Source of the DNA: Pectinatus frisingensis
Lineage (GTDB): Bacteria > Bacillota > Negativicutes > Selenomonadales > Selenomonadaceae
NCBI RefSeq assembly: GCF_015732285.1
Contig: NZ_WIQU01000065.1
Location: forward strand, 71,058-135,057
Reading direction: 5' to 3'
Length of the DNA stretch: 64,000 nt
Both the position numbers and the translations under genes were made by a program. The notes beneath the pieces are model-generated. The model made no database searches. It was not told where the DNA came from and saw nothing but the letters and a program-made list of their open reading frames with translations. Within the stretch, counting starts at the first letter, position 1, and the number at the start of each line of letters is the position of its first letter. This document shows, in pieces, positions 1 through 64,000 of this stretch.

Positions 1-1765
1 TTTTTATTCCCTTGCTGCTGGTATGGATTAAATCGGCTATCGATTTCAAACTATTGCCCACAATCCCAACACTTGCCACACCATCTTTTACCTTTTCGTT
101 CCCGGTCATCATGGCCTGTACAGCCGATTCAGTGTCTTTTTGAACCATATTGATTTCTTCAGCAATTTTCTGTGCTGCCTGCTGCACTTCTTCTGCCAGC
201 TTACGTACTTCTTCAGCAACTACAGCAAATCCCCGCCCCTGTTCTCCAGCGCGAGCTGCTTCAATAGCGGCATTTAACGCCAATAAATTAGTTTGTGATG
301 CTATACCTGAAATAGTATCGGTTATCTGACCAATATGTTTTGATTGTTCACCAAGTTTTACTATTACACTGGTTGAATTTTGTACAGCTTTTTCTATTTC
401 TTCCATATTCCTAACCATAGAATCAACATCACGGCTGCCTTTATCAGCATGTTCTGCTACTTGAGTAGATTCATTCGCAACCTCAACACTATTGTTTACA
501 ATTTCCTCAATTGTTTTATTTACATGAGCAACTGTAGCAGCCACTTCATTGGTAGACTCGGTCTGCCTATTGGTTCCATCAGCGACTTTTGTTATCGATA
601 CTGCCACCTGGTTAGCCGCCTGCGTAGTTTGGGCCGCACTTGCTGTAAGCTCTTCGCTTGACGCTGCTATAGTATCGGATTTTTCTTGAACCTTTTTAAT
701 CAAAGAATACAGTTCATTACGCATCTTATTAAAATCTTTTCCCAAAATAGCTATTTCATCATGTCCGGTTATCTCTATTTTTTGAGTAAAATCACCTGCA
801 GCTATTTTTTCTACATGTCCGGATAATACCTGTAATGGCAAGGTTATACGCTTAGCGACCATCCGTGTTACTACCAATACTATCAACAAAGCCAATACTG
901 TGCCAATAATAAATATCCATCTGAGTGCAATAAGTGGTGCATAAATTACAGCTGTAGGTATATTTACTCCTAACAGCCATTTTGTCGCAGGTATCTTTTC
1001 ATATACCAACAAATTTTCTTGTCCATTCATAGAGTATGTAACAATACCACTATTTTGGTTATCGATATTCGCATTACCAAGAGCTGTATTAAGCGGTGCT
1101 AATTCGTCAACTTGTTTGATGTCTTTATCTACAAAATCTTTGTTCGGATAAGCCATTATTGTACCCTTATCATTGAGCAAAAAAGCATTGCTGTCCTCAA
1201 ACGGATGTATTTCGCTGACGTTTTTCAGTAACGTATCAATTAACACGTCTTCCGACAAAACACCATTTACTTGTCCTGCATTATTTTTTATCGGCATGCT
1301 TATCGATATGGCAATTTTTTTAGTAATTGCATCTGAGTAGGGTTCACTAAATGTCAGATTTCCCGCTGTCATCGCATCTTTATACCATGAACGAGTACGC
1401 GCATCAAAACCAGCCGGCGGTGTCCATCCCGAGCCATCAATTATTGCCCCATCCGCCGCCGTACCAAAATAAAAATCGCTAATATCCTCATCTGCTTCCT
1501 TAATTCCGCTTACCATTGGAAATGTCACCGACTCGTTACCAGTCAATTGATGTATTGTTGCTGCTTTTGTCCTTAATATCGCAGCTTTGTTAGTCAGCCA
1601 ACCATTAAGCTTGTTACTATAAGAATCCATCGTTGCTGCTGCTTTTCCTTCTATCTGATTTTTTAAAGCCCGTTCGGCATAAAAATATGCCACACAAGAA
1701 ATTACTACTATAATTGCAGTCATCAACACAGAAAATATAACCGTTAATTTTTTTTCTAGATTCAT
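1..1765 (-). CDS. Methyl-accepting chemotaxis protein (C-terminus beyond window)
   Basis: Transmembrane chemoreceptor that passes ligand binding to CheA/CheW. Reading the minus strand from ATG 1765 gives an N-terminal membrane segment (about residues 8-28), a long periplasmic sensor of dCache type ([12 protein letters not shown], then [13 protein letters not shown]), a second membrane segment, a HAMP linker and the signalling domain with the diagnostic hairpin ([20 protein letters not shown], then [14 protein letters not shown]). The frame is open to base 1 with no stop, so the gene is truncated by the window edge. An ATG at 1768 is also possible; 1765 sits 7 nt after GGAG. The ligand is unknown; dCache domains often bind amino acids or organic acids. 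Confidence 0.93.
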
Positions 1766-1986
1766 CATTCGTCTCCACCAATCCATTGTAATAAAAAGAC
1801 TCGGACATATTCGTCCAAGTCTTCATTGACAGAACATAAATTTCATTTCTATAAATTAGGATAATACATAAAATATAACTTGTCCATAAAAACATCTAAT
1901 TTTATGACAAATTTTATTGTTTTTAGATAAAAATAATAATAAAAGTATCTATATTACATCTATTTACCTTACAATAACAATCAATA

Positions 1987-2433
1987 TTATTTCTTATTAA
2001 TCATCTCTTGTGCTAATCGCTGACCAAAAGCCCTGCATAATTGTTTATCATCTTTATTCGGAGTGCCATGTACGATAATTCCTTTTCCCTCAAACAGAAC
2101 CGCCTTATCATCATTTATCCGATGCTGCCATGTACGCATCCATTCACCATCTCCCCAATCGTATGACCCGAATAAGGCTATTATTTTCCCTGTGAGATGC
2201 ATTTCCAGCTCAGTAAAAACCGGTTCAAACTCATCTTGTTCCAATTCTTCTACACCCATGGCAGGACAGCCAAAAGCTATTTTTTCAAATTCTACCACAC
2301 GTTCTGTCGGAAAATCAGCCGCCGAAAAAATTTCAACTACTTCCCCGGTTCGATTAATCCCATCAGCTATAGCATCAGCCATTTGTTTTGTATTTCCGGA
2401 TGCGCTCCAATAAACAATTGCAATTTTTCCCAT
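1987..2433 (-). CDS. Flavodoxin
   Basis: Small FMN electron carrier that replaces ferredoxin when iron is scarce. The 148-residue protein begins with the FMN phosphate loop (YWSASGNTKQMADAI, residues 8-22) and has the second FMN-contact region FGSYDWGDGEWM at about 92-103, the short-chain flavodoxin layout. The start ATG follows AAGGG at good spacing. It lies 16 nt downstream of the DUF3793 gene on the same strand, and the pair probably shares the Fur-box-bearing promoter upstream of that gene. Partner oxidoreductases are not in the window. Confidence 0.92.
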   Translation of the reverse strand: MGKIAIVYWSASGNTKQMADAIADGINRTGEVVEIFSAADFPTERVVEFEKIAFGCPAMGVEELEQDEFEPVFTELEMHLTGKIIALFGSYDWGDGEWMRTWQHRINDDKAVLFEGKGIIVHGTPNKDDKQLCRAFGQRLAQEMINKK

Positions 2434-2449
2434 TTATACCATTCCCTTC

Positions 2450-3022
2450 TTAAACAGCCTTCTCCATAATATCTGTAAGGCTTTGTCCCGCAGCAATACA
2501 AGAACAAAACCGTTTACAACACTTAGCATATTGAAAAAATAATTTTTCAGCTTCATCAATATTGGAATAAACTTTCCACTGTCCGCTATATTTAAAATTC
2601 TGCCCATTGTTTTTAATAAATCCCTGTACATCTTGTAACGGATAGTTCAAAAAAAGACCTATCTCATGCGGAAATCCTTTTTGTAAATGCATACGTATTT
2701 TTAAATAATGCAGACATCGCGCTACATTACCAAAACCTTGATAGCCGTAATTAATTAAAAATTTTTGATTTTCCTTTTCCATCAATATTTTATGTAGTAT
2801 CTCTTTATTGTAAATAAAAACCAAATAATAATTCAATGACTCAGATAATGTAAACATATATATATTATTGCATTTAAGGCAATTCCTATATTTTTTTTGA
2901 ACCTGTGTAAAATTATGTACTTTATTTTTATTGATCGAAATCAAACTTCCCGACTTAATACCAGCCAGTGTCGGTGCACAATGAAATGATAACAGCATTT
3001 CAAAATCCTTTAATGGTTCCAC
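2450..3022 (-). CDS. DUF3793 family protein, flavodoxin partner
   Basis: A 190-residue protein recognised as DUF3793 from conserved stretches HCAPTLAGIKSGSL (N-terminal), FPHEIGLFLNYPLQDVQGFI (mid) and KYSGQWKVYS followed by a Cys-rich C-terminus (YAKCCKRFCSC). The start is GTG 3022, 7-8 nt after GGAGG. No enzymatic function is established for the family; in anaerobic Firmicutes it is often found beside flavodoxin genes, as here. Paired cysteines (CLKC at about 48-51, CC and CSC near the end) could bind a metal or haem, but this is speculation. Two Fur-like operators lie just upstream, so iron-starvation induction together with the flavodoxin is likely. Confidence 0.8.
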   Translation of the reverse strand: MEPLKDFEMLLSFHCAPTLAGIKSGSLISINKNKVHNFTQVQKKYRNCLKCNNIYMFTLSESLNYYLVFIYNKEILHKILMEKENQKFLINYGYQGFGNVARCLHYLKIRMHLQKGFPHEIGLFLNYPLQDVQGFIKNNGQNFKYSGQWKVYSNIDEAEKLFFQYAKCCKRFCSCIAAGQSLTDIMEKAV

Positions 3023-3038
3023 TTAACCGCCTCCATAT

Positions 3039-3092
3039 TGAAAATCATTATCAACTATACTTGAATTATATTATAATTGATAATAGTTTTCA
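3039..3092 (-). promoter_or_regulatory. Two Fur-box-like 7-1-7 operators
   Basis: Upstream of the DUF3793-flavodoxin pair, TGAAAATCATTATCA (3039-3053) and TGATAATAGTTTTCA (3078-3092) match the Fur-family 7-1-7 pattern TGATAAT-N-ATTATCA at 14/15 and 13/15 (N counted as a match). Two near-consensus copies within 54 bp, in front of an iron-sparing flavodoxin, make Fur control a strong inference. PerR or Zur would be alternatives from motif similarity alone. Confidence 0.7.
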
Positions 3093-3889
3093 ATATATTT
3101 TTCTGTAACAATAAATATTTCTTCATGATATATGTTCAAAATAATATTACCCGTACTGTTGCCTTCTCATTATCTGTTAATAACTGAATAAATATGTGTA
3201 TAAACTTGCTATAATATTATTAGTATTTGTATAAATCATTCAAAAATTATACTCAAAATTTTTCCTTATTTCTATTTAATTATAATTTAATGTCAATTTA
3301 GTTATCCACATTTTTAGTCACAGCCTGTGACTAAAATATATTAACTTCATTTCTTTTTGCTAAAATACCGCAAAATTACTAATTTATTTGCTAAGACACT
3401 TTATCAACAATCATCTTTTTTTTAACATAATACTGTGTATAAATTACGATAAAAATAATCATATTCAAAATCAATCTTATTTTATAATCATCACATAAAT
3501 AAACTGTAACCTAATAACATTACTTAATTTATAATAGCTATAGCTTTTGTCATATTAAAACATTATTAATAATATATTATAATAATAAAGACTAATATAC
3601 TGAAAATATAACTGTTAATAACTTTTTTTAGTTGTTGATAATCTAAAATCATATTTTCTTGATACAAATAATATTAGTTATTTATTACTATAAGTAATTA
3701 TAAAAAAACAAATATTTGCGTTTAAAATTGAAAATCGTTGAATTTTTAATTATAAGTGATAAAAATCTATTATTTTGGCAAAATATAAGCATTTATTTTT
3801 TTTATATTATTGTTATAATAAATAGTGTTAAAAGAAAGGCAGTACATATCTGCTGGATAATATTACATATAATTGGAGGAATATTTATT
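3093..3889. other. AT-rich intergenic region with a perfect palindrome and one DnaA box
   Basis: About 800 bp of very AT-rich DNA between the divergent DUF3793 and rubrerythrin genes. No convincing ORF was found: the long frame read from 3716 is only an upstream extension of rubrerythrin without a ribosome binding site. It contains a consensus DnaA box (TTATCCACA, 3302-3310), then a perfect 12-bp-arm palindrome at 3312-3336. A TATAAT at 3814-3819 may be the rubrerythrin -10 box, but I see no matching -35. Confidence 0.6.
3312..3336. repeat. Perfect 25-bp palindrome (12-bp arms, 1-bp centre)
   Basis: Arms TTTTAGTCACAG and CTGTGACTAAAA flank a single C. With no room for an RNA loop and no T-run after it, this looks more like a dimeric repressor or activator site than a terminator. 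It is directly preceded by the DnaA box at 3302-3310. The cognate regulator is unknown. Confidence 0.6.
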
Positions 3890-4435
3890 ATGAAAAAATG
3901 GGTTTGCAGCGTTTGCGGTTACGTTTATGAAGGAGAAAAACCCCCTGAACAATGTCCTATCTGCAAAGCACCTGCTTCTAAATTTATTGAACAAGCCGGG
4001 GAATTAGTCTTTGCTGACGAACATCGTGTTGGTATTGCCAAAGGCGTTGACGAACGTATACTGGAAGGATTACGTCAAAACTTTAACGGTGAATGCTCTG
4101 AAGTTGGCATGTACTTGGCAATGAGCCGTGTAGCTGAACGTGAAGGCTATCCGGAAATCGCTGAAACTTATAAACGTTATGGTCTTGAAGAAGCCGAACA
4201 TGCTTCCAAATTTGCAGAACTTCTGGGTGAAGTCGTTACTGACAGCACTAAGAAAAATCTTGAAATGCGTGTCGCAGCTGAACATGGAGCTTGTCAAGGT
4301 AAGCTTGATCTTGCCAAATTAGCCAAGGAATTAAACCTTGATGCTATTCATGACACTGTTCATGAAATGGCTAAAGACGAAGCCCGTCATGGCTGTGGTT
4401 TCAATGGTTTACTTAAACGTTATTTTAACAAATAA
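3890..4435 (+). CDS. Reverse-type rubrerythrin (rubredoxin domain first)
   Basis: Non-haem diiron peroxidase that reduces hydrogen peroxide in anaerobes. Of 181 residues, the N-terminus is a rubredoxin-like Fe(Cys)4 domain ([10 protein letters not shown] at 5-14, CPICKAP at about 22-28), and the rest is a four-helix diiron domain with ligands visible in [26 protein letters not shown] and DEARHGCGF. Rubredoxin before the helix bundle is the reverse-rubrerythrin order. I chose ATG 3890 because GGAGGA lies 7 nt upstream; the frame stays open further 5' but has no better start. It is monocistronic, ended by the hairpin at 4490-4526. Confidence 0.92.
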
Positions 4436-4489
4436 TTTTCTCCCCTTGAAATAAATTTTCCCCTTTATCTTCATCTAAATAAAAGCTAT

Positions 4490-4526
4490 AAAAAACCACA
4501 TGCATTTTACCTGCATGTGGTTTTTT
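4490..4526. terminator. Bidirectional terminator between rubrerythrin and uppP
   Basis: Arms AAAAAACCACATGCA (4490-4504) and its complement (4512-4526) with a 7-nt loop. A-run and T-run on both sides serve the convergent genes. Confidence 0.9.
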
Positions 4527-4557
4527 ATGGCTTTTTATAAATCCTTTTCAATTATCA

Positions 4558-5376
4558 TTACATAAACCGGCTTATTAATATTCCCCCGCCAACTAACCAG
4601 CAATATACAGCAAACGGAAACATTGCTGTATATTCATTTTTATGAAACCATTTTGTCATCAACCAAACTGATAAAAAAGCCATTACAGCCGATATTACAC
4701 CACCAGCAATAGATATTGACAGCGTATTTGTAATGTTGCTTTCCACAAGATGAGGAATTTCCACTACAGCAGCCCCTAAAATTATTGGTGCGGCCAAAAG
4801 CATTGAAAATCGCAATGATTCACTATGCTTCAACCCGGCAATAAATCCACCTGTTATTGTTGCACCGGAACGGGAAAAACCAGGTATAAAAGCTATGCAT
4901 TGACATATTCCAATAAAAAATGCTTCCTTAAACGTCATTTCATTAAGAGTTTTTGTACCTCTTTTACGGAATTTCTCTCCGGCATATAATAAAAAACCAT
5001 TCATAATGAGAAAAAATGAAGCATTTGTCACGTTGCTAAACATGAACCGCAATATTTTTTCAAACGAAAAACCAATGATTACCGCCGGAATGCTTCCTAC
5101 TATTATTAAATACAGTAATCTATTATCATGATATTTATGATGATAAAGCTTATTTAGAATATCCTTCCATTCATTATTAAAAAACAAGAACAACGAAAGT
5201 GCCGTCCCTAAATGCAGCATCACCATAAACGGCAAAAAGTTCTGTTTCAAAAATTCTTCATTTAAATTCCACCCAAACACATAAGGTGTTAATACGCTAT
5301 GTGCCAAACTGCTTATAGGAAATAATTCCGTGATTCCCTGGACTATCGCTAAAATAAAGGTTTGTAAAAGGTTCAA
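4558..5376 (-). CDS. uppP: Undecaprenyl-diphosphatase UppP (BacA)
   Basis: Integral membrane enzyme that dephosphorylates undecaprenyl pyrophosphate, recycling the lipid carrier of peptidoglycan and surface polysaccharides; overexpression gives bacitracin resistance. The 272-residue protein has both family motifs: QGITELFPISS near the N-terminus (Glu-rich motif 1) and PGFSRSGATITGG at about 165-177. The remainder is hydrophobic helices. The start codon is TTG 5376, preceded by AAGGAG. It is monocistronic, with the rubrerythrin terminator at its 3' end. Confidence 0.95.
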   Translation of the reverse strand: MNLLQTFILAIVQGITELFPISSLAHSVLTPYVFGWNLNEEFLKQNFLPFMVMLHLGTALSLFLFFNNEWKDILNKLYHHKYHDNRLLYLIIVGSIPAVIIGFSFEKILRFMFSNVTNASFFLIMNGFLLYAGEKFRKRGTKTLNEMTFKEAFFIGICQCIAFIPGFSRSGATITGGFIAGLKHSESLRFSMLLAAPIILGAAVVEIPHLVESNITNTLSISIAGGVISAVMAFLSVWLMTKWFHKNEYTAMFPFAVYCWLVGGGILISRFM

Positions 5377-5450
5377 TTTAAGACTCCTTTTGAAAATTTA
5401 TTTATTATATTTTACCTTCTTTATATGAAAATTATATGAAAATAGACTAA

Positions 5451-7196
5451 TTAATTTTGTTGAACAAATTGACTATAATATAATTGTGAATATTTTCCAT
5501 TCATATTTAATAATTCATCATGTGTCCCGCACTCAACTATATGACCTTTATCCATAACTATAATTTCATCGGCCTCACGAATTGTCGATAAACGATGAGC
5601 AATAACAAAACTCGTCCGGCCTCGCATCATTTTTACAAAAGCTTTTTGTATACGCAATTCTGTACGTGTATCAATATTACTCGTCGCTTCATCTAAAATC
5701 AACATTGGCGGATCAATAAGCATAATCCGCGCTATCGTTAAAAGCTGCTTTTGCCCCTGTGACAAATTAGCACCGGCATCCGTAATAAAAGTACTATATC
5801 CATTAGGTAAGCGACGAATAAAACTATGTGCATCAGATGCCTTAGCAGCCTCTATTATCCGTTTATTATCAGCGTCAGGCATACCATAAGCTATATTTTC
5901 CCGTATTGTGCCAGTAAACAGCCATGTATCCTGCAAAACCATACCGAAATTATGACGCAGTTCATCTCTGGGCATAGTTGTTATATCCACATTATCGATT
6001 AATATTCTACCTTTATTTAGTTCATAAAATCGCATCAACAAGTTTACTAAAGTAGTCTTACCGGCTCCGGTATGTCCAACAATTGCTATTCGTTTGCCTG
6101 GGGATACATTCAAATTAAAATCATTTATTAATGGCTGTTTAACATTATAAGAAAAACTTACATGATCAAAAGTCACCTGTCCATTAAAAATTCGCATTGA
6201 CTTACTATATGCCCTGTCTTCTTCTTCATGTAAATCTAAAATATAAAATATTCGTTTGGCCGATGCGGCAGCACTTTGTAATTGAGTGAATACTGCCGTA
6301 ATATCATTGAATGGTTTAGCAAATAAACTAGAGTAAATCAAAAAACTGGCGATATCCCCCACAGTTATTTGTCCAATGATAGCCAAAACACTGCCAATAA
6401 CACCTATAATCGTATACGTTATATTATTAACCAATCGGGTCGACGGATTGGTTAATGAACCAAAAAATTGTGCCCGTACACCCTTTTCATATAAATGTTG
6501 GTTTAATTTGGCAAATTTATCCAAAGATTTCTTTTCATAAACAAAGGCCTTTATTATATACTGTCCGGCAATAGCTTCTTCAGCATAACCATTCAGCAGT
6601 CCTAAATAACGGGCCTGTTCTTTGAATAAACTTTGCGTTTTCTTCGTTATGAACCTTGCCATGAAATACGTGCCCATAGCCGAAAAAACTACGACAATCG
6701 TCATTTTAGGACTAATATATACCATAAATCCCACTGCACCAAATATAGTGACAATACCTGTCAGCATATTTGCCATTCCCTGTACCATCCCATCAGAAAC
6801 AGCATCAACATCATTTACAAAACGACTTACTATATCACCATGTGAATTTTTATCATAAAAACTTATCGGCAGCCTATTTATCTTGGAAAAAATCTGATGA
6901 CGCAGTCTATTAGCTGTTCGATAAGATATTGCATTAGTAAAATAAGTAAGTGTCCAAGTAAAAAAACTATTTAAAAAGTATATTATCAATAACAGTTTCA
7001 ATATCGAAAAAACAATTGAAAATTCAACAGTCCCCGTACCAACCATTGCATCAATGGCACGGCCTATGTATAATGGCCCCAGCAGGCTGGCAATAACGCT
7101 TATTACAGCCGACAACAAAGAAAATAGAAAATATTTTTTATAATAGCCAACATAAGCTACACAACGCTTTATTGCAACAGAATTTAATCTATTCAT
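5451..7196 (-). CDS. ABC exporter half-transporter, catalytically complete ATPase
   Basis: 581-residue half-transporter: six transmembrane helices (residues about 20-310), then an ATP-binding domain. Walker A is GHTGAGKTT, the signature is NLSQGQKQ, Walker B is LILDEATSNID with the catalytic Glu, and the switch His is in VIAHRLSTI. It overlaps the upstream half-transporter by 4 nt (ATGA), so both are translated together and probably form a heterodimer of the BmrC/BmrD or TM287/288 kind. This subunit carries the consensus hydrolytic residues. The substrate is unknown; drug or lipid export is typical of the family. Confidence 0.9.
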   Translation of the reverse strand: MNRLNSVAIKRCVAYVGYYKKYFLFSLLSAVISVIASLLGPLYIGRAIDAMVGTGTVEFSIVFSILKLLLIIYFLNSFFTWTLTYFTNAISYRTANRLRHQIFSKINRLPISFYDKNSHGDIVSRFVNDVDAVSDGMVQGMANMLTGIVTIFGAVGFMVYISPKMTIVVVFSAMGTYFMARFITKKTQSLFKEQARYLGLLNGYAEEAIAGQYIIKAFVYEKKSLDKFAKLNQHLYEKGVRAQFFGSLTNPSTRLVNNITYTIIGVIGSVLAIIGQITVGDIASFLIYSSLFAKPFNDITAVFTQLQSAAASAKRIFYILDLHEEEDRAYSKSMRIFNGQVTFDHVSFSYNVKQPLINDFNLNVSPGKRIAIVGHTGAGKTTLVNLLMRFYELNKGRILIDNVDITTMPRDELRHNFGMVLQDTWLFTGTIRENIAYGMPDADNKRIIEAAKASDAHSFIRRLPNGYSTFITDAGANLSQGQKQLLTIARIMLIDPPMLILDEATSNIDTRTELRIQKAFVKMMRGRTSFVIAHRLSTIREADEIIVMDKGHIVECGTHDELLNMNGKYSQLYYSQFVQQN

Positions 7197-8935
7197 GCAT
7201 ATGCCTCCTCAGAAGAAAGCTGGGATAGGCAAATTTCACGATAAACAGGACATTGCTGCATGAGTTCGGCATGTTTTCCACATCCGGTTAAAGTTCCATC
7301 ATCAAACACTAATATTTTATCAGCATATTTTATTGAACTGGCTCGCTGCGACACTATAAATACTGTTGTGTTCTGATAATTCTTTCTTATTTCCGATCGT
7401 ACAGCAGCATCTGTAGCAAAATCAAGTGCACTCGTTGAATCATCAAGAATAAGTATTTCCGGATTACCTGCCAAAGCCCGGGCAATGGTCAGTCTTTGTT
7501 TCTGTCCACCAGAAAAATTCATTCCGCCTCGTTCTACCATAGTTTTCAACCCCAACGGCAATTCATCAATAAATTCTGCGGCTTGAGCTGTGCGAATGAT
7601 TTCAGACAATTTCTCATCCGTTATATTTTCATTGCCCCAGCGCAGGTTATCTTCAATAGTTCCTGTAAAAAGCACTGCTTTTTGCGGTACAATACCAAAT
7701 TTTTTACGCAATTTATATAATGGCCATTTACGTACATCACGGCCTTCAATAAAAATCTGCCCTTCAGAAACATCATAAAAACGCGGCAATAAATTAACAA
7801 ATGTGGATTTACCTGAACCGGTGCTGCCTATAATACCGACTGTTTCACCACATTTTATCGTCACATTTATATTGGATAAAGCCATATCACCTGTACTGCT
7901 ATATTTAAAAAACATATTCTTTATTTCAATAAAATCACAATTTTTGATTATTGAATCTTTTTCTGGTAACCCGTTATCCGTCTTTGGTAAAGATGATACT
8001 GCATCAAGAACCTGGCATACCCGTTTTGACGAAGCAAAAGCCTTAGTAAAAATCACCACTAAATTAGAAATAACAATCAACGCCAATAAAATCTGCGTAA
8101 CATAATTGGCAAACGCGATAATTTCACCCTTAGCCAGATTACCGGTATCAATATGATAACTTCCTATCCATAATATCAGTATTATTACCATATTCATAAC
8201 AAATGTTGTCAAAGGATTTAAAAGAGCTGAAACCTTACCGATGGAAAGAGCATTATCCATCAAGTCATCATTTGTTTTGTAAAACCTTTTTTTCTCTCGT
8301 TTGACATTGGAAAAAGCTCTTATTACCCGCACACCTGCTAAATTTTCTCTTATTACCGATGCTGTACGATCCAATTTTTTCTGATAAGAACTATAAAGAA
8401 CAGATGATTTTTTTACCACATAATAAAGAATTGCCGCAAATATGGGTGCTGCACCCCAAAGTAATAGAGATAATCGCAGATCCAGCAGCATCGACATTAC
8501 TATTGCACCAATGCAGATAAAAGGCGTTCTTACCACCAGCCTGATCATCATCGCCACTGCCAGCTGCAGTTGATTAATGTCATTGGTAATTCTATTTATC
8601 AACGATGCCGTACCAAATCCATCAATCTCGGCATTAGACAGTGATTGAATGTGATTGAACACCGTATTTCGCAGGGTAGTCCCAAACCCCTGCGAAGCAC
8701 GTGCAGCAAAATATTGACATACCATAGAACAGCAAAAACCCAAAACGGCCATTCCCAGCATCCATTCTCCCATATGAAGTACATATATAAGATCATGTTT
8801 GGCCACGCCATTATTTATAACAAACACCATCATTGTCGGCAGCATAAGTTCTAATATGGCTTCAAACAACTTGAAAATAGGACCCACAATACATTCCTTT
8901 TTATACGCTTTAAGAAAAACTGCCAATTTAAACAC
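7193..8935 (-). CDS. ABC exporter half-transporter with degenerate ATPase residues
   Basis: 580-residue partner of the downstream gene: membrane domain (about 15-310), then an ATP-binding domain with Walker A GSTGSGKST and signature NFSGGQKQ. Walker B reads LILDDSTSALD, so Asp replaces the catalytic Glu, and the switch residue is Gln (IVSQRASSI) instead of His. This is the asymmetry of heterodimeric exporters, in which one composite ATP site binds but does not turn over ATP. The start is GTG 8935 with AAGGA upstream. The LysR regulator at 9066 is divergently transcribed from 130 bp away and may control the pair. Confidence 0.9.
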   Translation of the reverse strand: MFKLAVFLKAYKKECIVGPIFKLFEAILELMLPTMMVFVINNGVAKHDLIYVLHMGEWMLGMAVLGFCCSMVCQYFAARASQGFGTTLRNTVFNHIQSLSNAEIDGFGTASLINRITNDINQLQLAVAMMIRLVVRTPFICIGAIVMSMLLDLRLSLLLWGAAPIFAAILYYVVKKSSVLYSSYQKKLDRTASVIRENLAGVRVIRAFSNVKREKKRFYKTNDDLMDNALSIGKVSALLNPLTTFVMNMVIILILWIGSYHIDTGNLAKGEIIAFANYVTQILLALIVISNLVVIFTKAFASSKRVCQVLDAVSSLPKTDNGLPEKDSIIKNCDFIEIKNMFFKYSSTGDMALSNINVTIKCGETVGIIGSTGSGKSTFVNLLPRFYDVSEGQIFIEGRDVRKWPLYKLRKKFGIVPQKAVLFTGTIEDNLRWGNENITDEKLSEIIRTAQAAEFIDELPLGLKTMVERGGMNFSGGQKQRLTIARALAGNPEILILDDSTSALDFATDAAVRSEIRKNYQNTTVFIVSQRASSIKYADKILVFDDGTLTGCGKHAELMQQCPVYREICLSQLSSEEAYA

Positions 8936-9065
8936 ATCATCAGATCCTTAATCATTAATATATTGCCAATATCATCTTTTATTAGTATGATTATATCATT
9001 AGTTAATCCATATTAAAAATATTTGTTTTATCTGTATTTTATACTTTAAAAGTATGGGAGAAAAA

Positions 9066-9935
9066 ATGGATATACGACAATTGAACTATTTTCTTACAAT
9101 AGTCGAAGAAGGACAAATTACAGCTGCCGCAAAAAAACTCTGCATGTCCCAGCCACCTTTAAGCCATCAAATAAAACTTCTAGAAAATGAATTAGGCGTC
9201 AAACTTTTTAAAAGAGGACCTCGGCAAATTACTTTAACTGATGCCGGTAAAATCCTGGCAGCCCGTTCCAGACAAATACTTGATCTCACTGATTCCACGA
9301 TAAAAGAAATTGATGATTTCAAACATGGCTTCCGTGGAACACTCACCATTGGAACAGTATCTTCATCTGGTAATATTCTTCTTAATAAAGGTATGACACG
9401 ATTTCATCAGGAATATAACGATGTAAAATTCGAAATACATGAAGGAAATACTTACACTCTCATTGATCTTCTAATGAAAGGAATAATAGAAGTAGGCATC
9501 GTTCGCACGCCATTCAAAAATTCTCTGTTCAACTGCAAATATTCCACCGCAGAACCCATGGCTGCTGTCATGAATAAAAACTATGATTGGAATAATAATT
9601 CAGCAAACATTACTATTGATGAATTAAAAAATCGACCATTAATAATTTACCGTCGTTTCGAAAAACTCATCAATGATACTTGTGAAAAATATGGTTTTAA
9701 ACCATTGATTTTTTGCAAAAACGACGATGCACGGACGAGCATACTCTGGGCTAACGCCGGACATGGCATAGCTATTGTACCTCATTCTGCTGTTACCCTG
9801 GCTGCACATGAAAACCTACGGATAAAAATTATCAAAGAAAAAAGTTTAACTACACAAATAACCGCTATTTGGATGAAAGATAGATATTTATCTCTTTTAG
9901 CCGAAAAATTCATTGAATATTTTACCGCATCATAA
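9066..9935 (+). CDS. LysR-family transcriptional regulator
   Basis: 289-residue regulator. The N-terminal winged helix-turn-helix is clear (MDIRQLNYFLTIVEEGQIT, AAAKKLCMSQPPLSHQIK), followed by a periplasmic-binding-protein-like effector domain from about residue 90. ATG 9066 is preferred over the in-frame ATG at 9054 because GGGAG sits just upstream and LysR proteins begin MDIRQL. It is divergent from the ABC exporter, the usual position for a LysR activator of that operon; the inducer cannot be read from the sequence. Confidence 0.92.
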   Translation: MDIRQLNYFLTIVEEGQITAAAKKLCMSQPPLSHQIKLLENELGVKLFKRGPRQITLTDAGKILAARSRQILDLTDSTIKEIDDFKHGFRGTLTIGTVSSSGNILLNKGMTRFHQEYNDVKFEIHEGNTYTLIDLLMKGIIEVGIVRTPFKNSLFNCKYSTAEPMAAVMNKNYDWNNNSANITIDELKNRPLIIYRRFEKLINDTCEKYGFKPLIFCKNDDARTSILWANAGHGIAIVPHSAVTLAAHENLRIKIIKEKSLTTQITAIWMKDRYLSLLAEKFIEYFTAS

Positions 9936-10030
9936 TACAATCTCTCCGTTGCTACTCGTCAATCATCCTTAATTTATGTTATTATATTATTATATTAAAT
10001 AAAAATTTCTTATGGATGAGAGAGATTATC

Positions 10031-10735
10031 ATGGTTGATAAAATAAAAGCTGTCTTGGACAAAGTCTTAAGCGTTGAATTAAGCCGTAATAATGAGAGTA
10101 TATTTTATAAGGCAAATATCAAACTCATTATGAATAGTGAGATTGACTTTAGTCTGTCAGAAGAATATGACAAAACCAGCCTTCATTTCCAAAAAGATGA
10201 CGACATCACTGTAAAATTGAAAACTGAAGAATGCTGCTATGTATTTCAGGAAAAGTGCACTTATATAAAAAACGGACACTTAATTACGCTGAGTGTCCGT
10301 TCACCTCGCAGACTGCTGCGAGAACAAAACAGAAAATTTGTCAGGGCATCATTGGAACGCCCAATAACTATTTTTACAGTTGAAAAAAATGAAAAAAAGA
10401 CAATCGCCGAACTTACTGCCAATAATTTTTCCATCCAGATAAATACCTTTAAAACTATTGATATAAGCGGCGGTGGCCTGGCTTTTTACAGCAATTCCTA
10501 TATAAAACCGGGAGCTTATATCATTATCAATCTTGATTTCATTTCTTTGGATAACGACAAATGCAGACAAAAAGCCAAAGTCATGCGTTGTTCAAAAGTA
10601 AAAAATTCCAAGGATCTATACTCTATTGGAACAGAATTCATCGATATTGCTTTTCCAGTCAGGGAAAAGATCAATCGTTTCGTTTTCGCTCAAATAAGAA
10701 AAAATGCTAAGAAAAAAGCAGAGCAAAAAACCTGA
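10031..10735 (+). CDS. PilZ-domain (YcgR-like) cyclic-di-GMP binding protein
   Basis: 234-residue cytoplasmic protein with a YcgR-type N-terminal beta domain (about 1-95) and a C-terminal PilZ domain. The cyclic-di-GMP motifs are present: RKFVR after the interdomain linker (RxxxR) and DISGGG (D/NxSxxG). In the family this arrangement adjusts flagellar motor or surface behaviour in response to cyclic-di-GMP. ATG 10031 (GAGAGA upstream) is preferred over ATG 10016, which has no ribosome binding site. It appears monocistronic, and the target is unknown. Confidence 0.85.
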   Translation: MVDKIKAVLDKVLSVELSRNNESIFYKANIKLIMNSEIDFSLSEEYDKTSLHFQKDDDITVKLKTEECCYVFQEKCTYIKNGHLITLSVRSPRRLLREQNRKFVRASLERPITIFTVEKNEKKTIAELTANNFSIQINTFKTIDISGGGLAFYSNSYIKPGAYIIINLDFISLDNDKCRQKAKVMRCSKVKNSKDLYSIGTEFIDIAFPVREKINRFVFAQIRKNAKKKAEQKT

Positions 10736-10758
10736 TTATCCTAAAAGATTTTAAATCA

Positions 10759-11514
10759 TCAATATATAAGTTTTATATCTTTCTTTTTTAAAAAATCTAC
10801 CCATTTATCCGAAGGTTCCACATCGGTCACCAAATAATCTATTTGTTTAAAATCAAGTGTTTTAGCAAAACCGTTATTATCAAATTTTGAATGGTCGGCA
10901 AGCAGAATCGTTATTCTGGCTTGTTCGACCATTTTATTTTTTACCACACTTTCTGCTTCATTAGATTCAGTAATTCCCTGCTGCATTGATATTCCCTTGC
11001 AGCCAATAAGCGCAATGTCAACACAATACTTATTAAGTATATCTATTGCATCTGCACCGGTCAAAGAATAAGAATGATTACGCAAAGTACCCCCGCAGGC
11101 AATCACTTTGGCGCTGCTATGAATCAATGTATAAACTATTTTTATCGAATTAGTTATCCACGTTATATCTTTTTCATTTTTTAACAGCTCCACTACTTCC
11201 AAACAAGTAGTACTGGCATCTACCATTATAGAATCCTTTTCATTGATAAGAACACTGGCTTTTTGCGCGATCCTCTGTTTTTCACCAAGATTAAGATTTA
11301 TCCGTTTTGAAAAAGAAATATCATCATAAGTATGCTCATTTAGTACCGCACCACCATAACTACGATGTAAGAATTTTTGTTTTTCCAATTTTTCCAAATC
11401 ACGTCTTACAGTTTCTTCTGTTACGTTAAATATGCCTGCTAATTCATTAACATATACTTTCCGTTCTTGTTGTATTTTACTAAGTATCTTTTGACGGCGT
11501 TCTATCCCTAACAT
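10759..11514 (-). CDS. DeoR-family repressor, probable rhamnose operon regulator
   Basis: 251 residues: N-terminal helix-turn-helix (RRQKILSKIQQERKVYVNEL, VTEETVRRDLEKL), then the DeoR sugar-phosphate sensor domain (VMVDASTTCLEV-like segment near 90-100, ALIGCKGI, ITESNEAE). It is transcribed away from rhaB across a 317-bp gap. DeoR-family RhaR proteins control rhamnose catabolism in several Firmicutes, so regulation of the rha operon by rhamnulose phosphate is a reasonable inference from position. ATG 11514 follows GAGGAG. Confidence 0.82.
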   Translation of the reverse strand: MLGIERRQKILSKIQQERKVYVNELAGIFNVTEETVRRDLEKLEKQKFLHRSYGGAVLNEHTYDDISFSKRINLNLGEKQRIAQKASVLINEKDSIMVDASTTCLEVVELLKNEKDITWITNSIKIVYTLIHSSAKVIACGGTLRNHSYSLTGADAIDILNKYCVDIALIGCKGISMQQGITESNEAESVVKNKMVEQARITILLADHSKFDNNGFAKTLDFKQIDYLVTDVEPSDKWVDFLKKKDIKLIY

Positions 11515-11538
11515 ATTATACTCCTCATTTCATATGAT

Positions 11539-11745
11539 AAATCAAACAAAAAACAACATCAAAAATACAATGAATATAGCTTTAAACAATTTATTTCATT
11601 ATACATCATTATATAATGCGCCACAAATACTGAATCATTAGATAAAATACATTTTCAAATAAAAAAGAAGAAAAAACAACATAAATATATTGACAAATAG
11701 TTATTTTAATATTAATATTTAATCAATAAAGAAAATCAAACAAAA
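11539..11745. promoter_or_regulatory. Divergent rha control region with a 13-bp direct repeat
   Basis: Gene-free stretch (11515-11831) between the DeoR gene and rhaB. The 13-mer AAATCAAACAAAA occurs twice in direct orientation, at 11539-11551 (next to the regulator start) and 11733-11745 (just after the rha promoter). DeoR-family operators are often AT-rich direct repeats with CAAAC/TTTGTTT cores, so these are candidate operators. The region is A-rich, which weakens the case. Confidence 0.45.
11690..11718 (+). promoter_or_regulatory. Probable rha operon promoter
   Basis: Perfect -35 TTGACA (11690-11695), a 17-nt spacer and a -10 TAATAT (11713-11718, 4/6). One copy of the candidate DeoR operator starts 15 bp downstream, in a position to block transcription. 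Confidence 0.55.
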
Positions 11746-11831
11746 TAACAGATAATATTACTATTAAATTATTTCAAATTATGTGAAAATATTAATTTTA
11801 TTAAATAAACAAACGGAATGAGGTATTATTA

Positions 11832-13256
11832 GTGAAATCATACTATTTGGCTATTGATATTGGTGCTTCCAGCGGCCGCCATATTCTGGGCTGGATGGAT
11901 AATGACAAATTACGCATAGAAGAAATTTATCGTTTTGAAAACCATCTAAAAAATAAAAACGGTCATCTTTGCTGGGATTTAGAAAAATTATTCAATGAAG
12001 TTTTGACCGGCATAAAAAAATGCGGCGAACTCAATCGAATACCTAAAAGCATCGGCATTGACACCTGGGGTGTAGATTTTATTCTTTTGGACAAAAATAA
12101 ATCCATGCTGGGTGATGCCGTTGCTTATCGCGACAGCAGAACTGACGGCATGGACAATCAAGTATATAAAATAATAAGTGAACAAGAATTATATAAACGC
12201 AGCGGTATACAAAAAATGATGATAAATACAATCTATCATTTATATTATATTAAATTAAACCAATCATCAATTTTAAAAAAGGCCGAACATTTTTTAATGA
12301 TCCCGGAATATTTGAATTATCTTTTAACAGGACAAATAAAAAATGAATATACCAATGCAACAACAACCCAACTTGTTAATGCCAATAAACGAGACTGGGA
12401 TTGGAAAATGATTGATATGCTGGGATTCCCTAAAAAAATTTTTGGCAAGCTCCATTTACCAAAAGAATCTGTTGGCATGTTCAAAGACAATATTGCTAAA
12501 CTTATTGGATTTAACAGCGAAGTTGTCCTGCCGGCCACTCATGATACCGGTTCAGCCGTTATATCTGTTCCCACTAATAACGATCAATCAATTTATATAA
12601 GTTCTGGTACATGGTCATTAATGGGAATTGAACGTCTTATTCCTGATTGCACAGAAAAAAGCCGCCTGCTGAATTTCACTAATGAAGGTGGTTATCATTA
12701 CCGCTATCGCTATCTTAAAAATATCATGGGATTATGGATGATGCAGTCAATAAGGAAAGAATTTCAACATAAATATACCTATGAAGAACTTTTTACATTA
12801 GCATATATCGGTCGTTATTTTAAATCTATAATAGATGTCAATGACACTTCTTTTCTGGCACCTGAAAGTATGATCAAAGCAGTCAGCAATTATTGCCACA
12901 GAACCAATCAACCAGAGCCACAAACACAGTGTGAATTATTATTTTGTATTTACAACAGTCTGGCTAAATACTATGGCACTGTAGTTAAGCAAATCGAAGA
13001 TATTACCAATAATTCCTATAAATCTATATATGTTGTCGGTGGAGGCTGCCAGGATAGATTTTTAAATCGTCTTACAGCTCATTATACGAAAAAAAACATT
13101 TATGCAGGTCCTATAGAAGCTACAGCAATTGGTAATATTACCGTTCAAATGCTCAAAACAAAAGAATTTTCTGATTTACCTCAGGCTCGCATGATAATAG
13201 CGCGTTCCTTTGAAGTAAAGAAAGTAAATAATGATGAATTTTCTTTTGAAAATTAA
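11832..13256 (+). CDS. rhaB: Rhamnulokinase
   Basis: FGGY-family sugar kinase that phosphorylates L-rhamnulose to L-rhamnulose 1-phosphate. The 474 residues start with the actin-fold phosphate loop [28 protein letters not shown] at about 76-89 and the second phosphate motif SSGTWSLMG at about 257-265 are rhamnulokinase-like, and [12 protein letters not shown] near the C-terminus is the adenosine loop. The start is GTG 11832 with GAGG upstream. First gene of the rha operon; 20 nt before rhaA. Confidence 0.95.
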
Positions 13257-13276
13257 TAACCAGGAGAGTGTATAAA

Positions 13277-14512
13277 ATGACAAATTTTGATGCAGCAAAA
13301 GAAACTTATGGACAAATTGGTGTTGATGCAGACAAGGCTATAGATACTTTAAAAAAAGTACGCATATCCATGCACTGCTGGCAGGGAGATGATGTTCTCG
13401 GTTTTGATTCTACGCAACTTACCGGAGGAATATCAGCTACCGGTAATTATCCCGGCAGAGCCCGCAATCCTGAAGAATTAATGAGTGATATCAAAGAAGC
13501 TTTATCACTTATTCCCGGCAACCACAAACTAAATCTCCATGCTTCTTATGCCATAACTGACGAAAAAATTGATCGTGACAAATTAGAACCGAAGCATTTT
13601 GCAGCCTGGGTAGATTTTGCCAAAGAAAACCATCTTGGGCTGGATTTTAACCCCACATTATTTTCCCATCCTAAAGCATCTGACAATCTTACATTGTCAA
13701 ATCCTGACAAATCTATTCGTGATTTTTGGATAGAACATTGTAAAGCCAGCCGTAAAATTGCTGCATATTTTGGCAAAGAATTATCAATGCCGTCATTAAA
13801 CAATATCTGGATTCCTGATGGTTATAAAGACATACCGGCCGACAGAATGGGGCCACGCAGTCGTTTGAAAAATTCTTTAGATGAAATATTTAAACTTTAT
13901 TATGATGAAAAATATATGGTCGATAGTATTGAAGGTAAGGTATTTGGTATTGGTGTAGAATCCTATACTGTAGGTTCACATGAATTCTACATGAACTATG
14001 CTGCACAAAATAATAAAATTTGCCTGCTCGATACCGGTCATTTCCATCCTACTGAAACCGTATCCGATAAAATTTCCACAATGCTTCTCTTCAATAAATA
14101 CTTGGCTTTACATGTCAGCCGACCGGTACGCTGGGACAGTGACCACGTTATTTTATTTGATGACGAATTAAAAGAAATAGCTAAGGAATTAGTCCGCTGC
14201 GATGCTCTCGGCAGAACATTTATTGGCCTTGATTTCTTTGATGCCAGCATTAATCGTATCGCTGCCTGGGTCATAGGAATGCGCAACATAGAAAAAGCAC
14301 TTTTATTTGCTCTTTTAATGCCGCATAAAACTTTGAAAAAAATGCAGGATGAAAGTAATTTTACAGAACTTATGGCCTCAATGGAAGAAATCAAAACCTA
14401 TCCATTTGGTGATGTTTGGGATCATTATTGTAAAATACAAAATGTTCCCCAGAAAAAATCCTGGTTTAAAGAAATAAAACGTTACGAAAATGATATTCTT
14501 TCCCATCGCTGA
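13277..14512 (+). CDS. rhaA: L-rhamnose isomerase
   Basis: Metal-dependent aldose-ketose isomerase converting L-rhamnose to L-rhamnulose. 411 residues, close to the usual 420. Signature stretches include [12 protein letters not shown] near the N-terminus, [19 protein letters not shown] (metal-binding Asp and His) and [17 protein letters not shown] 13277 is chosen because AGGAGA lies 8 nt upstream; an upstream in-frame GTG at 13268 overlaps that ribosome binding site. Confidence 0.96.
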
Positions 14513-14545
14513 TCACTATACCACATATTAAAGAGGGAGCAACCT

Positions 14546-15364
14546 ATGCCTATTACAGATGCAAAATTTATACAAGATTTTATCCGCCTGACAGATGACG
14601 CTTTCAAAAAAGGCTGGCACGAAAGGAATGGCGGTAATCTCAGTTATCGAATAAAAAATGATGAAATAAATAAAATATTGCCTGAATTAAAATCAGCAAC
14701 CAATTGGCAGCCTATTGGCACCGAAGTTCCTAATATAGCAGGAGAATACTTTCTCGTTACCGGCAGTGGAAAATACATGAGAAATGTGATTTTATGCCCG
14801 GCTGATAATATAGCAATCATAAAAATAGATGATAAAGGAAAAAATTACAGTATTATTTGGGGATTGGAACATGGCGGCGTACCTACCAGTGAATTACCTA
14901 CACACCTTATGAACCATGGAATAAAAAAAACTGTAACTAATGATAAAAACAGAGTTATTTATCATGCACATCCGGTAAATGCCATCGCTTTGACTTTTAT
15001 TTTACCTTTGGATAGTAAAACATTTACCCATGAATTATGGGAAATGATGACAGAAGTACCTGTTATATTTCCCGAAGGTATAGGCGTGATTCCCTGGATG
15101 GTTCCCGGTGGAAAAGCCATAGCCGATATTACAGGCAAATTAATGAAAAAATATAATGCCGTAATTTGGGCACATCATGGTACATTTTGCGCCGGTAATA
15201 ATTTTGATGAAGCTTTCGGCTTTATGGATACAATAGAAAAAGCTTCTGAAATATCAGTTAAAGTACACTCTATGGGTGGAAAAAAACAAACTATCAGCAA
15301 CCAAAATTTTTGCGATTTAGCTGAAGCCTTTAAGATTCATCTCAATGAAAATTTTTTAAGTTAA
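14546..15364 (+). CDS. rhaD: Rhamnulose-1-phosphate aldolase
   Basis: Zinc-dependent class II aldolase that splits L-rhamnulose 1-phosphate into dihydroxyacetone phosphate and L-lactaldehyde. 272 residues, the usual length. RNGGNLSYRI near residue 30 binds phosphate; zinc ligands are visible in VIYHAHPVNAIAL and IWAHHGTFCAG, and the catalytic Glu region is GLEHGGVPTSELPTH. It is 33 nt after rhaA behind AGAGGGAG. No lactaldehyde reductase or dehydrogenase follows, so L-lactaldehyde must be handled by genes elsewhere. Confidence 0.95.
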   Translation: MPITDAKFIQDFIRLTDDAFKKGWHERNGGNLSYRIKNDEINKILPELKSATNWQPIGTEVPNIAGEYFLVTGSGKYMRNVILCPADNIAIIKIDDKGKNYSIIWGLEHGGVPTSELPTHLMNHGIKKTVTNDKNRVIYHAHPVNAIALTFILPLDSKTFTHELWEMMTEVPVIFPEGIGVIPWMVPGGKAIADITGKLMKKYNAVIWAHHGTFCAGNNFDEAFGFMDTIEKASEISVKVHSMGGKKQTISNQNFCDLAEAFKIHLNENFLS

Positions 15365-15378
15365 ACATTTAATAATAT

Positions 15379-15420
15379 TTATATGACTGTATCAAATAAT
15401 TTTTGCATACAGCCATATAA
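15379..15420 (+). other. Imperfect hairpin between rhaD and the MFS gene
   Basis: 14-nt arms (15379-15392 and 15407-15420) pair with one mismatch and a 14-nt loop. There is no T-run after it, so it is more likely an mRNA-stabilising element or weak attenuator within the operon than a full terminator. Confidence 0.5.
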
Positions 15421-15502
15421 ATAAATACAGCATTTATTAACTATTCTATTTTCATAATTTTAGTAAATATTAATAATTTCATAAAAGAAATGGGGATTAA
15501 TA

Positions 15503-16786
15503 ATGGACAATAAAGAACCCTCTGCCTGGAAAAAAACAATATTAGCTGCCATGACCAGCTATATTGATGCCGGTTCCATTGTTGCCGGAGCTGCCGGGTT
15601 AAGCTTATGGCAGGCCTATCTTGGTATGGATGGCTACCAGATGGGGCTTTTAGCAGCACTTTCTTCAAACGCTGGTTCTGCAGCAGTCGGTGCCTTAATC
15701 GGCGGAAGAATTTGTGATAAATACGGCAGAAAATTCGTCTATACCTACGATTTATTAATTTATATCATTGGTATGCTTCTCATAGTTTTCGGTATTAATT
15801 ATCCTATGTTGCTAATCGGATATGTTATCGTAGGACTTGGTGTAGGTGCCGATATAGTCGCTTCCTGGACCTTAATTGCGGAAGAAGCCCCAGCCAAAAA
15901 TCGGGCTAAGCACTGCGGTTCCGCTCAATTTGCCTGGGCCCTCGGTCCGGCAGTAGTCTTACTTATTTCAGCCTGGATAAATCAATATGGCATGATAGGC
16001 AGCCGAATCGTATTTGGTCATTTGATTATTGTCGCAGCCTGGGTATGGTATCAACGTCTAAAAATGCCGGAATCAAAAGACTGGCGTGCTGCCAAATTAG
16101 CCGAAGAAAAACTTCTTGCCGAAGGTAAAGTAGAAAAAATATCTTACTCCACGCTATTATCCGGTATAAATTTAAAAACTGTTTTATTTCTGTGCGGAGT
16201 GTATTCAGTATGGAATCTATGTGCCAGTACCTGGGGATTTTTCATGCCCTATATATATGAACATGTAGGTAATTTATCTAACAGTATGTCCCAACTAATG
16301 TCAGTCGGATCGTTTGTAATTTCATTTGTAGGTACTTATTTCATTTTTATGCAGTTAGGTGATAAAGTAAGCCGCCGTCTTTTATACACAATAATCGGCG
16401 GTATCTATGTCATTGGCTGGGGAGTATGGGTATTACCGCCAGATATGCTCAGCATGTGGATGCTCATTATGTTTACAATATTTGCCGGTATAAACAACGG
16501 TTCAGGACAGCAGGCTTTTTATCAATTGTGGTGTTCCGAACTTTTTCCTACCAAATATCGTGCCACAGCCCAGGGTTTAACTTTCTTCATCACCCGTATT
16601 GCAGCTGCCGTCTGGGGTTTTTGTGTACCTGTAATAATGAATTCTCTCGGCTTTAGATATGCAGCTATGCTTATGGTCGCTTTTGCTTTTATCAGCTGGC
16701 TGGTAGGTACTATATGGGCACCTGATACAAATGGTAAAACACTTAAACAGATTGAAATTGAACGCTATGGACATGAAGTACAATAA
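15503..16786 (+). CDS. MFS sugar transporter, probable L-rhamnose uptake permease
   Basis: 427-residue, 12-helix major facilitator of the sugar-porter type. Motif A between helices 2 and 3 is GGRICDKYGRKFVY, the equivalent loop in the C-terminal half is degenerate, and CSELFPTKYRATAQG (after helix 10) is typical of sugar/proton symporters. It lies between rhaD and rhaM in the same direction, with no other transporter in the operon, so L-rhamnose/proton symport is the natural inference. It is not homologous to the DMT-like RhaT. Start ATG 15503 behind GGGG. Confidence 0.82.
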   Translation: MDNKEPSAWKKTILAAMTSYIDAGSIVAGAAGLSLWQAYLGMDGYQMGLLAALSSNAGSAAVGALIGGRICDKYGRKFVYTYDLLIYIIGMLLIVFGINYPMLLIGYVIVGLGVGADIVASWTLIAEEAPAKNRAKHCGSAQFAWALGPAVVLLISAWINQYGMIGSRIVFGHLIIVAAWVWYQRLKMPESKDWRAAKLAEEKLLAEGKVEKISYSTLLSGINLKTVLFLCGVYSVWNLCASTWGFFMPYIYEHVGNLSNSMSQLMSVGSFVISFVGTYFIFMQLGDKVSRRLLYTIIGGIYVIGWGVWVLPPDMLSMWMLIMFTIFAGINNGSGQQAFYQLWCSELFPTKYRATAQGLTFFITRIAAAVWGFCVPVIMNSLGFRYAAMLMVAFAFISWLVGTIWAPDTNGKTLKQIEIERYGHEVQ

Positions 16787-16814
16787 CCTGTCATTAAAAA
16801 GGAAGTATATAAAA

Positions 16815-17132
16815 ATGGAACGATTTGCTTGGAAAGCCACAATAAAAAACGGTAAACTGGCAGAATACAAAAAACGCCACGCCAATATCTGGCCAGAAAT
16901 GAAACAAGTTTTAAAAGACGCAGGAATAAATAATTATACCATCTGGAATACCGGTAATGAAGTCTTTGGTTATTTTGAATGCGAAAAAGGTATCGCTTAT
17001 GCTGAAAAATATCAAGCTGACAGTCCAATTGTAGATAAATGGAATGAATATATGAAAGATGTAATGCTTATGGAAATGGACCCACAAACTGGAGCCCAGC
17101 CTAAGATGCAGCAAATATTTTTCCTTGCCTGA
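16815..17132 (+). CDS. rhaM: L-rhamnose mutarotase
   Basis: 105-residue ferredoxin-like-fold enzyme that interconverts the alpha and beta anomers of L-rhamnose, giving RhaA its preferred anomer. Characteristic segments are MERFAWKATIKNG, YKKRHANIWPEM (catalytic His region), NYTIWNTGNEVFGYFE and the C-terminal MQQIFFL. ATG 16815 follows GGAAG; the frame is open further upstream but overlaps the MFS gene. Last gene of the rha operon. Confidence 0.93.
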   Translation: MERFAWKATIKNGKLAEYKKRHANIWPEMKQVLKDAGINNYTIWNTGNEVFGYFECEKGIAYAEKYQADSPIVDKWNEYMKDVMLMEMDPQTGAQPKMQQIFFLA

Positions 17133-17173
17133 AATCTAACTAAACACATATTTGTCAATTTTAAATACCTACA

Positions 17174-17215
17174 AAAACAACCTATCATTGCATCACCTTG
17201 ATAGGCTGTTTTTTA
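17174..17215 (+). terminator. Terminator of the rha operon
   Basis: Stem AACAACCTATCA / TGATAGGCTGTT (one mismatch) with an 11-nt loop, followed by a T-run. Confidence 0.85.
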
Positions 17216-17274
17216 TTTCATGCGATTTTCCCCTTATAATATAAAAGTCTGCCCAAATAACAGCTTTTATATTA

Positions 17275-17304
17275 AGTAAACCAGTTAATGTAAAACGGTT
17301 GACT
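17275..17304. promoter_or_regulatory. BirA (biotin repressor) operator candidate
   Basis: Inverted half sites AGTAAACC (17275-17282) and GGTTGACT (17297-17304) separated by 14 bp. This fits the bacterial BirA box pattern TTGTAAACC-N14/15-GGTTTACAA. The right half overlaps the -35 element of the promoter in front of an operon containing bioY, so biotin-dependent repression by a DNA-binding BirA is strongly suggested. birA itself is not in the window. Confidence 0.78.
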
Positions 17305-17327
17305 ATAATGTTTTTCACTCGTATAAT
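17299..17327 (+). promoter_or_regulatory. Promoter of the bioY operon
   Basis: -35 TTGACT (17299-17304), 17-nt spacer, -10 TATAAT (17322-17327). The -35 lies inside the right BirA half site. Confidence 0.8.
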
Positions 17328-17350
17328 AAATTTTTAAGGGAGGAATACGT

Positions 17351-17920
17351 ATGTTAATGGACTTAGCCAAACAACTTACTATATTGCAAGGAGAACAATA
17401 TAGTAATTCTTCTATAGCAAAACTGCATTGGCAATATGGAAAAAATAAATATAATGAAACTGGTCTTTCAATACTAAAAAAAAGACATCATTTCATAAAA
17501 ACCGCATGTACCATAACAAAAGAAAACATGCAGGCACGTTTAGAAACATCACTTATTTTACATCACATACCTCGAACAACTATATCGGATAATACTGACA
17601 TTCCTGTTACGGCTATATTCTGGCGAATTTTTTCACTAACAGATATAGCTGATTTTATCCAAAATGTCGGCGACAAAAATCCTATACATAAAGGATCCAA
17701 TGCTATTATCCCTGGTATATTATTATTATCAGAAGTATTAAATACAGTAATGGATTCTAAAGAAATTATCATGCGGTTTAATAATGCAGCTTTAGCCGGT
17801 CAGCCGCTTTATTGGAACCAATTAAATAAAAATCAGGCGGAAGTATACTCAAAAAAAGGGAAAGTTTTTAATTTAATAATAGGTAAACCAGTAAAAAACA
17901 GGAGAGACATTAATGGATAA
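17351..17920 (+). CDS. MaoC-like hot-dog protein in a BirA-controlled operon
   Basis: 189-residue protein of uncertain exact activity. Residues about 103-124 read FIQNVGDKNPIHKGSNAIIPG, which fits the (R)-enoyl hydratase motif GDxNPxH with the catalytic Asp and His kept, followed by the usual PG turn. The N-terminal 95 residues are not recognised and may be a degenerate first hot-dog. It would hydrate or dehydrate an acyl-CoA or acyl-ACP. It is first in an operon with bioY, a thiolase and an acyl-AMP ligase, overlaps bioY by 8 nt and starts 24 nt after the -10 box behind GGGAGG. A role in making a biotin precursor (pimeloyl unit) is an inference from context. Confidence 0.7.
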   Translation: MLMDLAKQLTILQGEQYSNSSIAKLHWQYGKNKYNETGLSILKKRHHFIKTACTITKENMQARLETSLILHHIPRTTISDNTDIPVTAIFWRIFSLTDIADFIQNVGDKNPIHKGSNAIIPGILLLSEVLNTVMDSKEIIMRFNNAALAGQPLYWNQLNKNQAEVYSKKGKVFNLIIGKPVKNRRDING

Positions 17921-18461
17921 AATGACATTATTTTCTATAAGAAACTTAACAAAAATGGCAGTATGTATTGCACTATGCTGTGTATCAGCATATATCTCTT
18001 TTCCATTGCCTTTTACACCTGGTATGGTTACGGCACTTACATTGGTCATGAATTTAACGGCTTTCCTGTTGTCGCCAAAACAAACATTTATTGTCATTTT
18101 AGGATATATTTTACTTGGAATTGTAGGACTGCCCGTCTTCGTTGGTGGTACGGCTGGTCTAGGAAAAATTTTAGGACCAACAGGCGGTTTTATTATAGCA
18201 TTTGCTGTTGCATATCCAATAGTCAGTTTATTAAAAGGCAATCTAATTTCATTGCGGCGTTATTTTTTTATTGCGGTATGTGTTGGAATTCCTATCACTT
18301 ATATCGGTGGAGTTGTAGGGATGATTCTTTCTTTGCATATCAATATCTGGCAGGCACTTATCATGGCGGTATTTCCATTTATTCCTGGTGATATCATAAA
18401 ATCTTTTGCTGCTGCATGGATTGGTGTAAAACTCAACAGAATATTCAATCAGGACCGTTAA
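17913..18461 (+). CDS. bioY: Biotin transporter BioY (ECF S component)
   Basis: 182-residue membrane protein with about six hydrophobic helices. BioY signatures are ISFPLPFTPGMVTALTL near residue 28, GLPVFVGGTAGLGKILGPTGG at about 70-90 and IPGDIIKSFAAAWIG near the C-terminus. It captures biotin and works alone or with the EcfA/T module, which is not encoded nearby. The start overlaps the upstream gene by 8 nt with GGAGAG as ribosome binding site. It ends 1 nt before the thiolase start, so translation of the three is probably coupled. Confidence 0.93.
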   Translation: MDKMTLFSIRNLTKMAVCIALCCVSAYISFPLPFTPGMVTALTLVMNLTAFLLSPKQTFIVILGYILLGIVGLPVFVGGTAGLGKILGPTGGFIIAFAVAYPIVSLLKGNLISLRRYFFIAVCVGIPITYIGGVVGMILSLHINIWQALIMAVFPFIPGDIIKSFAAAWIGVKLNRIFNQDR

Positions 18462-18462
18462 A

Positions 18463-19608
18463 ATGGAACCTGTATACATATTAGGCGGCCTTCGTACCCC
18501 TATAGTAGTTAAAAATGGAAAATTCCGCAATATACGACCGGAATATTTTGGTGCAAAAGTATTGCAAAAATTAATTGAAAAATATCGACTTAAAAATATT
18601 GATGGTATATTTGCTGGTAATGCAGTAGGTACTGGCGGCAATATAGCACGTCTCATGTCTTTGGAAGCTGGAATTTCTGATACTGTGCCGGCCTGTACAA
18701 TTGATATGCAATGTGCTTCTGCTGCTGCTGCAATAGATATAGCCCGAACAAAAATTGCCTGTAAGAGCGGAGACTTATTTTTAGCCGGTGGCATGGAAAG
18801 TTCATCATTACAGCCATTGCGAATTTATGATACAAAAGATGACCGTTATATGCAAATACCAGGCGGTTGTTATAAAACTGCCCAATTTTCACCAGACGAA
18901 CTTTCGCCCACAGCCATGCTGCAAGGAGCAGAAAGAATAATAAAAGTTGAACAAATAAAAAAAACTGAGCTTGACTATTGGGTGCTTAAAAGCCATCAAC
19001 GTGCCTGTCTGGCACGCGACAAAAAATTACTGGAATCCTATATCGTGCCCATTAATGGTTGGTCAATAGACAATGGTCTGCATGACAAAATGGATCAGCG
19101 GTTACTAAATCGACTGCCGCCTGTTTTAGGACCTGGTACATCAATAACAGCGGCAAATACCTGTCGCACTAATGATGGAGCGGCTTTTATCGTTCTATGT
19201 TCTGAAAATTATTGTAAAAAAAATAATATCAAACCAAAATTTCGTCTTTTAGATGCTCTGGAGAAAGCCGGACCTCCAAAAGAAAGCCCTCGTGGAGCTA
19301 TGCGGGCTGCTGACGCACTCTTAGACTGTAACAATTTATCTTACTATGACATGGATTCCATCGAATTCAATGAAGCCTTTGCCGTCATTGACGTATTATT
19401 TGCCCGACGTTTTCCAAAACTTACCGAACACTATAATCAATTAGGCGGGGCTTTAGCTTATGGACATCCCTATGGGGCATCAGGTGCAATACTGGCATTA
19501 CACTTAATGCGCAGCCTGTGTATATCACAAGGAAAATATGGACTTGCCGCTATAGCGGGTGCAGGCGGTATGGGGGCAGCTTTTTTAATAGAACAATGCA
19601 GGAGATAA
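18463..19608 (+). CDS. Thiolase-family protein lacking the second catalytic Cys
   Basis: 381-residue thiolase fold. The nucleophilic Cys is present (CTIDMQCASAAAA, about residue 84), as are NEAF and the catalytic His in GHPYGASG (about 334). The C-terminal motif, normally CxGGGxG, reads AIAGAGGMG here, so Ala stands in place of the base Cys needed for normal Claisen chemistry. It may therefore use a different acceptor, work by decarboxylation, or be a non-catalytic acyl carrier. In Bacillus subtilis the BirA-regulated yhfUTS genes pair BioY with a thiolase (YhfS) and an acyl ligase (YhfT), the same trio as here. Probable involvement in a biotin or fatty-acid precursor pathway. Confidence 0.8.
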   Translation: MEPVYILGGLRTPIVVKNGKFRNIRPEYFGAKVLQKLIEKYRLKNIDGIFAGNAVGTGGNIARLMSLEAGISDTVPACTIDMQCASAAAAIDIARTKIACKSGDLFLAGGMESSSLQPLRIYDTKDDRYMQIPGGCYKTAQFSPDELSPTAMLQGAERIIKVEQIKKTELDYWVLKSHQRACLARDKKLLESYIVPINGWSIDNGLHDKMDQRLLNRLPPVLGPGTSITAANTCRTNDGAAFIVLCSENYCKKNNIKPKFRLLDALEKAGPPKESPRGAMRAADALLDCNNLSYYDMDSIEFNEAFAVIDVLFARRFPKLTEHYNQLGGALAYGHPYGASGAILALHLMRSLCISQGKYGLAAIAGAGGMGAAFLIEQCRR

Positions 19609-19610
19609 GA

Positions 19611-20936
19611 ATGGATTATTACCAACTTCTAGTACAAAAAAACATAAATCATCCAACGGATATTTTTATCCAGATCGACAACAAAAGTTACACTTATGGA
19701 CAAATAAAACAACAATCAGATACTTTATTTCAACAAATAAAATCCACAGGACTAAAATCTGGCAGCCGTCTGCTCATTTCTTCGCAAAATTTCTATCAGC
19801 AGGTAATTTCTTTCTTTGCAGTGCAGGCAGCAGGATATATACCTATATTACTGCACAAAGGCTTATCATCATCAGAAATACAAGGAATTATAAATAAAAA
19901 TCATCTACAGGGGATTTTACAATTTGGCTCAAAAGGATTAGAAAAAAATTTCCAAATATTTGATAATATCATTCCAAAAATTGATTGTTGCCTCGGTGTA
20001 TTAAGCTCTGGTTCTAGCGGATTACCTAAGGTAATGTATAGGACATATGCAAGCTGGGCTGATTTTTTCCCAATTCAAAATATCATTTTTAAAGTAAAAA
20101 AAAACAGCCGTGTTTTTCTGCAAGGCAGCCTTAGTTTTACAGGAAACCTGAATACTTTCTTATCAGTTTTATATGAAGGCGGGCAAATAATTACCAGCAA
20201 TTTTATTCATTGTCGCAGTTGGCTTCAACTTATTTCAGACAGTAAAGTGAGTATATTATACCTTGTTCCCAGCAAATTACGCTTATTGTTACAGGTTTGT
20301 AAAAAGGAAATTGTAACCGTAAATTTAATATTTACCGGTTCTCAATTATTAGATAAAAAAGATTTATACAATTTACATCAGTATTTTACTAATGCCCAAA
20401 TTATTCTTTATTATGGAGCAAGTGAGCTCAATTATATCACCTATACAGAATGCCGCAGTTTAGATAGAGATTCCCGCAATCTTGGCCGACCATTTCCAGG
20501 TGTGGAAATTTACACTAAAAACAATATTATCTATGTCAATACGAAATATCACGTAACTGGTTTAAAAATGCCATATACTGTAAATGATCTTGGTTATCTT
20601 AATAAAAACGGAGAACTGATATTTCAAGGACGCCGACAAAATTGGATTAATAAGGGTGGTTTCAAAATCAGCTGTATCAAGATTCAGTTGAATCTGCGCA
20701 AAATCTCCGGAATAAAAGACGCAGTTGTCCTGCCATATAAAGACTCATTACGTGGTGCCGAACTGGCGGCATTCATTATCCCCCGGAAAAACATAAATAA
20801 AAATCACATACGCCAATATATACAGAAAAATTTTAATCCTGTAGAGGTTCCGGGAAAAATATATTTTTTAGAAAAAATTCCTCTAAATGATCGCGGAAAG
20901 CTTGATAAATCAGCTTTACAATCGATGCTTTCATGA
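19611..20936 (+). CDS. Acyl-CoA/acyl-AMP ligase (ANL superfamily), YhfT-like
   Basis: 441-residue adenylate-forming enzyme that activates a carboxylic acid with ATP, usually passing it to CoA. Motifs in order: SSGSSGLPKVMYRTY (phosphate loop, about 135-149), YYGASELNYIT (adenine/Mg region, about 268-278), and the C-terminal hinge and catalytic Lys region PLNDRGKLDKSAL. It is shorter than typical acyl-CoA ligases (500+), close to MenE-type enzymes. ATG 19611 is chosen over the open upstream frame because AGGAGA precedes it and it clears the thiolase stop by 2 nt. Last gene of the BirA-box operon; a pimelate-like substrate is speculation from context. Confidence 0.82.
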   Translation: MDYYQLLVQKNINHPTDIFIQIDNKSYTYGQIKQQSDTLFQQIKSTGLKSGSRLLISSQNFYQQVISFFAVQAAGYIPILLHKGLSSSEIQGIINKNHLQGILQFGSKGLEKNFQIFDNIIPKIDCCLGVLSSGSSGLPKVMYRTYASWADFFPIQNIIFKVKKNSRVFLQGSLSFTGNLNTFLSVLYEGGQIITSNFIHCRSWLQLISDSKVSILYLVPSKLRLLLQVCKKEIVTVNLIFTGSQLLDKKDLYNLHQYFTNAQIILYYGASELNYITYTECRSLDRDSRNLGRPFPGVEIYTKNNIIYVNTKYHVTGLKMPYTVNDLGYLNKNGELIFQGRRQNWINKGGFKISCIKIQLNLRKISGIKDAVVLPYKDSLRGAELAAFIIPRKNINKNHIRQYIQKNFNPVEVPGKIYFLEKIPLNDRGKLDKSALQSMLS

Positions 20937-20944
20937 AAATTCAA

Positions 20945-21070
20945 GAAAGAAAAAAACTGTCACCTAAACAGCGTTAGCCTCATAAAGCTGTAATCCGCCA
21001 CTGTCGCATGATTTTCTGCCATCCCAAGGCTGGACAAAGAAAATAGCATATTATACAGCCTCTTTTTTTT
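20945..21070 (+). ncRNA. Structured 3' region with terminator; weak riboswitch resemblance
   Basis: After the ligase stop there is a GC-richer stretch than its surroundings. It contains CCGCCACTGT (20996-21005), which resembles a conserved segment of cobalamin riboswitches, but the rest of that consensus was not found. A stem AGGCTG / CAGCCT (21027-21032, 21056-21061) with a long loop precedes an eight-T run and probably ends the bio operon. Whether the upstream part is a decayed riboswitch or simply a complex terminator cannot be decided by eye. Confidence 0.35.
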
Positions 21071-21148
21071 ATTCTAACTACTATTATGCTATAATTATAA
21101 TAAATTTATATTATAATTATATTTTTCATGATAGGAGGCCATTTATTA

Positions 21149-22021
21149 ATGCTATATGAATTACAAAATAAATATATAAAAATTAAAGTAAATACTTTAG
21201 GTGCTGAACTAAAATCTCTTTATTCACTGCACAACAACAAAGAATATTTATGGTCTGGTAATCCTGATTACTGGAAAAGAAGCGCTCCCATACTCTTCCC
21301 TTTTGTTGGCCGTTTAAATAAACAGCAATATCGTTATAATGGTAAAACTTATAAAATGGGCCAACACGGTTTTGCTAGGGACAAAGAATTTCAGTTAATC
21401 GAAAAAAAGGACAATAAACTTTCTTTTTTGCTTACCGAAGACAAACAATCTTATGCAATATATCCATTTAAATTTAATTTAACCCAGGAATATGAACTAC
21501 AAGAAAATAAATTAATTGTTTCCTGGAAAGTTACCAATACTGATAAAAAATTATTATATTTTTCAATTGGCGCCCATCCTGCATTTATCTGTCCTTTTTC
21601 AGATAATGAAAAAACTTGCCGTTTAAAATTCAATACTGACAAATCTTTATCATATCGTTTAGTCAATAAGGATTCTTTATTAGCTGATGAATTTCATCCA
21701 TTAATTTTACAAGACAGTATCTGGCAATTTACTAAAGATGTATTTAATAAAGATGCTTACATTTTAGAAAATTATCAAATAAATTCCATAGCACTTCTCA
21801 ATAAAGATAATGATCCATATTTGACAATTCATTTTCAATCTCCTGTAGTAGGTATATGGTCACCTGCCCATAAAAATGCCCCATTTATTTGTCTGGAACC
21901 GTGGTATGGACGCTGTGATGCGGAAAATTTTGCCGGGAAACTAAAAGATCGTGATTTTAGTAATGCTTTACCCGGTGGCAGTACTTTTTCGACACAATAT
22001 GAAATAGAAATAAATCTTTAA
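21149..22021 (+). CDS. Aldose 1-epimerase family protein (LacX-like)
   Basis: 290-residue galactose mutarotase-like beta-sandwich protein. Likely catalytic residues lie in MGQHGFARDKEF (His, about 71-82) and FSIGAHPAFICPF (His, about 145-157); GNPDYWKRSAPILFPFVGR near residue 40 is typical of the LacX/YihR branch. It would equilibrate sugar anomers; the substrate is unknown. ATG 21149 follows AGGAGG at the right distance, whereas the earlier ATG at 21128 precedes that site. It appears monocistronic, with a strong terminator after it. Confidence 0.88.
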   Translation: MLYELQNKYIKIKVNTLGAELKSLYSLHNNKEYLWSGNPDYWKRSAPILFPFVGRLNKQQYRYNGKTYKMGQHGFARDKEFQLIEKKDNKLSFLLTEDKQSYAIYPFKFNLTQEYELQENKLIVSWKVTNTDKKLLYFSIGAHPAFICPFSDNEKTCRLKFNTDKSLSYRLVNKDSLLADEFHPLILQDSIWQFTKDVFNKDAYILENYQINSIALLNKDNDPYLTIHFQSPVVGIWSPAHKNAPFICLEPWYGRCDAENFAGKLKDRDFSNALPGGSTFSTQYEIEINL

Positions 22022-22072
22022 AAATAAAGAACAAAGCTGCAGAAAAACTCTTCACAGCTTTGTTCTTTATTT
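22022..22072. terminator. Bidirectional terminator, epimerase / prfC
   Basis: Perfect 18-bp stem (22022-22039 with 22055-22072) and a 15-nt loop between convergent genes. Confidence 0.92.
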
Positions 22073-22097
22073 TTCAAATACCATTATTATACAAAAA

Positions 22098-23711
22098 CTA
22101 TACCTCTTGTTTATCCGGTGGAACATTATGCAGCAGCAAATCCGGATTATTATCAATAATCCAGCCCAATGCCCATTCATTACTGACCAATAAAACCGGC
22201 TGTTTCTTCATATCATAAACAAACATGCCCCTATCGGCCCCACGCAGCGACTCTGGAGTAACTTCCATACCATTTTTTAATTCTAACCATCTGGCAACTT
22301 CAAACGGCTGCATCGTAATATTTATATCAACATTATATTCATTTTTCAAACGATATTCCAAAACATCAAACTGCAACTGACCGACAGTTCCAACTATATA
22401 ACTTTCCATACCAGCACCAGGCTGCTCAAATAATTGTACAGCCCCTTCTTGCGTAAGCTGCGCAATTCCTTTGATAAACTGTTTTCTTTTCATCGTATCT
22501 TTAGCTTCGACGCGGGCAAATCTTTCTGGCGGAAATACCGGAAAATCAGCAAACCTAAACTTCTTTTTTACATCACAAATAGTATCACCTATTCTAAAAA
22601 TTCCAGGATCAAATAGTCCGACTATATCCCCAGGATAAGCGTTATCAATTATTTGCCTGTCTTGAGCCAAAAACTGCTGTGGCTGAGAAAGTTTAATAAC
22701 CTTATCATTTCTTACCTGCAAAACTTGCATATTGCGTTCAAATTTTCCTGAACAAATACGAATAAAGGCTAATCTGTCATGATGTGCCGGATTCATATTA
22801 GCCTGAATTTTAAATACAAATGCTGAAAATTTATCATCATCAGGCATTATAAGGCCATCAGTTGATTCATGAGGCTGAGGTGACGGTGCTAACCGCAAAT
22901 ATTCTTCCAAAAAATTTTTTACCCCAAAATTAGTCATGGCACTGCCAAAAAACATTGGTGTGAGTTCACCCTTAGCCACCTTTTCGTCATTCCATTTCTC
23001 ACCGGCAGCATTTAACAAATCTATATCATCAATAAGTGATTCATATATATCTGTATCAATATTTTCGATTAATTTTTCATCATCAAGCGAATATACAACC
23101 GAATCACGTTCTTTTTGTCCATGACTATCATCTGATGCAAATAATTCCACATTATTTTTTATACGATTATATACACCACAATACCTGCCGTCAATCCCAA
23201 TTGGCCAATTCATAGGGTAAGCTCTTATCCCCAGTACATTTTCGATCTCATCCATCAAATCAAGCGGTGCCTTACCAAATCTATCCAACTTATTAACAAA
23301 AGTAAATATTGGTATATTGCGCTGCTTACATACTTTAAATAATTTCTTAGTTTGAGTTTCAATCCCTTTAGCTGCATCCATCACCATTACAGCACTATCT
23401 ACCGCCATCAAAGTACGATAGGTATCCTCACTGAAATCCTGATGACCAGGCGTATCTAATATATTTATGCGACATCCGCCATAATCAAACTGTAACACAC
23501 TGGATGTTACTGAAATACCACGCTGCTTTTCTATTTCCATCCAGTCTGACACCGCGTGACGCTGTGCTTTCCTTGACTTTATTGAACCTGCCAGATGAAT
23601 AGCACCCCCATACAGCAATAATTTTTCTGTAAGTGTTGTCTTACCAGCATCCGGATGCGATATTATTGCAAATGTACGGCGCTTCTTTATCTCATCTTGC
23701 AACTCTTCCAT
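22098..23711 (-). CDS. prfC: Peptide chain release factor 3
   Basis: Translational GTPase that removes RF1/RF2 from the ribosome after termination. 537 residues with the GTP-binding motifs G1 SHPDAGKTTLTEK (18-30), G2/G3 region ISVTSSVLQF and DTPGHQDF, and G4 NKLDRFGK. SRKAQRHAVSDWMEIEKQRG distinguishes RF3 from EF-G. Start ATG 23711 behind AGGGAG. It stands alone between sucD and the terminator it shares with the epimerase gene. Confidence 0.96.
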   Translation of the reverse strand: MEELQDEIKKRRTFAIISHPDAGKTTLTEKLLLYGGAIHLAGSIKSRKAQRHAVSDWMEIEKQRGISVTSSVLQFDYGGCRINILDTPGHQDFSEDTYRTLMAVDSAVMVMDAAKGIETQTKKLFKVCKQRNIPIFTFVNKLDRFGKAPLDLMDEIENVLGIRAYPMNWPIGIDGRYCGVYNRIKNNVELFASDDSHGQKERDSVVYSLDDEKLIENIDTDIYESLIDDIDLLNAAGEKWNDEKVAKGELTPMFFGSAMTNFGVKNFLEEYLRLAPSPQPHESTDGLIMPDDDKFSAFVFKIQANMNPAHHDRLAFIRICSGKFERNMQVLQVRNDKVIKLSQPQQFLAQDRQIIDNAYPGDIVGLFDPGIFRIGDTICDVKKKFRFADFPVFPPERFARVEAKDTMKRKQFIKGIAQLTQEGAVQLFEQPGAGMESYIVGTVGQLQFDVLEYRLKNEYNVDINITMQPFEVARWLELKNGMEVTPESLRGADRGMFVYDMKKQPVLLVSNEWALGWIIDNNPDLLLHNVPPDKQEV

Positions 23712-23876
23712 TACTATCTCCCTTTGTACTCATATAACATTTTTAGTTCACATTATAATAAAGAATAACATTTTTATATTCCCTATTAAAATTTTACTTT
23801 ACTATTTTATCATAAATAAATAACAAAAGCACTGAATTGCACTTAATCATATAAAAAGACACAATAAAATTAAACT

Positions 23877-23916
23877 AAATCTATAAAGTTGGTATTAAAT
23901 ACAGTTTTATAGATTT
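23877..23916 (-). terminator. AT-rich hairpin downstream of sucD
   Basis: Perfect 11-bp stem AAATCTATAAA / TTTATAGATTT with an 18-nt loop, about 55 nt after the sucD stop. The weak A-T stem makes termination efficiency uncertain. Nothing else was recognised in the 23712-23969 gap. Confidence 0.45.
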
Positions 23917-23969
23917 ATAGTAAAATTATTGTGCCTTAATTATTATCTATACTAACTTATAATAAACTG

Positions 23970-24872
23970 TCAGCAATTGTGACATTCATCATAAATGCCG
24001 GCTTTTTTTAAAGTCTTAACCATAGTTTCGCCCATATGAGCCACTGTATCAGCAACTTCTATACCAGCGGCATTCAGCGCTTTTATTTTATCGGCAGCAG
24101 ATCCCTTGCCGCCAGAAATAATAGCACCGGCATGTCCCATGCGTTTTCCCGGAGGAGCCTGACGGCCACTGATAAAAGCAGCCACAGGTTTTTTCATATT
24201 AGCATGTATCCAGGCAGCCGCGTCTTCTTCAGCATTACCGCCAATTTCCCCGATCATTAATACAGCTTCAGTTTCATTATCTTTATTAAAAGCCTCCAAT
24301 GCATCGATAAAGTCCGTTCCTTTTACCGGGTCACCGCCTATACCGATTATTGTAGTCTGTCCTATTCCAGCATTAGTCATCTGATACATTGCTTCATAAG
24401 TCAAAGTACCAGAGCGCGAAATAATTCCTACATGTCCTTTTTTATGGATAGATCCAGGTATTATGCCGATATTACATTCATCAGTGGTCATTATACCAGG
24501 ACAGTTAGGTCCTATCATGCGAGTTTTCTTACCTTTTAAATAATGACGTACTTTAATCATATCCTGAACAGGAATATGTTCTGTTATACATACAACTGTA
24601 TCCAATTCAGCATTTATAGCTTCAAGTATACTATCAGCCGCAAATTTAGCCGGCACAAAAATTACCGAAGCATTAGCGCCAGTTTTTTTCTTAGCTTCAG
24701 CTACCGTATTAAAAACCGGAACACCTTCTACTACCTGACCGCCTTTACCTGGTGTTACGCCAGCAACTATCTTAGTTCCATATTTAAGCATATTATCAGT
24801 ATGAAATAAGGCCTGCTTACCTGTTATTCCCTGTACTATAACTTTAGTATTTTTATCAATAAAAATTCCCAT
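23970..24872 (-). CDS. sucD: Succinyl-CoA ligase, alpha subunit
   Basis: Makes or splits succinyl-CoA with ADP/GDP phosphorylation, together with SucC. 300 residues: Rossmann CoA-binding domain ([17 protein letters not shown] near 13-29, GVTPGKGG), GPNCPGIM, and the phosphorylated His in [16 protein letters not shown] (His about 241). ATG 24872 is preferred because GGAGG sits just upstream; an in-frame TTG at 24893 precedes that site. It follows sucC after a 21-nt gap. In an anaerobe this links to the succinate-propionate route or a partial TCA cycle. Confidence 0.95.
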
Positions 24873-24893
24873 TAAAAATTCCACCTCCGTCAA

Positions 24894-26063
24894 TTATGCA
24901 TCTTTTACTAATTCTACTACTTTTTTTGCGCCTTCAGTCATTGATTCTACCATTATAACATTAGGAATATTAGCTTTTCTGAGAATTTCCCGTCCTTCTT
25001 TTACATTCGTTCCATCAAGACGAACAACTATAGGAATCTTTAAATCAAGCATTTTATTTGCTTCTATTATCCCTTCAGCAATTATGTCACATTTATTAAT
25101 ACCACCAAATATATTAACAAAAATTCCCTTTGCCTGACCGTCTTCGGTCATTATCTTAAAAGCTTTAGCATCATCTTCAGCTGAACCCTGCCCGCCGACA
25201 TCCAAAAAGTTAGCTGGTTCTCCACCATAATGTTTAATTATATCTACGGTTGCCATAGCCAATCCGGCACCGTTTACCATACAAGCCACATTGCCGCCTA
25301 AATTTACATAATTAAGGCCTAAAGCAGCAGCTTCTCTTTCTTTGGAGTCTTCTTCGCTTTCATCTCTTAATTCTGTTATATCCTTATGCCGATACAAAGC
25401 GCTATCATCAAAATTAAGCTTAATATCAAGTGCCATAACATTACCGTCCTCAGTCAAAACAAACGGATTTGTTTCTGCCAGGGAACAATCTTTATCAACG
25501 AAAACTCTATATAATCCCATCATTAAAGCAGCCGCTTTATTAACAAGAGCAGGTTCTATATTAAGTCTGAACGCCATACGGCGTGCCTGAAAAGGTGCTA
25601 AACCAATAAATGGATCAATATATTCTTTTAATATCTTTTCTGGAGTATATGAAGCTACTTCTTCTATTTCCATTCCGCCTGCTTCAGAACCTATCATAAC
25701 AGTCTGAGCTGTGGTGCGATCAACTGTAAAACTCAAATATAATTCTTTTTTTATTTTACAGCCAGTTTCGACCAATAGACGATTTACTTTTTTTCCTTCA
25801 GGTCCTGTTTGCTTTGTTACAAGAACTTTTCCCAATAATTCCTTGGCATAATTTTTTACTTCATCAATTGACTTGGCAATTTTTACACCACCAGCCTTAC
25901 CGCGTCCTCCAGCATGAATTTGTGCCTTAACAACAATTACCTTTGAATCAAGTTCTTTGGCTACATTTGCTGCCTCTTCAACCGAAAAAGCCGGCTTTCC
26001 TACAGGAACAGAAACATCGTAGGAGCGAAGAATTTCTTTCCCCTGATATTCATGAATATTCAT
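24894..26063 (-). CDS. sucC: Succinyl-CoA ligase, beta subunit
   Basis: 389-residue ATP-grasp subunit that binds nucleotide and succinate. It starts [33 protein letters not shown] at about 46-61 belongs to the ATP-grasp nucleotide site, [13 protein letters not shown] at about 196-208 carries Mg ligands, and [15 protein letters not shown] near 320 is the power-helix region. GGGGTG precedes the ATG. First gene of sucCD. Confidence 0.96.
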
Positions 26064-26310
26064 TTAAACACCCCAATCTATAAAATTTAATTAATCAAAT
26101 AACAAAAAAAATTATCTGACTATTATCAAAATAGTAAATACTCAAAGAGTCTATAATAAAACACTATATTTTAAAAACTTTTAATAAAAGAATCTTTCCA
26201 ATTCAATTAATCGGCAGCATTCTTACCAAATATATATTGTTATAATTTATTTCTTATCATTATAACACAATTAAATAGATGTATAAAATAAATGTAACTC
26301 TATATTACTA

Positions 26311-27273
26311 TTATTCATATTTATATTTCAAGTGCTCTATCATCAATTTTTTTGCTGTATTTCCATAATAATATGCCGCTCTTTCAAAATCTCTTTTCTC
26401 TTCATAGTTTCTTCCAGCCAAAAGCATCATTTCTAAAGTTTCCGGTTCAATAAATTTAATATCAGACCAAAGTGATTTTGCTACATAATATTTGTATAAT
26501 CTTTCCATTTCAGGTGTATTTCCCTTTATCCAAGGTTTACTGTCATTTACAAAATGCAACAAAATATCACCTTTTTCCCGTAAATCCAGAGTTGGATCAT
26601 TTGCTGCAATCATACGATTAAATTTATATGAAATAGTATTAATTTTATTTTGTAAAACAACATTTATAGCATCTTGGTCAGGCAAAAGAAAAAATTCATA
26701 AAACTTTTTATAACAATCACTGATTATTTCTGTTATATTATATTTTTTCCAAGCCAGTAAATTTATCATCATCATTCCAGAATTAAAATATTTATCAGTC
26801 TGCAATCCTAATCTTTTTATTTGTTTCTGTCCATTTTTTTCTTTATATGGGCATGCTGCTATTATATACTCATATGGTATATTAAGTTTCCACAAAAAAT
26901 TAATATTATCAATACACAGCATATCAGCATCGAGATAAATTACTCTTTTTATAGTATCAGGTAATATTTTCGGGATGAATATCCGCAATAATATTGATTT
27001 ATTAAATCTTTTATCTGTATATGCGGACAAATTTGGCAAGTCTTTTATCTGCTGTGATAAATCATATATTTTTATTTGTGCTTTTTTATAAATATTATTA
27101 AATTTATTTTTCCTGTTAATATTTTCATCAGACAGCGTACCATTGACTGCAACATGAAAAATTATTTCATTATCAAATGAATTCAATAAAATAGAAGTCA
27201 TTAAAATACCAGCATAAGCAAAATATTTATCATCGACCCCCAGTGCTATATGTATTATTTCATTATTAACCAT
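26311..27273 (-). CDS. Family 8 glycosyltransferase
   Basis: 320-residue retaining glycosyltransferase of the LPS/lipooligosaccharide type (GT8), which transfers glucose or galactose from a UDP-sugar. It begins with a short nucleotide-binding strand (IHIALGVDDKYFAYAGILMTSIL). The metal-binding DxD is in VIYLDADMLC (about 104-113), acceptor-site elements are YFNSGMMMINL and LPDQDAINVVL, and HFVNDSKPW supplies the C-terminal metal His. This fits a cell with outer-membrane polysaccharide. It follows remB directly and is an unusual insertion in the origin cluster; its base composition is very AT-rich. Confidence 0.88.
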   Translation of the reverse strand: MVNNEIIHIALGVDDKYFAYAGILMTSILLNSFDNEIIFHVAVNGTLSDENINRKNKFNNIYKKAQIKIYDLSQQIKDLPNLSAYTDKRFNKSILLRIFIPKILPDTIKRVIYLDADMLCIDNINFLWKLNIPYEYIIAACPYKEKNGQKQIKRLGLQTDKYFNSGMMMINLLAWKKYNITEIISDCYKKFYEFFLLPDQDAINVVLQNKINTISYKFNRMIAANDPTLDLREKGDILLHFVNDSKPWIKGNTPEMERLYKYYVAKSLWSDIKFIEPETLEMMLLAGRNYEEKRDFERAAYYYGNTAKKLMIEHLKYKYE

Positions 27274-27531
27274 CTAAGAAAAATCTCCGTTTTCCTTTGA
27301 AAATTCATTAATAAAAGAACGATTATAAAGCGTTATTGAAGAAATTGATGACAAATATATATTTTTTTCTGTCACAATACATGATTTAGGAGAACTTTGT
27401 GATACGTCCACCACTTTATGTTTATCTCTCATCGCAGCGATGAATTCATTGTTTTCATTATTCTTTATATCATATATGACAATTATATTTTTTAAAGGTA
27501 TGGATATATTACAACCAATATGCAAAAACAT
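27274..27531 (-). CDS. remB: RemB-like (YaaB/DUF370) small regulator
   Basis: 85-residue protein of the extracellular-matrix regulator family; MFLHIGCNISIPLKNIIVIYD is the family start, and the gene lies near recF as yaaB does in Bacillus subtilis. ATG 27531 overlaps the dciA stop (TGATG); a GTG at 27534 is also possible. RemA/RemB relatives are DNA-binding or biofilm regulators in Bacillus, but the role outside that genus is not established. Confidence 0.82.
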   Translation of the reverse strand: MFLHIGCNISIPLKNIIVIYDIKNNENNEFIAAMRDKHKVVDVSQSSPKSCIVTEKNIYLSSISSITLYNRSFINEFSKENGDFS

Positions 27532-28439
27532 CACCTAATTCTCCTCTTTTTTGTTATTTTTCTCATTTCATCATATTTTAAATCATATTTCAATTTATTT
27601 ATATTTTCCTTCACCAATTTATTATTAATTTGTTCCGGTGGTAAAGCCCGATAAAGCATTACCAAAGTTTTTACCTGTATATCATCATATGATGATATAT
27701 TTAAATCCGCTGCCAATTTTTGTACTAAGCTCGTTCTGGCATCATTTACCATTTCTCTGGAGCAATTTACATACCTATTTATTTCCGCATATCGGGCCCA
27801 CGGTTTTGTCATCAATATTTTACGTATCTGCACAGCCTCTTGCGATTTTCTTATTCTCTTACAGTTATCACAATATTCTTCCTGTGCAGGACATAAAGAC
27901 CGGCATTTCTTGCATTCATGCCAGTCATGCATAAGTTTTATTTTATCAATTTTTTTATGAGTAGACATAATTTTTTTTATTCTTTTTGCCAGCTCTTCGT
28001 CCCTGATATTTCGACAACATTTATCTATACTATCTTGTTCGGCTAGTGTTAAATTAATTTCCGAAAGCAATTTTTTCATATCATTTTTTTGCAGTATTTT
28101 AACTGGTATCTCTTTATTACTTCCTGCTTTACCATAAGTAAATTTTATATCTTTTATTATTTTATATTTTAATATAGTATTTATTTTATTTAAAATATCA
28201 TATTTCATATATAAAAGATTATTAGCCCATACACTGCTGGATGTCCCAATATACAATACACCAAAAGCAAAATTTTTTGGTATTGCATGTGCTGCTATTT
28301 CTTTGCCAACAATATTTTCCCAATAAAATTTAATAAGATAAAATTTATACTCCGGTGCTTTGGAAAGATGTTTTATAGCCCTGGGAATTATTTGACCTAC
28401 GGATTTAAAATCAAATGATTTACTATTTCTTCTTATCAT
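27531..28439 (-). CDS. dciA: DciA-type DUF721 protein with zinc-ribbon-like C-terminal extension
   Basis: 302 residues. The first about 100 fit DUF721/DciA (IIPRAIKHLSK, FYWENIVGKEIAAHAIPKNF, LYIGTSSSVWANNLLYMKYDI), the ancestral loader or stimulator of the DnaB helicase. The C-terminal half is an extra domain with two CxxC pairs, ECKKC and CDNC around residues 177-196, suggesting one zinc site, followed by a basic helical tail. The start ATG abuts the recF stop, so they are co-translated. Position in the dnaA-dnaN-recF block agrees with a replication role. The extension is not found in the short DciA proteins of proteobacteria. Confidence 0.8.
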   Translation of the reverse strand: MIRRNSKSFDFKSVGQIIPRAIKHLSKAPEYKFYLIKFYWENIVGKEIAAHAIPKNFAFGVLYIGTSSSVWANNLLYMKYDILNKINTILKYKIIKDIKFTYGKAGSNKEIPVKILQKNDMKKLLSEINLTLAEQDSIDKCCRNIRDEELAKRIKKIMSTHKKIDKIKLMHDWHECKKCRSLCPAQEEYCDNCKRIRKSQEAVQIRKILMTKPWARYAEINRYVNCSREMVNDARTSLVQKLAADLNISSYDDIQVKTLVMLYRALPPEQINNKLVKENINKLKYDLKYDEMRKITKKRRIR

Positions 28440-29537
28440 TTATGACACCTCTACTTGTCCCGCCGATACATTATAAAATTTTACAGCCGCTGTTTTATTA
28501 AACATCACTGCATCAGTGGCTGTAATAAATGTCTGAATATTTTTATTTTGGAAAAATTTGATCATTTTTTCACGACGTTTTTCATCAAGTTCACTCATTA
28601 CATCATCTAACAGTAATATAGGATACTGCCCTGATATATTTTTCATATATTCTAATTCAGCTAACTTTAATGCAAGAACAGCTGTCCTTTGCTGACCTTG
28701 CGAACCGAAATTTTTTAAATCGATGCTGTTTATTTCTAATTCTAAATCATCATGATGTGGTCCAATACTTGTGGTTCCTCTTTTTATATCAATACCTCTA
28801 TTTTTTATTAAATTATTTTTAAAAATAGTTTTTAAATCGTCTGATACATTATATTTATTTATATTATAATTAATCTTAAGTTCCTCTTTATTATCAGATA
28901 TAACCTGCTGCATTTCAGCAGCATATACAGCTATTTTTTTTATGGCAGTAAATCGACTTTTCCATATAAAAACGGCGCTGTCTATTAACTGATTGTCCCA
29001 CATATCGAGCTGGTTCAACAGCCGTCGATCTTCCCTTATCTTTTTTAATAAATTATTTCGTTGGGTGACTATTCTATTATATTTTACTAAGTTAGTATAA
29101 TAAAATATATTTGTCTGTGATAATTCTATATCCAAAAATCTACGGCGTAAAGCTGGTGATCCTTTTATTAACATCAAATCTTCCGGTGAAAATAAAACTA
29201 TCATTATCGTCCCAGGTAAATCTTTTTGACGAATAACTCCGCCATTTAATATGATTTGTTTCCTTTTTCCCCTTGTCAATAAAAATTTTATATTGTTCTT
29301 TATGTCTATCCTGGAAAAACATATATTTATTGCGGCTTTTTCTTCCTGCCAATGTATTAAATCGTTATCATTTTTTAATCTATACGATGTTCCCAGGGCA
29401 GCATAATAAATTGATTCGATTATGTTTGTCTTTCCCTGAGCATTATCACCAGTAAATATATTTAATGATGGTGATAAATCTAATTTAAGATCTTTATAAT
29501 TACGAAAATTTTTCAATAATAAAGTATTTATAAGCAT
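28440..29537 (-). CDS. recF: DNA replication and repair protein RecF
   Basis: 365-residue SMC-like ATPase that helps load RecA at gapped DNA with RecO/RecR. Walker A FTGDNAQGKTNIIESIYYAA (about 28-47), signature FGSQGQQRTAVLALKLAE (about 270) and Walker B PILLLDDVMSELDEKRR are intact. AGGAAA precedes the ATG. It is separated from dnaN by a strong terminator hairpin, so recF-dciA-remB probably has read-through or its own promoter. Confidence 0.96.
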   Translation of the reverse strand: MLINTLLLKNFRNYKDLKLDLSPSLNIFTGDNAQGKTNIIESIYYAALGTSYRLKNDNDLIHWQEEKAAINICFSRIDIKNNIKFLLTRGKRKQIILNGGVIRQKDLPGTIMIVLFSPEDLMLIKGSPALRRRFLDIELSQTNIFYYTNLVKYNRIVTQRNNLLKKIREDRRLLNQLDMWDNQLIDSAVFIWKSRFTAIKKIAVYAAEMQQVISDNKEELKINYNINKYNVSDDLKTIFKNNLIKNRGIDIKRGTTSIGPHHDDLELEINSIDLKNFGSQGQQRTAVLALKLAELEYMKNISGQYPILLLDDVMSELDEKRREKMIKFFQNKNIQTFITATDAVMFNKTAAVKFYNVSAGQVEVS

Positions 29538-29561
29538 TGTTATTTCCTAATAAAATTATAA

Positions 29562-29618
29562 AAAATTGCTTTTTGTGTAAAGATGTTTAATAACAAAGAT
29601 TACACAAAAAGCAATTTT
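29562..29618 (-). terminator. Terminator after dnaN
   Basis: Perfect 19-bp stem (29562-29580 with 29600-29618), a 19-nt loop and a T-run in the minus-strand direction, immediately after the dnaN stop. Confidence 0.88.
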
Positions 29619-29619
29619 T

Positions 29620-30738
29620 TTATTTATTCTGTCGTACAGGTGTAACTACATAAATGAACATATCATCATTTATTGATTTTATTGATGCCGGAGTAGTTGG
29701 TTGATTAAAAGAAAAATTCAATTCATCTGTATCTATATATTTTAACACATCAAGTATATATTTAGCATTAAAAGATATATTTATTGGCTGTCCATTTAAT
29801 TTGATTGATATATTTTCTTCAGCTTTGCCGATTTCTGGGTTATTTGATGATAATAGAAGATTTTCTGCTGTAAAATCAAGGTTTATTATATTATATTGAT
29901 TGGATCGGGATATTAATGATACTCGATCAATAGCTTCTTGCAAATCATGTGTTCGAATTGTAGCTACAGTATCAAAATTTGGAGGGATTACATTGGTATA
30001 ATCAGGAAATTGTCCTTCTATTAAGCGGGAGACAATATAAATATTTTCGTAAGTAAAACTGATTTGATTATGTGAATAAGTAATATCAATATTTATTGGA
30101 ATGTCAGCATTTAATAATGATGATAAATCATTTAATATTTTTGCTGGAATGATTAATTTTGAAGAAACTGTAATATCATTATTGTCCATTATTTCTTTTT
30201 TGACCGCTAAACGATGGGTATTAGTTGCTGCCATTGTTAATTCAATATTGTTTAATTCCAATAGACAACCGGTAAATATTGGGCGTACCATTTCTGAAGA
30301 ACAGGCAAAAGATGTTTTTCTTATCAAATCTGTAAGAATATTACTTCTGATGGTTATATTGTTGTCACTTTCAAGTTTTTGTATCTTGGGAAAATCAGTG
30401 GCAGACATACTTAATAAGTTAAATTTAGCAGTGTTAGACTTTATTGTTATAGTATTTTGTTCATTGTTTGATGATAATTCAATTGTATCACCTGGAAGTG
30501 TTTTTATTACATCAGAAAAGTATCGGCCAGGAACGACAATGGCTCCTTCTTCTTGTACATTTGCTGTTATTTTACAAATGATGCCTATATCATAATCAGT
30601 TGTTTCTATGCTTAGGATATTGTTTTCTGCGTGAATATATATGCCTGATAATATTGGCATTTGTGGTTTGTTTGATATGGCTTTTGTGTTGATTTGTATA
30701 GCTTTGGTGATTTCATTTTTAGGGCAGGTAAATTTCAT
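29620..30738 (-). CDS. dnaN: DNA polymerase III beta subunit (sliding clamp)
   Basis: 372-residue ring-forming processivity clamp. It begins MKFTCPKNEITKAIQINTKA and shows the three-fold repeated clamp fold (domain borders near 120 and 245); FTGCLLELNNIELTMAATNTHRLAVK is the typical domain 2 start, and the C-terminal VTPVRQN corresponds to the usual MPMRL segment of the partner-binding pocket. ATG 30738 is chosen because AAGGAG lies 7 nt upstream; the longer frame has no ribosome binding site. Confidence 0.96.
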   Translation of the reverse strand: MKFTCPKNEITKAIQINTKAISNKPQMPILSGIYIHAENNILSIETTDYDIGIICKITANVQEEGAIVVPGRYFSDVIKTLPGDTIELSSNNEQNTITIKSNTAKFNLLSMSATDFPKIQKLESDNNITIRSNILTDLIRKTSFACSSEMVRPIFTGCLLELNNIELTMAATNTHRLAVKKEIMDNNDITVSSKLIIPAKILNDLSSLLNADIPINIDITYSHNQISFTYENIYIVSRLIEGQFPDYTNVIPPNFDTVATIRTHDLQEAIDRVSLISRSNQYNIINLDFTAENLLLSSNNPEIGKAEENISIKLNGQPINISFNAKYILDVLKYIDTDELNFSFNQPTTPASIKSINDDMFIYVVTPVRQNK

Positions 30739-30748
30739 TTTGTTCTCC

Positions 30749-30975
30749 TTATTTATTATTATTATATACATATATAAGGTTAGTAGTAATAGTCATAGGG
30801 GCTGTGATAATGTTGATAAGTATAGTTTGTTGTTGAGTAGTAAGATTTTTTGTTGTTCATAATATGTGGATAAGTTGATATAGGTAATCCACATATTAAC
30901 AAATTATGGGGATTATTATTTTTATCCACATTTATTTTACATCTTATACATGAATTATTCACATTTTGTGGATAA
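30749..30975. other. oriC, dnaA-dnaN half: unwinding element, DnaA-trio and DnaA boxes
   Basis: Reading from dnaN towards dnaA: an AT-rich unwinding candidate (30749-30780), then TAGTAGTAATAGTCATAG (30781-30798), a run of TAG-like triplets matching the DnaA-trio, then a short GC patch (GGGGC) and boxes. Boxes: TGTTGATAA 30811-30819, TGTGGATAA 30865-30873, TAATCCACA 30885-30893, TTATCCACA 30922-30930, TTATTCACA 30955-30963, TGTGGATAA 30967-30975. The order trio, GC patch, box repeats the Bacillus subtilis layout relative to dnaA. Three boxes are exact consensus. Confidence 0.88.
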
Positions 30976-30981
30976 TTGAGC

Positions 30982-32397
30982 TTATATATTTTGTATACGG
31001 CTTATTAATTCTTTGATGGTATTATCTAATTTGTGATTAGTTTTTCTTTCCTGGCTTATTTTATCATTGGCATGTATAACTGTGGTATGATCTCTGCCAC
31101 CGAATATTTCACCAATGCGCGGCAGGGATGCATCGGTTAATTCACGGCATAAATACATAGCTATTTGACGTGGAAAAGCTAGATTTCTGGTTCTTTTTTT
31201 AGCTACTAATTCAGATATGTCGATTTTGAAATATGATGACACGATTTCTTGTACTAATTCTAAAGTTACAGTACGGTTTTCATTATTGGTGAAAACATTT
31301 TTTAGGGCTTCTGCTGCGAGTTCTTTGGTTATTACTTGTTTATTTAGTGAAGCAAAAGCCATTACACGAGTAAGTGCGCCTTCAAGTTCTCTAATATTAT
31401 TGTCAATGCGGCTGGCTATGTATACCATTACGTCGTTTGGTACGGTTAAGTTTTCCAATAAGGCTTTTTTCTTTAATATTGCGATTCGAGTTTCAAGATC
31501 CGGTGCTTGAATATCGGTGATAAGTCCCCATTCAAAACGTGAGCGTAGACGATCTTCAAGTGTTTGGATTTCACGTGGATGACGATCGCTTGATATTATT
31601 ATTTGCTTATTAGCATCATGCAGTGTATTGAAAGTATGAAAAAACTCTTCTTGTGTATGTTCTTTTTTTGATAAAAATTGTATATCATCAACGAGCAGAA
31701 CATCGATATTTCTATATTTTTGTCGGAAAGCTTCTGGTTTTCCGTCGCGAATGGAATTTATCAGTTCGTTGGTAAATTTTTCGCTGGAAATATATAAAAC
31801 GCGCATATCAGGATTATTTTTTAATATTTTATGTCCGATAGCATGCATTAAGTGCGTTTTTCCCAGACCAACACCGCCGTACATAAAAAATGGATTATAG
31901 ACTTTAGCTGGTGATTCCGCGACTGCCAAGGCGGCTGCGTGTGCAAATCTATTTGAGTTGCCGGTGACAAATGTTTCAAAGGTATATTTGGGATTTAAAG
32001 AGGATGAATCACCAGGAGTTATTGGCAGAGGAGATATATTCGGTCGTGAATTTATTGTGGAAGTTTCTTCCTTATGGGCGGGAAAATTTGTGGGATATAT
32101 AAGCGGTATTTGAGGTTCAGCTTCTTCAGGGGTTTCATCTTGAAAATGAAAACTGGTTATTATTATGTCTAATTTAGCTTTTGTTACTTCATAACTGGCA
32201 TCTATTATGAGCTGCATATAATGTTTTTCTATCCAGTCTTTGGAAAAATCTGTTGGAGTTCCTAATTCTAATGAAGTAGTAGTGAGGTTTATTGGTTTTA
32301 TAGGTCTTAGCCATGTATCGCATACCATTTGGGAGAGTGAGTTTTCTAATTTTTTTAGAATTTCTTCCCAAGTAGCATGTAATTGTGCGGTCTCCAT
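30982..32397 (-). CDS. dnaA: Chromosomal replication initiator DnaA
   Basis: 471-residue AAA+ initiator. Domain I (about 1-85) starts [21 protein letters not shown], domain II is a short Pro/Ser linker, domain III has Walker [20 protein letters not shown] (about 174-192), Walker [11 protein letters not shown] and the arginine-finger box ([11 protein letters not shown]), and domain IV has the DnaA-box helix-turn-helix with [22 protein letters not shown] 32397 is preferred; the codon before it (TTG) is an alternative. AAAGGA lies upstream. It is flanked on both sides by DnaA-box clusters. Confidence 0.97.
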
Positions 32398-32455
32398 CAA
32401 ATAAGATCCTTTCTATAATAAAGATATATTTAAATAAATTGGCAAAATAAATAAG

Positions 32456-32623
32456 TTATCCACAAAATTATGCACAGGTGTTGATAACTTTAATTTTTAA
32501 AAAAAGCTGCTATAAAGAGAATAGAGCAATATGCTGAAAAAAATGTGTCGTTATTTACTGATTTTTAGATTTGTTGATAAATTTGTTGATAAATGAAAAA
32601 TATGTGGATAAACATGTGGATAT
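32456..32623. other. oriC, upstream DnaA-box cluster
   Basis: Gene-free region (32398-32752) between dnaA and rpmH. Boxes: TTATCCACA 32456-32464, TTATGCACA 32468-32476, TGTTGATAA 32479-32487, 32572-32580 and 32584-32592, TGTGGATAA 32603-32611, TGTGGATAT 32615-32623. With the cluster on the other side of dnaA this makes a bipartite origin of the Firmicutes type. Confidence 0.85.
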
Positions 32624-32677
32624 GTATATACAATATTATCAAAAGCTAATAAAGTTATCAATAATTTTTTTGTATTG

Positions 32678-32706
32678 TTGACACTATAAGCTGTGTAGTC
32701 TATAAT
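32678..32706 (+). promoter_or_regulatory. rpmH-rnpA promoter
   Basis: Consensus -35 TTGACA (32678-32683), 17-nt spacer, -10 TATAAT (32701-32706). A fully consensus promoter for the rpmH to jag block. Confidence 0.88.
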
Positions 32707-32752
32707 TTCAGATAGCAAATTCTCTGTTTATTAAGCTAAGGAGGTGCATATA

Positions 32753-32887
32753 GTGAAAAGAACTTTTCAACCCAACAACCATTGGAAAAAACAAACGCAT
32801 GGATTTCGTGAACGCATGAAAACAAAGGGCGGTCGTTTAGTAATTAAAAGGAGACGGGCGCGCGGCAGAAAAAAATTATCTGCATAA
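32753..32887 (+). CDS. rpmH: Ribosomal protein L34
   Basis: 44-residue, very basic large-subunit protein. The start is GTG 32753 behind [27 protein letters not shown] and the [11 protein letters not shown] tail are diagnostic. It is first in the conserved rpmH-rnpA-yidD-yidC-jag order. A GC-rich hairpin follows before rnpA. Confidence 0.97.
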
Positions 32888-32954
32888 GCACGAAGTATAA
32901 TATAGATTGCCTGAAGTTTTGTGTAGTCTTAAAAAATCGTGCATAAAGGGAAGG

Positions 32955-32980
32955 AGCCCCGGGCAGACGCTGCGGGGACT
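32955..32980 (+). other. GC-rich hairpin in the rpmH-rnpA spacer
   Basis: Around AGCCCCGGGCAGACGCTGCG the sequence folds as a CCCC/GGGG stem, a GG bulge and a GCAG/CTGC-type inner stem with an ACG loop. It is strikingly GC-rich for this genome and has no T-run. It may be an RNA processing or stability element that sets L34 to RnpA ratios. Confidence 0.45.
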
Positions 32981-33008
32981 GCTGACCCTATAAAAAGCAT
33001 GGAGTTAT

Positions 33009-33395
33009 ATGAATCAGAAATTAAATAAAAAAATAGTAATGCAGTATAATGAGGAGTTCCAGGCAATTTATAAAAAGAGCCGGGTATTTACTAATCGTTA
33101 TATAGTAATGCATGTAGAATATAATAGCAGAAATCGTTTTAATCATAGGGTCGGTTTTGCGGCGGGCAAAAAGCTTGGAAATGCAGTTATGCGCAACCGA
33201 ATAAAGCGAATTTTACGCGAAGTATATAGAAAAAATAAAATAAATGTCAAAGCTGATTGTTGTATTTTGCTAGTAGGACGCATTGGAGCAGTACAGGCTG
33301 ATTACCAGATAGTAAATAAAGCTTTTGTTGGTTTGTGTAAAAAAGCCGGAGTGTGGAAAGCAGTGTTAAAAGATGATGAAAAAGGTAATTCTTAA
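33009..33395 (+). CDS. rnpA: Ribonuclease P protein component
   Basis: 128-residue basic protein that assists the RNase P RNA in tRNA 5' processing. The RNR motif is intact ([18 protein letters not shown], about 57-74), with the preceding [10 protein letters not shown] strand. ATG 33009 has GGAG only about 5 nt upstream. It overlaps yidD by 23 nt. Confidence 0.95.
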
Positions 33396-33585
33396 TATTA
33401 TTTATTTTTATCGTAATTTTATTTCCCCCTTGACTCCGCCGTCCTGCCGATATATTCCAACCTGCTCGGAATATGCGGTGATAGCTATTGACAAATATGG
33501 TGTTAAAAAAGGCGGGATTATGGCAATAAAACGTATATTGCGCTGCCATCCTTTTCATAAGGGCGGTTATGATCCGGTCAAATAA
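33373..33585 (+). CDS. yidD: Membrane protein insertion efficiency factor YidD
   Basis: 70-residue protein with the family core [32 protein letters not shown] and [13 protein letters not shown]. It aids YidC-dependent membrane insertion. The start lies inside rnpA (ATG 33373 or 33376), indicating translational coupling. Confidence 0.94.
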
Positions 33586-33618
33586 TTTATTATAGAATAA
33601 TATTTAGGATGTGATGAG

Positions 33619-34290
33619 TTGAGTGAATTTTTTGCTTCGTTATTTCACCCAATAGTACAGATATTAGAGATTATTGTAGGGTTTTTTTATGATTTTACTC
33701 AGCTTTTGGGGATTGGCAATTATGGATTAGCCATTATTTTGATGACTATTGTTATTAAAGTTTTATTATATCCGCTTACAGCAAAACAAGTAAAATCGAT
33801 GAAGGCAATGCAGGATTTGCAGCCCAAAATAAAACAACTGCAGGAAAAATATAAAGGTAAGCCGCAGGAATTGCAACAAAAAATGGGTCAGGTGTATAAG
33901 GAGGCAGGGGTGAATCCTTTAGCGGGGTGCCTGCCATTATTTGCACAGATGCCTATTTTGATGGCGATGTTTTATGCATTGCAAAGTGTTCATTTTACTA
34001 ATGATCCTTCGTTTTTATGGGTGCCCAATTTGGCCATGCCAGATCCATTATTTATACTTCCTATATTATCAGCATTGACTACATTTGTCACTCAATGGCA
34101 GACATCTAAATCATCTGCACAAGCGCAAGCTGCCCAGATGAAGATAATGATGGTTGCCATGCCGATTTTTATTGGTTGGATCAGTATTAAATTTGCGGCA
34201 GGATTGGTATTATATTGGGTTGTAATGAATATTATGCAGGTATTGCAGCAATGGTGGATGTATCGTAATGAAGAACAGCCAACTAAGTAG
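33619..34290 (+). CDS. yidC: Membrane protein insertase YidC (Oxa1 type)
   Basis: 223-residue insertase without the large periplasmic P1 domain of proteobacterial YidC. Five hydrophobic helices with a basic cytoplasmic hairpin (QPKIKQLQEKYKGKPQELQQ) after the first core helix; NPLAGCLPLFAQMPILMAMF and YWVVMNIMQVLQQWW are family marks. Without P1 and without a lipobox it differs from SpoIIIJ-type lipoproteins. The start is TTG 33619. Confidence 0.93.
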   Translation: MSEFFASLFHPIVQILEIIVGFFYDFTQLLGIGNYGLAIILMTIVIKVLLYPLTAKQVKSMKAMQDLQPKIKQLQEKYKGKPQELQQKMGQVYKEAGVNPLAGCLPLFAQMPILMAMFYALQSVHFTNDPSFLWVPNLAMPDPLFILPILSALTTFVTQWQTSKSSAQAQAAQMKIMMVAMPIFIGWISIKFAAGLVLYWVVMNIMQVLQQWWMYRNEEQPTK

Positions 34291-34301
34291 AGGAGGCTTC
34301 T

Positions 34302-34946
34302 TTGAAAATGACAAAGACTATAGAGATGTCGGGAAAGGACATCAATGAGGCAAAACAAAATGCACTGCGTGAATTGGATTTATCTGAGGATAGGGTAATT
34401 TTTGAGGTGTTAGAAGAACCGTCAAAAGGTTTTTTTGGTATTATAGGCGGTAAGGGTGCTAAAATACGTGCCAGTGTAAAAGAACTTTCCCCGGAGGAAA
34501 AAGCCAGTGAATTTTTGAATGAATTATTTTCCACAATGGGAATGGATGTGGATATTAATGCTAAAACAACGGATTATGGTTATGTATTAAATTTAAGCAG
34601 TGATGATGATATGGGAATAATGATAGGTAAACATGGGCAAACATTAGATGCATTGCAATATCTTACCAATCTGGCTGCTAATAAGGGACTTATTGAAAAT
34701 AGAATACACGTTGTTTTGGATGTTGAAGACTATCGGGAACGCCGTGAGGATACTCTTAAGCATTTGGCTTGGCGGATGGCTGACAAGGTCAGAAATCACA
34801 ATAGAAAAATCACATTAGAACCGATGAATCGACATGAACGTAAGATAATCCATATGGCATTGCAAGATGAAAACGACATTACTACGTATAGCGATGGTGA
34901 GGAACCACATCGCCGTATTGTAATTGATGTAAAGAGAAAAAAATAA
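34302..34946 (+). CDS. jag: RNA-binding protein Jag/KhpB
   Basis: 214 residues in three domains: Jag_N (TIEMSGKDINEAKQNALRELD, about 5-55), a KH domain with GIMIGKHGQTLDALQYLTN (about 108-126) and an R3H domain with LEPMNRHERKIIHMALQ (about 168-184). It binds RNA with KhpA and affects cell-wall growth in other Firmicutes. The likely start is TTG 34302, 5 nt after AGGAGG; ATG 34308 is the alternative. It ends the rpmH operon at a terminator. Confidence 0.92.
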   Translation: MKMTKTIEMSGKDINEAKQNALRELDLSEDRVIFEVLEEPSKGFFGIIGGKGAKIRASVKELSPEEKASEFLNELFSTMGMDVDINAKTTDYGYVLNLSSDDDMGIMIGKHGQTLDALQYLTNLAANKGLIENRIHVVLDVEDYRERREDTLKHLAWRMADKVRNHNRKITLEPMNRHERKIIHMALQDENDITTYSDGEEPHRRIVIDVKRKK

Positions 34947-34950
34947 GAAA

Positions 34951-34995
34951 AAATAATTCTGCTAAATCATGTAATTAGCAGAATTATTTTTATAC
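34951..34995 (+). terminator. Terminator after jag
   Basis: 15-bp perfect stem (34951-34965 with 34975-34989), 9-nt loop and T-rich tail. Confidence 0.87.
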
Positions 34996-35096
34996 TTGCC
35001 GGAATTTTCCATAAAGCTGTCCAAATTTGCGGGGCAGCTTTTTAATTATCTGCTATAATATTAGTTAAATATTATTTATATTTGATGGAGGAAAAA

Positions 35097-36491
35097 TTGT
35101 TAAATAAAGAAATAAATGATACCATAGCAGCTATTGCTACTCCACCAGGAGAAGGCGGGATAGGAATTATTCGCGTCAGTGGTAAAAATTCTATAAATAT
35201 TGTTGATAAAATTTTTGTAGCAGGGGACAAAAGAGCTTTATCAGAACGGCATTCGCATCGGGCAATATATGGGAAAATTTATGATTTGCATGACAAAAAA
35301 GTAATAGATGAAGTCATTTGTTTGTTGATGCGTGAACCACATTCTTATACTAAAGAAAATATTGTAGAAGTGCAATGTCATGGCGGAATGGTCGTTTTAC
35401 GAAATATTTTGGCGAATTTACTTGAAAATGGCGTACGTTTGGCAGAACCAGGTGAGTTTACAAAAAGGGCTTTTTTAAATGGGCGAATTGATTTGGCGCA
35501 GGCACAGGCTGTGATGGATATAATAAGGGCGAAGACAGAAGCATCATTAAAAATGGCTTCCGGACATTTGTCGGGGTATTTTTCATCTCAAATCAACCAA
35601 ATGCGTGAGTTGTTATTGGATGTTATTGTACATTATGAAGCTGTCATTGATTTTCCTGAAGAGGGTGTTGATGAAATTGATAATATTCAAGTGATGGAAA
35701 AGATCGGTGAAGTACGCAGTAAAATAGGCAATATGCTCGCCAGTGCCAATACAGGACGGATATTGCGCGATGGAATTGTGACGGCAATAGTGGGTAAGCC
35801 TAATGTTGGTAAATCGAGCCTATTAAATTTATTATTACGCGATGAACGGGCGATAGTTACTGATGTTCCAGGTACAACACGTGATAGTATTGAAGAATAC
35901 GCGGATATAGATGGAATACCGTTGAGAATAATTGATACGGCTGGTATACGACAAACTGAAGATAGAATAGAAAAAATTGGTGTTGATAAGTCCTTAACAT
36001 ATATAAAAAAAGCTGGTTTGATTTTAGCTTTATTTGATGCATCTAGAAAACTTGATACTGATGATCAGAAAATAATGGCTTTATTGAAGAATAAAAATGC
36101 AGTAATCGTTTTAAATAAAAGTGATTTACCGCAGGCGTTCGATGAAAATTGTATGAAAATAAACTGCCCGGATAGTAAAATTATCCATATGTCCACTGTT
36201 GAACAGGATGGTTTGACAGAACTTATTCAAATTATAAAAAAAATGGTTTACAATGATAACATAGTCAGTAATGAGGGTGAATTTGTAAACGATGTGAGGC
36301 AGGCAGATGCCTTGAAAAAAGCTGACAGTCATTTAAGTGATGCGCTTAAGGGACTTGATAATGATATACCTGAAGATTTAGTGGTAATTGATCTTCGTTC
36401 GGCATGGGAAAAGCTTGGTGATATAACAGGAGATACAGTAAATGAAGATATAATAAATGAAATTTTTAGCCGTTTTTGTATAGGAAAATAA
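35097..36491 (+). CDS. mnmE: tRNA modification GTPase MnmE
   Basis: 464 residues. Works with MnmG to make 5-carboxymethylaminomethyluridine at the wobble base of some tRNAs. Order: formyl-THF-binding N-terminal domain (TIAAIATPPGEGGIGIIRVSG), helical domain, inserted G domain with GKPNVGKSSLLN, DVPGTTRDS, DTAGIR and NKSD, and the C-terminal FCIGK with the essential Cys. TTG 35097 is chosen because GGAGG ends 5 nt upstream; an in-frame ATG at 35085 overlaps that site. Confidence 0.95.
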   Translation: MLNKEINDTIAAIATPPGEGGIGIIRVSGKNSINIVDKIFVAGDKRALSERHSHRAIYGKIYDLHDKKVIDEVICLLMREPHSYTKENIVEVQCHGGMVVLRNILANLLENGVRLAEPGEFTKRAFLNGRIDLAQAQAVMDIIRAKTEASLKMASGHLSGYFSSQINQMRELLLDVIVHYEAVIDFPEEGVDEIDNIQVMEKIGEVRSKIGNMLASANTGRILRDGIVTAIVGKPNVGKSSLLNLLLRDERAIVTDVPGTTRDSIEEYADIDGIPLRIIDTAGIRQTEDRIEKIGVDKSLTYIKKAGLILALFDASRKLDTDDQKIMALLKNKNAVIVLNKSDLPQAFDENCMKINCPDSKIIHMSTVEQDGLTELIQIIKKMVYNDNIVSNEGEFVNDVRQADALKKADSHLSDALKGLDNDIPEDLVVIDLRSAWEKLGDITGDTVNEDIINEIFSRFCIGK

Positions 36492-36553
36492 AAATTGTTA
36501 TAAATATGAAATATACTTTTTGTTAGTAATATAAAGATTTTGGGGGAACGAAA

Positions 36554-38428
36554 GTGTTTATTGCCGGAAGTTATGATATAGTCGTTATCGGAGCAGGTCA
36601 TGCTGGCGTGGAAGCAGGTCTTGCTGCTGCACGTATTGGCTGTAAAACGTTACTTGCTACATTGAATCTTGATAATATAGCTTTGATGCCGTGTAATCCA
36701 TCGGTAGGTGGACCCGCTAAGGGGCACTTGGTGCGTGAAGTTGATGCATTGGGTGGACAAATGGGAATAAATGCAGATAAAACTTGTATACAGTATAGAA
36801 TGCTTAATACTAGTAAAGGACCGGCAGTACAGGCATTGCGCGCACAGGCTGATAAAAAGGTCTATCAGTTATTGATGAAGCAAACCTGTGAAAATCAGGA
36901 AAACCTAGATGTAAAGCAATTATTGATTGAAAAAATATTGACACAAGATAATGCAGTCACTGGCGTTCAGGTTGAAACAGGTGAAGTATATACATGTCAT
37001 TGCATTGTTTTAGCTTCAGGCACTTATTTGCGCGGGCGGGTGATAATTGGGGAAAAAACTTATGAGGGTGGACCGGTCGGACAAAGGGCAGCTATGGAAT
37101 TGTCGAAATCACTTAAAAAAAATGGTGTTAAGTTGATGCGCTTTAAAACAGGAACACCAGCTCGTGTTGATAAACGAACATTAGATTTTAGTAAAATGCA
37201 GATACAAAATGGTGATGATGAAACGCATAATTTTTCCTTTATGAGCGATATATCAACTCGTGAACAAGTGCCTTGCTGGCTCACATATACAAATGAAAAG
37301 ACTCATAAAATATTGCGGGACAATATTGATAGAGCACCAATGGCAAATGGTATCATTGAAGGTGTTGGGCCGCGTTATTGTCCGTCAATAGAAACAAAAA
37401 TAATTAGATTTCCTGATAAGGATAAGCATCAGTTATTTATTGAACCGGAAGGTGTGCATACTAATGAGATGTATGTGCAGGGAATGTCAACTAGTATGCC
37501 GATAGATGTTCAATTTGAGTTTTTAAAAACAATTTCTGGACTGGAGAATGTTGAGATAATGCGGCCAGGCTATGCTATTGAATATGATTGCCTTGATCCG
37601 CTGCAGCTGCAGCCGTCACTTGAGCATAAAAATATCAATGGATTTTTTTCGGCCGGTCAGTCCAATGGAACTTCCGGATATGAAGAAGCGGCAGCTCAAG
37701 GCCTTATAGCGGGAATTAATGCTGCTATGAAAATAAAAGGAAGGCCGCCGCTTATTTTAAAAAGATCGGAGGCATATATTGGAGTATTGATAGATGACTT
37801 AGTTACTAAAGGAACTGAGGAACCATATCGTATGATGACATCAAGAGCAGAATACAGACTGATTTTGCGGCAGGATAATGCTGATATGAGATTGACTGAA
37901 AAAGGACGACAGGTTGGTTTGGTCGATGATGAACGTTATGCTGTATATACAAAGAAACGTGATAAAATTAATGAAATTTCTAAATTGCTGAAGGCAAAGA
38001 AAATAAATCCAAGTGGAGAAATAAATAAAGTTCTTCAAGAAAATGGATTGGATGAAATACATACAAGTTTGACTTTATATGATTTACTAAAGAGAAAAAA
38101 TGTTGATTATGGGCGGTTACAAAATATCTTTAATTTACCAGTGGTGAATATTGCAGTGAAGAAGCAGGTAGAAATTAATGCTGTTTATGAGGGATATATA
38201 AATAAGCAGCAGGAACAGATAGAACGTATGGAGAAATTAGAAAATAAAAAGATTCCGGCAGATATTGATTATAAGCAGATTGATAATTTGCGTGATGAAG
38301 CCAGAGAAAAACTGTTACAGATAAGGCCGGTGTCATTAGGACAGGCCGGCAGGATTTCAGGAGTTTCACCAGCTGATATATCTATTTTATTAATTTATCT
38401 GGAGCAACGCACCCGGAGGAGTGAATAA
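36554..38428 (+). CDS. mnmG: tRNA uridine modification enzyme MnmG (GidA)
   Basis: 624-residue FAD protein, partner of MnmE. FAD-binding motif [20 protein letters not shown] (about 10-29), [22 protein letters not shown] (about 48-69) and GTYLRGRV are diagnostic; the C-terminal helical region mediates MnmE contact. The start is GTG 36554 behind GGGGG. It ends at the base before rsmG begins. Confidence 0.96.
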
Positions 38429-39145
38429 ATGCAATTTATTGAGTATATGGAAAAGTATGCTGTTGAATTTGGATTAGAATTAAGTGATAAACAGTTAAAA
38501 ATGTTTGATATATATTATCAGTTATTGGTTGAATGGAATGAAAAAATAAATTTGACAGCAATTACTGATCCGGGTGAAGTGGCTGTAAAACATATGGTTG
38601 ATTCGCTGAGTGTTTGTGATGAAAAAATAATCAATAATTCATCTAAAACAATAGATGTAGGAACAGGGGCAGGGTTTCCCGGTATACCAATTAAGATAAT
38701 GTATCCGGATATGCAGCTGACGTTACTTGATTCGTTGAATAAAAGGGTAAAATTTTTGCAGACAGTAGCTGATAAATTGGATTTTAGGAATATTGAGATT
38801 ATTCATGGCCGTGCAGAAGAATTAGGAAAACAAAAAAATTATCGGGGAAAATATGATGTAGTGTTTTCTCGTGCTGTAGCAAGAATGCCGGTATTGTGTG
38901 AATATGCTTTACCATTTGTAAAAATACAAGGCTATTTTATTGCTCTTAAGGGCAGGCAGTATGAAGCTGAAATTGCTATGGCACAAAATGCTTTAAAAGT
39001 TTTGAAGGCATCGGTAGATAAAATAAAATCTGTAAAATTACCGGGCTTGGATGATGTCAGGGCAATAATTTATATAAAAAAAACTGGTAAATTACCACCA
39101 ATGTATCCTCGTAAGGCAGGTAATCCGGAAAAAAAGCCGTTATAA
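38429..39145 (+). CDS. rsmG: 16S rRNA (guanine-N7) methyltransferase RsmG
   Basis: 238-residue S-adenosylmethionine-dependent enzyme that methylates G527 of 16S rRNA (E. coli numbering). IDVGTGAGFPGIPIKIMYP (about 71-89) is the cofactor motif, preceded by NEKINLTAI and followed by FSRAVARMPVL. The ATG abuts the mnmG stop with GGAGGAG upstream. Loss of this enzyme gives low-level streptomycin resistance in other bacteria. Confidence 0.96.
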   Translation: MQFIEYMEKYAVEFGLELSDKQLKMFDIYYQLLVEWNEKINLTAITDPGEVAVKHMVDSLSVCDEKIINNSSKTIDVGTGAGFPGIPIKIMYPDMQLTLLDSLNKRVKFLQTVADKLDFRNIEIIHGRAEELGKQKNYRGKYDVVFSRAVARMPVLCEYALPFVKIQGYFIALKGRQYEAEIAMAQNALKVLKASVDKIKSVKLPGLDDVRAIIYIKKTGKLPPMYPRKAGNPEKKPL

Positions 39146-39177
39146 TTTTGAAGACATTATTAATGGGAGGAATGTGT

Positions 39178-39900
39178 ATGTGGCGTTATGTAATAACTAT
39201 ATTATTGTTAGGAGGTGCTTTGAATAATATTTGTTTTGCCGCATTGCCCTCTGCAGCAATTGATTCGGAACCTGTGGTCGGCAGCAACACTACCACATCA
39301 TCAGACACAGCAGTAAAATCGGCAGCTGAATCAGGCGGACAGCAGGGACAGACAGATGGAATGGTCGTGAGTAATGGATCTGATATGGATAAGAAGGATG
39401 CACAGATTTTCAAGAAAATTGAAAAAGCAAATGAAACTGATAAAAAAAGATTTTTTTTAATAGCTAAGGATGAAAGGTTTTTTTATTATCTTGATCGTAA
39501 ATCGGCGCGATGGATACTGGAGCCAAATAGTAAACAAAAAATAATTGATGTATGGGCTAAACTTGTTGATGCAAATAAGGCTGATATTCCCTCCGGTACA
39601 TATGCAAGTGATAATGATAACCAGACATATCTGCTGGATCATTATTATATACGGCCAAAACAGCGTCAGATACAGTTTTTATGTGAACTGGAAGTAATGG
39701 GACAACCATCTAATAATGTTAAACAAAATGTTTATTCTGTAAAAAATTGGGAGGATATTATACCGGGAAGTGTTGAGGAAACTATATTTAACGGTGTGAT
39801 AAATACAAAGGATAATTTAGTTGGTATTGATGTGAAAAAAGATGGGATTGATAAAAAAGCAAGTGATTTTCTTGACCGGGTCTTAAATGTAAGTATATAA
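39178..39900 (+). CDS. Secreted or surface protein of unknown function
   Basis: 240 residues; not assigned to a named family. ATG 39178 (7 nt after GGGAGG) gives a signal peptide, MWRYVITILLLGGALNNIC, with cleavage likely after CFA. Then comes a Ser/Thr/Gly-rich linker (about 25-70) and a folded part with RFFLIAKDERFFYYLDRKSA, WILEPNSKQKIIDVWAKLVD, YLLDHYYIRPKQRQIQFLCE and a C-terminal WEDIIPGSVEETIFN. The composition suggests an exported domain sensing or binding something at the cell surface. It follows rsmG by 32 nt and may be co-transcribed. Confidence 0.75.
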   Translation: MWRYVITILLLGGALNNICFAALPSAAIDSEPVVGSNTTTSSDTAVKSAAESGGQQGQTDGMVVSNGSDMDKKDAQIFKKIEKANETDKKRFFLIAKDERFFYYLDRKSARWILEPNSKQKIIDVWAKLVDANKADIPSGTYASDNDNQTYLLDHYYIRPKQRQIQFLCELEVMGQPSNNVKQNVYSVKNWEDIIPGSVEETIFNGVINTKDNLVGIDVKKDGIDKKASDFLDRVLNVSI

Positions 39901-39926
39901 TTTTGCATATCTGAAAAAAAATATTC

Positions 39927-39974
39927 AGTTATCCACAATATCCACAGAAATATGTGTGGATATTGTGGATAACT
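39927..39974. repeat. Perfect palindrome built of four DnaA boxes
   Basis: 20-bp perfect arms (39927-39946 and 39955-39974) around an 8-nt centre. Each arm holds two head-to-tail boxes: TTATCCACA (39929-39937) and ATATCCACA (39938-39946), mirrored as TGTGGATAT (39955-39963) and TGTGGATAA (39964-39972). It lies between convergent genes about 7.5 kb from oriC. There is no T-run, so a DnaA-binding or titration role is more likely than termination. Confidence 0.75.
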
Positions 39975-40041
39975 ATTATTATTAATCAAATAGTTGTTGA
40001 TAAAATGTTAATAACTGAGAAATAGAAAGTTTAATATTAAC

Positions 40042-40093
40042 AAAAGAAGAATTATCAACAATGTTAATAACAGTTGTTGATAATTCTTCTTTT
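40042..40093. terminator. Bidirectional terminator with DnaA-box-like core
   Basis: 20-bp stem (40042-40061 with 40074-40093) and 12-nt loop, A-rich and T-rich ends, between the convergent secreted-protein and AICAR transformylase genes. The stem includes TTATCAACA/TGTTGATAA, close to DnaA boxes. Confidence 0.8.
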
Positions 40094-40127
40094 TAATTAA
40101 GCTAATTATATAATGTGAATCTGTAAA

Positions 40128-41300
40128 TCAATGATGGAATAAACGAATGCCAGTCATTGCCATGGTGATATTATATTTATTGCAGGTTGCGATCACATTG
40201 TCATCACGGATGGATCCGCCACTTTGTGCTATATAATTTACACCACTTTTATGAGCACGCTCTATGTTATCACCAAAAGGGAAAAATGCATCAGATCCAA
40301 GTGATACGCCGGATATATGATGAAGCCATTCTGTTTTTTCATCTTTGGTCAAGATAGTTGGTTTTTTAGTGAAACTGTACTGCCAGTTATCGTTTCCCAA
40401 TAAATCCATATATTCATCAGATATGTATACATCGATAGCGTTGTCCCTATCGGGGCGGCGGATATCTTTTTTAAAAGGCAGGTTAAGTACTTTAGGATGT
40501 TGGCGCAGATGCCATGTATCAGCCTTATTACCGGCTAATCTGGTGCAATGCACCCGTGATTGCTGTCCGGCGCCTATACCGATAGCCTGCCCATTTTCAG
40601 TATAGCAAACAGAATTGGATTGAGTATATTTGAGTGTTATTAAGGCAATGATCAAATCACGTTGAGCATCTTGTGGTAAAAATTTATTATCAGTAGGAAT
40701 ATTTTTTAGAAGTGTTGAATCAATCTGTAAATTGTTGCGCTTTTGTTCAAATGTTACACCAAATACTTCTTTTGTTTCGAATTCCGGGGCAATATATGAT
40801 GAATCAATTTGTAAAATAAGATAATTGCCCTTGCGTTTCTTTTTTAATATGGCCAATGCTTCCTTTGAATAAGCAGGAGCAATAATGCCGTCAGAAACTT
40901 CTCGTGCTAAATATGAAGCCGTTGCTGCATCGCACTCATCCGATAATGCTGTAAAATCACCGTAAGATGACATTCTGTCGGCACCGCGTGCTCGTATGTA
41001 AGCAGCAGCTAATGGTGTGATATCCAACCCTTCAACGAAATACATTTTTTTTAGCAGGTCAGAAAGAGGCAGACCAATGGCAGCACCGGCAGGACTGACA
41101 TGTTTGAAAGAAGCAGCAGCCGGCAGTCCGGTAGCTGCTTTTAATTCACGCACCAGCTGCCAGCTATTAAACGCATCCAGTAAATTGATATAACCAGGAT
41201 GTCCGTTTAATACACTGAAAGGAAGCTCACCTTTTTGCATAAACACTTTAGCAGGTTTTTGATTTGGATTGCAGCCATATTTTAATTCTAAAGAATTCAT
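40128..41300 (-). CDS. Stand-alone AICAR formyltransferase (PurH C-terminal domain only)
   Basis: 390-residue enzyme that formylates AICAR with 10-formyl-THF in purine synthesis. It corresponds only to the transformylase half of bifunctional PurH: KYGCNPNQ at the start, the catalytic Lys-His in ASFKHVSPAGAA (about 65-76), IGIGAGQQSRVHCTRLAG, and SGVSLGSDAFFPFGDNIERA. The N-terminal IMP cyclohydrolase (MGS-like) domain is absent and the first residues look intact, so this is the short free-standing form rather than a truncation. No other purine gene is nearby. Its substrate AICAR (ZMP) is also the ligand of the riboswitch at 52.9 kb. Confidence 0.9.
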   Translation of the reverse strand: MNSLELKYGCNPNQKPAKVFMQKGELPFSVLNGHPGYINLLDAFNSWQLVRELKAATGLPAAASFKHVSPAGAAIGLPLSDLLKKMYFVEGLDITPLAAAYIRARGADRMSSYGDFTALSDECDAATASYLAREVSDGIIAPAYSKEALAILKKKRKGNYLILQIDSSYIAPEFETKEVFGVTFEQKRNNLQIDSTLLKNIPTDNKFLPQDAQRDLIIALITLKYTQSNSVCYTENGQAIGIGAGQQSRVHCTRLAGNKADTWHLRQHPKVLNLPFKKDIRRPDRDNAIDVYISDEYMDLLGNDNWQYSFTKKPTILTKDEKTEWLHHISGVSLGSDAFFPFGDNIERAHKSGVNYIAQSGGSIRDDNVIATCNKYNITMAMTGIRLFHH

Positions 41301-41523
41301 ATGTATTCTCCTTTGTATATTATGGAGCTTATTAAAAGTATGTTAATATAAGATATTTACGAGCTCACTGTATCATTTTGCCGGTTACTTTGTCAAGTTA
41401 AATAATATTAGTAAAGCATTATGAAATTTGGAGTATAAAATATAAAATAATAATATTAGACGTAGATATTTTTTGAAGGTATAATATTATTACAAAGCTG
41501 ATTAATGGAGGGGAATAACCATA

Positions 41524-42486
41524 ATGATAAAGAGTATTGCTGTTTTAACAAGTGGGACAGATAGTCCGGGAATGAATGCTGCAATAAGGGCAGTGACACG
41601 CACAGCCTTGTTTGAAGGGGCAATGGTTTGGGGTGTACATGATGGTTTTTATGGTCTTGTACATGATCAAATAAATCAGCTTAATTCAGTATCAGTGAGT
41701 GATACGATACAATGCGGTGGCACTTTCTTAGGAACAAGTTTTTGTCCGGAATTTGAAACTAAGGAAGGGCGGAAAAAAGCGTTTGATAATCTAAAATGCC
41801 ATGACATAGATGGGCTTGTTGTAATTGGTGGGGATGGCAGTATGACAGGTGCCAAAGTATTTAATAATGAATTTGATTTCCCTGTTGTAGGAATACCGGC
41901 TACTATTGAAAATGATATATGGGGAACGGATTATACCATAGGCTGTGATACAGCGGCAAATACAATTGTTGACGCGCTTAATAAATTACGGGATACAGCA
42001 TCATCACACCGTCGGGTAATTGTCGTAGAAGTTGCGGGAAAAAAATGTGGATGGTTATCGCTGGTATCGGGAATAGCTGGTGGGGCAGAGTATATTTTGG
42101 TACCGGAGTATAAAACTGACATGGATGAACTAGTAAAAAGTTTAATAAAAAGGCATTCAAGTGGGAAAACTTACAGTCTTATAGTAGTGGCTGACGGATA
42201 CGGCAGTGTGGTAAAGATAGGGAAAACAGTGTCAGAAAAAACAAAATTAGATACACGTATATCAGTTTTAGATCTTATTTTACGCGGTGGTTCTCCTACG
42301 GTAGAAGACAGGGTAAAAGCCAGTCAACTGGGAGAAAAAGCAGCAATAGCGCTGTTGTCCGGACTTTATAATGTTGCATTTGGTTATAATAAAGGCGATA
42401 TTGTTTCAATAAATTTGGATGATGTAGTTAAAAATAAGAAAGAACTTGATAGAGAATATATTCGTATTGCTAAAATATTAACTTGA
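41524..42486 (+). CDS. pfkA: Divergent 6-phosphofructokinase paralog
   Basis: 320-residue PfkA fold, collinear with bacterial ATP-PFK (GGTFLGTSFCPEF, VVIGGDGS, GTDYTIG, SGIAGGAEY, RGGSP). Several key residues differ from the Bacillus/E. coli enzymes: Gly11 to Thr12, Arg72 to Phe73, catalytic Asp127 to Glu129 (TIEND), Met169 to Ala171, Arg171 to Lys173, Glu222 to Asp224 and His249 to Leu251. Asp103, Arg162, Arg243 and Arg252 equivalents remain. It may be a weak or altered kinase or a regulatory pseudoenzyme. It is monocistronic, with GGAGG upstream. Confidence 0.8.
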   Translation: MIKSIAVLTSGTDSPGMNAAIRAVTRTALFEGAMVWGVHDGFYGLVHDQINQLNSVSVSDTIQCGGTFLGTSFCPEFETKEGRKKAFDNLKCHDIDGLVVIGGDGSMTGAKVFNNEFDFPVVGIPATIENDIWGTDYTIGCDTAANTIVDALNKLRDTASSHRRVIVVEVAGKKCGWLSLVSGIAGGAEYILVPEYKTDMDELVKSLIKRHSSGKTYSLIVVADGYGSVVKIGKTVSEKTKLDTRISVLDLILRGGSPTVEDRVKASQLGEKAAIALLSGLYNVAFGYNKGDIVSINLDDVVKNKKELDREYIRIAKILT

Positions 42487-42604
42487 TATATTATGTTAAT
42501 TTTGGGCTGCCGCATTAAGATGATTTAAACTTCACTGGCAGTCTCATTTTTAAGTTTTAAACATATTTTAAAATAAATAACATTTGGTTAAACTAAAAAA
42601 AGGA

Positions 42605-42650
42605 CGCAAGAAATAGATGGTTCTAAAACCATCTATTTCTTGCGCTTTTT
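42605..42650. terminator. 18-bp hairpin at the transposase 3' end
   Basis: Perfect stem (42605-42622 with 42627-42644), 4-nt loop and T-runs on both strands. It ends pfkA transcription and overlaps the last codons of the transposase remnant. Confidence 0.85.
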
Positions 42651-42929
42651 CTTTAGTTCAGCTGCCATATTTAATATGAAAATATATCTTCCTTGATGAT
42701 CCGCCTGTATTTTATGTTGTAACTTATTAATGTTGTGCATCATAGCCAGCAATATGTTTTCGACTAATACGCTCCCACGGCTGAAAAATCGTTTAAAGGC
42801 AAGGCCAACGTTCACATCGGCAAAAACTCCTTCAGATTATATAGTCCTATTTAAACACAATTTTATTCCATTTTTGGAAGTACCCTGTTCCAAATCTTGT
42901 GTCCGTTTTTCCTGAAATATTTTTGAAAC
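42633..42929 (-). pseudogene. Remnant of an IS1182-family transposase
   Basis: The minus-strand frame encodes the last about 98 codons of a DDE transposase: RTI-stop-SEGVFADVNVGLAFKRFF, then SRGSVLVENILLAMMHNINK and LQHKIQ. This matches the IS1182-type C-terminus (SxxxEGxFGxxKxxxxFRRFLxRG, AxxxNIxKLxxKIQ). An in-frame TAA at 42837-42839 stands where family members usually have Gln, and another TAA at 42930-42932 closes the frame upstream. The catalytic core is missing. The rest of the gap (42930-43052) holds only the metH terminator. Confidence 0.82.
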
Positions 42930-42981
42930 TTAAATTTTACACGTATGCCCAGATATTTTAAAGTCTGGGCGCACTTTTTAT

Positions 42982-43020
42982 AAAAAAACACTGCCGCACT
43001 TTCTTAACCACGTGCGACAG
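42982..43020 (-). terminator. Terminator of the metH operon
   Basis: Minus-strand stem CTGTCGCAC / GTGCGGCAG (arms 43012-43020 and 42991-42999) with one mismatch, followed by a T-run (42982-42989). Confidence 0.82.
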
Positions 43021-43052
43021 CCCTATAAAATACTCAATGAATAACTGCCGAA

Positions 43053-45446
43053 TTAAGACATAGGTGTTTTTGAAATTATTAGCTTTTTAGCTATTTTTAC
43101 AGCAACTACACCATCTTGCGCGTAAGCATCAGCGCCAGCTGCATCTGCATATTCTTGTGTTAATACGGCACCGCCGACTATCACGTGAGCACGTGCACCG
43201 GCTTTTTTAAGGGCAGCGATCACTTTGTCTATTTGTAACATAGTAGTGGTCATTAATGAGCATAAACCAACAATATCAGCGTCGTTTTTTATAGCAGCCC
43301 TGACAATTTCTTCAGCATCTACATCTTTGCCCAAATCAATTAATTTAAAACCATTATTTTCTAATAATGCAGCAACAATATTTTTTCCCAAGTCATGAAT
43401 ATCACCTTTGACCGTAGCAATGACAACGGTACCTTTGTCAGTTAATTCAGCTGAAGGAAGAACTTCTTTTATTTTTATAAAAGCTTCGCGCATAGCCTCG
43501 GCTGATAGCATAACTTGTGGCAGAAAAATCTTTTTGGCTCCAAAATTTTTTCCTACATCATTCATTGCTTCAGTTAAAGCTTTTTCGGTTATTTCATTTG
43601 AAGTATAGCCATTTTTTAAAGCCTGTTCAACCATGGCAGCAACATTTTCCTTTTCACCGGTGATAATAGAATGTTTTATTGCCTGCAGTATATTCGTTGG
43701 GGTAGTGACCGATTTATTTGTAGTAGGGGTATCTTGTTGAGAAACAGACATACTGTAATGTCTGCCGTTGGGATCTTTTCCAATTAAAGCTGCTGCGGCA
43801 GTTAATGTATTTTTCATCGATTCATCATAAGGATTCATTATTGGGGCGTCAAGGCCATTAGCTAAACACATTGCAAAGAAGGTGCTGTTTATGAGTGCCC
43901 GATTAGGCAGACCAAATGAAATGTTTGATAGTCCCATCGTGGATGGATATCCCAGTTCGTGACGATATAAAGATAAAGCTTGTAATACCTCCGTTGCGGC
44001 ATTCTTTTCGGCAGCGATGGTCATTACAAGACAATCAAGTATAAAATCATTATCATGCAGTCCCGTTTGTTTTGCTGCCGCAATAATTTTTTTTATTATG
44101 TGTATTCTTTCTCTGCCCGTTTTTGGTAACCCTTTATCTGATAAGGGAAGGCAGAGGATAGCTGCACCGTATTTTTTGGCAAGAGGTAAGAACTTTTTTA
44201 ATCTGTCAGGTTCTGCTGATACAGAATTTATAAGAGCCCGGCCAGGATAGACTTTTAACCCGGCTTCTAGTGCAGCAGGGTCACTAGTATCAATAGATAA
44301 AGGAACGTCGACTATTTGTGCTATTTCTTTTATTGCTTTTTCCATAGCTGCAGCTTGATTAATGCCGCCCACACCCATATTTACATCGAGAATATCGGCA
44401 CCGGCGTTAGTTTGTTCTACAGCTTCTTTTTTTACTGAAATGAAAGACTGGTTTTTTATTTCAGCAGCGAGTTTTTTTCGACCGGTTGGGTTTATTCTTT
44501 CACCGACGAGACGTGTCGGGAAATTTGAACCTATGAATACAGTTTTTGTTCTGCTGGTTAAAACTAAGTCATTGGGAAATTGCTGATGCCGTATCGGTTC
44601 AGCAATATTTTTGATGGATCGATTGATAGCAGCTATATGATCAGGTGTTGTACCACAGCAGCCACCAATAAAAGTAGCTCCGGCAGCTATAAGCATGGGT
44701 GCCCACTTGGCCATATCGGCAGGTGTCATCGGGAAAACAGTTTTTTTATTTATCAAATGCGGCATGCCTGCATTAGGTTGGACACTTATGGGGCAATGTG
44801 TATTTTCTGACAGAATTTTGATGATAGGAATAAGTTCTTCAGGTCCGGTGGAACAGTTGGCACCTATTATATCAGCTCCCATAGCTGTCAATGTAATGGC
44901 TGCAGTCTGCGGGTCGGTACCAGTTACGGTTCGGCCATCTTCGGAATAGGACATTTGGCAGAAAATGGGCAAAAGAGGTGCTGCGGCTTTAGCTGCCAAT
45001 AAGGCGGCACGCATTTCCTGTATATCAATGCAGGTTTCGATGAGAATATAATCTGCACCCCCTTCAGCTAAAGCTTGTGCCTGTTCAAAGTATATGTCAT
45101 ATACTTCATCAAAACTAATATCACCTAACGGCTCAATAAATCGACCTAATGGTCCCATAGCGCCGGCAACTTTACCATGTCCCTGCATAGCAGTTTTTGC
45201 ATTTTTTACTCCGGCTTTGTTTAAAAGCCGGATATCGTTTTCTAATCCATAGTGGGATAATTTTATACGATTGGCACCAAAAGTATTGGTTTCAATAATA
45301 GTAGAACCGGCTGCTATATATTTTTTATGTATATCTATTATAGCTTGAGAATTTTTTACGTTTAGCAGCTCTGGGCAGGTACTGGGTTGTAAAATTCCTT
45401 GTGATTGCAGGATGGTTCCCATAGCACCGTCAAATAGATTGATCAT
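43053..45446 (-). CDS. metH: Cobalamin-dependent methionine synthase, lacking activation domain
   Basis: 797 residues: homocysteine-binding domain with zinc cysteines (GANCS, GGCCGTTPDH; about 1-290), pterin-binding domain (LVGERINPTGRKK onward, about 315-575), B12 cap and Rossmann domain with KGDIHDLGKN (base-on His motif DxHxxG, about 680). The S-adenosylmethionine-binding reactivation domain of the 1200-residue E. coli enzyme is missing and is supplied by the separate upstream gene. ATG 45446 lies behind AGAGG, and a parS-like site lies in its leader. Confidence 0.95.
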   Translation of the reverse strand: MINLFDGAMGTILQSQGILQPSTCPELLNVKNSQAIIDIHKKYIAAGSTIIETNTFGANRIKLSHYGLENDIRLLNKAGVKNAKTAMQGHGKVAGAMGPLGRFIEPLGDISFDEVYDIYFEQAQALAEGGADYILIETCIDIQEMRAALLAAKAAAPLLPIFCQMSYSEDGRTVTGTDPQTAAITLTAMGADIIGANCSTGPEELIPIIKILSENTHCPISVQPNAGMPHLINKKTVFPMTPADMAKWAPMLIAAGATFIGGCCGTTPDHIAAINRSIKNIAEPIRHQQFPNDLVLTSRTKTVFIGSNFPTRLVGERINPTGRKKLAAEIKNQSFISVKKEAVEQTNAGADILDVNMGVGGINQAAAMEKAIKEIAQIVDVPLSIDTSDPAALEAGLKVYPGRALINSVSAEPDRLKKFLPLAKKYGAAILCLPLSDKGLPKTGRERIHIIKKIIAAAKQTGLHDNDFILDCLVMTIAAEKNAATEVLQALSLYRHELGYPSTMGLSNISFGLPNRALINSTFFAMCLANGLDAPIMNPYDESMKNTLTAAAALIGKDPNGRHYSMSVSQQDTPTTNKSVTTPTNILQAIKHSIITGEKENVAAMVEQALKNGYTSNEITEKALTEAMNDVGKNFGAKKIFLPQVMLSAEAMREAFIKIKEVLPSAELTDKGTVVIATVKGDIHDLGKNIVAALLENNGFKLIDLGKDVDAEEIVRAAIKNDADIVGLCSLMTTTMLQIDKVIAALKKAGARAHVIVGGAVLTQEYADAAGADAYAQDGVVAVKIAKKLIISKTPMS

Positions 45447-45460
45447 GTGGTTTACCTCTT

Positions 45461-45476
45461 TGTTGCACGTGAAACA
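45461..45476. promoter_or_regulatory. parS site (15/16)
   Basis: TGTTGCACGTGAAACA differs from consensus parS (TGTTTCACGTGAAACA) at one position. It lies between the metH start and its upstream gene, about 1 kb from parAB. Confidence 0.85.
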
Positions 45477-45485
45477 TGCGATAAA

Positions 45486-46160
45486 TTATTTATGGAATTT
45501 TATTCGAGAAAGGCAGTTTTTTTGTTGACAATTATTGCATGATGGTTTTTCAGGAGAAAAATTATCTGTTTGTGGAATTAGCCCAATTATTGCAGTAACT
45601 GATTTCCTTGGTATGAGCATCATGGAAGAAGTATGAGAAACATCGATGGCAGCAGCATTTGCCAGTTTTAGCATCTGGGGTTGGCAGCTTATATTCCAGT
45701 CACCATAACCGGGACTGAATCTCCATATACGTTTATATCCCATGGAGGTAATAAAAGGATCAATATTTTTTTCTAAATTGTCAGCAGTTTGTTCTACGGC
45801 AGTTGTGGCTGCGGCATCTAAAAGTAAAGCATGGGTGTATTTACCGGTTTGGAAGGTGGTTTCAATTATATGTTCTATGTTGCTGCCAATCGTAACAGCA
45901 AGAACAATAACCTTATTACAGTGGTTGAGATGCTGACGAATTTTATTGCCGTTTAGTGTAAAGGGGTTAGCTGACAATATGGTATAAGTAAGCGTGTCAT
46001 AATCATATATTTCCCAGCTGCCGTGTGGCTCGGCCGTATAAAGCATTTCAGTACAAGCATCATGGATAGCTTTGCTGCTGAAATCGGCAGCTGCCAGTCC
46101 GGCATAGCGACGCGTTTGTGTTTCATCAATTTTTTTTAAGGGAGCGTTGTATATAGGCAT
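45486..46160 (-). CDS. Methionine synthase activation-domain protein
   Basis: 224-residue free-standing version of the MetH reactivation domain, which uses S-adenosylmethionine and a reductase to re-methylate oxidised cobalamin. The motif RFSPGYGDWNISCQPQM (about 150-166) corresponds to the conserved RxSPGYGD segment, followed by SSMMLIPRKSVTAIIGL. The C-terminus carries a Cys cluster (CNNCQQKNC) as seen in split Firmicutes systems, possibly an Fe-S or zinc site. It is 39 nt upstream of metH in the same operon and starts at ATG 46160 behind GAGGTG. Confidence 0.9.
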   Translation of the reverse strand: MPIYNAPLKKIDETQTRRYAGLAAADFSSKAIHDACTEMLYTAEPHGSWEIYDYDTLTYTILSANPFTLNGNKIRQHLNHCNKVIVLAVTIGSNIEHIIETTFQTGKYTHALLLDAAATTAVEQTADNLEKNIDPFITSMGYKRIWRFSPGYGDWNISCQPQMLKLANAAAIDVSHTSSMMLIPRKSVTAIIGLIPQTDNFSPEKPSCNNCQQKNCLSRIKFHK

Positions 46161-46526
46161 AATATCACCTCACAGGCAGAAATTAGATTATTTATATATT
46201 ATATAGTATAACAATTTTATGAAATATAATATATTTTAGCATGAAATATATTTTTTGGTAATGATATAAAAATTTTAGTATGATAATTGTTCGAATAAAG
46301 CAGGAAAGTAAATCTATATTGTGGAAATTGTTTCTATTACAATATAAACATGAAAGATTATTGATTATTGCATGTATTTATTTCATACGGCATTAATTGA
46401 GTACTGATCTGTAAAAATGCAGACTAATATGTTTGGGTTTTACTATTTGCATAGTAAATAATAAATGAGTATGAAGGTAACCTGCTGTAATAAACTATAT
46501 GATATTTATGATAGGAGAGTGATTAT
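46161..46526. other. Divergent metH-activator / parA intergenic region
   Basis: 366 bp of AT-rich DNA without an ORF. No S-box, T-box or other methionine riboswitch was recognised on the minus strand. A small palindrome, TTTACTAT-TTGC-ATAGTAAA (46439-46458), lies 70 bp before parA and could be a regulator site. Confidence 0.5.
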
Positions 46527-47285
46527 ATGGCTAAGATTATCGCTATAGCCAATCAAAAAGGCGGTGTTGGAAAAACAACAACGGCGGTAAATTTGAGTGC
46601 AGCAATTACCGGTCTGGATAAAAAGGTCATATTAGTTGATACTGATCCGCAGGGAAATGCTACAAGCGGATGTGGTATTGACAAGGGTCATATCAAACAA
46701 TCATTGTATGATTTGTTGCTGCGTGATGCGGATGTTAATGATGCTATATTGTGTACTAGTGCGGGTAATTATCTTATACCAGCTATGATAGATTTGGCGG
46801 GGGCAGAGGTAGAATTGGTATCAATGTTTTCACGTGAAACACGTCTAAAAAAAATATTAAGTAAAATAAAAATGAAATGGGATTATATTTTAATTGATTG
46901 TCCACCGTCATTAGGATTGCTGACTATAAACGCCTTGGCAGCCGCAAATTCTGTCATTTTGCCATTGCAATGCGAATATTATGCGTTGGAGGGAATGACA
47001 CAGATTTTGAACACGATAAATCTGGTTCAAAAAAATCTTAATGAAGAACTTTCGTTAGAAGGAATAGTATTGACCATGTATGATGCCAGAACTAATTTAT
47101 CGGCACAAGTGGCTCAGCAAGTCCGAAGCCATTTTCCCAATAAATTGTACAATGCAGTAATTCCACGTAATGTGAGATTAAGTGAAGCACCTTCTTACGG
47201 TTGTTCAATAATTGAATATGATCCATTGTCAAAAGGTGCAGCGGCATACAAGTCATTAGCCAAAGAGGTGATAAAAAATGGTTAA
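46527..47285 (+). CDS. parA: Chromosome partitioning ATPase ParA (Soj)
   Basis: 252-residue deviant Walker ATPase that moves ParB-parS complexes and modulates DnaA. It starts IIAIANQKGGVGKTTTAVNLSA (deviant P-loop KGGVGKTT, about 10-17); DTDPQGNATSG and IDCPPSLGLLTINAL follow. ATG 46527 lies behind AGGAGAG. It contains a parS-like site at 46826-46841 and overlaps parB by 8 nt. Confidence 0.95.
   Translation: MAKIIAIANQKGGVGKTTTAVNLSAAITGLDKKVILVDTDPQGNATSGCGIDKGHIKQSLYDLLLRDADVNDAILCTSAGNYLIPAMIDLAGAEVELVSMFSRETRLKKILSKIKMKWDYILIDCPPSLGLLTINALAAANSVILPLQCEYYALEGMTQILNTINLVQKNLNEELSLEGIVLTMYDARTNLSAQVAQQVRSHFPNKLYNAVIPRNVRLSEAPSYGCSIIEYDPLSKGAAAYKSLAKEVIKNG
46826..46841. promoter_or_regulatory. 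parS-like site inside parA (14/16)
   Basis: GTTTTCACGTGAAACA keeps the CACGTG core and the whole right half of parS and differs at the two outermost left bases. It lies within the parA coding region. Confidence 0.7.
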
Positions 47286-48189
47286 AAAAACACATAATGG
47301 TTTGGGAAAAGGACTAGATGCACTTTTAAAAGATGTGAAGATTACTGATGATACAAGTATAAGACAGATAGCTGTCAGCAGGATTGTTCCTAATCCTTTT
47401 CAACCGCGTATGGATTTTGCTGACGCAGCTATTGAAGAATTGGCTCAGTCCATAAAGAAGCATGGTGTGCTGCAGCCAATTTTGGTGCGAAAACGAGAAA
47501 ATATTTATCAAATTATAGCAGGTGAACGACGGTGGCGGGCTTGTAAGAAAAATAATATGGCGGAAATTCCGGCTATATTATGTGATTATAATGATAGTGA
47601 GACAGCACAGATAGCACTTATTGAAAATTTACAGCGAGAAAATCTTAATGCTATAGAAGAAGCAGCAGCTTATGGGCAATTGATTAAAGAAACAGGAATA
47701 AAACAAAGTGAGATAGCACAATATGTGGGGAAGAGCCGTAGTCATGTAGCTAATTTTTTGAGACTGTTGCAACTGCCGGAAATGGTGCAGCAGTTTATTA
47801 AAGAAGGGGCATTAAATATGGGGCAGGCAAAACCTCTTCTTTCGCTTAATACTGAAAAACTGCAAATAAAGGCAGCTGTATATATCATAGCTAAATCTTT
47901 GTCAGCGAGAAATGTAGAAATGCTGGTGAAAAAATTATTAAATAATCCCGAGTATCTTTCTCAAAAGTTGGTTAATAATATACAAGCGAAAGATGTTTTC
48001 ATAAATGATACAGAGGATAAATTGACAGCATTTTTGGGAACTAAAGTCAATATAAGGAAAGGAAAGAAAAAAAGTAAAATAGAGATTGAATTTACTTCAG
48101 TAGAAGAACTTAATCAGATAATTGAGACATTATTGCCAGTGGAAAAAAAATATATACAGGAAAAAAATAATGGAGATTTTTTTGTTTAA
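47278..48189 (+). CDS. parB: Chromosome partitioning protein ParB (Spo0J)
   Basis: 303 residues. CTPase/DNA-clamp protein that nucleates on parS. N-terminal basic ParA-contact region (GLGKGLDALLKD), ParB/Srx CTP-binding domain with NPFQPR and the GERRWRA motif (about 80-86), the helix-turn-helix region with TGIKQSEIAQYVGKSRSHVAN (about 139-159), and a C-terminal dimerisation helix. It overlaps parA. Confidence 0.95.
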   Translation: MVKKTHNGLGKGLDALLKDVKITDDTSIRQIAVSRIVPNPFQPRMDFADAAIEELAQSIKKHGVLQPILVRKRENIYQIIAGERRWRACKKNNMAEIPAILCDYNDSETAQIALIENLQRENLNAIEEAAAYGQLIKETGIKQSEIAQYVGKSRSHVANFLRLLQLPEMVQQFIKEGALNMGQAKPLLSLNTEKLQIKAAVYIIAKSLSARNVEMLVKKLLNNPEYLSQKLVNNIQAKDVFINDTEDKLTAFLGTKVNIRKGKKKSKIEIEFTSVEELNQIIETLLPVEKKYIQEKNNGDFFV

Positions 48190-48315
48190 TCTTTGATAAT
48201 AAAAATATTTTTATGGTATAATATGGCGTACTTATTAATAAATAATTGATATAAGGAATATTTCAAATGAATATATAAGTATACCTTATGTCATTGTGAG
48301 AGGATGAAGCAATAA

Positions 48316-48822
48316 ATGATGTACGGGACAATAAATGGCCTGAATAATGAAATGCTATTATATATTATAATTGCAATGGCTGTATTGATTTTACTGGCAT
48401 ATGTGATCGCAGTGGTATTGGTGGTAAGAATCAACAATATGAAAAAAACATATAAACAAATGATGACGGGGAGTAATTCGGTTGATCTTGAAAAAATGCT
48501 GATGGAGCATATTGATAAAGTAGAAAAAGTAATGGAAGAAAATGCTGAGATAGAAGCGGACAATAGACATATTCATAATGTTTTAAAAACGGTTATACAA
48601 AAAGTTGGGATAGTAAGATTTTCAGCATTTAAGGATGTTGGGGGTGATTTGAGCTATGCAGTCGCTCTCTTGGATGAAACAAATACAGGGATAATATTGT
48701 CAAGTATATTCAGCCGCAGCAGCTCAAACACATACTTAAAGCCAATCGACAGAGGAAATTCTACATATAAGCTTTCTGACGAAGAACAGGAAGCTTTAAA
48801 TAAGGCAATGATGTGTCATTAA
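48316..48822 (+). CDS. DUF4446 membrane-anchored protein
   Basis: 168 residues: one N-terminal membrane helix (about 12-38), a coiled-coil (VDLEKMLMEHIDKVEKVMEENAEI-like region, about 57-92) and a compact C-terminal domain with VGIVRFSAFKDVGGDLSYAVALLD, the DUF4446 hallmark. These proteins frequently follow parB in Firmicutes; the function is unknown. ATG 48316 or 48319 is the start; GAGAGG lies upstream. Confidence 0.82.
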   Translation: MMYGTINGLNNEMLLYIIIAMAVLILLAYVIAVVLVVRINNMKKTYKQMMTGSNSVDLEKMLMEHIDKVEKVMEENAEIEADNRHIHNVLKTVIQKVGIVRFSAFKDVGGDLSYAVALLDETNTGIILSSIFSRSSSNTYLKPIDRGNSTYKLSDEEQEALNKAMMCH

Positions 48823-48835
48823 ATGAATAAGTGGC

Positions 48836-48870
48836 AGGGTCGGATATTTTGTCCGGCCTTATTTTTTTTT
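48836..48870 (+). terminator. Terminator after DUF4446 gene
   Basis: 9-bp stem (48836-48844 with 48852-48860, two G-T pairs), 7-nt loop and a ten-T tail. Confidence 0.85.
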
Positions 48871-49308
48871 GCTGATTGGTTGAAAAATAAATACAAAATA
48901 ATGGCGTAATATATGATATTGCATCACGAAGACGATTGCTGTTGAGGGATTTGCAGAAAATATTGAAGATTGTTTTATTAAAATGAATTTGTATTACTCC
49001 AGGAAGAAAGTATGCAGTATATAATTACAGTATGCTTGTAATATTGAAAATATAGTGATAAACTTATAATTAATAATATATATACTACTATTATAAGTAA
49101 GAGTAATGTATTATGGTTTTTACAAAAAACAGTATGCATCCGGGGTATGGTTAGTTTAACCATGAGTAATGCTTATTAAAGTCAGGCTTGTTTATTTTTA
49201 AAATGTTATTATCTGGATATGGGCTAATTTTGTTAATCGGTTTGGTGGGTGAAATTATATGTTATACTGCCCGGCCGATGAATTGAATTAATCAGTGAGG
49301 CGATGTTT
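48871..49308. other. AT-rich intergenic region upstream of cfa
   Basis: About 440 bp with no credible ORF. A small palindrome ATGGTTA-GTT-TAACCAT lies near 49145-49161. A TATACT at 49263-49268 could be the cfa -10, but I see no -35 at proper spacing. Confidence 0.45.
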
Positions 49309-50523
49309 ATGTTAAAAAAAGCTGCGTTGAAGGCTGCGCTCAGCCATTGGAACAAGGGCGGATTTAGTGTTAGATTCTGGGATGGTGAAGAAAAAAGTTA
49401 TGGTACGGAACCCCCAAAATTTACAATAATTTTTAGTCGGGAACCTAATTTGAAAGATGTTAAAAATATAAGCTCGGATTTAATATTGACATTAGGTGAA
49501 GCTTATATGGATGGTAGTATAGATTTTGAAGGTTCTATCGATGATGTTATTGCGGTGATGTTTCAAAATCAGGAACATGATATAAAAAAACATGCTATTG
49601 ATGACTTACGGAAAAAGCTGTTTGCAGGAATTGAAGAACAGAAAAAAGAAAAGATTGAAGAACAAGAAAAGAAAAATATACACAGTCATTATGATATCGG
49701 CAATGACTTTTATTCTGAATGGCTGGATGAAACGATGTCCTACTCTTGCGCTTATTTTAAGCATACCACTGATACATTAAAGGATGCCCAATTAAATAAA
49801 ATAGATCATTCTTTACAAAAACTATTGCTTAAAAAAGATGAAACATTATTGGATATTGGCTGTGGCTGGGGTTGGCTGGTGATTCGTGCGGCGCAAAAAT
49901 ACGGAGTAAAAGCTACAGGTATAACTTTGAGTGAAGAACAGTATATTGGTGCCACGGAAAGAATAAAGAAATTAGGGTTGTCAGACCGGGTAGAAATACT
50001 ATTATTGAATTATATGGATTTAGATCCCAAAAAATATCAATTTGATAAAATAGTAAGCATTGGCATGTTTGAACATGTTGGAAAGGAATTTTTACCGTTA
50101 TATCTGCATAAGGTCAACACATTATTGAAAAAACAGGGACTGTTTTTACTTCATTCCATAATGGGCTTTACTGAAGCACCGACAAATAGTTGGATGAAAA
50201 AATATATTTTCCCGGGCGGATATGTTCCGACAGTTCATGAAACAGTGGGATATTTCCCCGATTTTAATTTTTATTTACTTCATTTGGAAAGTTTGCGGCG
50301 TCATTATGCGCTTACGTTGGATGAATGGTATAAAAGGTTTATGGCTTGTAGGGATATTTTACCGGAAAAGTATGATGAAAAATTCAAACGAATGTGGAGA
50401 CTGTATCTTTCCGGCTGTGCTGCTGCTTTTAGGACTGGAAATATTGATGTAGTGCAATTCCTTTTAAGTAAGGGTGTCAATAATACGTTGCCGATGACTA
50501 ATAAATACATGTATGAAGAATAG
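49309..50523 (+). CDS. cfa: Cyclopropane-fatty-acyl-phospholipid synthase
   Basis: 404-residue methyltransferase that adds a methylene from S-adenosylmethionine across the double bond of unsaturated phospholipid chains, typically on entry to stationary or acid stress. The N-terminal lipid-binding domain is followed by SHYDIGNDFYSEWLDETMSY (about 125-144), the cofactor motif LLDIGCGWGWLVIRAA (about 182-197), and SIGMFEHVG with a catalytic-site Glu. ATG 49309 is chosen (8 nt from GAGG); the ATG at 49303 is too close. It is monocistronic. Confidence 0.94.
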   Translation: MLKKAALKAALSHWNKGGFSVRFWDGEEKSYGTEPPKFTIIFSREPNLKDVKNISSDLILTLGEAYMDGSIDFEGSIDDVIAVMFQNQEHDIKKHAIDDLRKKLFAGIEEQKKEKIEEQEKKNIHSHYDIGNDFYSEWLDETMSYSCAYFKHTTDTLKDAQLNKIDHSLQKLLLKKDETLLDIGCGWGWLVIRAAQKYGVKATGITLSEEQYIGATERIKKLGLSDRVEILLLNYMDLDPKKYQFDKIVSIGMFEHVGKEFLPLYLHKVNTLLKKQGLFLLHSIMGFTEAPTNSWMKKYIFPGGYVPTVHETVGYFPDFNFYLLHLESLRRHYALTLDEWYKRFMACRDILPEKYDEKFKRMWRLYLSGCAAAFRTGNIDVVQFLLSKGVNNTLPMTNKYMYEE

Positions 50524-50544
50524 AATGCTGCTTTGATCTATGAT

Positions 50545-50586
50545 AGGCCATTATGATAAGAATTTATCATAATGGCCTTTTTTTTC
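50545..50586 (+). terminator. Terminator after cfa
   Basis: Perfect 15-bp stem (50545-50559 with 50564-50578), 4-nt loop and an eight-T tail. Confidence 0.92.
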
Positions 50587-50725
50587 AGTTGTTGCAAGAT
50601 ATTTTTATGGTTAAATTTAATTTTATTAAAAATATAGAGAAAATTTTTACCAAACTGTATAAATTATCCTCACTATCGGATATAATATATACAGAATCAA
50701 TTGTTATTACGAAGGAGTTTTTGTT

Positions 50726-50914
50726 ATTTTAAAATTATTTTCCGATGTAGAAAAACAAAAAAAAGAATTAGAAAATATATTATTATATGTGAGGACAGAT
50801 GAAATTATTTATCGACAGAAAAATGAAATAAATTTGGCTAATAGGCTCAGGCTTTTAGAACAACAATTAAACTTAGCCATAAAAAATTTGGATGATGCAT
50901 TGAAGATAAAATAA
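50726..50914 (+). CDS. Candidate 62-residue coiled-coil protein with ATT start
   Basis: An open frame encodes LKLFSDVEKQKKELENILL, then YVRTDEIIYRQKNEINLANR and LRLLEQQLNLAIKNLDDALK: charged, amphipathic, coiled-coil-like. No ATG, GTG or TTG exists at its 5' end. The codon 8 nt after a good AAGGAG is ATT, so initiation at ATT (as known for infC) would be needed. An internal GTG at 50789 has no ribosome binding site. A sequencing error or frameshift is the alternative. Not recognised as any family. Confidence 0.5.
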   Translation: MLKLFSDVEKQKKELENILLYVRTDEIIYRQKNEINLANRLRLLEQQLNLAIKNLDDALKIK

Positions 50915-51115
50915 TTTTATTTATAATGAATTTTACGGGTAATCATGTTTTTCGATATATTTATCATGAGTTGCAGCCTGTAGAAGGATTTTATTCATTA
51001 GCGAAGAATATACCTAACATTGAGTAAATGATTTAAGTGTATGGCATTAATTACACATACAAATAAATTCATTTAGTTTTATTAGTGAAACTTTTTATTG
51101 TGAGGAGGATTGGTG

Positions 51116-51484
51116 ATGGCTGAATTTGCAAATCCCTTTAATGGGAATGTTAATCGTAAATTGACACAGGAGGAATTGGTACAGGCGGTTCGTTTGGATA
51201 TTTCTTCGGAACTTGAGGCAATATATCTTTATGATGCCCATGTACAGGCTACAGACAATGAGGCAGCTAAAAAGATTCTTGCGGATATACGCGATGAAGA
51301 AAAAGCACATGTGGGTGAATTAATGACACTGCTGCGTATTCTTGATCCTCAAGAGGCAGATCATTTTGCATCCGGTGAGGCTGAAGTTAAGGAATTAATG
51401 GAAGAGCTTGCAAAAGAAAATGCACAGAAACCAGTTAGCCATGGTAATGAGGCAGAAACTACTATAGGCAGTTTGATAAAATGA
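51116..51484 (+). CDS. Encapsulated ferritin-like protein (EncFtn)
   Basis: 122-residue helical-pair ferroxidase that oxidises Fe(II) inside an encapsulin shell. Iron ligands are in LDISSELEAIYLYDAHVQA (Glu, about 27-45) and IRDEEKAHVGELM (Glu and His, about 60-72). The C-terminus ends ETTIGSLIK, a classic encapsulin cargo-loading peptide after a flexible linker. ATG 51116 is 7 nt from AGGAGG. The shell gene follows after 39 nt. Confidence 0.93.
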   Translation: MAEFANPFNGNVNRKLTQEELVQAVRLDISSELEAIYLYDAHVQATDNEAAKKILADIRDEEKAHVGELMTLLRILDPQEADHFASGEAEVKELMEELAKENAQKPVSHGNEAETTIGSLIK

Positions 51485-51523
51485 GCAAGCTATTTTAAAC
51501 AAAAAATTGGGAGGGATGTTTAT

Positions 51524-52339
51524 ATGGAATATTTGTCTAGAGATGCGGCAGCATTGAGTACTGAACTTTGGCAGCAAATAGATCAGACTGTTGTGGAAAC
51601 AGCCAGCAGAATCTTAAACGGACGAAGATTTATTCCGGTTTTTGGACCACTGGGTATAGGAGTTACTGATATTGCTGTTGATGATGCAGATAAATTGGAA
51701 GAAGTTGCTAAAAATGGCGTAATGATGACTTCTGGTCGAAAATTAGTTGAACTTCCAACATTGTATGAAGATTTTACTTTATTGGCAAAAGACATGCAGT
51801 CTTCACTCCATGCGGGGTATCCCATTGATTTATCAAGGGTGATCAGTGCGGCGGAAGGCTGTGCATTAAAAGAAGACAGGCTTGTTTTCTTTGGTAATAG
51901 TGATTTTGCTATTGATGGATTATTTAGTGTCGCAGGGGCTAATACTATTAAAAAATCAGATTGGAAAACAGGTGAAAATGCTTTCAGTGATATATCTGGT
52001 GCCATTAATATATTGGTGGGAAAAGGTATATATGGAGCTTATTGTTTAGCATTAAGTCCCGATTTATATTTGCAGTTGCAACGGTTACAGCCAGGTACGG
52101 GAATGTTAGAGGCTGATCGGATAAAAAAATTATTGAATAAGAAAATATATGTTTCACCTGTCTTAGGTAGGGAAAAGGCTGTATTAGTCTGCGCCGACAG
52201 TCGTAATGTGGATTTGGTTGTCGGTCAGGATATGAAAACAGCTTATTTGGAACAAATCGACTTAAATCATAAATTCCGCATTCTGGAAACAATTCGTCTT
52301 AGAATAAAAAGGCCGCAGTCTATAGTCATTTTTCAGTAA
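51524..52339 (+). CDS. Encapsulin shell protein (family 1)
   Basis: 271-residue HK97-fold protein that assembles an icosahedral nanocompartment. It starts MEYLSRDAAALSTELWQQID, with the cargo-peptide-binding N-terminal helix; GRRFIPVFGPLGIG (about 34-47), HAGYPIDLSRVISAAEGCALKEDRLVFFG (two segments, about 92-125) and the C-terminal FRILETIRLRIKRPQSIV are family 1 marks. It is co-transcribed with the ferritin-like cargo upstream, giving an iron-storage compartment that protects against iron-driven oxidative damage. Confidence 0.95.
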   Translation: MEYLSRDAAALSTELWQQIDQTVVETASRILNGRRFIPVFGPLGIGVTDIAVDDADKLEEVAKNGVMMTSGRKLVELPTLYEDFTLLAKDMQSSLHAGYPIDLSRVISAAEGCALKEDRLVFFGNSDFAIDGLFSVAGANTIKKSDWKTGENAFSDISGAINILVGKGIYGAYCLALSPDLYLQLQRLQPGTGMLEADRIKKLLNKKIYVSPVLGREKAVLVCADSRNVDLVVGQDMKTAYLEQIDLNHKFRILETIRLRIKRPQSIVIFQ

Positions 52340-52420
52340 GGGTATAAAATGAATTAGTATCAGTAAAAAGCATTTTATATATAAATTATGTATTTTTATG
52401 TATATGGAGGTATGATGAAG

Positions 52421-52795
52421 ATGGAAAAGGTTGTTTTTTATCGTTGTGAAAAATGTGGTAATATAGTAGCTTTGATTAATAATGGCGGGGGTACGCTTTC
52501 TTGCTGTGGTCAGCCGATGACAAAGCTCAATCCCAATACGACCGATGCTGCCCAGGAAAAGCATGTTCCTGTAGTGACTAAAAAAGATGGGAAAATCGAA
52601 GTTGCGGTGGGAGCTACATTGCATCCGATGCAGCCGGAACATTATATTCAGTGGATTGCTTTGGCCGCTGATTCACGTGTGCGCATTCAATTTTTGCAGC
52701 CGGGCGAAGAACCTAAGGCTGAATTTTGTACTGCACAAAATGGTACTGTGTATGAATATTGCAATTTGCATGGATTATGGAAGACCGATTTCTAA
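52421..52795 (+). CDS. dfx: Desulfoferrodoxin (two-iron superoxide reductase)
   Basis: 124-residue periplasm-free superoxide reductase converting superoxide to hydrogen peroxide. The N-terminal Fe(Cys)4 desulforedoxin centre is CEKCGN plus CCGQPM; the active centre has His in EKHVPVV and LHPMQPEHYIQWI and Cys/His in YCNLHGLW, all present. The start is uncertain among ATG 52412, 52415 and 52421; 52421 is 10 nt from GGAGG. It is 80 nt after the encapsulin gene, and the grouping suggests joint iron and superoxide defence. Confidence 0.93.
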   Translation: MEKVVFYRCEKCGNIVALINNGGGTLSCCGQPMTKLNPNTTDAAQEKHVPVVTKKDGKIEVAVGATLHPMQPEHYIQWIALAADSRVRIQFLQPGEEPKAEFCTAQNGTVYEYCNLHGLWKTDF

Positions 52796-52810
52796 TTTTG
52801 TGGCAAAGTG

Positions 52811-52839
52811 TTGACACAGGAAAAGCTGCTTGTTATAAT
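52811..52839 (+). promoter_or_regulatory. Promoter of the ZTP-riboswitch transcript
   Basis: Perfect -35 TTGACA (52811-52816), 17-nt spacer and perfect -10 TATAAT (52834-52839). Confidence 0.9.
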
Positions 52840-52865
52840 ATGCACATATCAGCAATTTAATATTG

Positions 52866-52968
52866 CAGTACAGGACTGACGGATAATGTGGAATAGACCA
52901 CATGGACTGTATTGTAGTTTAAGCCGACCGTCTGGGCAAGAGAATTATTATGCCTGGGCGGTTTTTTG
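52866..52968 (+). promoter_or_regulatory. ZTP (pfl) riboswitch with terminator
   Basis: The 5' helix GTACAG/CTGTAT encloses ACTGACGG and a hairpin GTGG/CCAC; downstream is the hallmark GCCGACCGTCTGGGC (52923-52937). GACGG can pair with CCGTC as the family pseudoknot. CCGTCTGGGC also pairs with GCCTGGGCGG to form a terminator ending in TTTTTT (to 52967), the usual expression platform. Ligand ZMP/ZTP signals 10-formyl-THF shortage and would turn on the OFA transporter downstream. Confidence 0.88.
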
Positions 52969-53024
52969 CGTTCGGTAATAGTTCTCTTTGATATATCTTT
53001 TATTGAAAAAGGAGAAGAGATATT

Positions 53025-54263
53025 ATGCGAAATCGTTGGCTTATTGCTTTAGCAGCAATTGGAATTCATATCTGTATTGGCAGTGTTTATGCTTGGAGTG
53101 TTTTAACGAAACCAATAATGCAGCAAATGGGATTATCCCTTAAGCAAACAACATGGGCGTTTTCTCTGGCAATTTTATTTTTGGGTTTGTCAGCGGGTTT
53201 CTTGGGAAGTTTTGTGGAAAAATATGGACCTAAAAAAAGTGGTTTGACGGCAATGATATTTTTCGTAAGTGGGATGTTTGGTACGGCCTTAGCAATTAAA
53301 ATGAATAATTTATCATTGTTATATATTTTTTATGGAGTAATTGGCGGTGTTGGGTTAGGTATTGGCTATATAACTCCCGTCTCTACTTTAGTTAAGTATT
53401 TTCCCAATAATCGTGGATTTGCCACTGGACTGGCAATAATGGGGTTTGGTTTTGCCAGTCTTATTGCCGGGCCGTTAATGCAGTATCTTACGGCACAGTA
53501 CGGATTAATCAATAATTTTTTGATATTAGGCTGCATATATATGATCATAATGGCAGTATCAGCTGCTTATTTGAAACCACCGGTAAATAATGTTTCCGAA
53601 AGCAGTTTGGCGGTTATAAGGGGCAGCCGGGGTATTTCCGCTAATGAAGCTTTAAAAACATGGCAGTTTGGAGCATTATGGTGGATATTTTTTATAAATA
53701 TTACCTGCGGGATAGGCTTGCTGGCAGTAGCGTCACCAATGGCACAAGATGTAGTAAAAATGACACCTGCAGCTGCTGCTTCAATGGTGGGAATTATTGG
53801 GTTATTGAATGGACTGGGCAGAATTTTTTGGTCGACGCTTTCGGATTATTTGGGGCGCGGTTATACATATGTGGTGTTTTTTGCAATAGAAATAGTCGCG
53901 TTCTGGCAATTGGCACAGGTTAGCAGTATGATGGCTTTTGAGGCATTGATTTTTTTGATTATTACTTGTTATGGCGGAGGATTTTCTTGTATGCCGGCTT
54001 ATTTGAGTGACATATTTGGTACCAGACAGCTTAGCGCTATTCATGGACGAATCTTAACGGCATGGGGAATAGCAGGGGTAGTAGGCCCATTTCTTGTATC
54101 TTGGCTGCGGGAATCCACTAATAGTTATTCAATAACGCTTTATTTCTTCTCAGTTTGTTTTATATTGAATCTCATTATTGCATTGGTATTGAAATATAAA
54201 GGGAAAAAATTGCAGTCAGGTAATTTAGCAAAAATCAAGGAAAAAATGATAAAAGCTTTGTAA
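53025..54263 (+). CDS. OFA-family MFS transporter (oxalate/formate antiporter type)
   Basis: 412-residue, 12-helix transporter. NRWLIALAAIGIHICIGSVYAWSV at the start and SLKQTTWAFSLAILFLGLSAGFLG are typical of the OxlT/OFA branch; the loop FVEKYGPKKSG is the motif A position, and FKNRGFATG-like NNRGFATGLAIMGFG follows helix 4. Substrates in the family are small carboxylates such as oxalate, formate or lactate. Control by a ZTP riboswitch hints at formate or another one-carbon/folate-linked solute. ATG 53025 lies behind AAGGAG. Confidence 0.87.
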   Translation: MRNRWLIALAAIGIHICIGSVYAWSVLTKPIMQQMGLSLKQTTWAFSLAILFLGLSAGFLGSFVEKYGPKKSGLTAMIFFVSGMFGTALAIKMNNLSLLYIFYGVIGGVGLGIGYITPVSTLVKYFPNNRGFATGLAIMGFGFASLIAGPLMQYLTAQYGLINNFLILGCIYMIIMAVSAAYLKPPVNNVSESSLAVIRGSRGISANEALKTWQFGALWWIFFINITCGIGLLAVASPMAQDVVKMTPAAAASMVGIIGLLNGLGRIFWSTLSDYLGRGYTYVVFFAIEIVAFWQLAQVSSMMAFEALIFLIITCYGGGFSCMPAYLSDIFGTRQLSAIHGRILTAWGIAGVVGPFLVSWLRESTNSYSITLYFFSVCFILNLIIALVLKYKGKKLQSGNLAKIKEKMIKAL

Positions 54264-54281
54264 TAAATATTTGAGTAAGGG

Positions 54282-54307
54282 TGCTGCTCGGAACTTTGCG
54301 GGCAGCA
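54282..54307 (+). terminator. Probable terminator after OFA transporter gene
   Basis: TGCTGC / GCAGCA stem with a 14-nt loop, followed by a short T-rich tail (TTATTTAT). The tail is weak. Confidence 0.5.
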
Positions 54308-54454
54308 TTATTTATGATATTAAGTAATATTATAAAATAAGAGAGTATAGTATTTTGTTTAATATAATAGAATAATGGTATAATAATAGTCGGATTATTT
54401 GACGAATTTTTATGATAAAACTATCTGCGATAAATTAAGGATTAGGTGACATAA

Positions 54455-55138
54455 GTGAATATTATCGAATGTGACAAGGTCGCTTTTGTAAAAAATGGCA
54501 ACACTATTTTGCAAAATGTATCTTTTGTAGTTGGTGAAGGAGATATAGTGGGGATTACCGGCCCATCCGGCTCAGGAAAATCATCACTCCTGCGTTTGGT
54601 AAATCTGTTGCAAAGTCCTACGAAAGGAAATATTTTTTATAAGGGGAAAAATATTTTAGATTATAATCCTATGCTGCTGCGGCGGGAAATCGGTTATGTA
54701 CTACAAAAACCGTATATTTTTGCGGGAACAGTATATGAAAATCTGGTTTACTCGTATACTGTGAGAAATCTGCAGCCAGATAAGGCGGAGATGCTGGCTT
54801 TTATGGATAAAGTGAATCTCACGCCTGATTTTTTAGACAAAAAGCGTAATGAGATGTCAGGGGGAGAACAGCAAAGAGTGGCTTTTGTCAGATCTTTATT
54901 AGTAAAGCCGGAAGTGTTGCTGCTTGATGAGATAACAGCCGCATTGGATGAAGCAAATACGGAAATCTTGGAAAATTTTATTCGTCAACAGACTGAAACA
55001 AAAAATATTACAATTATTTTTATTACACATAATATCGAACAACTTAGGCGTTTAGCACAAAACGTAATTTGTATAAAAGATGGACAAATTGATTTTCAAG
55101 GTACAGCACAAAAATATTTTTCTTCCAGGGAGCAGTGA
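54455..55138 (+). CDS. fetA: ABC transporter ATPase FetA-like
   Basis: 227-residue ATP-binding subunit with Walker [14 protein letters not shown] (about 36-48), signature MSGGEQQR and Walker B VLLLDEITAALDEAN. Next to a FetB-type permease, this is the iron-export pair described in E. coli that raises resistance to oxidative stress. The start is GTG 54455 with AGGTGA upstream. Confidence 0.88.
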   Translation: MNIIECDKVAFVKNGNTILQNVSFVVGEGDIVGITGPSGSGKSSLLRLVNLLQSPTKGNIFYKGKNILDYNPMLLRREIGYVLQKPYIFAGTVYENLVYSYTVRNLQPDKAEMLAFMDKVNLTPDFLDKKRNEMSGGEQQRVAFVRSLLVKPEVLLLDEITAALDEANTEILENFIRQQTETKNITIIFITHNIEQLRRLAQNVICIKDGQIDFQGTAQKYFSSREQ

Positions 55139-55139
55139 A

Positions 55140-55889
55140 ATGAGTAATTGGGCATTGGCATTGACATATATATTGCCGACAATAGCGATAATTATTTCCT
55201 ATCGAGAAAGACTGGGTTTGGAAAGAGATATTATAATTGGCAGTATAAGGGCTGTAATCCAGCTTTCAATAATAGGTCTTATTCTGAAGTTCATATTTAG
55301 TTTAGATAATGTTTTTATCACTAGTTTAATTTTATTGATAATGGTTTATAATGCTACTTTAGTGGCAGCTAAAAGAGGTGAAAAAATAGTTCATGCTAAA
55401 AGAATATCTTTCGTATCAATATTATTATCTCTTATAATTACGTTAGGAGCACTGATATTGGTAAAAGCTATTTCTTATACACCTGGTGAAGCCATACCGA
55501 TAAGTGGTATGGTAGTCGGAAATTCAATGATTGCGTTAGGTGTTTTGTATAAAAATTTAGCTGACAGTTTTTTTGACAGACGTGACGAAGTTGAAGTTAA
55601 ATTATGTTTAGGAGCAAAGCCACGTGAAGCAGCCAGGGGACTTATCAGAAATAGTATTAAATTGGCTATGGCACCAACGGTTGATTCAATGAAGACTATG
55701 GGAATAGTTCAGCTGCCGGGTATGATGACAGGGCTTATATTGGCAGGAACAGCACCAGAAATAGCTATTAAATATCAAATTATGGTAATGTTCATGATAA
55801 CCGGTTCTGTTACTATAGCCGGATTTTCAGCCAGTTATTGGGCTTATCGCAGCTTTTTTAATGATAAAGCCCAATTGTACGATATATAA
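55140..55889 (+). CDS. fetB: FetB-like (UPF0014) membrane permease
   Basis: 249 residues, about seven helices. Family marks: IIGSIRAVIQLSIIGLIL near residue 35, MVVGNSMIALGVLYKNLADSF, VKLCLGAKPREAARGLIRNSIKLAMAPTVDSM (two segments) and MGIVQLPGMMTGLILAGTAP. ATG 55140 is preferred over the long upstream extension because it clears the fetA stop by 1 nt and has GGGAG upstream. Export of iron is inferred from E. coli FetAB and matches the other iron genes here. Confidence 0.88.
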   Translation: MSNWALALTYILPTIAIIISYRERLGLERDIIIGSIRAVIQLSIIGLILKFIFSLDNVFITSLILLIMVYNATLVAAKRGEKIVHAKRISFVSILLSLIITLGALILVKAISYTPGEAIPISGMVVGNSMIALGVLYKNLADSFFDRRDEVEVKLCLGAKPREAARGLIRNSIKLAMAPTVDSMKTMGIVQLPGMMTGLILAGTAPEIAIKYQIMVMFMITGSVTIAGFSASYWAYRSFFNDKAQLYDI

Positions 55890-55917
55890 TATATTTGATG
55901 AGGACGAACGTAATTAT

Positions 55918-55974
55918 ATAAATAAAGCGGACATCAAAAATTGAGTTTTTATTTTTGATGTCCGCTTTATTTAT
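55918..55974. terminator. Bidirectional terminator, fetB / thiE
   Basis: Perfect 23-bp stem (55918-55940 with 55952-55974) and 11-nt loop between convergent operons. Confidence 0.93.
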
Positions 55975-55996
55975 CAATAGATACTTGAATATTTTG

Positions 55997-56659
55997 TTAA
56001 TCAAACATGTGAGAAAAAATTTTTCCCCGTAGACGTTTGACCTTTTCTTTTATATTATCAGTAGTTACAATATCACTTACAATAGCTATGGTTTTTGTCC
56101 CTGCTTGGATGATTTCGTCGATATTTTGTTCTTTTATTCCACCAATTGCTACCAAGGGCAATTGAGAATGCTTTATGGAGTAATTAAGATATGTCAAACC
56201 TACTGGTTCGGCATTGGGTTTAGTAGATGTGGAATGAATGGGACCGACACCGATATAGTCAATATATCTTTTTAATCCATTGGCATGCTCGAGTTGCTCA
56301 GAATTATGCGTTGATAAGCCGATTATTTTATCATTACCAAGTATTCTTCTGACAGTTCGTGCAGGTAAATCAGATTGGCCGATATGTACACCATCAGCAT
56401 CAACAGCTAGTGCCAAATCAATAAAATCATCAATGATAAAAATACCACCGGCTTGTTTTATCATATCACGCAAGATGAGACATTCCTCATATCGCGAAAG
56501 TGCATCTTTTTCTTTTTCGCGATATTGAATGAATTTTATGCCTCCATCAAGCATTTCACGGACAACCTCAATATTATCACGGCCATTTGATAGATTTTCA
56601 GCAGTTATTCCGTAAATTCCTGTATTAAAGAAAGTTTCCATACCTGCTCTTAAATTCAT
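55997..56659 (-). CDS. thiE: Thiamine phosphate synthase
   Basis: 220-residue TIM-barrel enzyme joining HMP pyrophosphate and the thiazole phosphate. FIQYREKEKDALSRY (about 43-57, pyrophosphate contact), FIIDDFIDLALAVDADGVHIGQSD (two segments, about 75-97), GVGPIHSTSTKPNA (about 137-150) and VAIGGI are diagnostic. It lies 220 nt after thiH behind AGGAGG, at the end of the thi operon. Confidence 0.95.
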   Translation of the reverse strand: MNLRAGMETFFNTGIYGITAENLSNGRDNIEVVREMLDGGIKFIQYREKEKDALSRYEECLILRDMIKQAGGIFIIDDFIDLALAVDADGVHIGQSDLPARTVRRILGNDKIIGLSTHNSEQLEHANGLKRYIDYIGVGPIHSTSTKPNAEPVGLTYLNYSIKHSQLPLVAIGGIKEQNIDEIIQAGTKTIAIVSDIVTTDNIKEKVKRLRGKIFSHMFD

Positions 56660-56879
56660 ATAAATATCCTCCTGGGTGACTTGATAGTATATGATGATAA
56701 ATTGTATAATATTTTTATATTTCGCGTACAGGAGAAATATTCCTGCATATATTTTGATTTAATACAATCATTTCACGTTTATCGTGTTAATGATAAAAAC
56801 GGTGAAATTTATTTGCAGAAAAATATATTCATTATTTATGCAGGCAGAATTAAAAAATACTGCTTTTGATCAATTGTGG

Positions 56880-57992
56880 TTAAATCAAGGTCTGCCAATC
56901 TTTATACACCGGCTGATAACCTTGCGCGTAAAGCATTTTAGCCATTTGCGGGATAGAACGTTCATCAGAAATTTTAAACTGTCCGCCATCATCCCCCTTT
57001 GTATGGCCACCTACAGCCACTGTAACGCCGCCGGATATTTTTGTTATGCCTATTTTAATAAGATTATCACGCATTTGTGGCTTTTCACGGGTTGAAAGTG
57101 TCAGCCCGGCCCTCGGCAGGAATATTCTCAGAGCCGTTATATATTGGACAAGGTCATGATCATTAACTAATGAGAGTGGTTTATAATCTGCTGAACAAGG
57201 ACAAATTCTCGGTGTAGAAACAGCTATTTCTACTTCTTTGTATTTATGTTGGAGATAGTCGGCATGAATACCTGTAAAAAAGGCTTCTTCGCGCCATTCA
57301 TTAAGTCCCAGTAACGCTCCAATATTTACATTTCTCATGCCGGCCCGACAGGCACGTTCCGGGGCATCAAGGCGAAATTCATAATTTGCCTTTGGCCCGC
57401 CTGGATGAAGTGATTGATAAACTTTTTTGTTATAGCATTCCTGAAACATGGTCATACCATCTACACCGGCTTGTACGGCACGATTATAATCGGCTTGGGA
57501 AAATGAATATACTTCAATGGCAATGCTGTCAAAATAATCATGCAGAACCTGTACAGCTTCCAGAATATAATCCACTGGACTGTATTTTTGTGATTCACCG
57601 GTCAATATCAATATGTTGCGTAAACCGGTTTGGGCAATATTGGCGGCTTCTATTTTTATTTCATCCATGTTTAAACAGCGGCGGCTAATGGTATTTTTGT
57701 GATTAAATCCACAATAAACGCAAAGATTATCGCAATAATCAGCAATGTACATTGGTGTGAATAGCTGCATGGTATAGCCAAAGTTTTTGATTGTTTCATA
57801 ACGCGAACGCTGTGCCATTTCTTCCAAGCAATCTTGTGCCGCAGGAGATAATAGTACAAGAAAATCTTTGCGTGTTAGATGCTCCTTGGACAATGTCTGC
57901 TGTACAGTCTGCGGTGTGACATGGGCAAAAAAATCTTTAAAATCAAGATGATTGTAAAATTGTTTTTCTGCTAAAAAATTTTCGGAAGACAT
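56880..57992 (-). CDS. thiH: 2-iminoacetate synthase ThiH
   Basis: 370-residue radical SAM enzyme that cleaves tyrosine to dehydroglycine for thiazole synthesis, the anaerobic alternative to the oxygen-using ThiO. The cluster motif is CDNLCVYCGF (CxxxCxxC, about 86-95), followed by NILILTGES. ATG 57992 (AAGGAGG upstream) is chosen over an earlier in-frame ATG at 58040 that lies inside thiG. It ends with VYKDWQTLI, a typical ThiH tail. Confidence 0.95.
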   Translation of the reverse strand: MSSENFLAEKQFYNHLDFKDFFAHVTPQTVQQTLSKEHLTRKDFLVLLSPAAQDCLEEMAQRSRYETIKNFGYTMQLFTPMYIADYCDNLCVYCGFNHKNTISRRCLNMDEIKIEAANIAQTGLRNILILTGESQKYSPVDYILEAVQVLHDYFDSIAIEVYSFSQADYNRAVQAGVDGMTMFQECYNKKVYQSLHPGGPKANYEFRLDAPERACRAGMRNVNIGALLGLNEWREEAFFTGIHADYLQHKYKEVEIAVSTPRICPCSADYKPLSLVNDHDLVQYITALRIFLPRAGLTLSTREKPQMRDNLIKIGITKISGGVTVAVGGHTKGDDGGQFKISDERSIPQMAKMLYAQGYQPVYKDWQTLI

Positions 57993-57993
57993 T

Positions 57994-58791
57994 TTAATTT
58001 GCCTCCTTACGTAGAAAACCAGTAAGCGGTGATGAAGCACTTGCTCTTATGGATGATGTGCGTCCCATACCGGCAAGAAAAGCAATCCTTCCAGCTTTAA
58101 CGGCTAAAGAGAAAGCGGCTGCCATTTGCTGGGGGGCATTTGCAGTGGCAACAGCCGTATTAGTTAAAATAGCGGCGGCGCCCAATTCCATGCATTCAGC
58201 AGCTTCAGATGGTTTGCCGATACCGGCATCCACAATTATAGGAAGATCGATTTCGTCAATGATTATTTTTAGTAATTCTTTGGTACGCAGCCCTCGATTT
58301 GAACCGATCGGAGCGGCTAACGGCATTATGGCAGCTGCCCCTGCGTCAGCTAAATGTTTGGCGGTCATTAAATCAGGACTGATATAAGGTAGCACAGTGA
58401 ATCCTTCTTTAACCAGTAGTTGAGTTGCTTTGAGTGTTTCTTGGTTATCTGGCAGAAGATAGCGGTTATCAGCGATAACTTCAATTTTTATCCAGTCACC
58501 GCAGCCCATGGCTTTAGATAAATGGGCAATGCGAATAGCCTCATCGGCAGTTCTGGCACCGGAGGTATTTGGCATTAAAATAACATCATCAGGAATATAA
58601 TCGAGGATGTTTTCTGATTGGGAATGTTCATTGGCACGTCTTAATGCTACTGTTACCACCGCTGCATCACCGGCGTGGATGATAGCAGGCATTTTTTTGT
58701 TATTGGGAAATTTTCCTGTACCAATGAGCAATCTGCTTTTAAGAATTTTTTTCCCGATTATTAGTTTATCATCATTCATCATTTGAATCAT
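57994..58791 (-). CDS. thiG: Thiazole synthase
   Basis: 265-residue TIM-barrel enzyme that builds the thiazole ring from DXP, dehydroglycine and ThiS thiocarboxylate. [13 protein letters not shown] near 20, the Schiff-base Lys region IKIEVI (about 98), [11 protein letters not shown] and [23 protein letters not shown] (two segments) are typical. The start ATG 58791 overlaps the thiS stop by 4 nt; 58782 and 58779 are alternative ATGs. Confidence 0.95.
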
Positions 58792-58994
58792 TTTGAACCG
58801 CCCCCCATAAAAGTTACGATTTCCAGAGTGTCATTTTCTTTGAAAAATGTTGTAGACCAAGCTGTTTTATCTACGATCATTTCGTTAAGTTCAACGACGG
58901 CACGTCCATTACTGAGTTTGCGCTCCTGCATTATAGTGAGAATAGTGGTCTTGTCAGTAACTGATGTAGATTTGCCATTAATTAATATTTGCAA
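58788..58994 (-). CDS. thiS: Sulfur carrier protein ThiS with two extra C-terminal residues
   Basis: 68-residue ubiquitin-like carrier that delivers sulfur to ThiG as a C-terminal thiocarboxylate. It starts [29 protein letters not shown] is typical. The chain ends FMGGGSK, so Ser-Lys follow the Gly-Gly that must be free for activation. Processing or a different acceptor end would be required, or the extra codons are a by-product of the overlap with thiG. No thiF adenylyltransferase is in the operon. First gene after the TPP riboswitch. Confidence 0.9.
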
Positions 58995-59023
58995 AATGAT
59001 AAATCTCCCTTTTAAATTTAGAA

Positions 59024-59056
59024 TAAAAAAACGCCTATCCTGATAAGGATAGACGC
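59024..59056 (-). terminator. TPP riboswitch expression-platform terminator
   Basis: Minus-strand stem GCGTCTATCC / GGATAGGCGT with a short loop and a seven-T run, between the aptamer and thiS. Confidence 0.88.
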
Positions 59057-59078
59057 ATACTTGTTAGTAAGTCGAAAA

Positions 59079-59164
59079 GCTCCCTCCGCAGGCATTATCC
59101 CGATCAGGTAAAAGGTCAGGTACTAACAGTCCTTTCTCAGCCACTTGCATAGAGGCTCCCTTGC
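59079..59164 (-). promoter_or_regulatory. TPP riboswitch (THI element)
   Basis: On the minus strand: AAGGGAGC..., GGCTGAGA, then ACCTGATCGGGATAATGCC and TGCGGAGGGAGC, matching the conserved THI-box halves (CUGAGA; ACCUGAUCUGGAUAAUGCCAGCGGAGGGA). It precedes thiSGHE, giving thiamine pyrophosphate feedback. Confidence 0.95.
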
Positions 59165-59182
59165 TGATATTCTATTAGGATC

Positions 59183-59211
59183 ATTGTAAAGCGATTAAAT
59201 GGTTTTGTCAA
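59183..59211 (-). promoter_or_regulatory. Promoter of the thi operon
   Basis: Minus-strand -35 TTGACA (59206-59211), 17-nt spacer, -10 TACAAT (59183-59188), about 20 nt before the aptamer. Confidence 0.85.
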
Positions 59212-59356
59212 ATACTTATACTGGAGAATTAAAAAATAATAGGAATTTTTGCTATTATTTTATTGATAAACTTCATTATTTTAGGGATAATTGCAATATG
59301 TTTTTATAAATTTAAATAAAAAAATAAATTTTTATAGAAAATATTAAATATAAGTA

Positions 59357-59462
59357 TTGACCTTTATAAACCTCTATGATATTATAATGCCAAAGATAGT
59401 TCGATTGAGGCAATGCAGCCGAAAAATACTAATTAATTAAGTGTTTTTCGGCTTTTTTTATG
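59357..59462 (+). promoter_or_regulatory. Promoter and attenuator-like leader of the amino acid ABC operon
   Basis: -35 TTGACC (59357-59362), 17-nt spacer, TATTAT (59380-59385; an overlapping TATAAT at 59383). A short leader follows, then the hairpin GCCGAAAAATACT / AGTGTTTTTCGGC (about 59419-59452) and a seven-T run, all before the first gene. This is the build of a regulated terminator. Upstream TTCG...CGAA and GGC...GCC pairings could make an antiterminator. No known riboswitch class was recognised. Confidence 0.6.
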
Positions 59463-59487
59463 CAAAGTATACTAAGGAGGAGTTTTA

Positions 59488-60279
59488 ATGAAAGTAAAAA
59501 AAATCATGGCGGCATTAGCTGTATCAGCACTTGCCGTGGTAATGCTGGCCGGCTGCGGCAGTACGGAAAAAGAGTCGGCATCAAGTACTGAATCATCGGC
59601 AGATAAAGTTTATACAATTGCCTGTGATGCTAAGTATGCACCGTTTTCAATGGAAGTTGATGGAAAATATAAAGGCATTGATGTTGAGCTATTAGATGCA
59701 ATTGCTAAAGAAGAAGGTTTTAAATATAATTTAAAACCAATGGATTTCAGCGGAATTATTCCGGGACTTGTATCAGGACAGCTTGATGGTGCTATAGCAG
59801 GTATCACAATTACTGATGAACGCAAAAAAACAGTGGATTTTTCTGATCCTTATATCAAATCAGGTTCATCTATAGTAGTAAACAAGGATAATACAAGTAT
59901 TAATAAATTAGCTGATATAACAGGTAAAACGGTAGCCGTAAAAAAAGGTACCACTGGGGCTAAGTTTGTTGAAGATAACAAGGATAAATACAATTTAAAT
60001 ATAACTTACTATGATGATTCACCAGGAATGATGATGGCAGTTGCTAATGGTAATGCAGACTTTTTATTGGAAGATTATCCGGTCATTTCTTATCAGATAA
60101 AAATAGGTGAACAAGCCAAGCTTCGTGTCGCAGTTGAAGATGTTAATGATAATCCACCACAGTACGGTTTTGCAGTTAAAAAGGGAAGCAATGCTGATTT
60201 ACTTAAAATGTTTAATGAAGGATTAAAGAAGATCAAGGACAATGGGACATATGATAAAATTATAAAACAATATCAGTAA
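59488..60279 (+). CDS. Polar amino acid ABC transporter, substrate-binding lipoprotein
   Basis: 263 residues. Lipoprotein signal with lipobox VVMLAGCGS (Cys about 23), a Ser/Glu-rich linker, then a family 3 binding fold: KYAPFSMEVDGKYKGIDVELLDAIA (two segments), IAGITITDERKKTVDFSDPY (amino-acid contact), VKKGTTGAKF and the C-terminal IKDNGTYDKIIKQY. Probable ligand Gln, Glu, Arg or cystine; the class is clear but the ligand is not. AAGGAGG precedes the ATG. Confidence 0.92.
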   Translation: MKVKKIMAALAVSALAVVMLAGCGSTEKESASSTESSADKVYTIACDAKYAPFSMEVDGKYKGIDVELLDAIAKEEGFKYNLKPMDFSGIIPGLVSGQLDGAIAGITITDERKKTVDFSDPYIKSGSSIVVNKDNTSINKLADITGKTVAVKKGTTGAKFVEDNKDKYNLNITYYDDSPGMMMAVANGNADFLLEDYPVISYQIKIGEQAKLRVAVEDVNDNPPQYGFAVKKGSNADLLKMFNEGLKKIKDNGTYDKIIKQYQ

Positions 60280-60306
60280 AACATAGTAAATAAATAGTGA
60301 AATCCG

Positions 60307-60340
60307 GCGGATGGAGGAATCCATCCGCTGCTTTTTACTT
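60307..60340 (+). other. Intra-operon hairpin, possible partial terminator
   Basis: Stem GCGGATGG / CCATCCGC (60307-60314, 60321-60328) followed by a modest T-run (CTTTTT). Placed between binding-protein and permease genes, it could keep binding-protein mRNA in excess, as is common in such operons. Confidence 0.6.
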
Positions 60341-60354
60341 ATGAGGGATAAAAT

Positions 60355-61020
60355 ATGAATGACTATTTTTCTTTATTAATTGAATGTTTACCATCCTTAC
60401 TTGCTGGCCTTAAAATTACGATGATAATGGCTGGTGCTTCACTTATTTTAGCATTTATCGTTGGCTTGATTTTGGCGATATTTGCATTGTCAAAAATAAA
60501 AATATTGGAAATTTTTTATACGGCCTATGTTTATATAGTGAGAGGCATACCAGTAATGATCTTTGGGTTGTTTTTGTTTTTTGGCGTAGGCGCATTGCTC
60601 AATATAAAGTTTGATCCGCTGCTGGCCAGTATTATTACTTTGACAATTAATGCCAGTGCATATTTGGCAGAGATTTTCCGCGGTGGGATAAAGGCTGTTG
60701 ATATAGGGCAAATTGAAGCAGCCAGGAGTTTGGGACTTGGCTATTTCCGTACTATGGCCTTAGTAGTTATTCCACAGGCTGTAAAAATAATGATTCCGCC
60801 AATAATAAATCAGTTTATTACTACGCTCAAGGATACTTCAATCCTTTCGGTTATCAGCGTACGTGAATTGACAATGAATTCACAGATAATAATTGCCCGC
60901 AATTATCGTCCTTTTGAGGTTTATTCCTATGCTGCTGTTATGTATCTGATAGTAATAGTTCTTTTGTCAATTTTGGCCAAATATGTGGAAAGGAGTCTGC
61001 AGCATGGAAAAAATAATTGA
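60355..61020 (+). CDS. Amino acid ABC transporter permease (HisM/GlnP type)
   Basis: 221-residue inner-membrane permease with about five helices. [21 protein letters not shown]-type segment near 60 (RGIP motif), the cytoplasmic EAA loop [22 protein letters not shown] (about 120-141) and [17 protein letters not shown] are diagnostic. The 3' end overlaps the ATPase gene by 17 nt. Confidence 0.93.
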
Positions 61021-61747
61021 AGTAAAAAATTTGTTTAAATCTTATGGAGATTTATCAGTGTTGAAGGATATTTCCTTTTCGGTGGAAAAGGGAGAAGTGC
61101 TGTGTATTATCGGACCTTCCGGTTCGGGTAAAAGTACATTGCTGCGCTGCCTGAATCGCTTGGAAGAGATACAGTCTGGTGACATAGAAATATTTGGGAC
61201 AAATCTTACTAAAGTAAAAAATATAAATAAGTTTAGGGAAAAAATTGGCATGGTATTTCAGTTATTTAATCTTTTTCCCAATTATAATGTCGAAAAAAAT
61301 ATAATACTGGCTCCGGTTCAGCTGGGAATTTTAAATAAACATCAGGCAGCCGAAAAAGTAGGAGAACTGCTTCAAAAAGTCGGTCTGGAGGAAAAGAGAA
61401 ATGTTTATCCTGATACTTTGTCCGGTGGGCAAAAACAGCGTATCGCCATTGCTCGTGCATTAGCGATGAATCCCAGTATAATGTTGTTTGATGAACCAAC
61501 GTCGGCGCTTGATCCGGAAATGGTCGGAGAAGTTTTAAAAGTAATGCGTTCTTTGGCAGAATCAGGTATGACAATGGTAGTTGTTACACATGAGATGAAT
61601 TTTGCCAGAGAAGTTGCCAATCGGGTAATATTTATGGCAGATGGTTATATTGTGGAGGAAAATAAACCGGATAAAATATTTACAAATCCGGACAATGAAA
61701 GAACACAGGCATTTTTAAGCTCGGTATTAAAACCGTTGGATAGCTGA
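61004..61747 (+). CDS. Amino acid ABC transporter ATPase (GlnQ type)
   Basis: 247 residues; Walker [16 protein letters not shown] (about 36-50), Q loop [13 protein letters not shown], signature [16 protein letters not shown], Walker [20 protein letters not shown], switch His [16 protein letters not shown] 61004 is used because the longer upstream frame lies inside the permease gene and GGAG sits before it. Confidence 0.94.
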
Positions 61748-61882
61748 TATGGTTATTGTTTGTCCGGTTAAAGAATATGAAATCGCCAAATGAATTATAC
61801 GTAATTATTGCTGATGAATATGGGGCGGTTATGTGTTACAATATAGCAATGTATTATTTGTTTTAAAGGAGAATCATATTTT

Positions 61883-62761
61883 ATGAATGACCGGTTAAAA
61901 GGATTTTTGCTCATTATTATGGGAACAGTATTATGGGGTGCTGCCGGTGTAGTGGTACAGTATTTACTGCAAGAAAAAATGTTTGCAGCGGGCTGGCTGA
62001 CAATAATCAGACTTATTTGCGGTGGGGCAGTTTTGCTGACGGTCGATAAGATGATTTATCATAGTCAGCTTTCGTCTATATGGTGGAGCCCATATAAAAA
62101 GGATATAATTATTTTTAGTGCATTTGGAATGCTAATGACACAATATACATATATTTGTGCTATTAGCTATAGTAATGCGGCTACGGCAACAATTTTGCAG
62201 TATCTTATGCCTATAGTTGTTTTATTGTATGTTTTAATAGTCGAACGGCGCAGGCCGATGATAAGAGAAAGTTTATGTCTGATTATGGCACTAGTGGGAA
62301 CTTTTTTATTGGTTACGAAGGGAACTTTTAGTCGTTTAGCGATTTCGCAAACTGCACTGTTTTGGGGATTGATTTCAGCTTTTGCGGCTGCCATATATAC
62401 GCTGCAGCCAAGAAAAATGCTGCAAAAGTACCACTCTTCATTGGTTGTTGGCTGGGGAATGTTCATAGGAGGAGTATTGCTGTCATTTTTTCAGTCACCA
62501 TTCGCCTTTCAGGGGATTTTTGATTTTAAGGCGGCTGCAGGGGTGTTGTTTGTTGTAATTTGTGGTACGGTGATATCTTTTTGGTCATATATAGAAAGTA
62601 CTAAATATTTATATCCCACAGAGGTCGCCGCGATGGCATCTATTGAGCCTTTTTCTTCTGTGGTATTGTCGGTTATATTTATGAATGTGATTTTTGGCTG
62701 GCCGGAAATAATTGGCAGTATATTGATTGTTGGTACAGTATTTATATTAGCACAAAAATAA
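61883..62761 (+). CDS. DMT-superfamily EamA transporter
   Basis: 292 residues with ten hydrophobic helices formed by two EamA repeats (about 5-140 and 150-290). GTVLWGAAGVVVQYLL opens repeat 1; SNAATATILQYLMPIVVLLY and VAAMASIEPFSSVVLSVIF are the conserved repeat ends. Family members export amino acids or metabolites; the substrate is unknown. AAAGGAG precedes ATG 61883. It is separately transcribed from the ABC operon and closed by a strong terminator. Confidence 0.88.
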   Translation: MNDRLKGFLLIIMGTVLWGAAGVVVQYLLQEKMFAAGWLTIIRLICGGAVLLTVDKMIYHSQLSSIWWSPYKKDIIIFSAFGMLMTQYTYICAISYSNAATATILQYLMPIVVLLYVLIVERRRPMIRESLCLIMALVGTFLLVTKGTFSRLAISQTALFWGLISAFAAAIYTLQPRKMLQKYHSSLVVGWGMFIGGVLLSFFQSPFAFQGIFDFKAAAGVLFVVICGTVISFWSYIESTKYLYPTEVAAMASIEPFSSVVLSVIFMNVIFGWPEIIGSILIVGTVFILAQK

Positions 62762-62780
62762 TATTATAATAATTTTGATA

Positions 62781-62840
62781 AAATAAATCCAGAAAAAAGA
62801 CATTTTGTTTTAATTTATTGTCTTTTTTCTGGATTTATTT
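62781..62840 (+). terminator. Terminator after the EamA gene
   Basis: Perfect 22-bp stem (62781-62802 with 62819-62840), 16-nt loop and T-rich tail. Confidence 0.92.
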
Positions 62841-62909
62841 TATTTTTTAATGTAAAATCATATATTAATATAAACTTATAGATTAAGTGAATTGGCAGGG
62901 TGAATAATT

Positions 62910-63440
62910 ATGAAGCATGTGCTTTCAGTTCTAGTGAATAATCAGCCAGGTGTGTTGTTACGTGTAGTCGGTATGTTTTCACGACGTTCGTTTAATATCG
63001 ATAGTTTATCGGTAGGAGTTACACAGCCAAATAAGTATTCAAGGATTACAATTTTTTTCCAGGGAGAATCCTACATTGTTGATCAGATCATCAAACAGTT
63101 GGGCAAAATTCCTGATGTGGCAGCAGTACAATTACATAATCCTGAAACAGCTGTGTATCGGGGAATGACACTCATAAAAATAAGGGCTAATGATACTAAT
63201 CGGCTGGATGTATTAAAAATAGCCGAACTATTTCGTGCCCATGTAATTGATGTACAAAAAACAACGTTGATTTTTGAAATAACCGGACAGGACGAAAAAG
63301 TATCGGCATTGCTGCAATTGTTGACACCGTATGGGATTTTAGAGGTGATACGGACCGGACAAGTAGCATTAGAACGGGGAGAAAAGACTATTTTTAACTG
63401 TGCAGGGAAAACAGCCTTTTACAGCAAAAATTTGCTTTAA
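62910..63440 (+). CDS. ilvN: Acetolactate synthase small (regulatory) subunit
   Basis: 176 residues. N-terminal ACT domain VLVNNQPGVLLRVVGMFSRR (about 7-26) with the valine-sensing NQPGVL, RRSFNIDSLSVG, and a C-terminal ALS_ss domain (ALLQLLTPYGILEVIRTGQVALERG). It controls the catalytic subunit encoded just downstream. Here ilvN precedes ilvB, the reverse of the common ilvBN order. Confidence 0.95.
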   Translation: MKHVLSVLVNNQPGVLLRVVGMFSRRSFNIDSLSVGVTQPNKYSRITIFFQGESYIVDQIIKQLGKIPDVAAVQLHNPETAVYRGMTLIKIRANDTNRLDVLKIAELFRAHVIDVQKTTLIFEITGQDEKVSALLQLLTPYGILEVIRTGQVALERGEKTIFNCAGKTAFYSKNLL

Positions 63441-63483
63441 TCAGGTTAATAATAATGTATTAAAAATATTGAGGTAGATATAT

Positions 63484-64000
63484 ATGGAAGGATCAGCAGC
63501 AATTATTAAATGTCTTAAAGAGAATAATGTAGATACAGTATTTGGATATCCGGGCGGGATGATATTACCGCTTTTTGATGCTTTGGGACGTGACGAAAGT
63601 ATTAAATTTATTTTATCTACACATGAACAATCAGCAGCTCATGCAGCTGATGGATACGCACGGGCCAGTGGTCTGCCAGGAGTATGTATAGCAACGTCGG
63701 GCCCGGGTGCAACTAATTTAGTAACGGGAATTGCTACGGCATTTATGGATTCGGTTCCTATGATAATAATAACCGGACAGGTAGACAGCGATTTACTGGG
63801 GAAAGATTCATTTCAGGAAACAGATATCTTTGGTATAACGATGCCGATTACAAAATATAGTTTTCGTCTTAGGAAGGCAGATGAACTAGTCGTTGTATTG
63901 AGAAAAGCATTTGAATTGGCCAATGCAGGACGCAAAGGCCCGGTATTAGTGGATATTCCTAAAAATTTATTTTTTTGCGATGTGCCATATCCAAAATATA
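63484..64000 (+). CDS. ilvB: Acetolactate synthase large subunit (3' end beyond window)
   Basis: The first 172 codons are present. Thiamine-diphosphate enzyme condensing two pyruvates (or pyruvate and 2-ketobutyrate) for branched-chain amino acids. [16 protein letters not shown], the catalytic Glu in [18 protein letters not shown] (about 45-62), [17 protein letters not shown] and [17 protein letters not shown] are diagnostic. The frame is open to the window end. ATG 63484 lies 43 nt after ilvN behind GAGG. Confidence 0.95.

Follow-up and report, generated by a model that had tools for sequence, protein, structure and literature searches.

A four-gene operon of Pectinatus frisingensis, located in a window of 64,000 nucleotides (the whole stretch of DNA analysed), may be a BirA-controlled salvage module that restores the side chain of biotin, starting from imported, chain-shortened biotin (bisnorbiotin), a reading whose probability we put at roughly one half. 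Biotin shortage would lift BirA repression and switch the module on, BioY would bring in a biotin-like acid, and an AMP-forming ligase would turn it into a thioester. A thiolase-fold enzyme that has the Cys-His-Asn set and lacks the deprotonating Cys would then add two carbons, the likely donor being malonyl-CoA/ACP through decarboxylation. Reduction of the 3-keto group would give an (R)-3-hydroxyacyl thioester, which the hot-dog protein HD would dehydrate before a second reduction acts on the enoyl group. For both reductions this genome would rely on enzymes of fatty-acid synthesis, and in some Bacilli the reductases are predicted to be operon-encoded. Bisnorbiotin, whose side chain is two carbons short, would most likely be what is converted to biotin, because expression appears to be biotin-controlled, BioY is the transporter, and genomes that lack bioF and bioB still keep the module.

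Bisnorbiotin is a beta-oxidation catabolite of biotin. In human serum the two are about equally abundant (21-591 pmol/l bisnorbiotin versus 140-356 pmol/l biotin; PMC9106636), and a search of the literature for bacterial use of bisnorbiotin found no salvage pathway. The wider claim, that an unassigned but widespread vitamin-salvage pathway of gut, rumen and other Bacillota converts bisnorbiotin to biotin in one reductive C2-elongation cycle dedicated to this task and under BirA control, is put forward a little more tentatively. If true, it would tell us what the BirA-regulated yhfST genes do and would set thiolases lacking Cys378 apart as a new, decarboxylative class of condensing enzyme. Gut and clinical bacteria would then have one more vitamer in their biotin economy, genome-based prediction of biotin auxotrophy would change, and the finding would bear on drugs against biotin metabolism.

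Operon layout and BirA-type operator

All features lie on the forward strand. The upstream gene ends in an intrinsic-terminator-like hairpin and T-run (17181..17216, CCTATCA...TGATAGG), after which come a predicted BirA-type operator, a 9-14-9 palindrome of the kind also found at homologous operons (17274..17305), and a sigma-70-type promoter (17299..17327, TTGACT-17-TATAAT). The -35 element, TTGACT at 17299-17304, falls within the right half-site of the palindrome; a 17-bp spacer separates it from the -10 element TATAAT at 17322-17327, and the ribosome-binding site is GGGAGG. The coordinates bear out the first-pass annotation's description of four tightly packed genes: HD (17351..17920, 189 aa) overlaps BioY, the ECF S-component (17913..18461, 108 bits), by 8 nt, and gaps of 1 and 2 nt precede the thiolase-fold condensing enzyme (18463..19608) and the AMP-forming, YhfT-like acyl ligase (19611..20936). 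The last two are clear in Pfam, and the ligase has a P-loop and a C-terminal Lys motif; a GTG start for it at 19518 found no support from homologues, which begin MNYYxLL.

Against the BirA-type operator pattern used, TTGTNAACC-N14-16-GGTTNACAA at a promoter, the window promoter offers AAGTAAACC-N14-GGTTGACTA over its -35. Thus the box that had been noted here, and its overlap with the -35, hold up, but the term "near-consensus" was generous, as several outer positions deviate from TTGTNAACC. One box of this score occurs in the window, where first-order random sequence would be expected to give 0.05 per 64 kb. For the bare core AACC-N14-16-GGTT the count in the window does not exceed chance (3 found versus 2.2 expected), so that support for the box comes from its full half-sites, its position and its conservation upstream of homologous operons. 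Within an ABC exporter gene, at position 8277, there is a BirA-like site scoring 17.6, which was taken as chance.

The same genome encodes a 324-aa BirA with a ligase part and an N-terminal helix-turn-helix; the helix-turn-helix scores 58.6 bits with TIGR00122, below the curated cut-off of 70, as do nearly all BirA proteins of the relatives. BirA boxes also precede bioWF, bioB, bioYDA and bioY2 in this genome. Upstream of the homologous operons, a box above the 99% level of shuffles is present in 43 of 84, among them operons of C. difficile, Clostridium, Veillonella and Propionispira; no clear box was found at Quinella-type MAG operons, which are without BioY, or at those of Mitsuokella. Judged from these sequences, BirA control of the window operon is supported.

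A co-conserved gene set related to yhfUTS

HD, BioY, thiolase and ligase are conserved as a set in Negativicutes and some Clostridia, usually accompanied by a BirA box. Gene order varies (BioY-Lig-HD-Thl in Anaerovibrio), but the four families stand together in many genera, and HD and the thiolase co-occur (14 of 15 genomes each, p 1e-11), with HD unlinked in two. HD is not universal: in C. difficile and several others the operon has no dehydratase.

As had been proposed, the operon is akin to the yhfU-yhfT-yhfS genes of the Bacillus/Staphylococcus BirA regulon. The three core families, the BioY linkage and BirA control are shared, with BioY, ligase and thiolase closely spaced on one strand behind a BirA box, whereas the window operon adds a MaoC-type dehydratase and differs in gene order. 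The best equivalog-type matches of the window thiolase and ligase are PRK06690 and PRK07638, which we take to be YhfS and YhfT, although neither window protein comes near its equivalog cut-off (232 versus 498 and 128 versus 518, respectively). Two Bacilli relatives above the cut-offs, L240 and L254, sit in the same group of thiolases lacking Cys378. The BirA-controlled yhfTS genes are fatty-acid genes by annotation only (PMC6391492, PMC11089781), and it is the annotated role of yhfST in fatty-acid elongation that implies a fatty-acid reading.

Active sites and the proposed elongation cycle

The window thiolase retains Cys84, Asn303 and His335, which are invariant among 107 homologues, and has Ala365 in place of the second catalytic Cys. 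In thiolases the latter is the residue that deprotonates acetyl-CoA. At this position (Zoogloea Cys378) none of the 107 homologues has Cys, the residue being Ala or Gly and once Pro, while the equivalent of Ser247 is nearly always Cys in operon-type thiolases, as it is in the window enzyme (Cys234). Ala/Gly plus Cys is found in 39 operon-type thiolases, and Cys plus Ser in all 17 comparison thiolases from outside such operons. One split in the tree (support 100/100) separates the two sets, and the operon-type enzymes form one group (100/100) with the Bacilli YhfS-type enzymes. With biosynthetic thiolase (thiolase II) the operon enzyme shares the fold, the Cys nucleophile, the NEAF Asn and the GHP His; unlike thiolase II, it lacks Cys378, has Cys for Ser247 and carries a YGHPYG motif. 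A search of plasmids for YhfS relatives returned only thiolases about 35% identical. Because the acetyl-CoA-deprotonating Cys is missing, a malonyl-free reverse beta-oxidation is disfavoured.

By fold and motif, HD is predicted to be a compact double hot-dog of the MaoC/hydratase-2 type. It did not reach the gathering score of Pfam MaoC, but as a profile it matches HTD2 (3ir3, E 1e-6) and PhaJ (1iq6, E 1e-5), and its AF2 model (pLDDT 90) matches HtdX/hydratase-2 with Z 15.4. The motif GDxNxIH (Asp108, Asn110, His113) keeps the Asp and His of the hydratase 2 motif GDxNPxH. HD thus shares fold (Z 13-15), motif and catalytic Asp and His with HTD2, PhaJ, HtdX and MFE-2, but differs from them in its length of only 189 aa, its invisibility to Pfam MaoC and its identity of 10-14%. 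In Bacilli operons the two hot-dog halves are encoded as separate genes (HDa, HDb). Sporomusaceae-type operons have a FabZ-like hot-dog protein without the catalytic His, a loss that weakens the idea that in type II operons dehydration falls to a FabZ-like protein in place of HD.

The window operon encodes activation, condensation and dehydration only, and a dedicated ketoreductase or enoyl reductase was not found in the Negativicutes operons. Four Bacilli operons (L186, L221, L222, L223) add both, in the order Lig-Thl-HDa-HDb-FabG-like KR-EcfA-EcfA'-EcfT-FabK-like ER, with BioY in front in three; consensus BirA boxes occur at two of the four, one of them beside a divergent birA. On their sequences these operons encode a complete reductive C2-elongation cycle, and they supply the steps that were missing when activation, condensation and hydration were first suggested to form one acyl-chain route. 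Other Bacilli have subsets (KR at 11, dehydratase at 12 and FabK at 7 of 24 loci). The FabK-type reductase suggests that the cycle runs towards elongation.

Candidate substrates

The main rival to salvage, and an unlikely one, is fatty-acid handling in biotin starvation: as acetyl-CoA carboxylase fails, exogenous fatty acids would be activated and extended, sparing biotin. The predicted BirA control would suit it, the ligase is annotated as fatty-acid-ligase-like, and BirA of S. aureus is described as a regulator of fatty acid elongation that acts by way of yhfST (PMC6391492). A bypass of malonyl-CoA, however, needs a Claisen condensation of acetyl-CoA, for which the required Cys is missing in every member; dedicated ketoreductase, dehydratase and enoyl reductase would be redundant with fatty-acid synthesis for ordinary chains; and operon linkage with BioY and with an entire ECF module suggests that the substrate is BioY cargo. 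The window BioY keeps the FIPGDxxK stretch of L. lactis BioY (4dve). Against bisnorbiotin salvage, desthiobiotin does not compete with biotin uptake by Chlamydia BioY (PMC3459881), and so BioY can be narrow. Also counting against it are the operons that have no dehydratase or only a FabZ-like protein without its catalytic His, the lack of a dedicated ketoreductase and enoyl reductase in Negativicutes, and the homologous operons with no clear box.

Similarly improbable is that the module handles some other biotin-like acid, be it another vitamer or an analogue, or that it shortens chains oxidatively in place of elongating them. In three Bacilli clusters the same ligase and thiolase adjoin an acyl-CoA-dehydrogenase-family gene, an adenine-deaminase-like (amidohydrolase) gene, glycosyltransferases and an efflux pump, which counts against bisnorbiotin salvage as well and suggests that the module can have other uses or work in reverse. 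Repression by biotin, in contrast, fits acquisition rather than degradation, and the FabK-type reductase and the loss of the second Cys would seem to fit neither thiolysis nor oxidation.

The first-pass annotation had favoured making or salvaging a pimeloyl thioester, for instance by activation of glutarate and C2 extension in a BioZ-like manner. Glutaryl plus C2 does equal a pimeloyl chain, the operon is predicted to be biotin-repressed, and most type II operons come from genomes that have bioF (19 of 21, though these share ancestry). This reading is nevertheless very improbable. The genome already has a complete, BirA-boxed BioW-type route (a BioW-BioF fusion, BioA, BioD and BioB). Moreover, bioF is missing in 42 of 84 thiolase-bearing relatives and both bioF and bioB in 7, so that these carriers could make no use of a pimeloyl product and the module is unlikely to act upstream of BioF/BioB; among the 45 genomes behind named loci, 30, C. 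difficile included, are without bioF. To our knowledge, BioY is not a dicarboxylate transporter. Of the two findings that together were to count against a pimeloyl role, a complete pathway elsewhere was found but an absence of co-conservation was not, the four-gene set recurring in many genera. If it elongates, the operon resembles the BioZ pathway, in which a KAS III-like enzyme takes glutaryl to pimeloyl, in performing a single biotin-related C2 extension, but its condensing enzyme belongs to another family, and window-type operons are BioY-linked and persist without bioF/bioB.

Operon architecture and the BirA regulon

The operon begins with a BirA-type palindrome (17274-17305) that, as read from the sequence, overlaps the -35 element of a TTGACT-17-TATAAT promoter. 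Four tightly packed genes follow: HD, a hydratase-2-type hot-dog protein (17351-17920), BioY (17913-18461, overlapping HD by 8 nt), the thiolase-fold protein Thl (18463-19608, after a 1-nt gap) and the AMP-forming ligase Lig (19611-20936, after a 2-nt gap). A box of this quality occurs once in the window, against 0.05 expected per 64 kb of first-order random sequence; the frequency of its short core, taken alone, is not significant there. The upstream genes at 13268-17132, read as rhamnose isomerase, rhamnulose-phosphate aldolase, sugar transporter and mutarotase-like genes, are apparently unrelated to the operon. Rfam also identifies ZMP/ZTP (52862-52944, plus strand) and TPP (59064-59172, minus strand) riboswitch aptamers in the window.

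The window's genome encodes a 657-aa BioW-BioF fusion (BioW, 268 bits, Pfam; BioF, 438 bits, above the curated cut-off) as well as BioD, BioA and BioB, which already gives it a route from pimelate to biotin. Frames of similar length occur in many Selenomonadaceae. The fusion gene (genome G000, contig C60, near 351953-353900; locus L149, 5936-7906) lies behind a perfect BirA palindrome, TTGTCAACT-14-AGTTGACAA; further boxes precede bioB, bioY-bioD-bioA, a solitary bioY and the HD-BioY-Thl-Lig operon, and the genome's BirA has a helix-turn-helix. Six sites score at least 15.5 in the 125 kb examined, five being the boxes at biotin loci and the sixth lying within an ABC exporter gene. The operon is a fifth, separate BirA-box target beside the other biotin loci. 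The genome has three BioY genes. Operon BioY keeps FIPGDIIK, corresponding to FIPGDCIK in 4dve; the BioY adjoining bioD-bioA (L019, 8101-8664) is without the Lys of this common PGDxxK stretch, and by its sequence may transport a different vitamer.

Conservation and a complete gene set for the proposed elongation cycle

In the single-protein search, 15 of the 60 relatives had HD; these proteins were 25-32% identical to that of the window and almost always encoded next to BioY, Thl and Lig. Among the 60, HD occurs in 15 genomes and Thl in 15, with 14 in common (Fisher p 1e-11), a count that includes two genomes with HD unlinked from the operon. One orphan HD gene (L027, 8995-9552, genome G009) lies a few genes from rnc-fabF-fabK-like genes, and G009 carries BioY-Thl-Lig at another place. 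A GTDB scan with a thiolase profile gave 80 loci, in Selenomonadaceae, Veillonella, Propionispira, Phascolarctobacterium, Clostridium and Clostridioides difficile. The orders HD-BioY-Thl-Lig and BioY-Lig-HD-Thl were seen, as were BioY-Thl-Lig without HD in C. difficile and HD-Thl-Lig without BioY in Quinella-type MAGs. All four other species tested in the window's own genus carry a type II operon, BioY-Thl-Lig; at the three loci read (L162-L164) it stands in place of the window-type (type I) operon, and the next gene encodes a FabZ-like hot-dog in which the catalytic His has been lost, an arrangement also found in class relatives outside the family. Of 84 homologous operons, 43 have an upstream BirA box that scores above the 99% level of shuffles, and the GGTTGACNA typical of these boxes puts the -35 inside the operator.

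In the class to which genome G266 belongs, read here as Bacilli, four genomes have Lig-Thl-HDa-HDb-KR-EcfA-EcfA'-EcfT-ER as a single run, with BioY in front in three. The dehydratase here is of the hydratase-2/FAS1 type and split in two, HDa being its N-half and HDb its C-half; the ketoreductase (KR) is FabG-like, the enoyl reductase (ER) FabK-like and EcfT of the CbiQ family. Two of the four have consensus operators, TTGTAAACC-15-GGTTAACAA and TTGTAAACC-14-GGTTTACAA; in the second case the operator separates the operon from a divergent birA. Partial sets elsewhere in Bacilli include BioY-FabK-Thl-Lig, BioY-Thl-Lig-KR and BioY-Lig-Thl-HDa-HDb; the 24 Bacilli loci comprise 24 with ligase, 16 with BioY, 11 with KR, 12 with some dehydratase, and 7 each with FabK and the ECF module. 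Some members score above the NCBI equivalog cut-offs for PRK06690/PRK07638, and the gene set is thereby linked to yhfTS, which the literature describes as BirA-regulated. Two small ORFs stand behind Lig-Thl at L238, L239, L257 and L259, in genomes Staphylococcus-like by their neighbouring genes, and the HD profile matches the second of them weakly; from their sequences the two ORFs look like the halves of the dehydratase, and the yhfT-yhfS literature found makes no mention of them.

Active sites of the operon enzymes

HD has no match to Pfam MaoC. A profile built from 13 HD relatives retrieves human HTD2 (1e-6) and PhaJ (1e-5), and their catalytic motif lines up with that of HD; Asp108, Asn110 and His113 are invariant. 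According to the AF2 model (pLDDT 90, pTM 0.86), HD folds as a compact double hot-dog; the best structural match of the model is HtdX (Z 15.4), along with hydratase-2 enzymes. In Lig the standard adenylation motifs are present, the C-terminal Lys among them.

Window Thl retains Cys84, Asn303 and His335 and has Ala at the second catalytic Cys position (Zoogloea Cys378). This Cys is present in none of 107 homologues (101 type I, 6 type II), which have Ala (100), Gly (6) or Pro (1), and the Ser247-equivalent is Cys in 105. In a 56-protein tree, 39 operon-type proteins (Ala/Gly plus Cys) separate from 17 comparison thiolases (Cys plus Ser) on a single branch (100/100 support). Because the acetyl-deprotonating Cys is lost but Cys-His-Asn is kept, the pattern suggests that Thl may condense by decarboxylation, in the manner of a ketoacyl synthase.

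Proposed substrate and product

The first-pass annotation suggested, as one example, that the operon makes or salvages a pimeloyl thioester, a proposal that gene distribution does not support. Thl occurs in 84 of 200 relatives, of which 42 have bioF and 42 do not; seven lack both bioF and bioB, four of these being at least 99% complete. Of the 45 genomes behind named loci, 30 are without bioF, and bioB was not detected in seven, one of them a 1.3-Mb partial genome; in C. difficile bioF is absent and bioB stands alone. To such carriers a pimeloyl thioester would be useless, whereas biotin itself would still serve them. In view of the biotin repressor's box, the link to BioY and retention without bioF and bioB, biotin would be the simplest product, and the putative substrate, two carbons shorter, would be bisnorbiotin. 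BioY would import this acid, Lig activate it and Thl add a C2 unit, with ketoreduction by a borrowed or operon-encoded FabG-like enzyme, dehydration by HD and enoyl reduction by a FabK-like enzyme, again borrowed or operon-encoded. Malonyl-CoA could suffice as donor even under biotin limitation, since the need for biotin is only nanomolar.

Bisnorbiotin is a main mammalian catabolite, at 21-591 pmol/l in serum versus 140-356 for biotin (PMC9106636), and is bound by avidin (PMC10670868); our literature searches on it found no bacterial salvage route assigned to it. Against bisnorbiotin as substrate, BioY selectivity may exclude it, because desthiobiotin gives no competition at Chlamydia BioY (PMC3459881). 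Possibly, too, Lig and Thl serve a biotin-analogue pathway in three unexplained Bacilli clusters (L225, L226, L228). These have BioY-EcfA-A'-T, an adenine-deaminase-like amidohydrolase and operon-type Lig, Thl and KR, and further on two glycosyltransferases, a sugar-efflux MFS protein and an acyl-CoA dehydrogenase-family gene whose nearest relative is acryloyl-CoA reductase.
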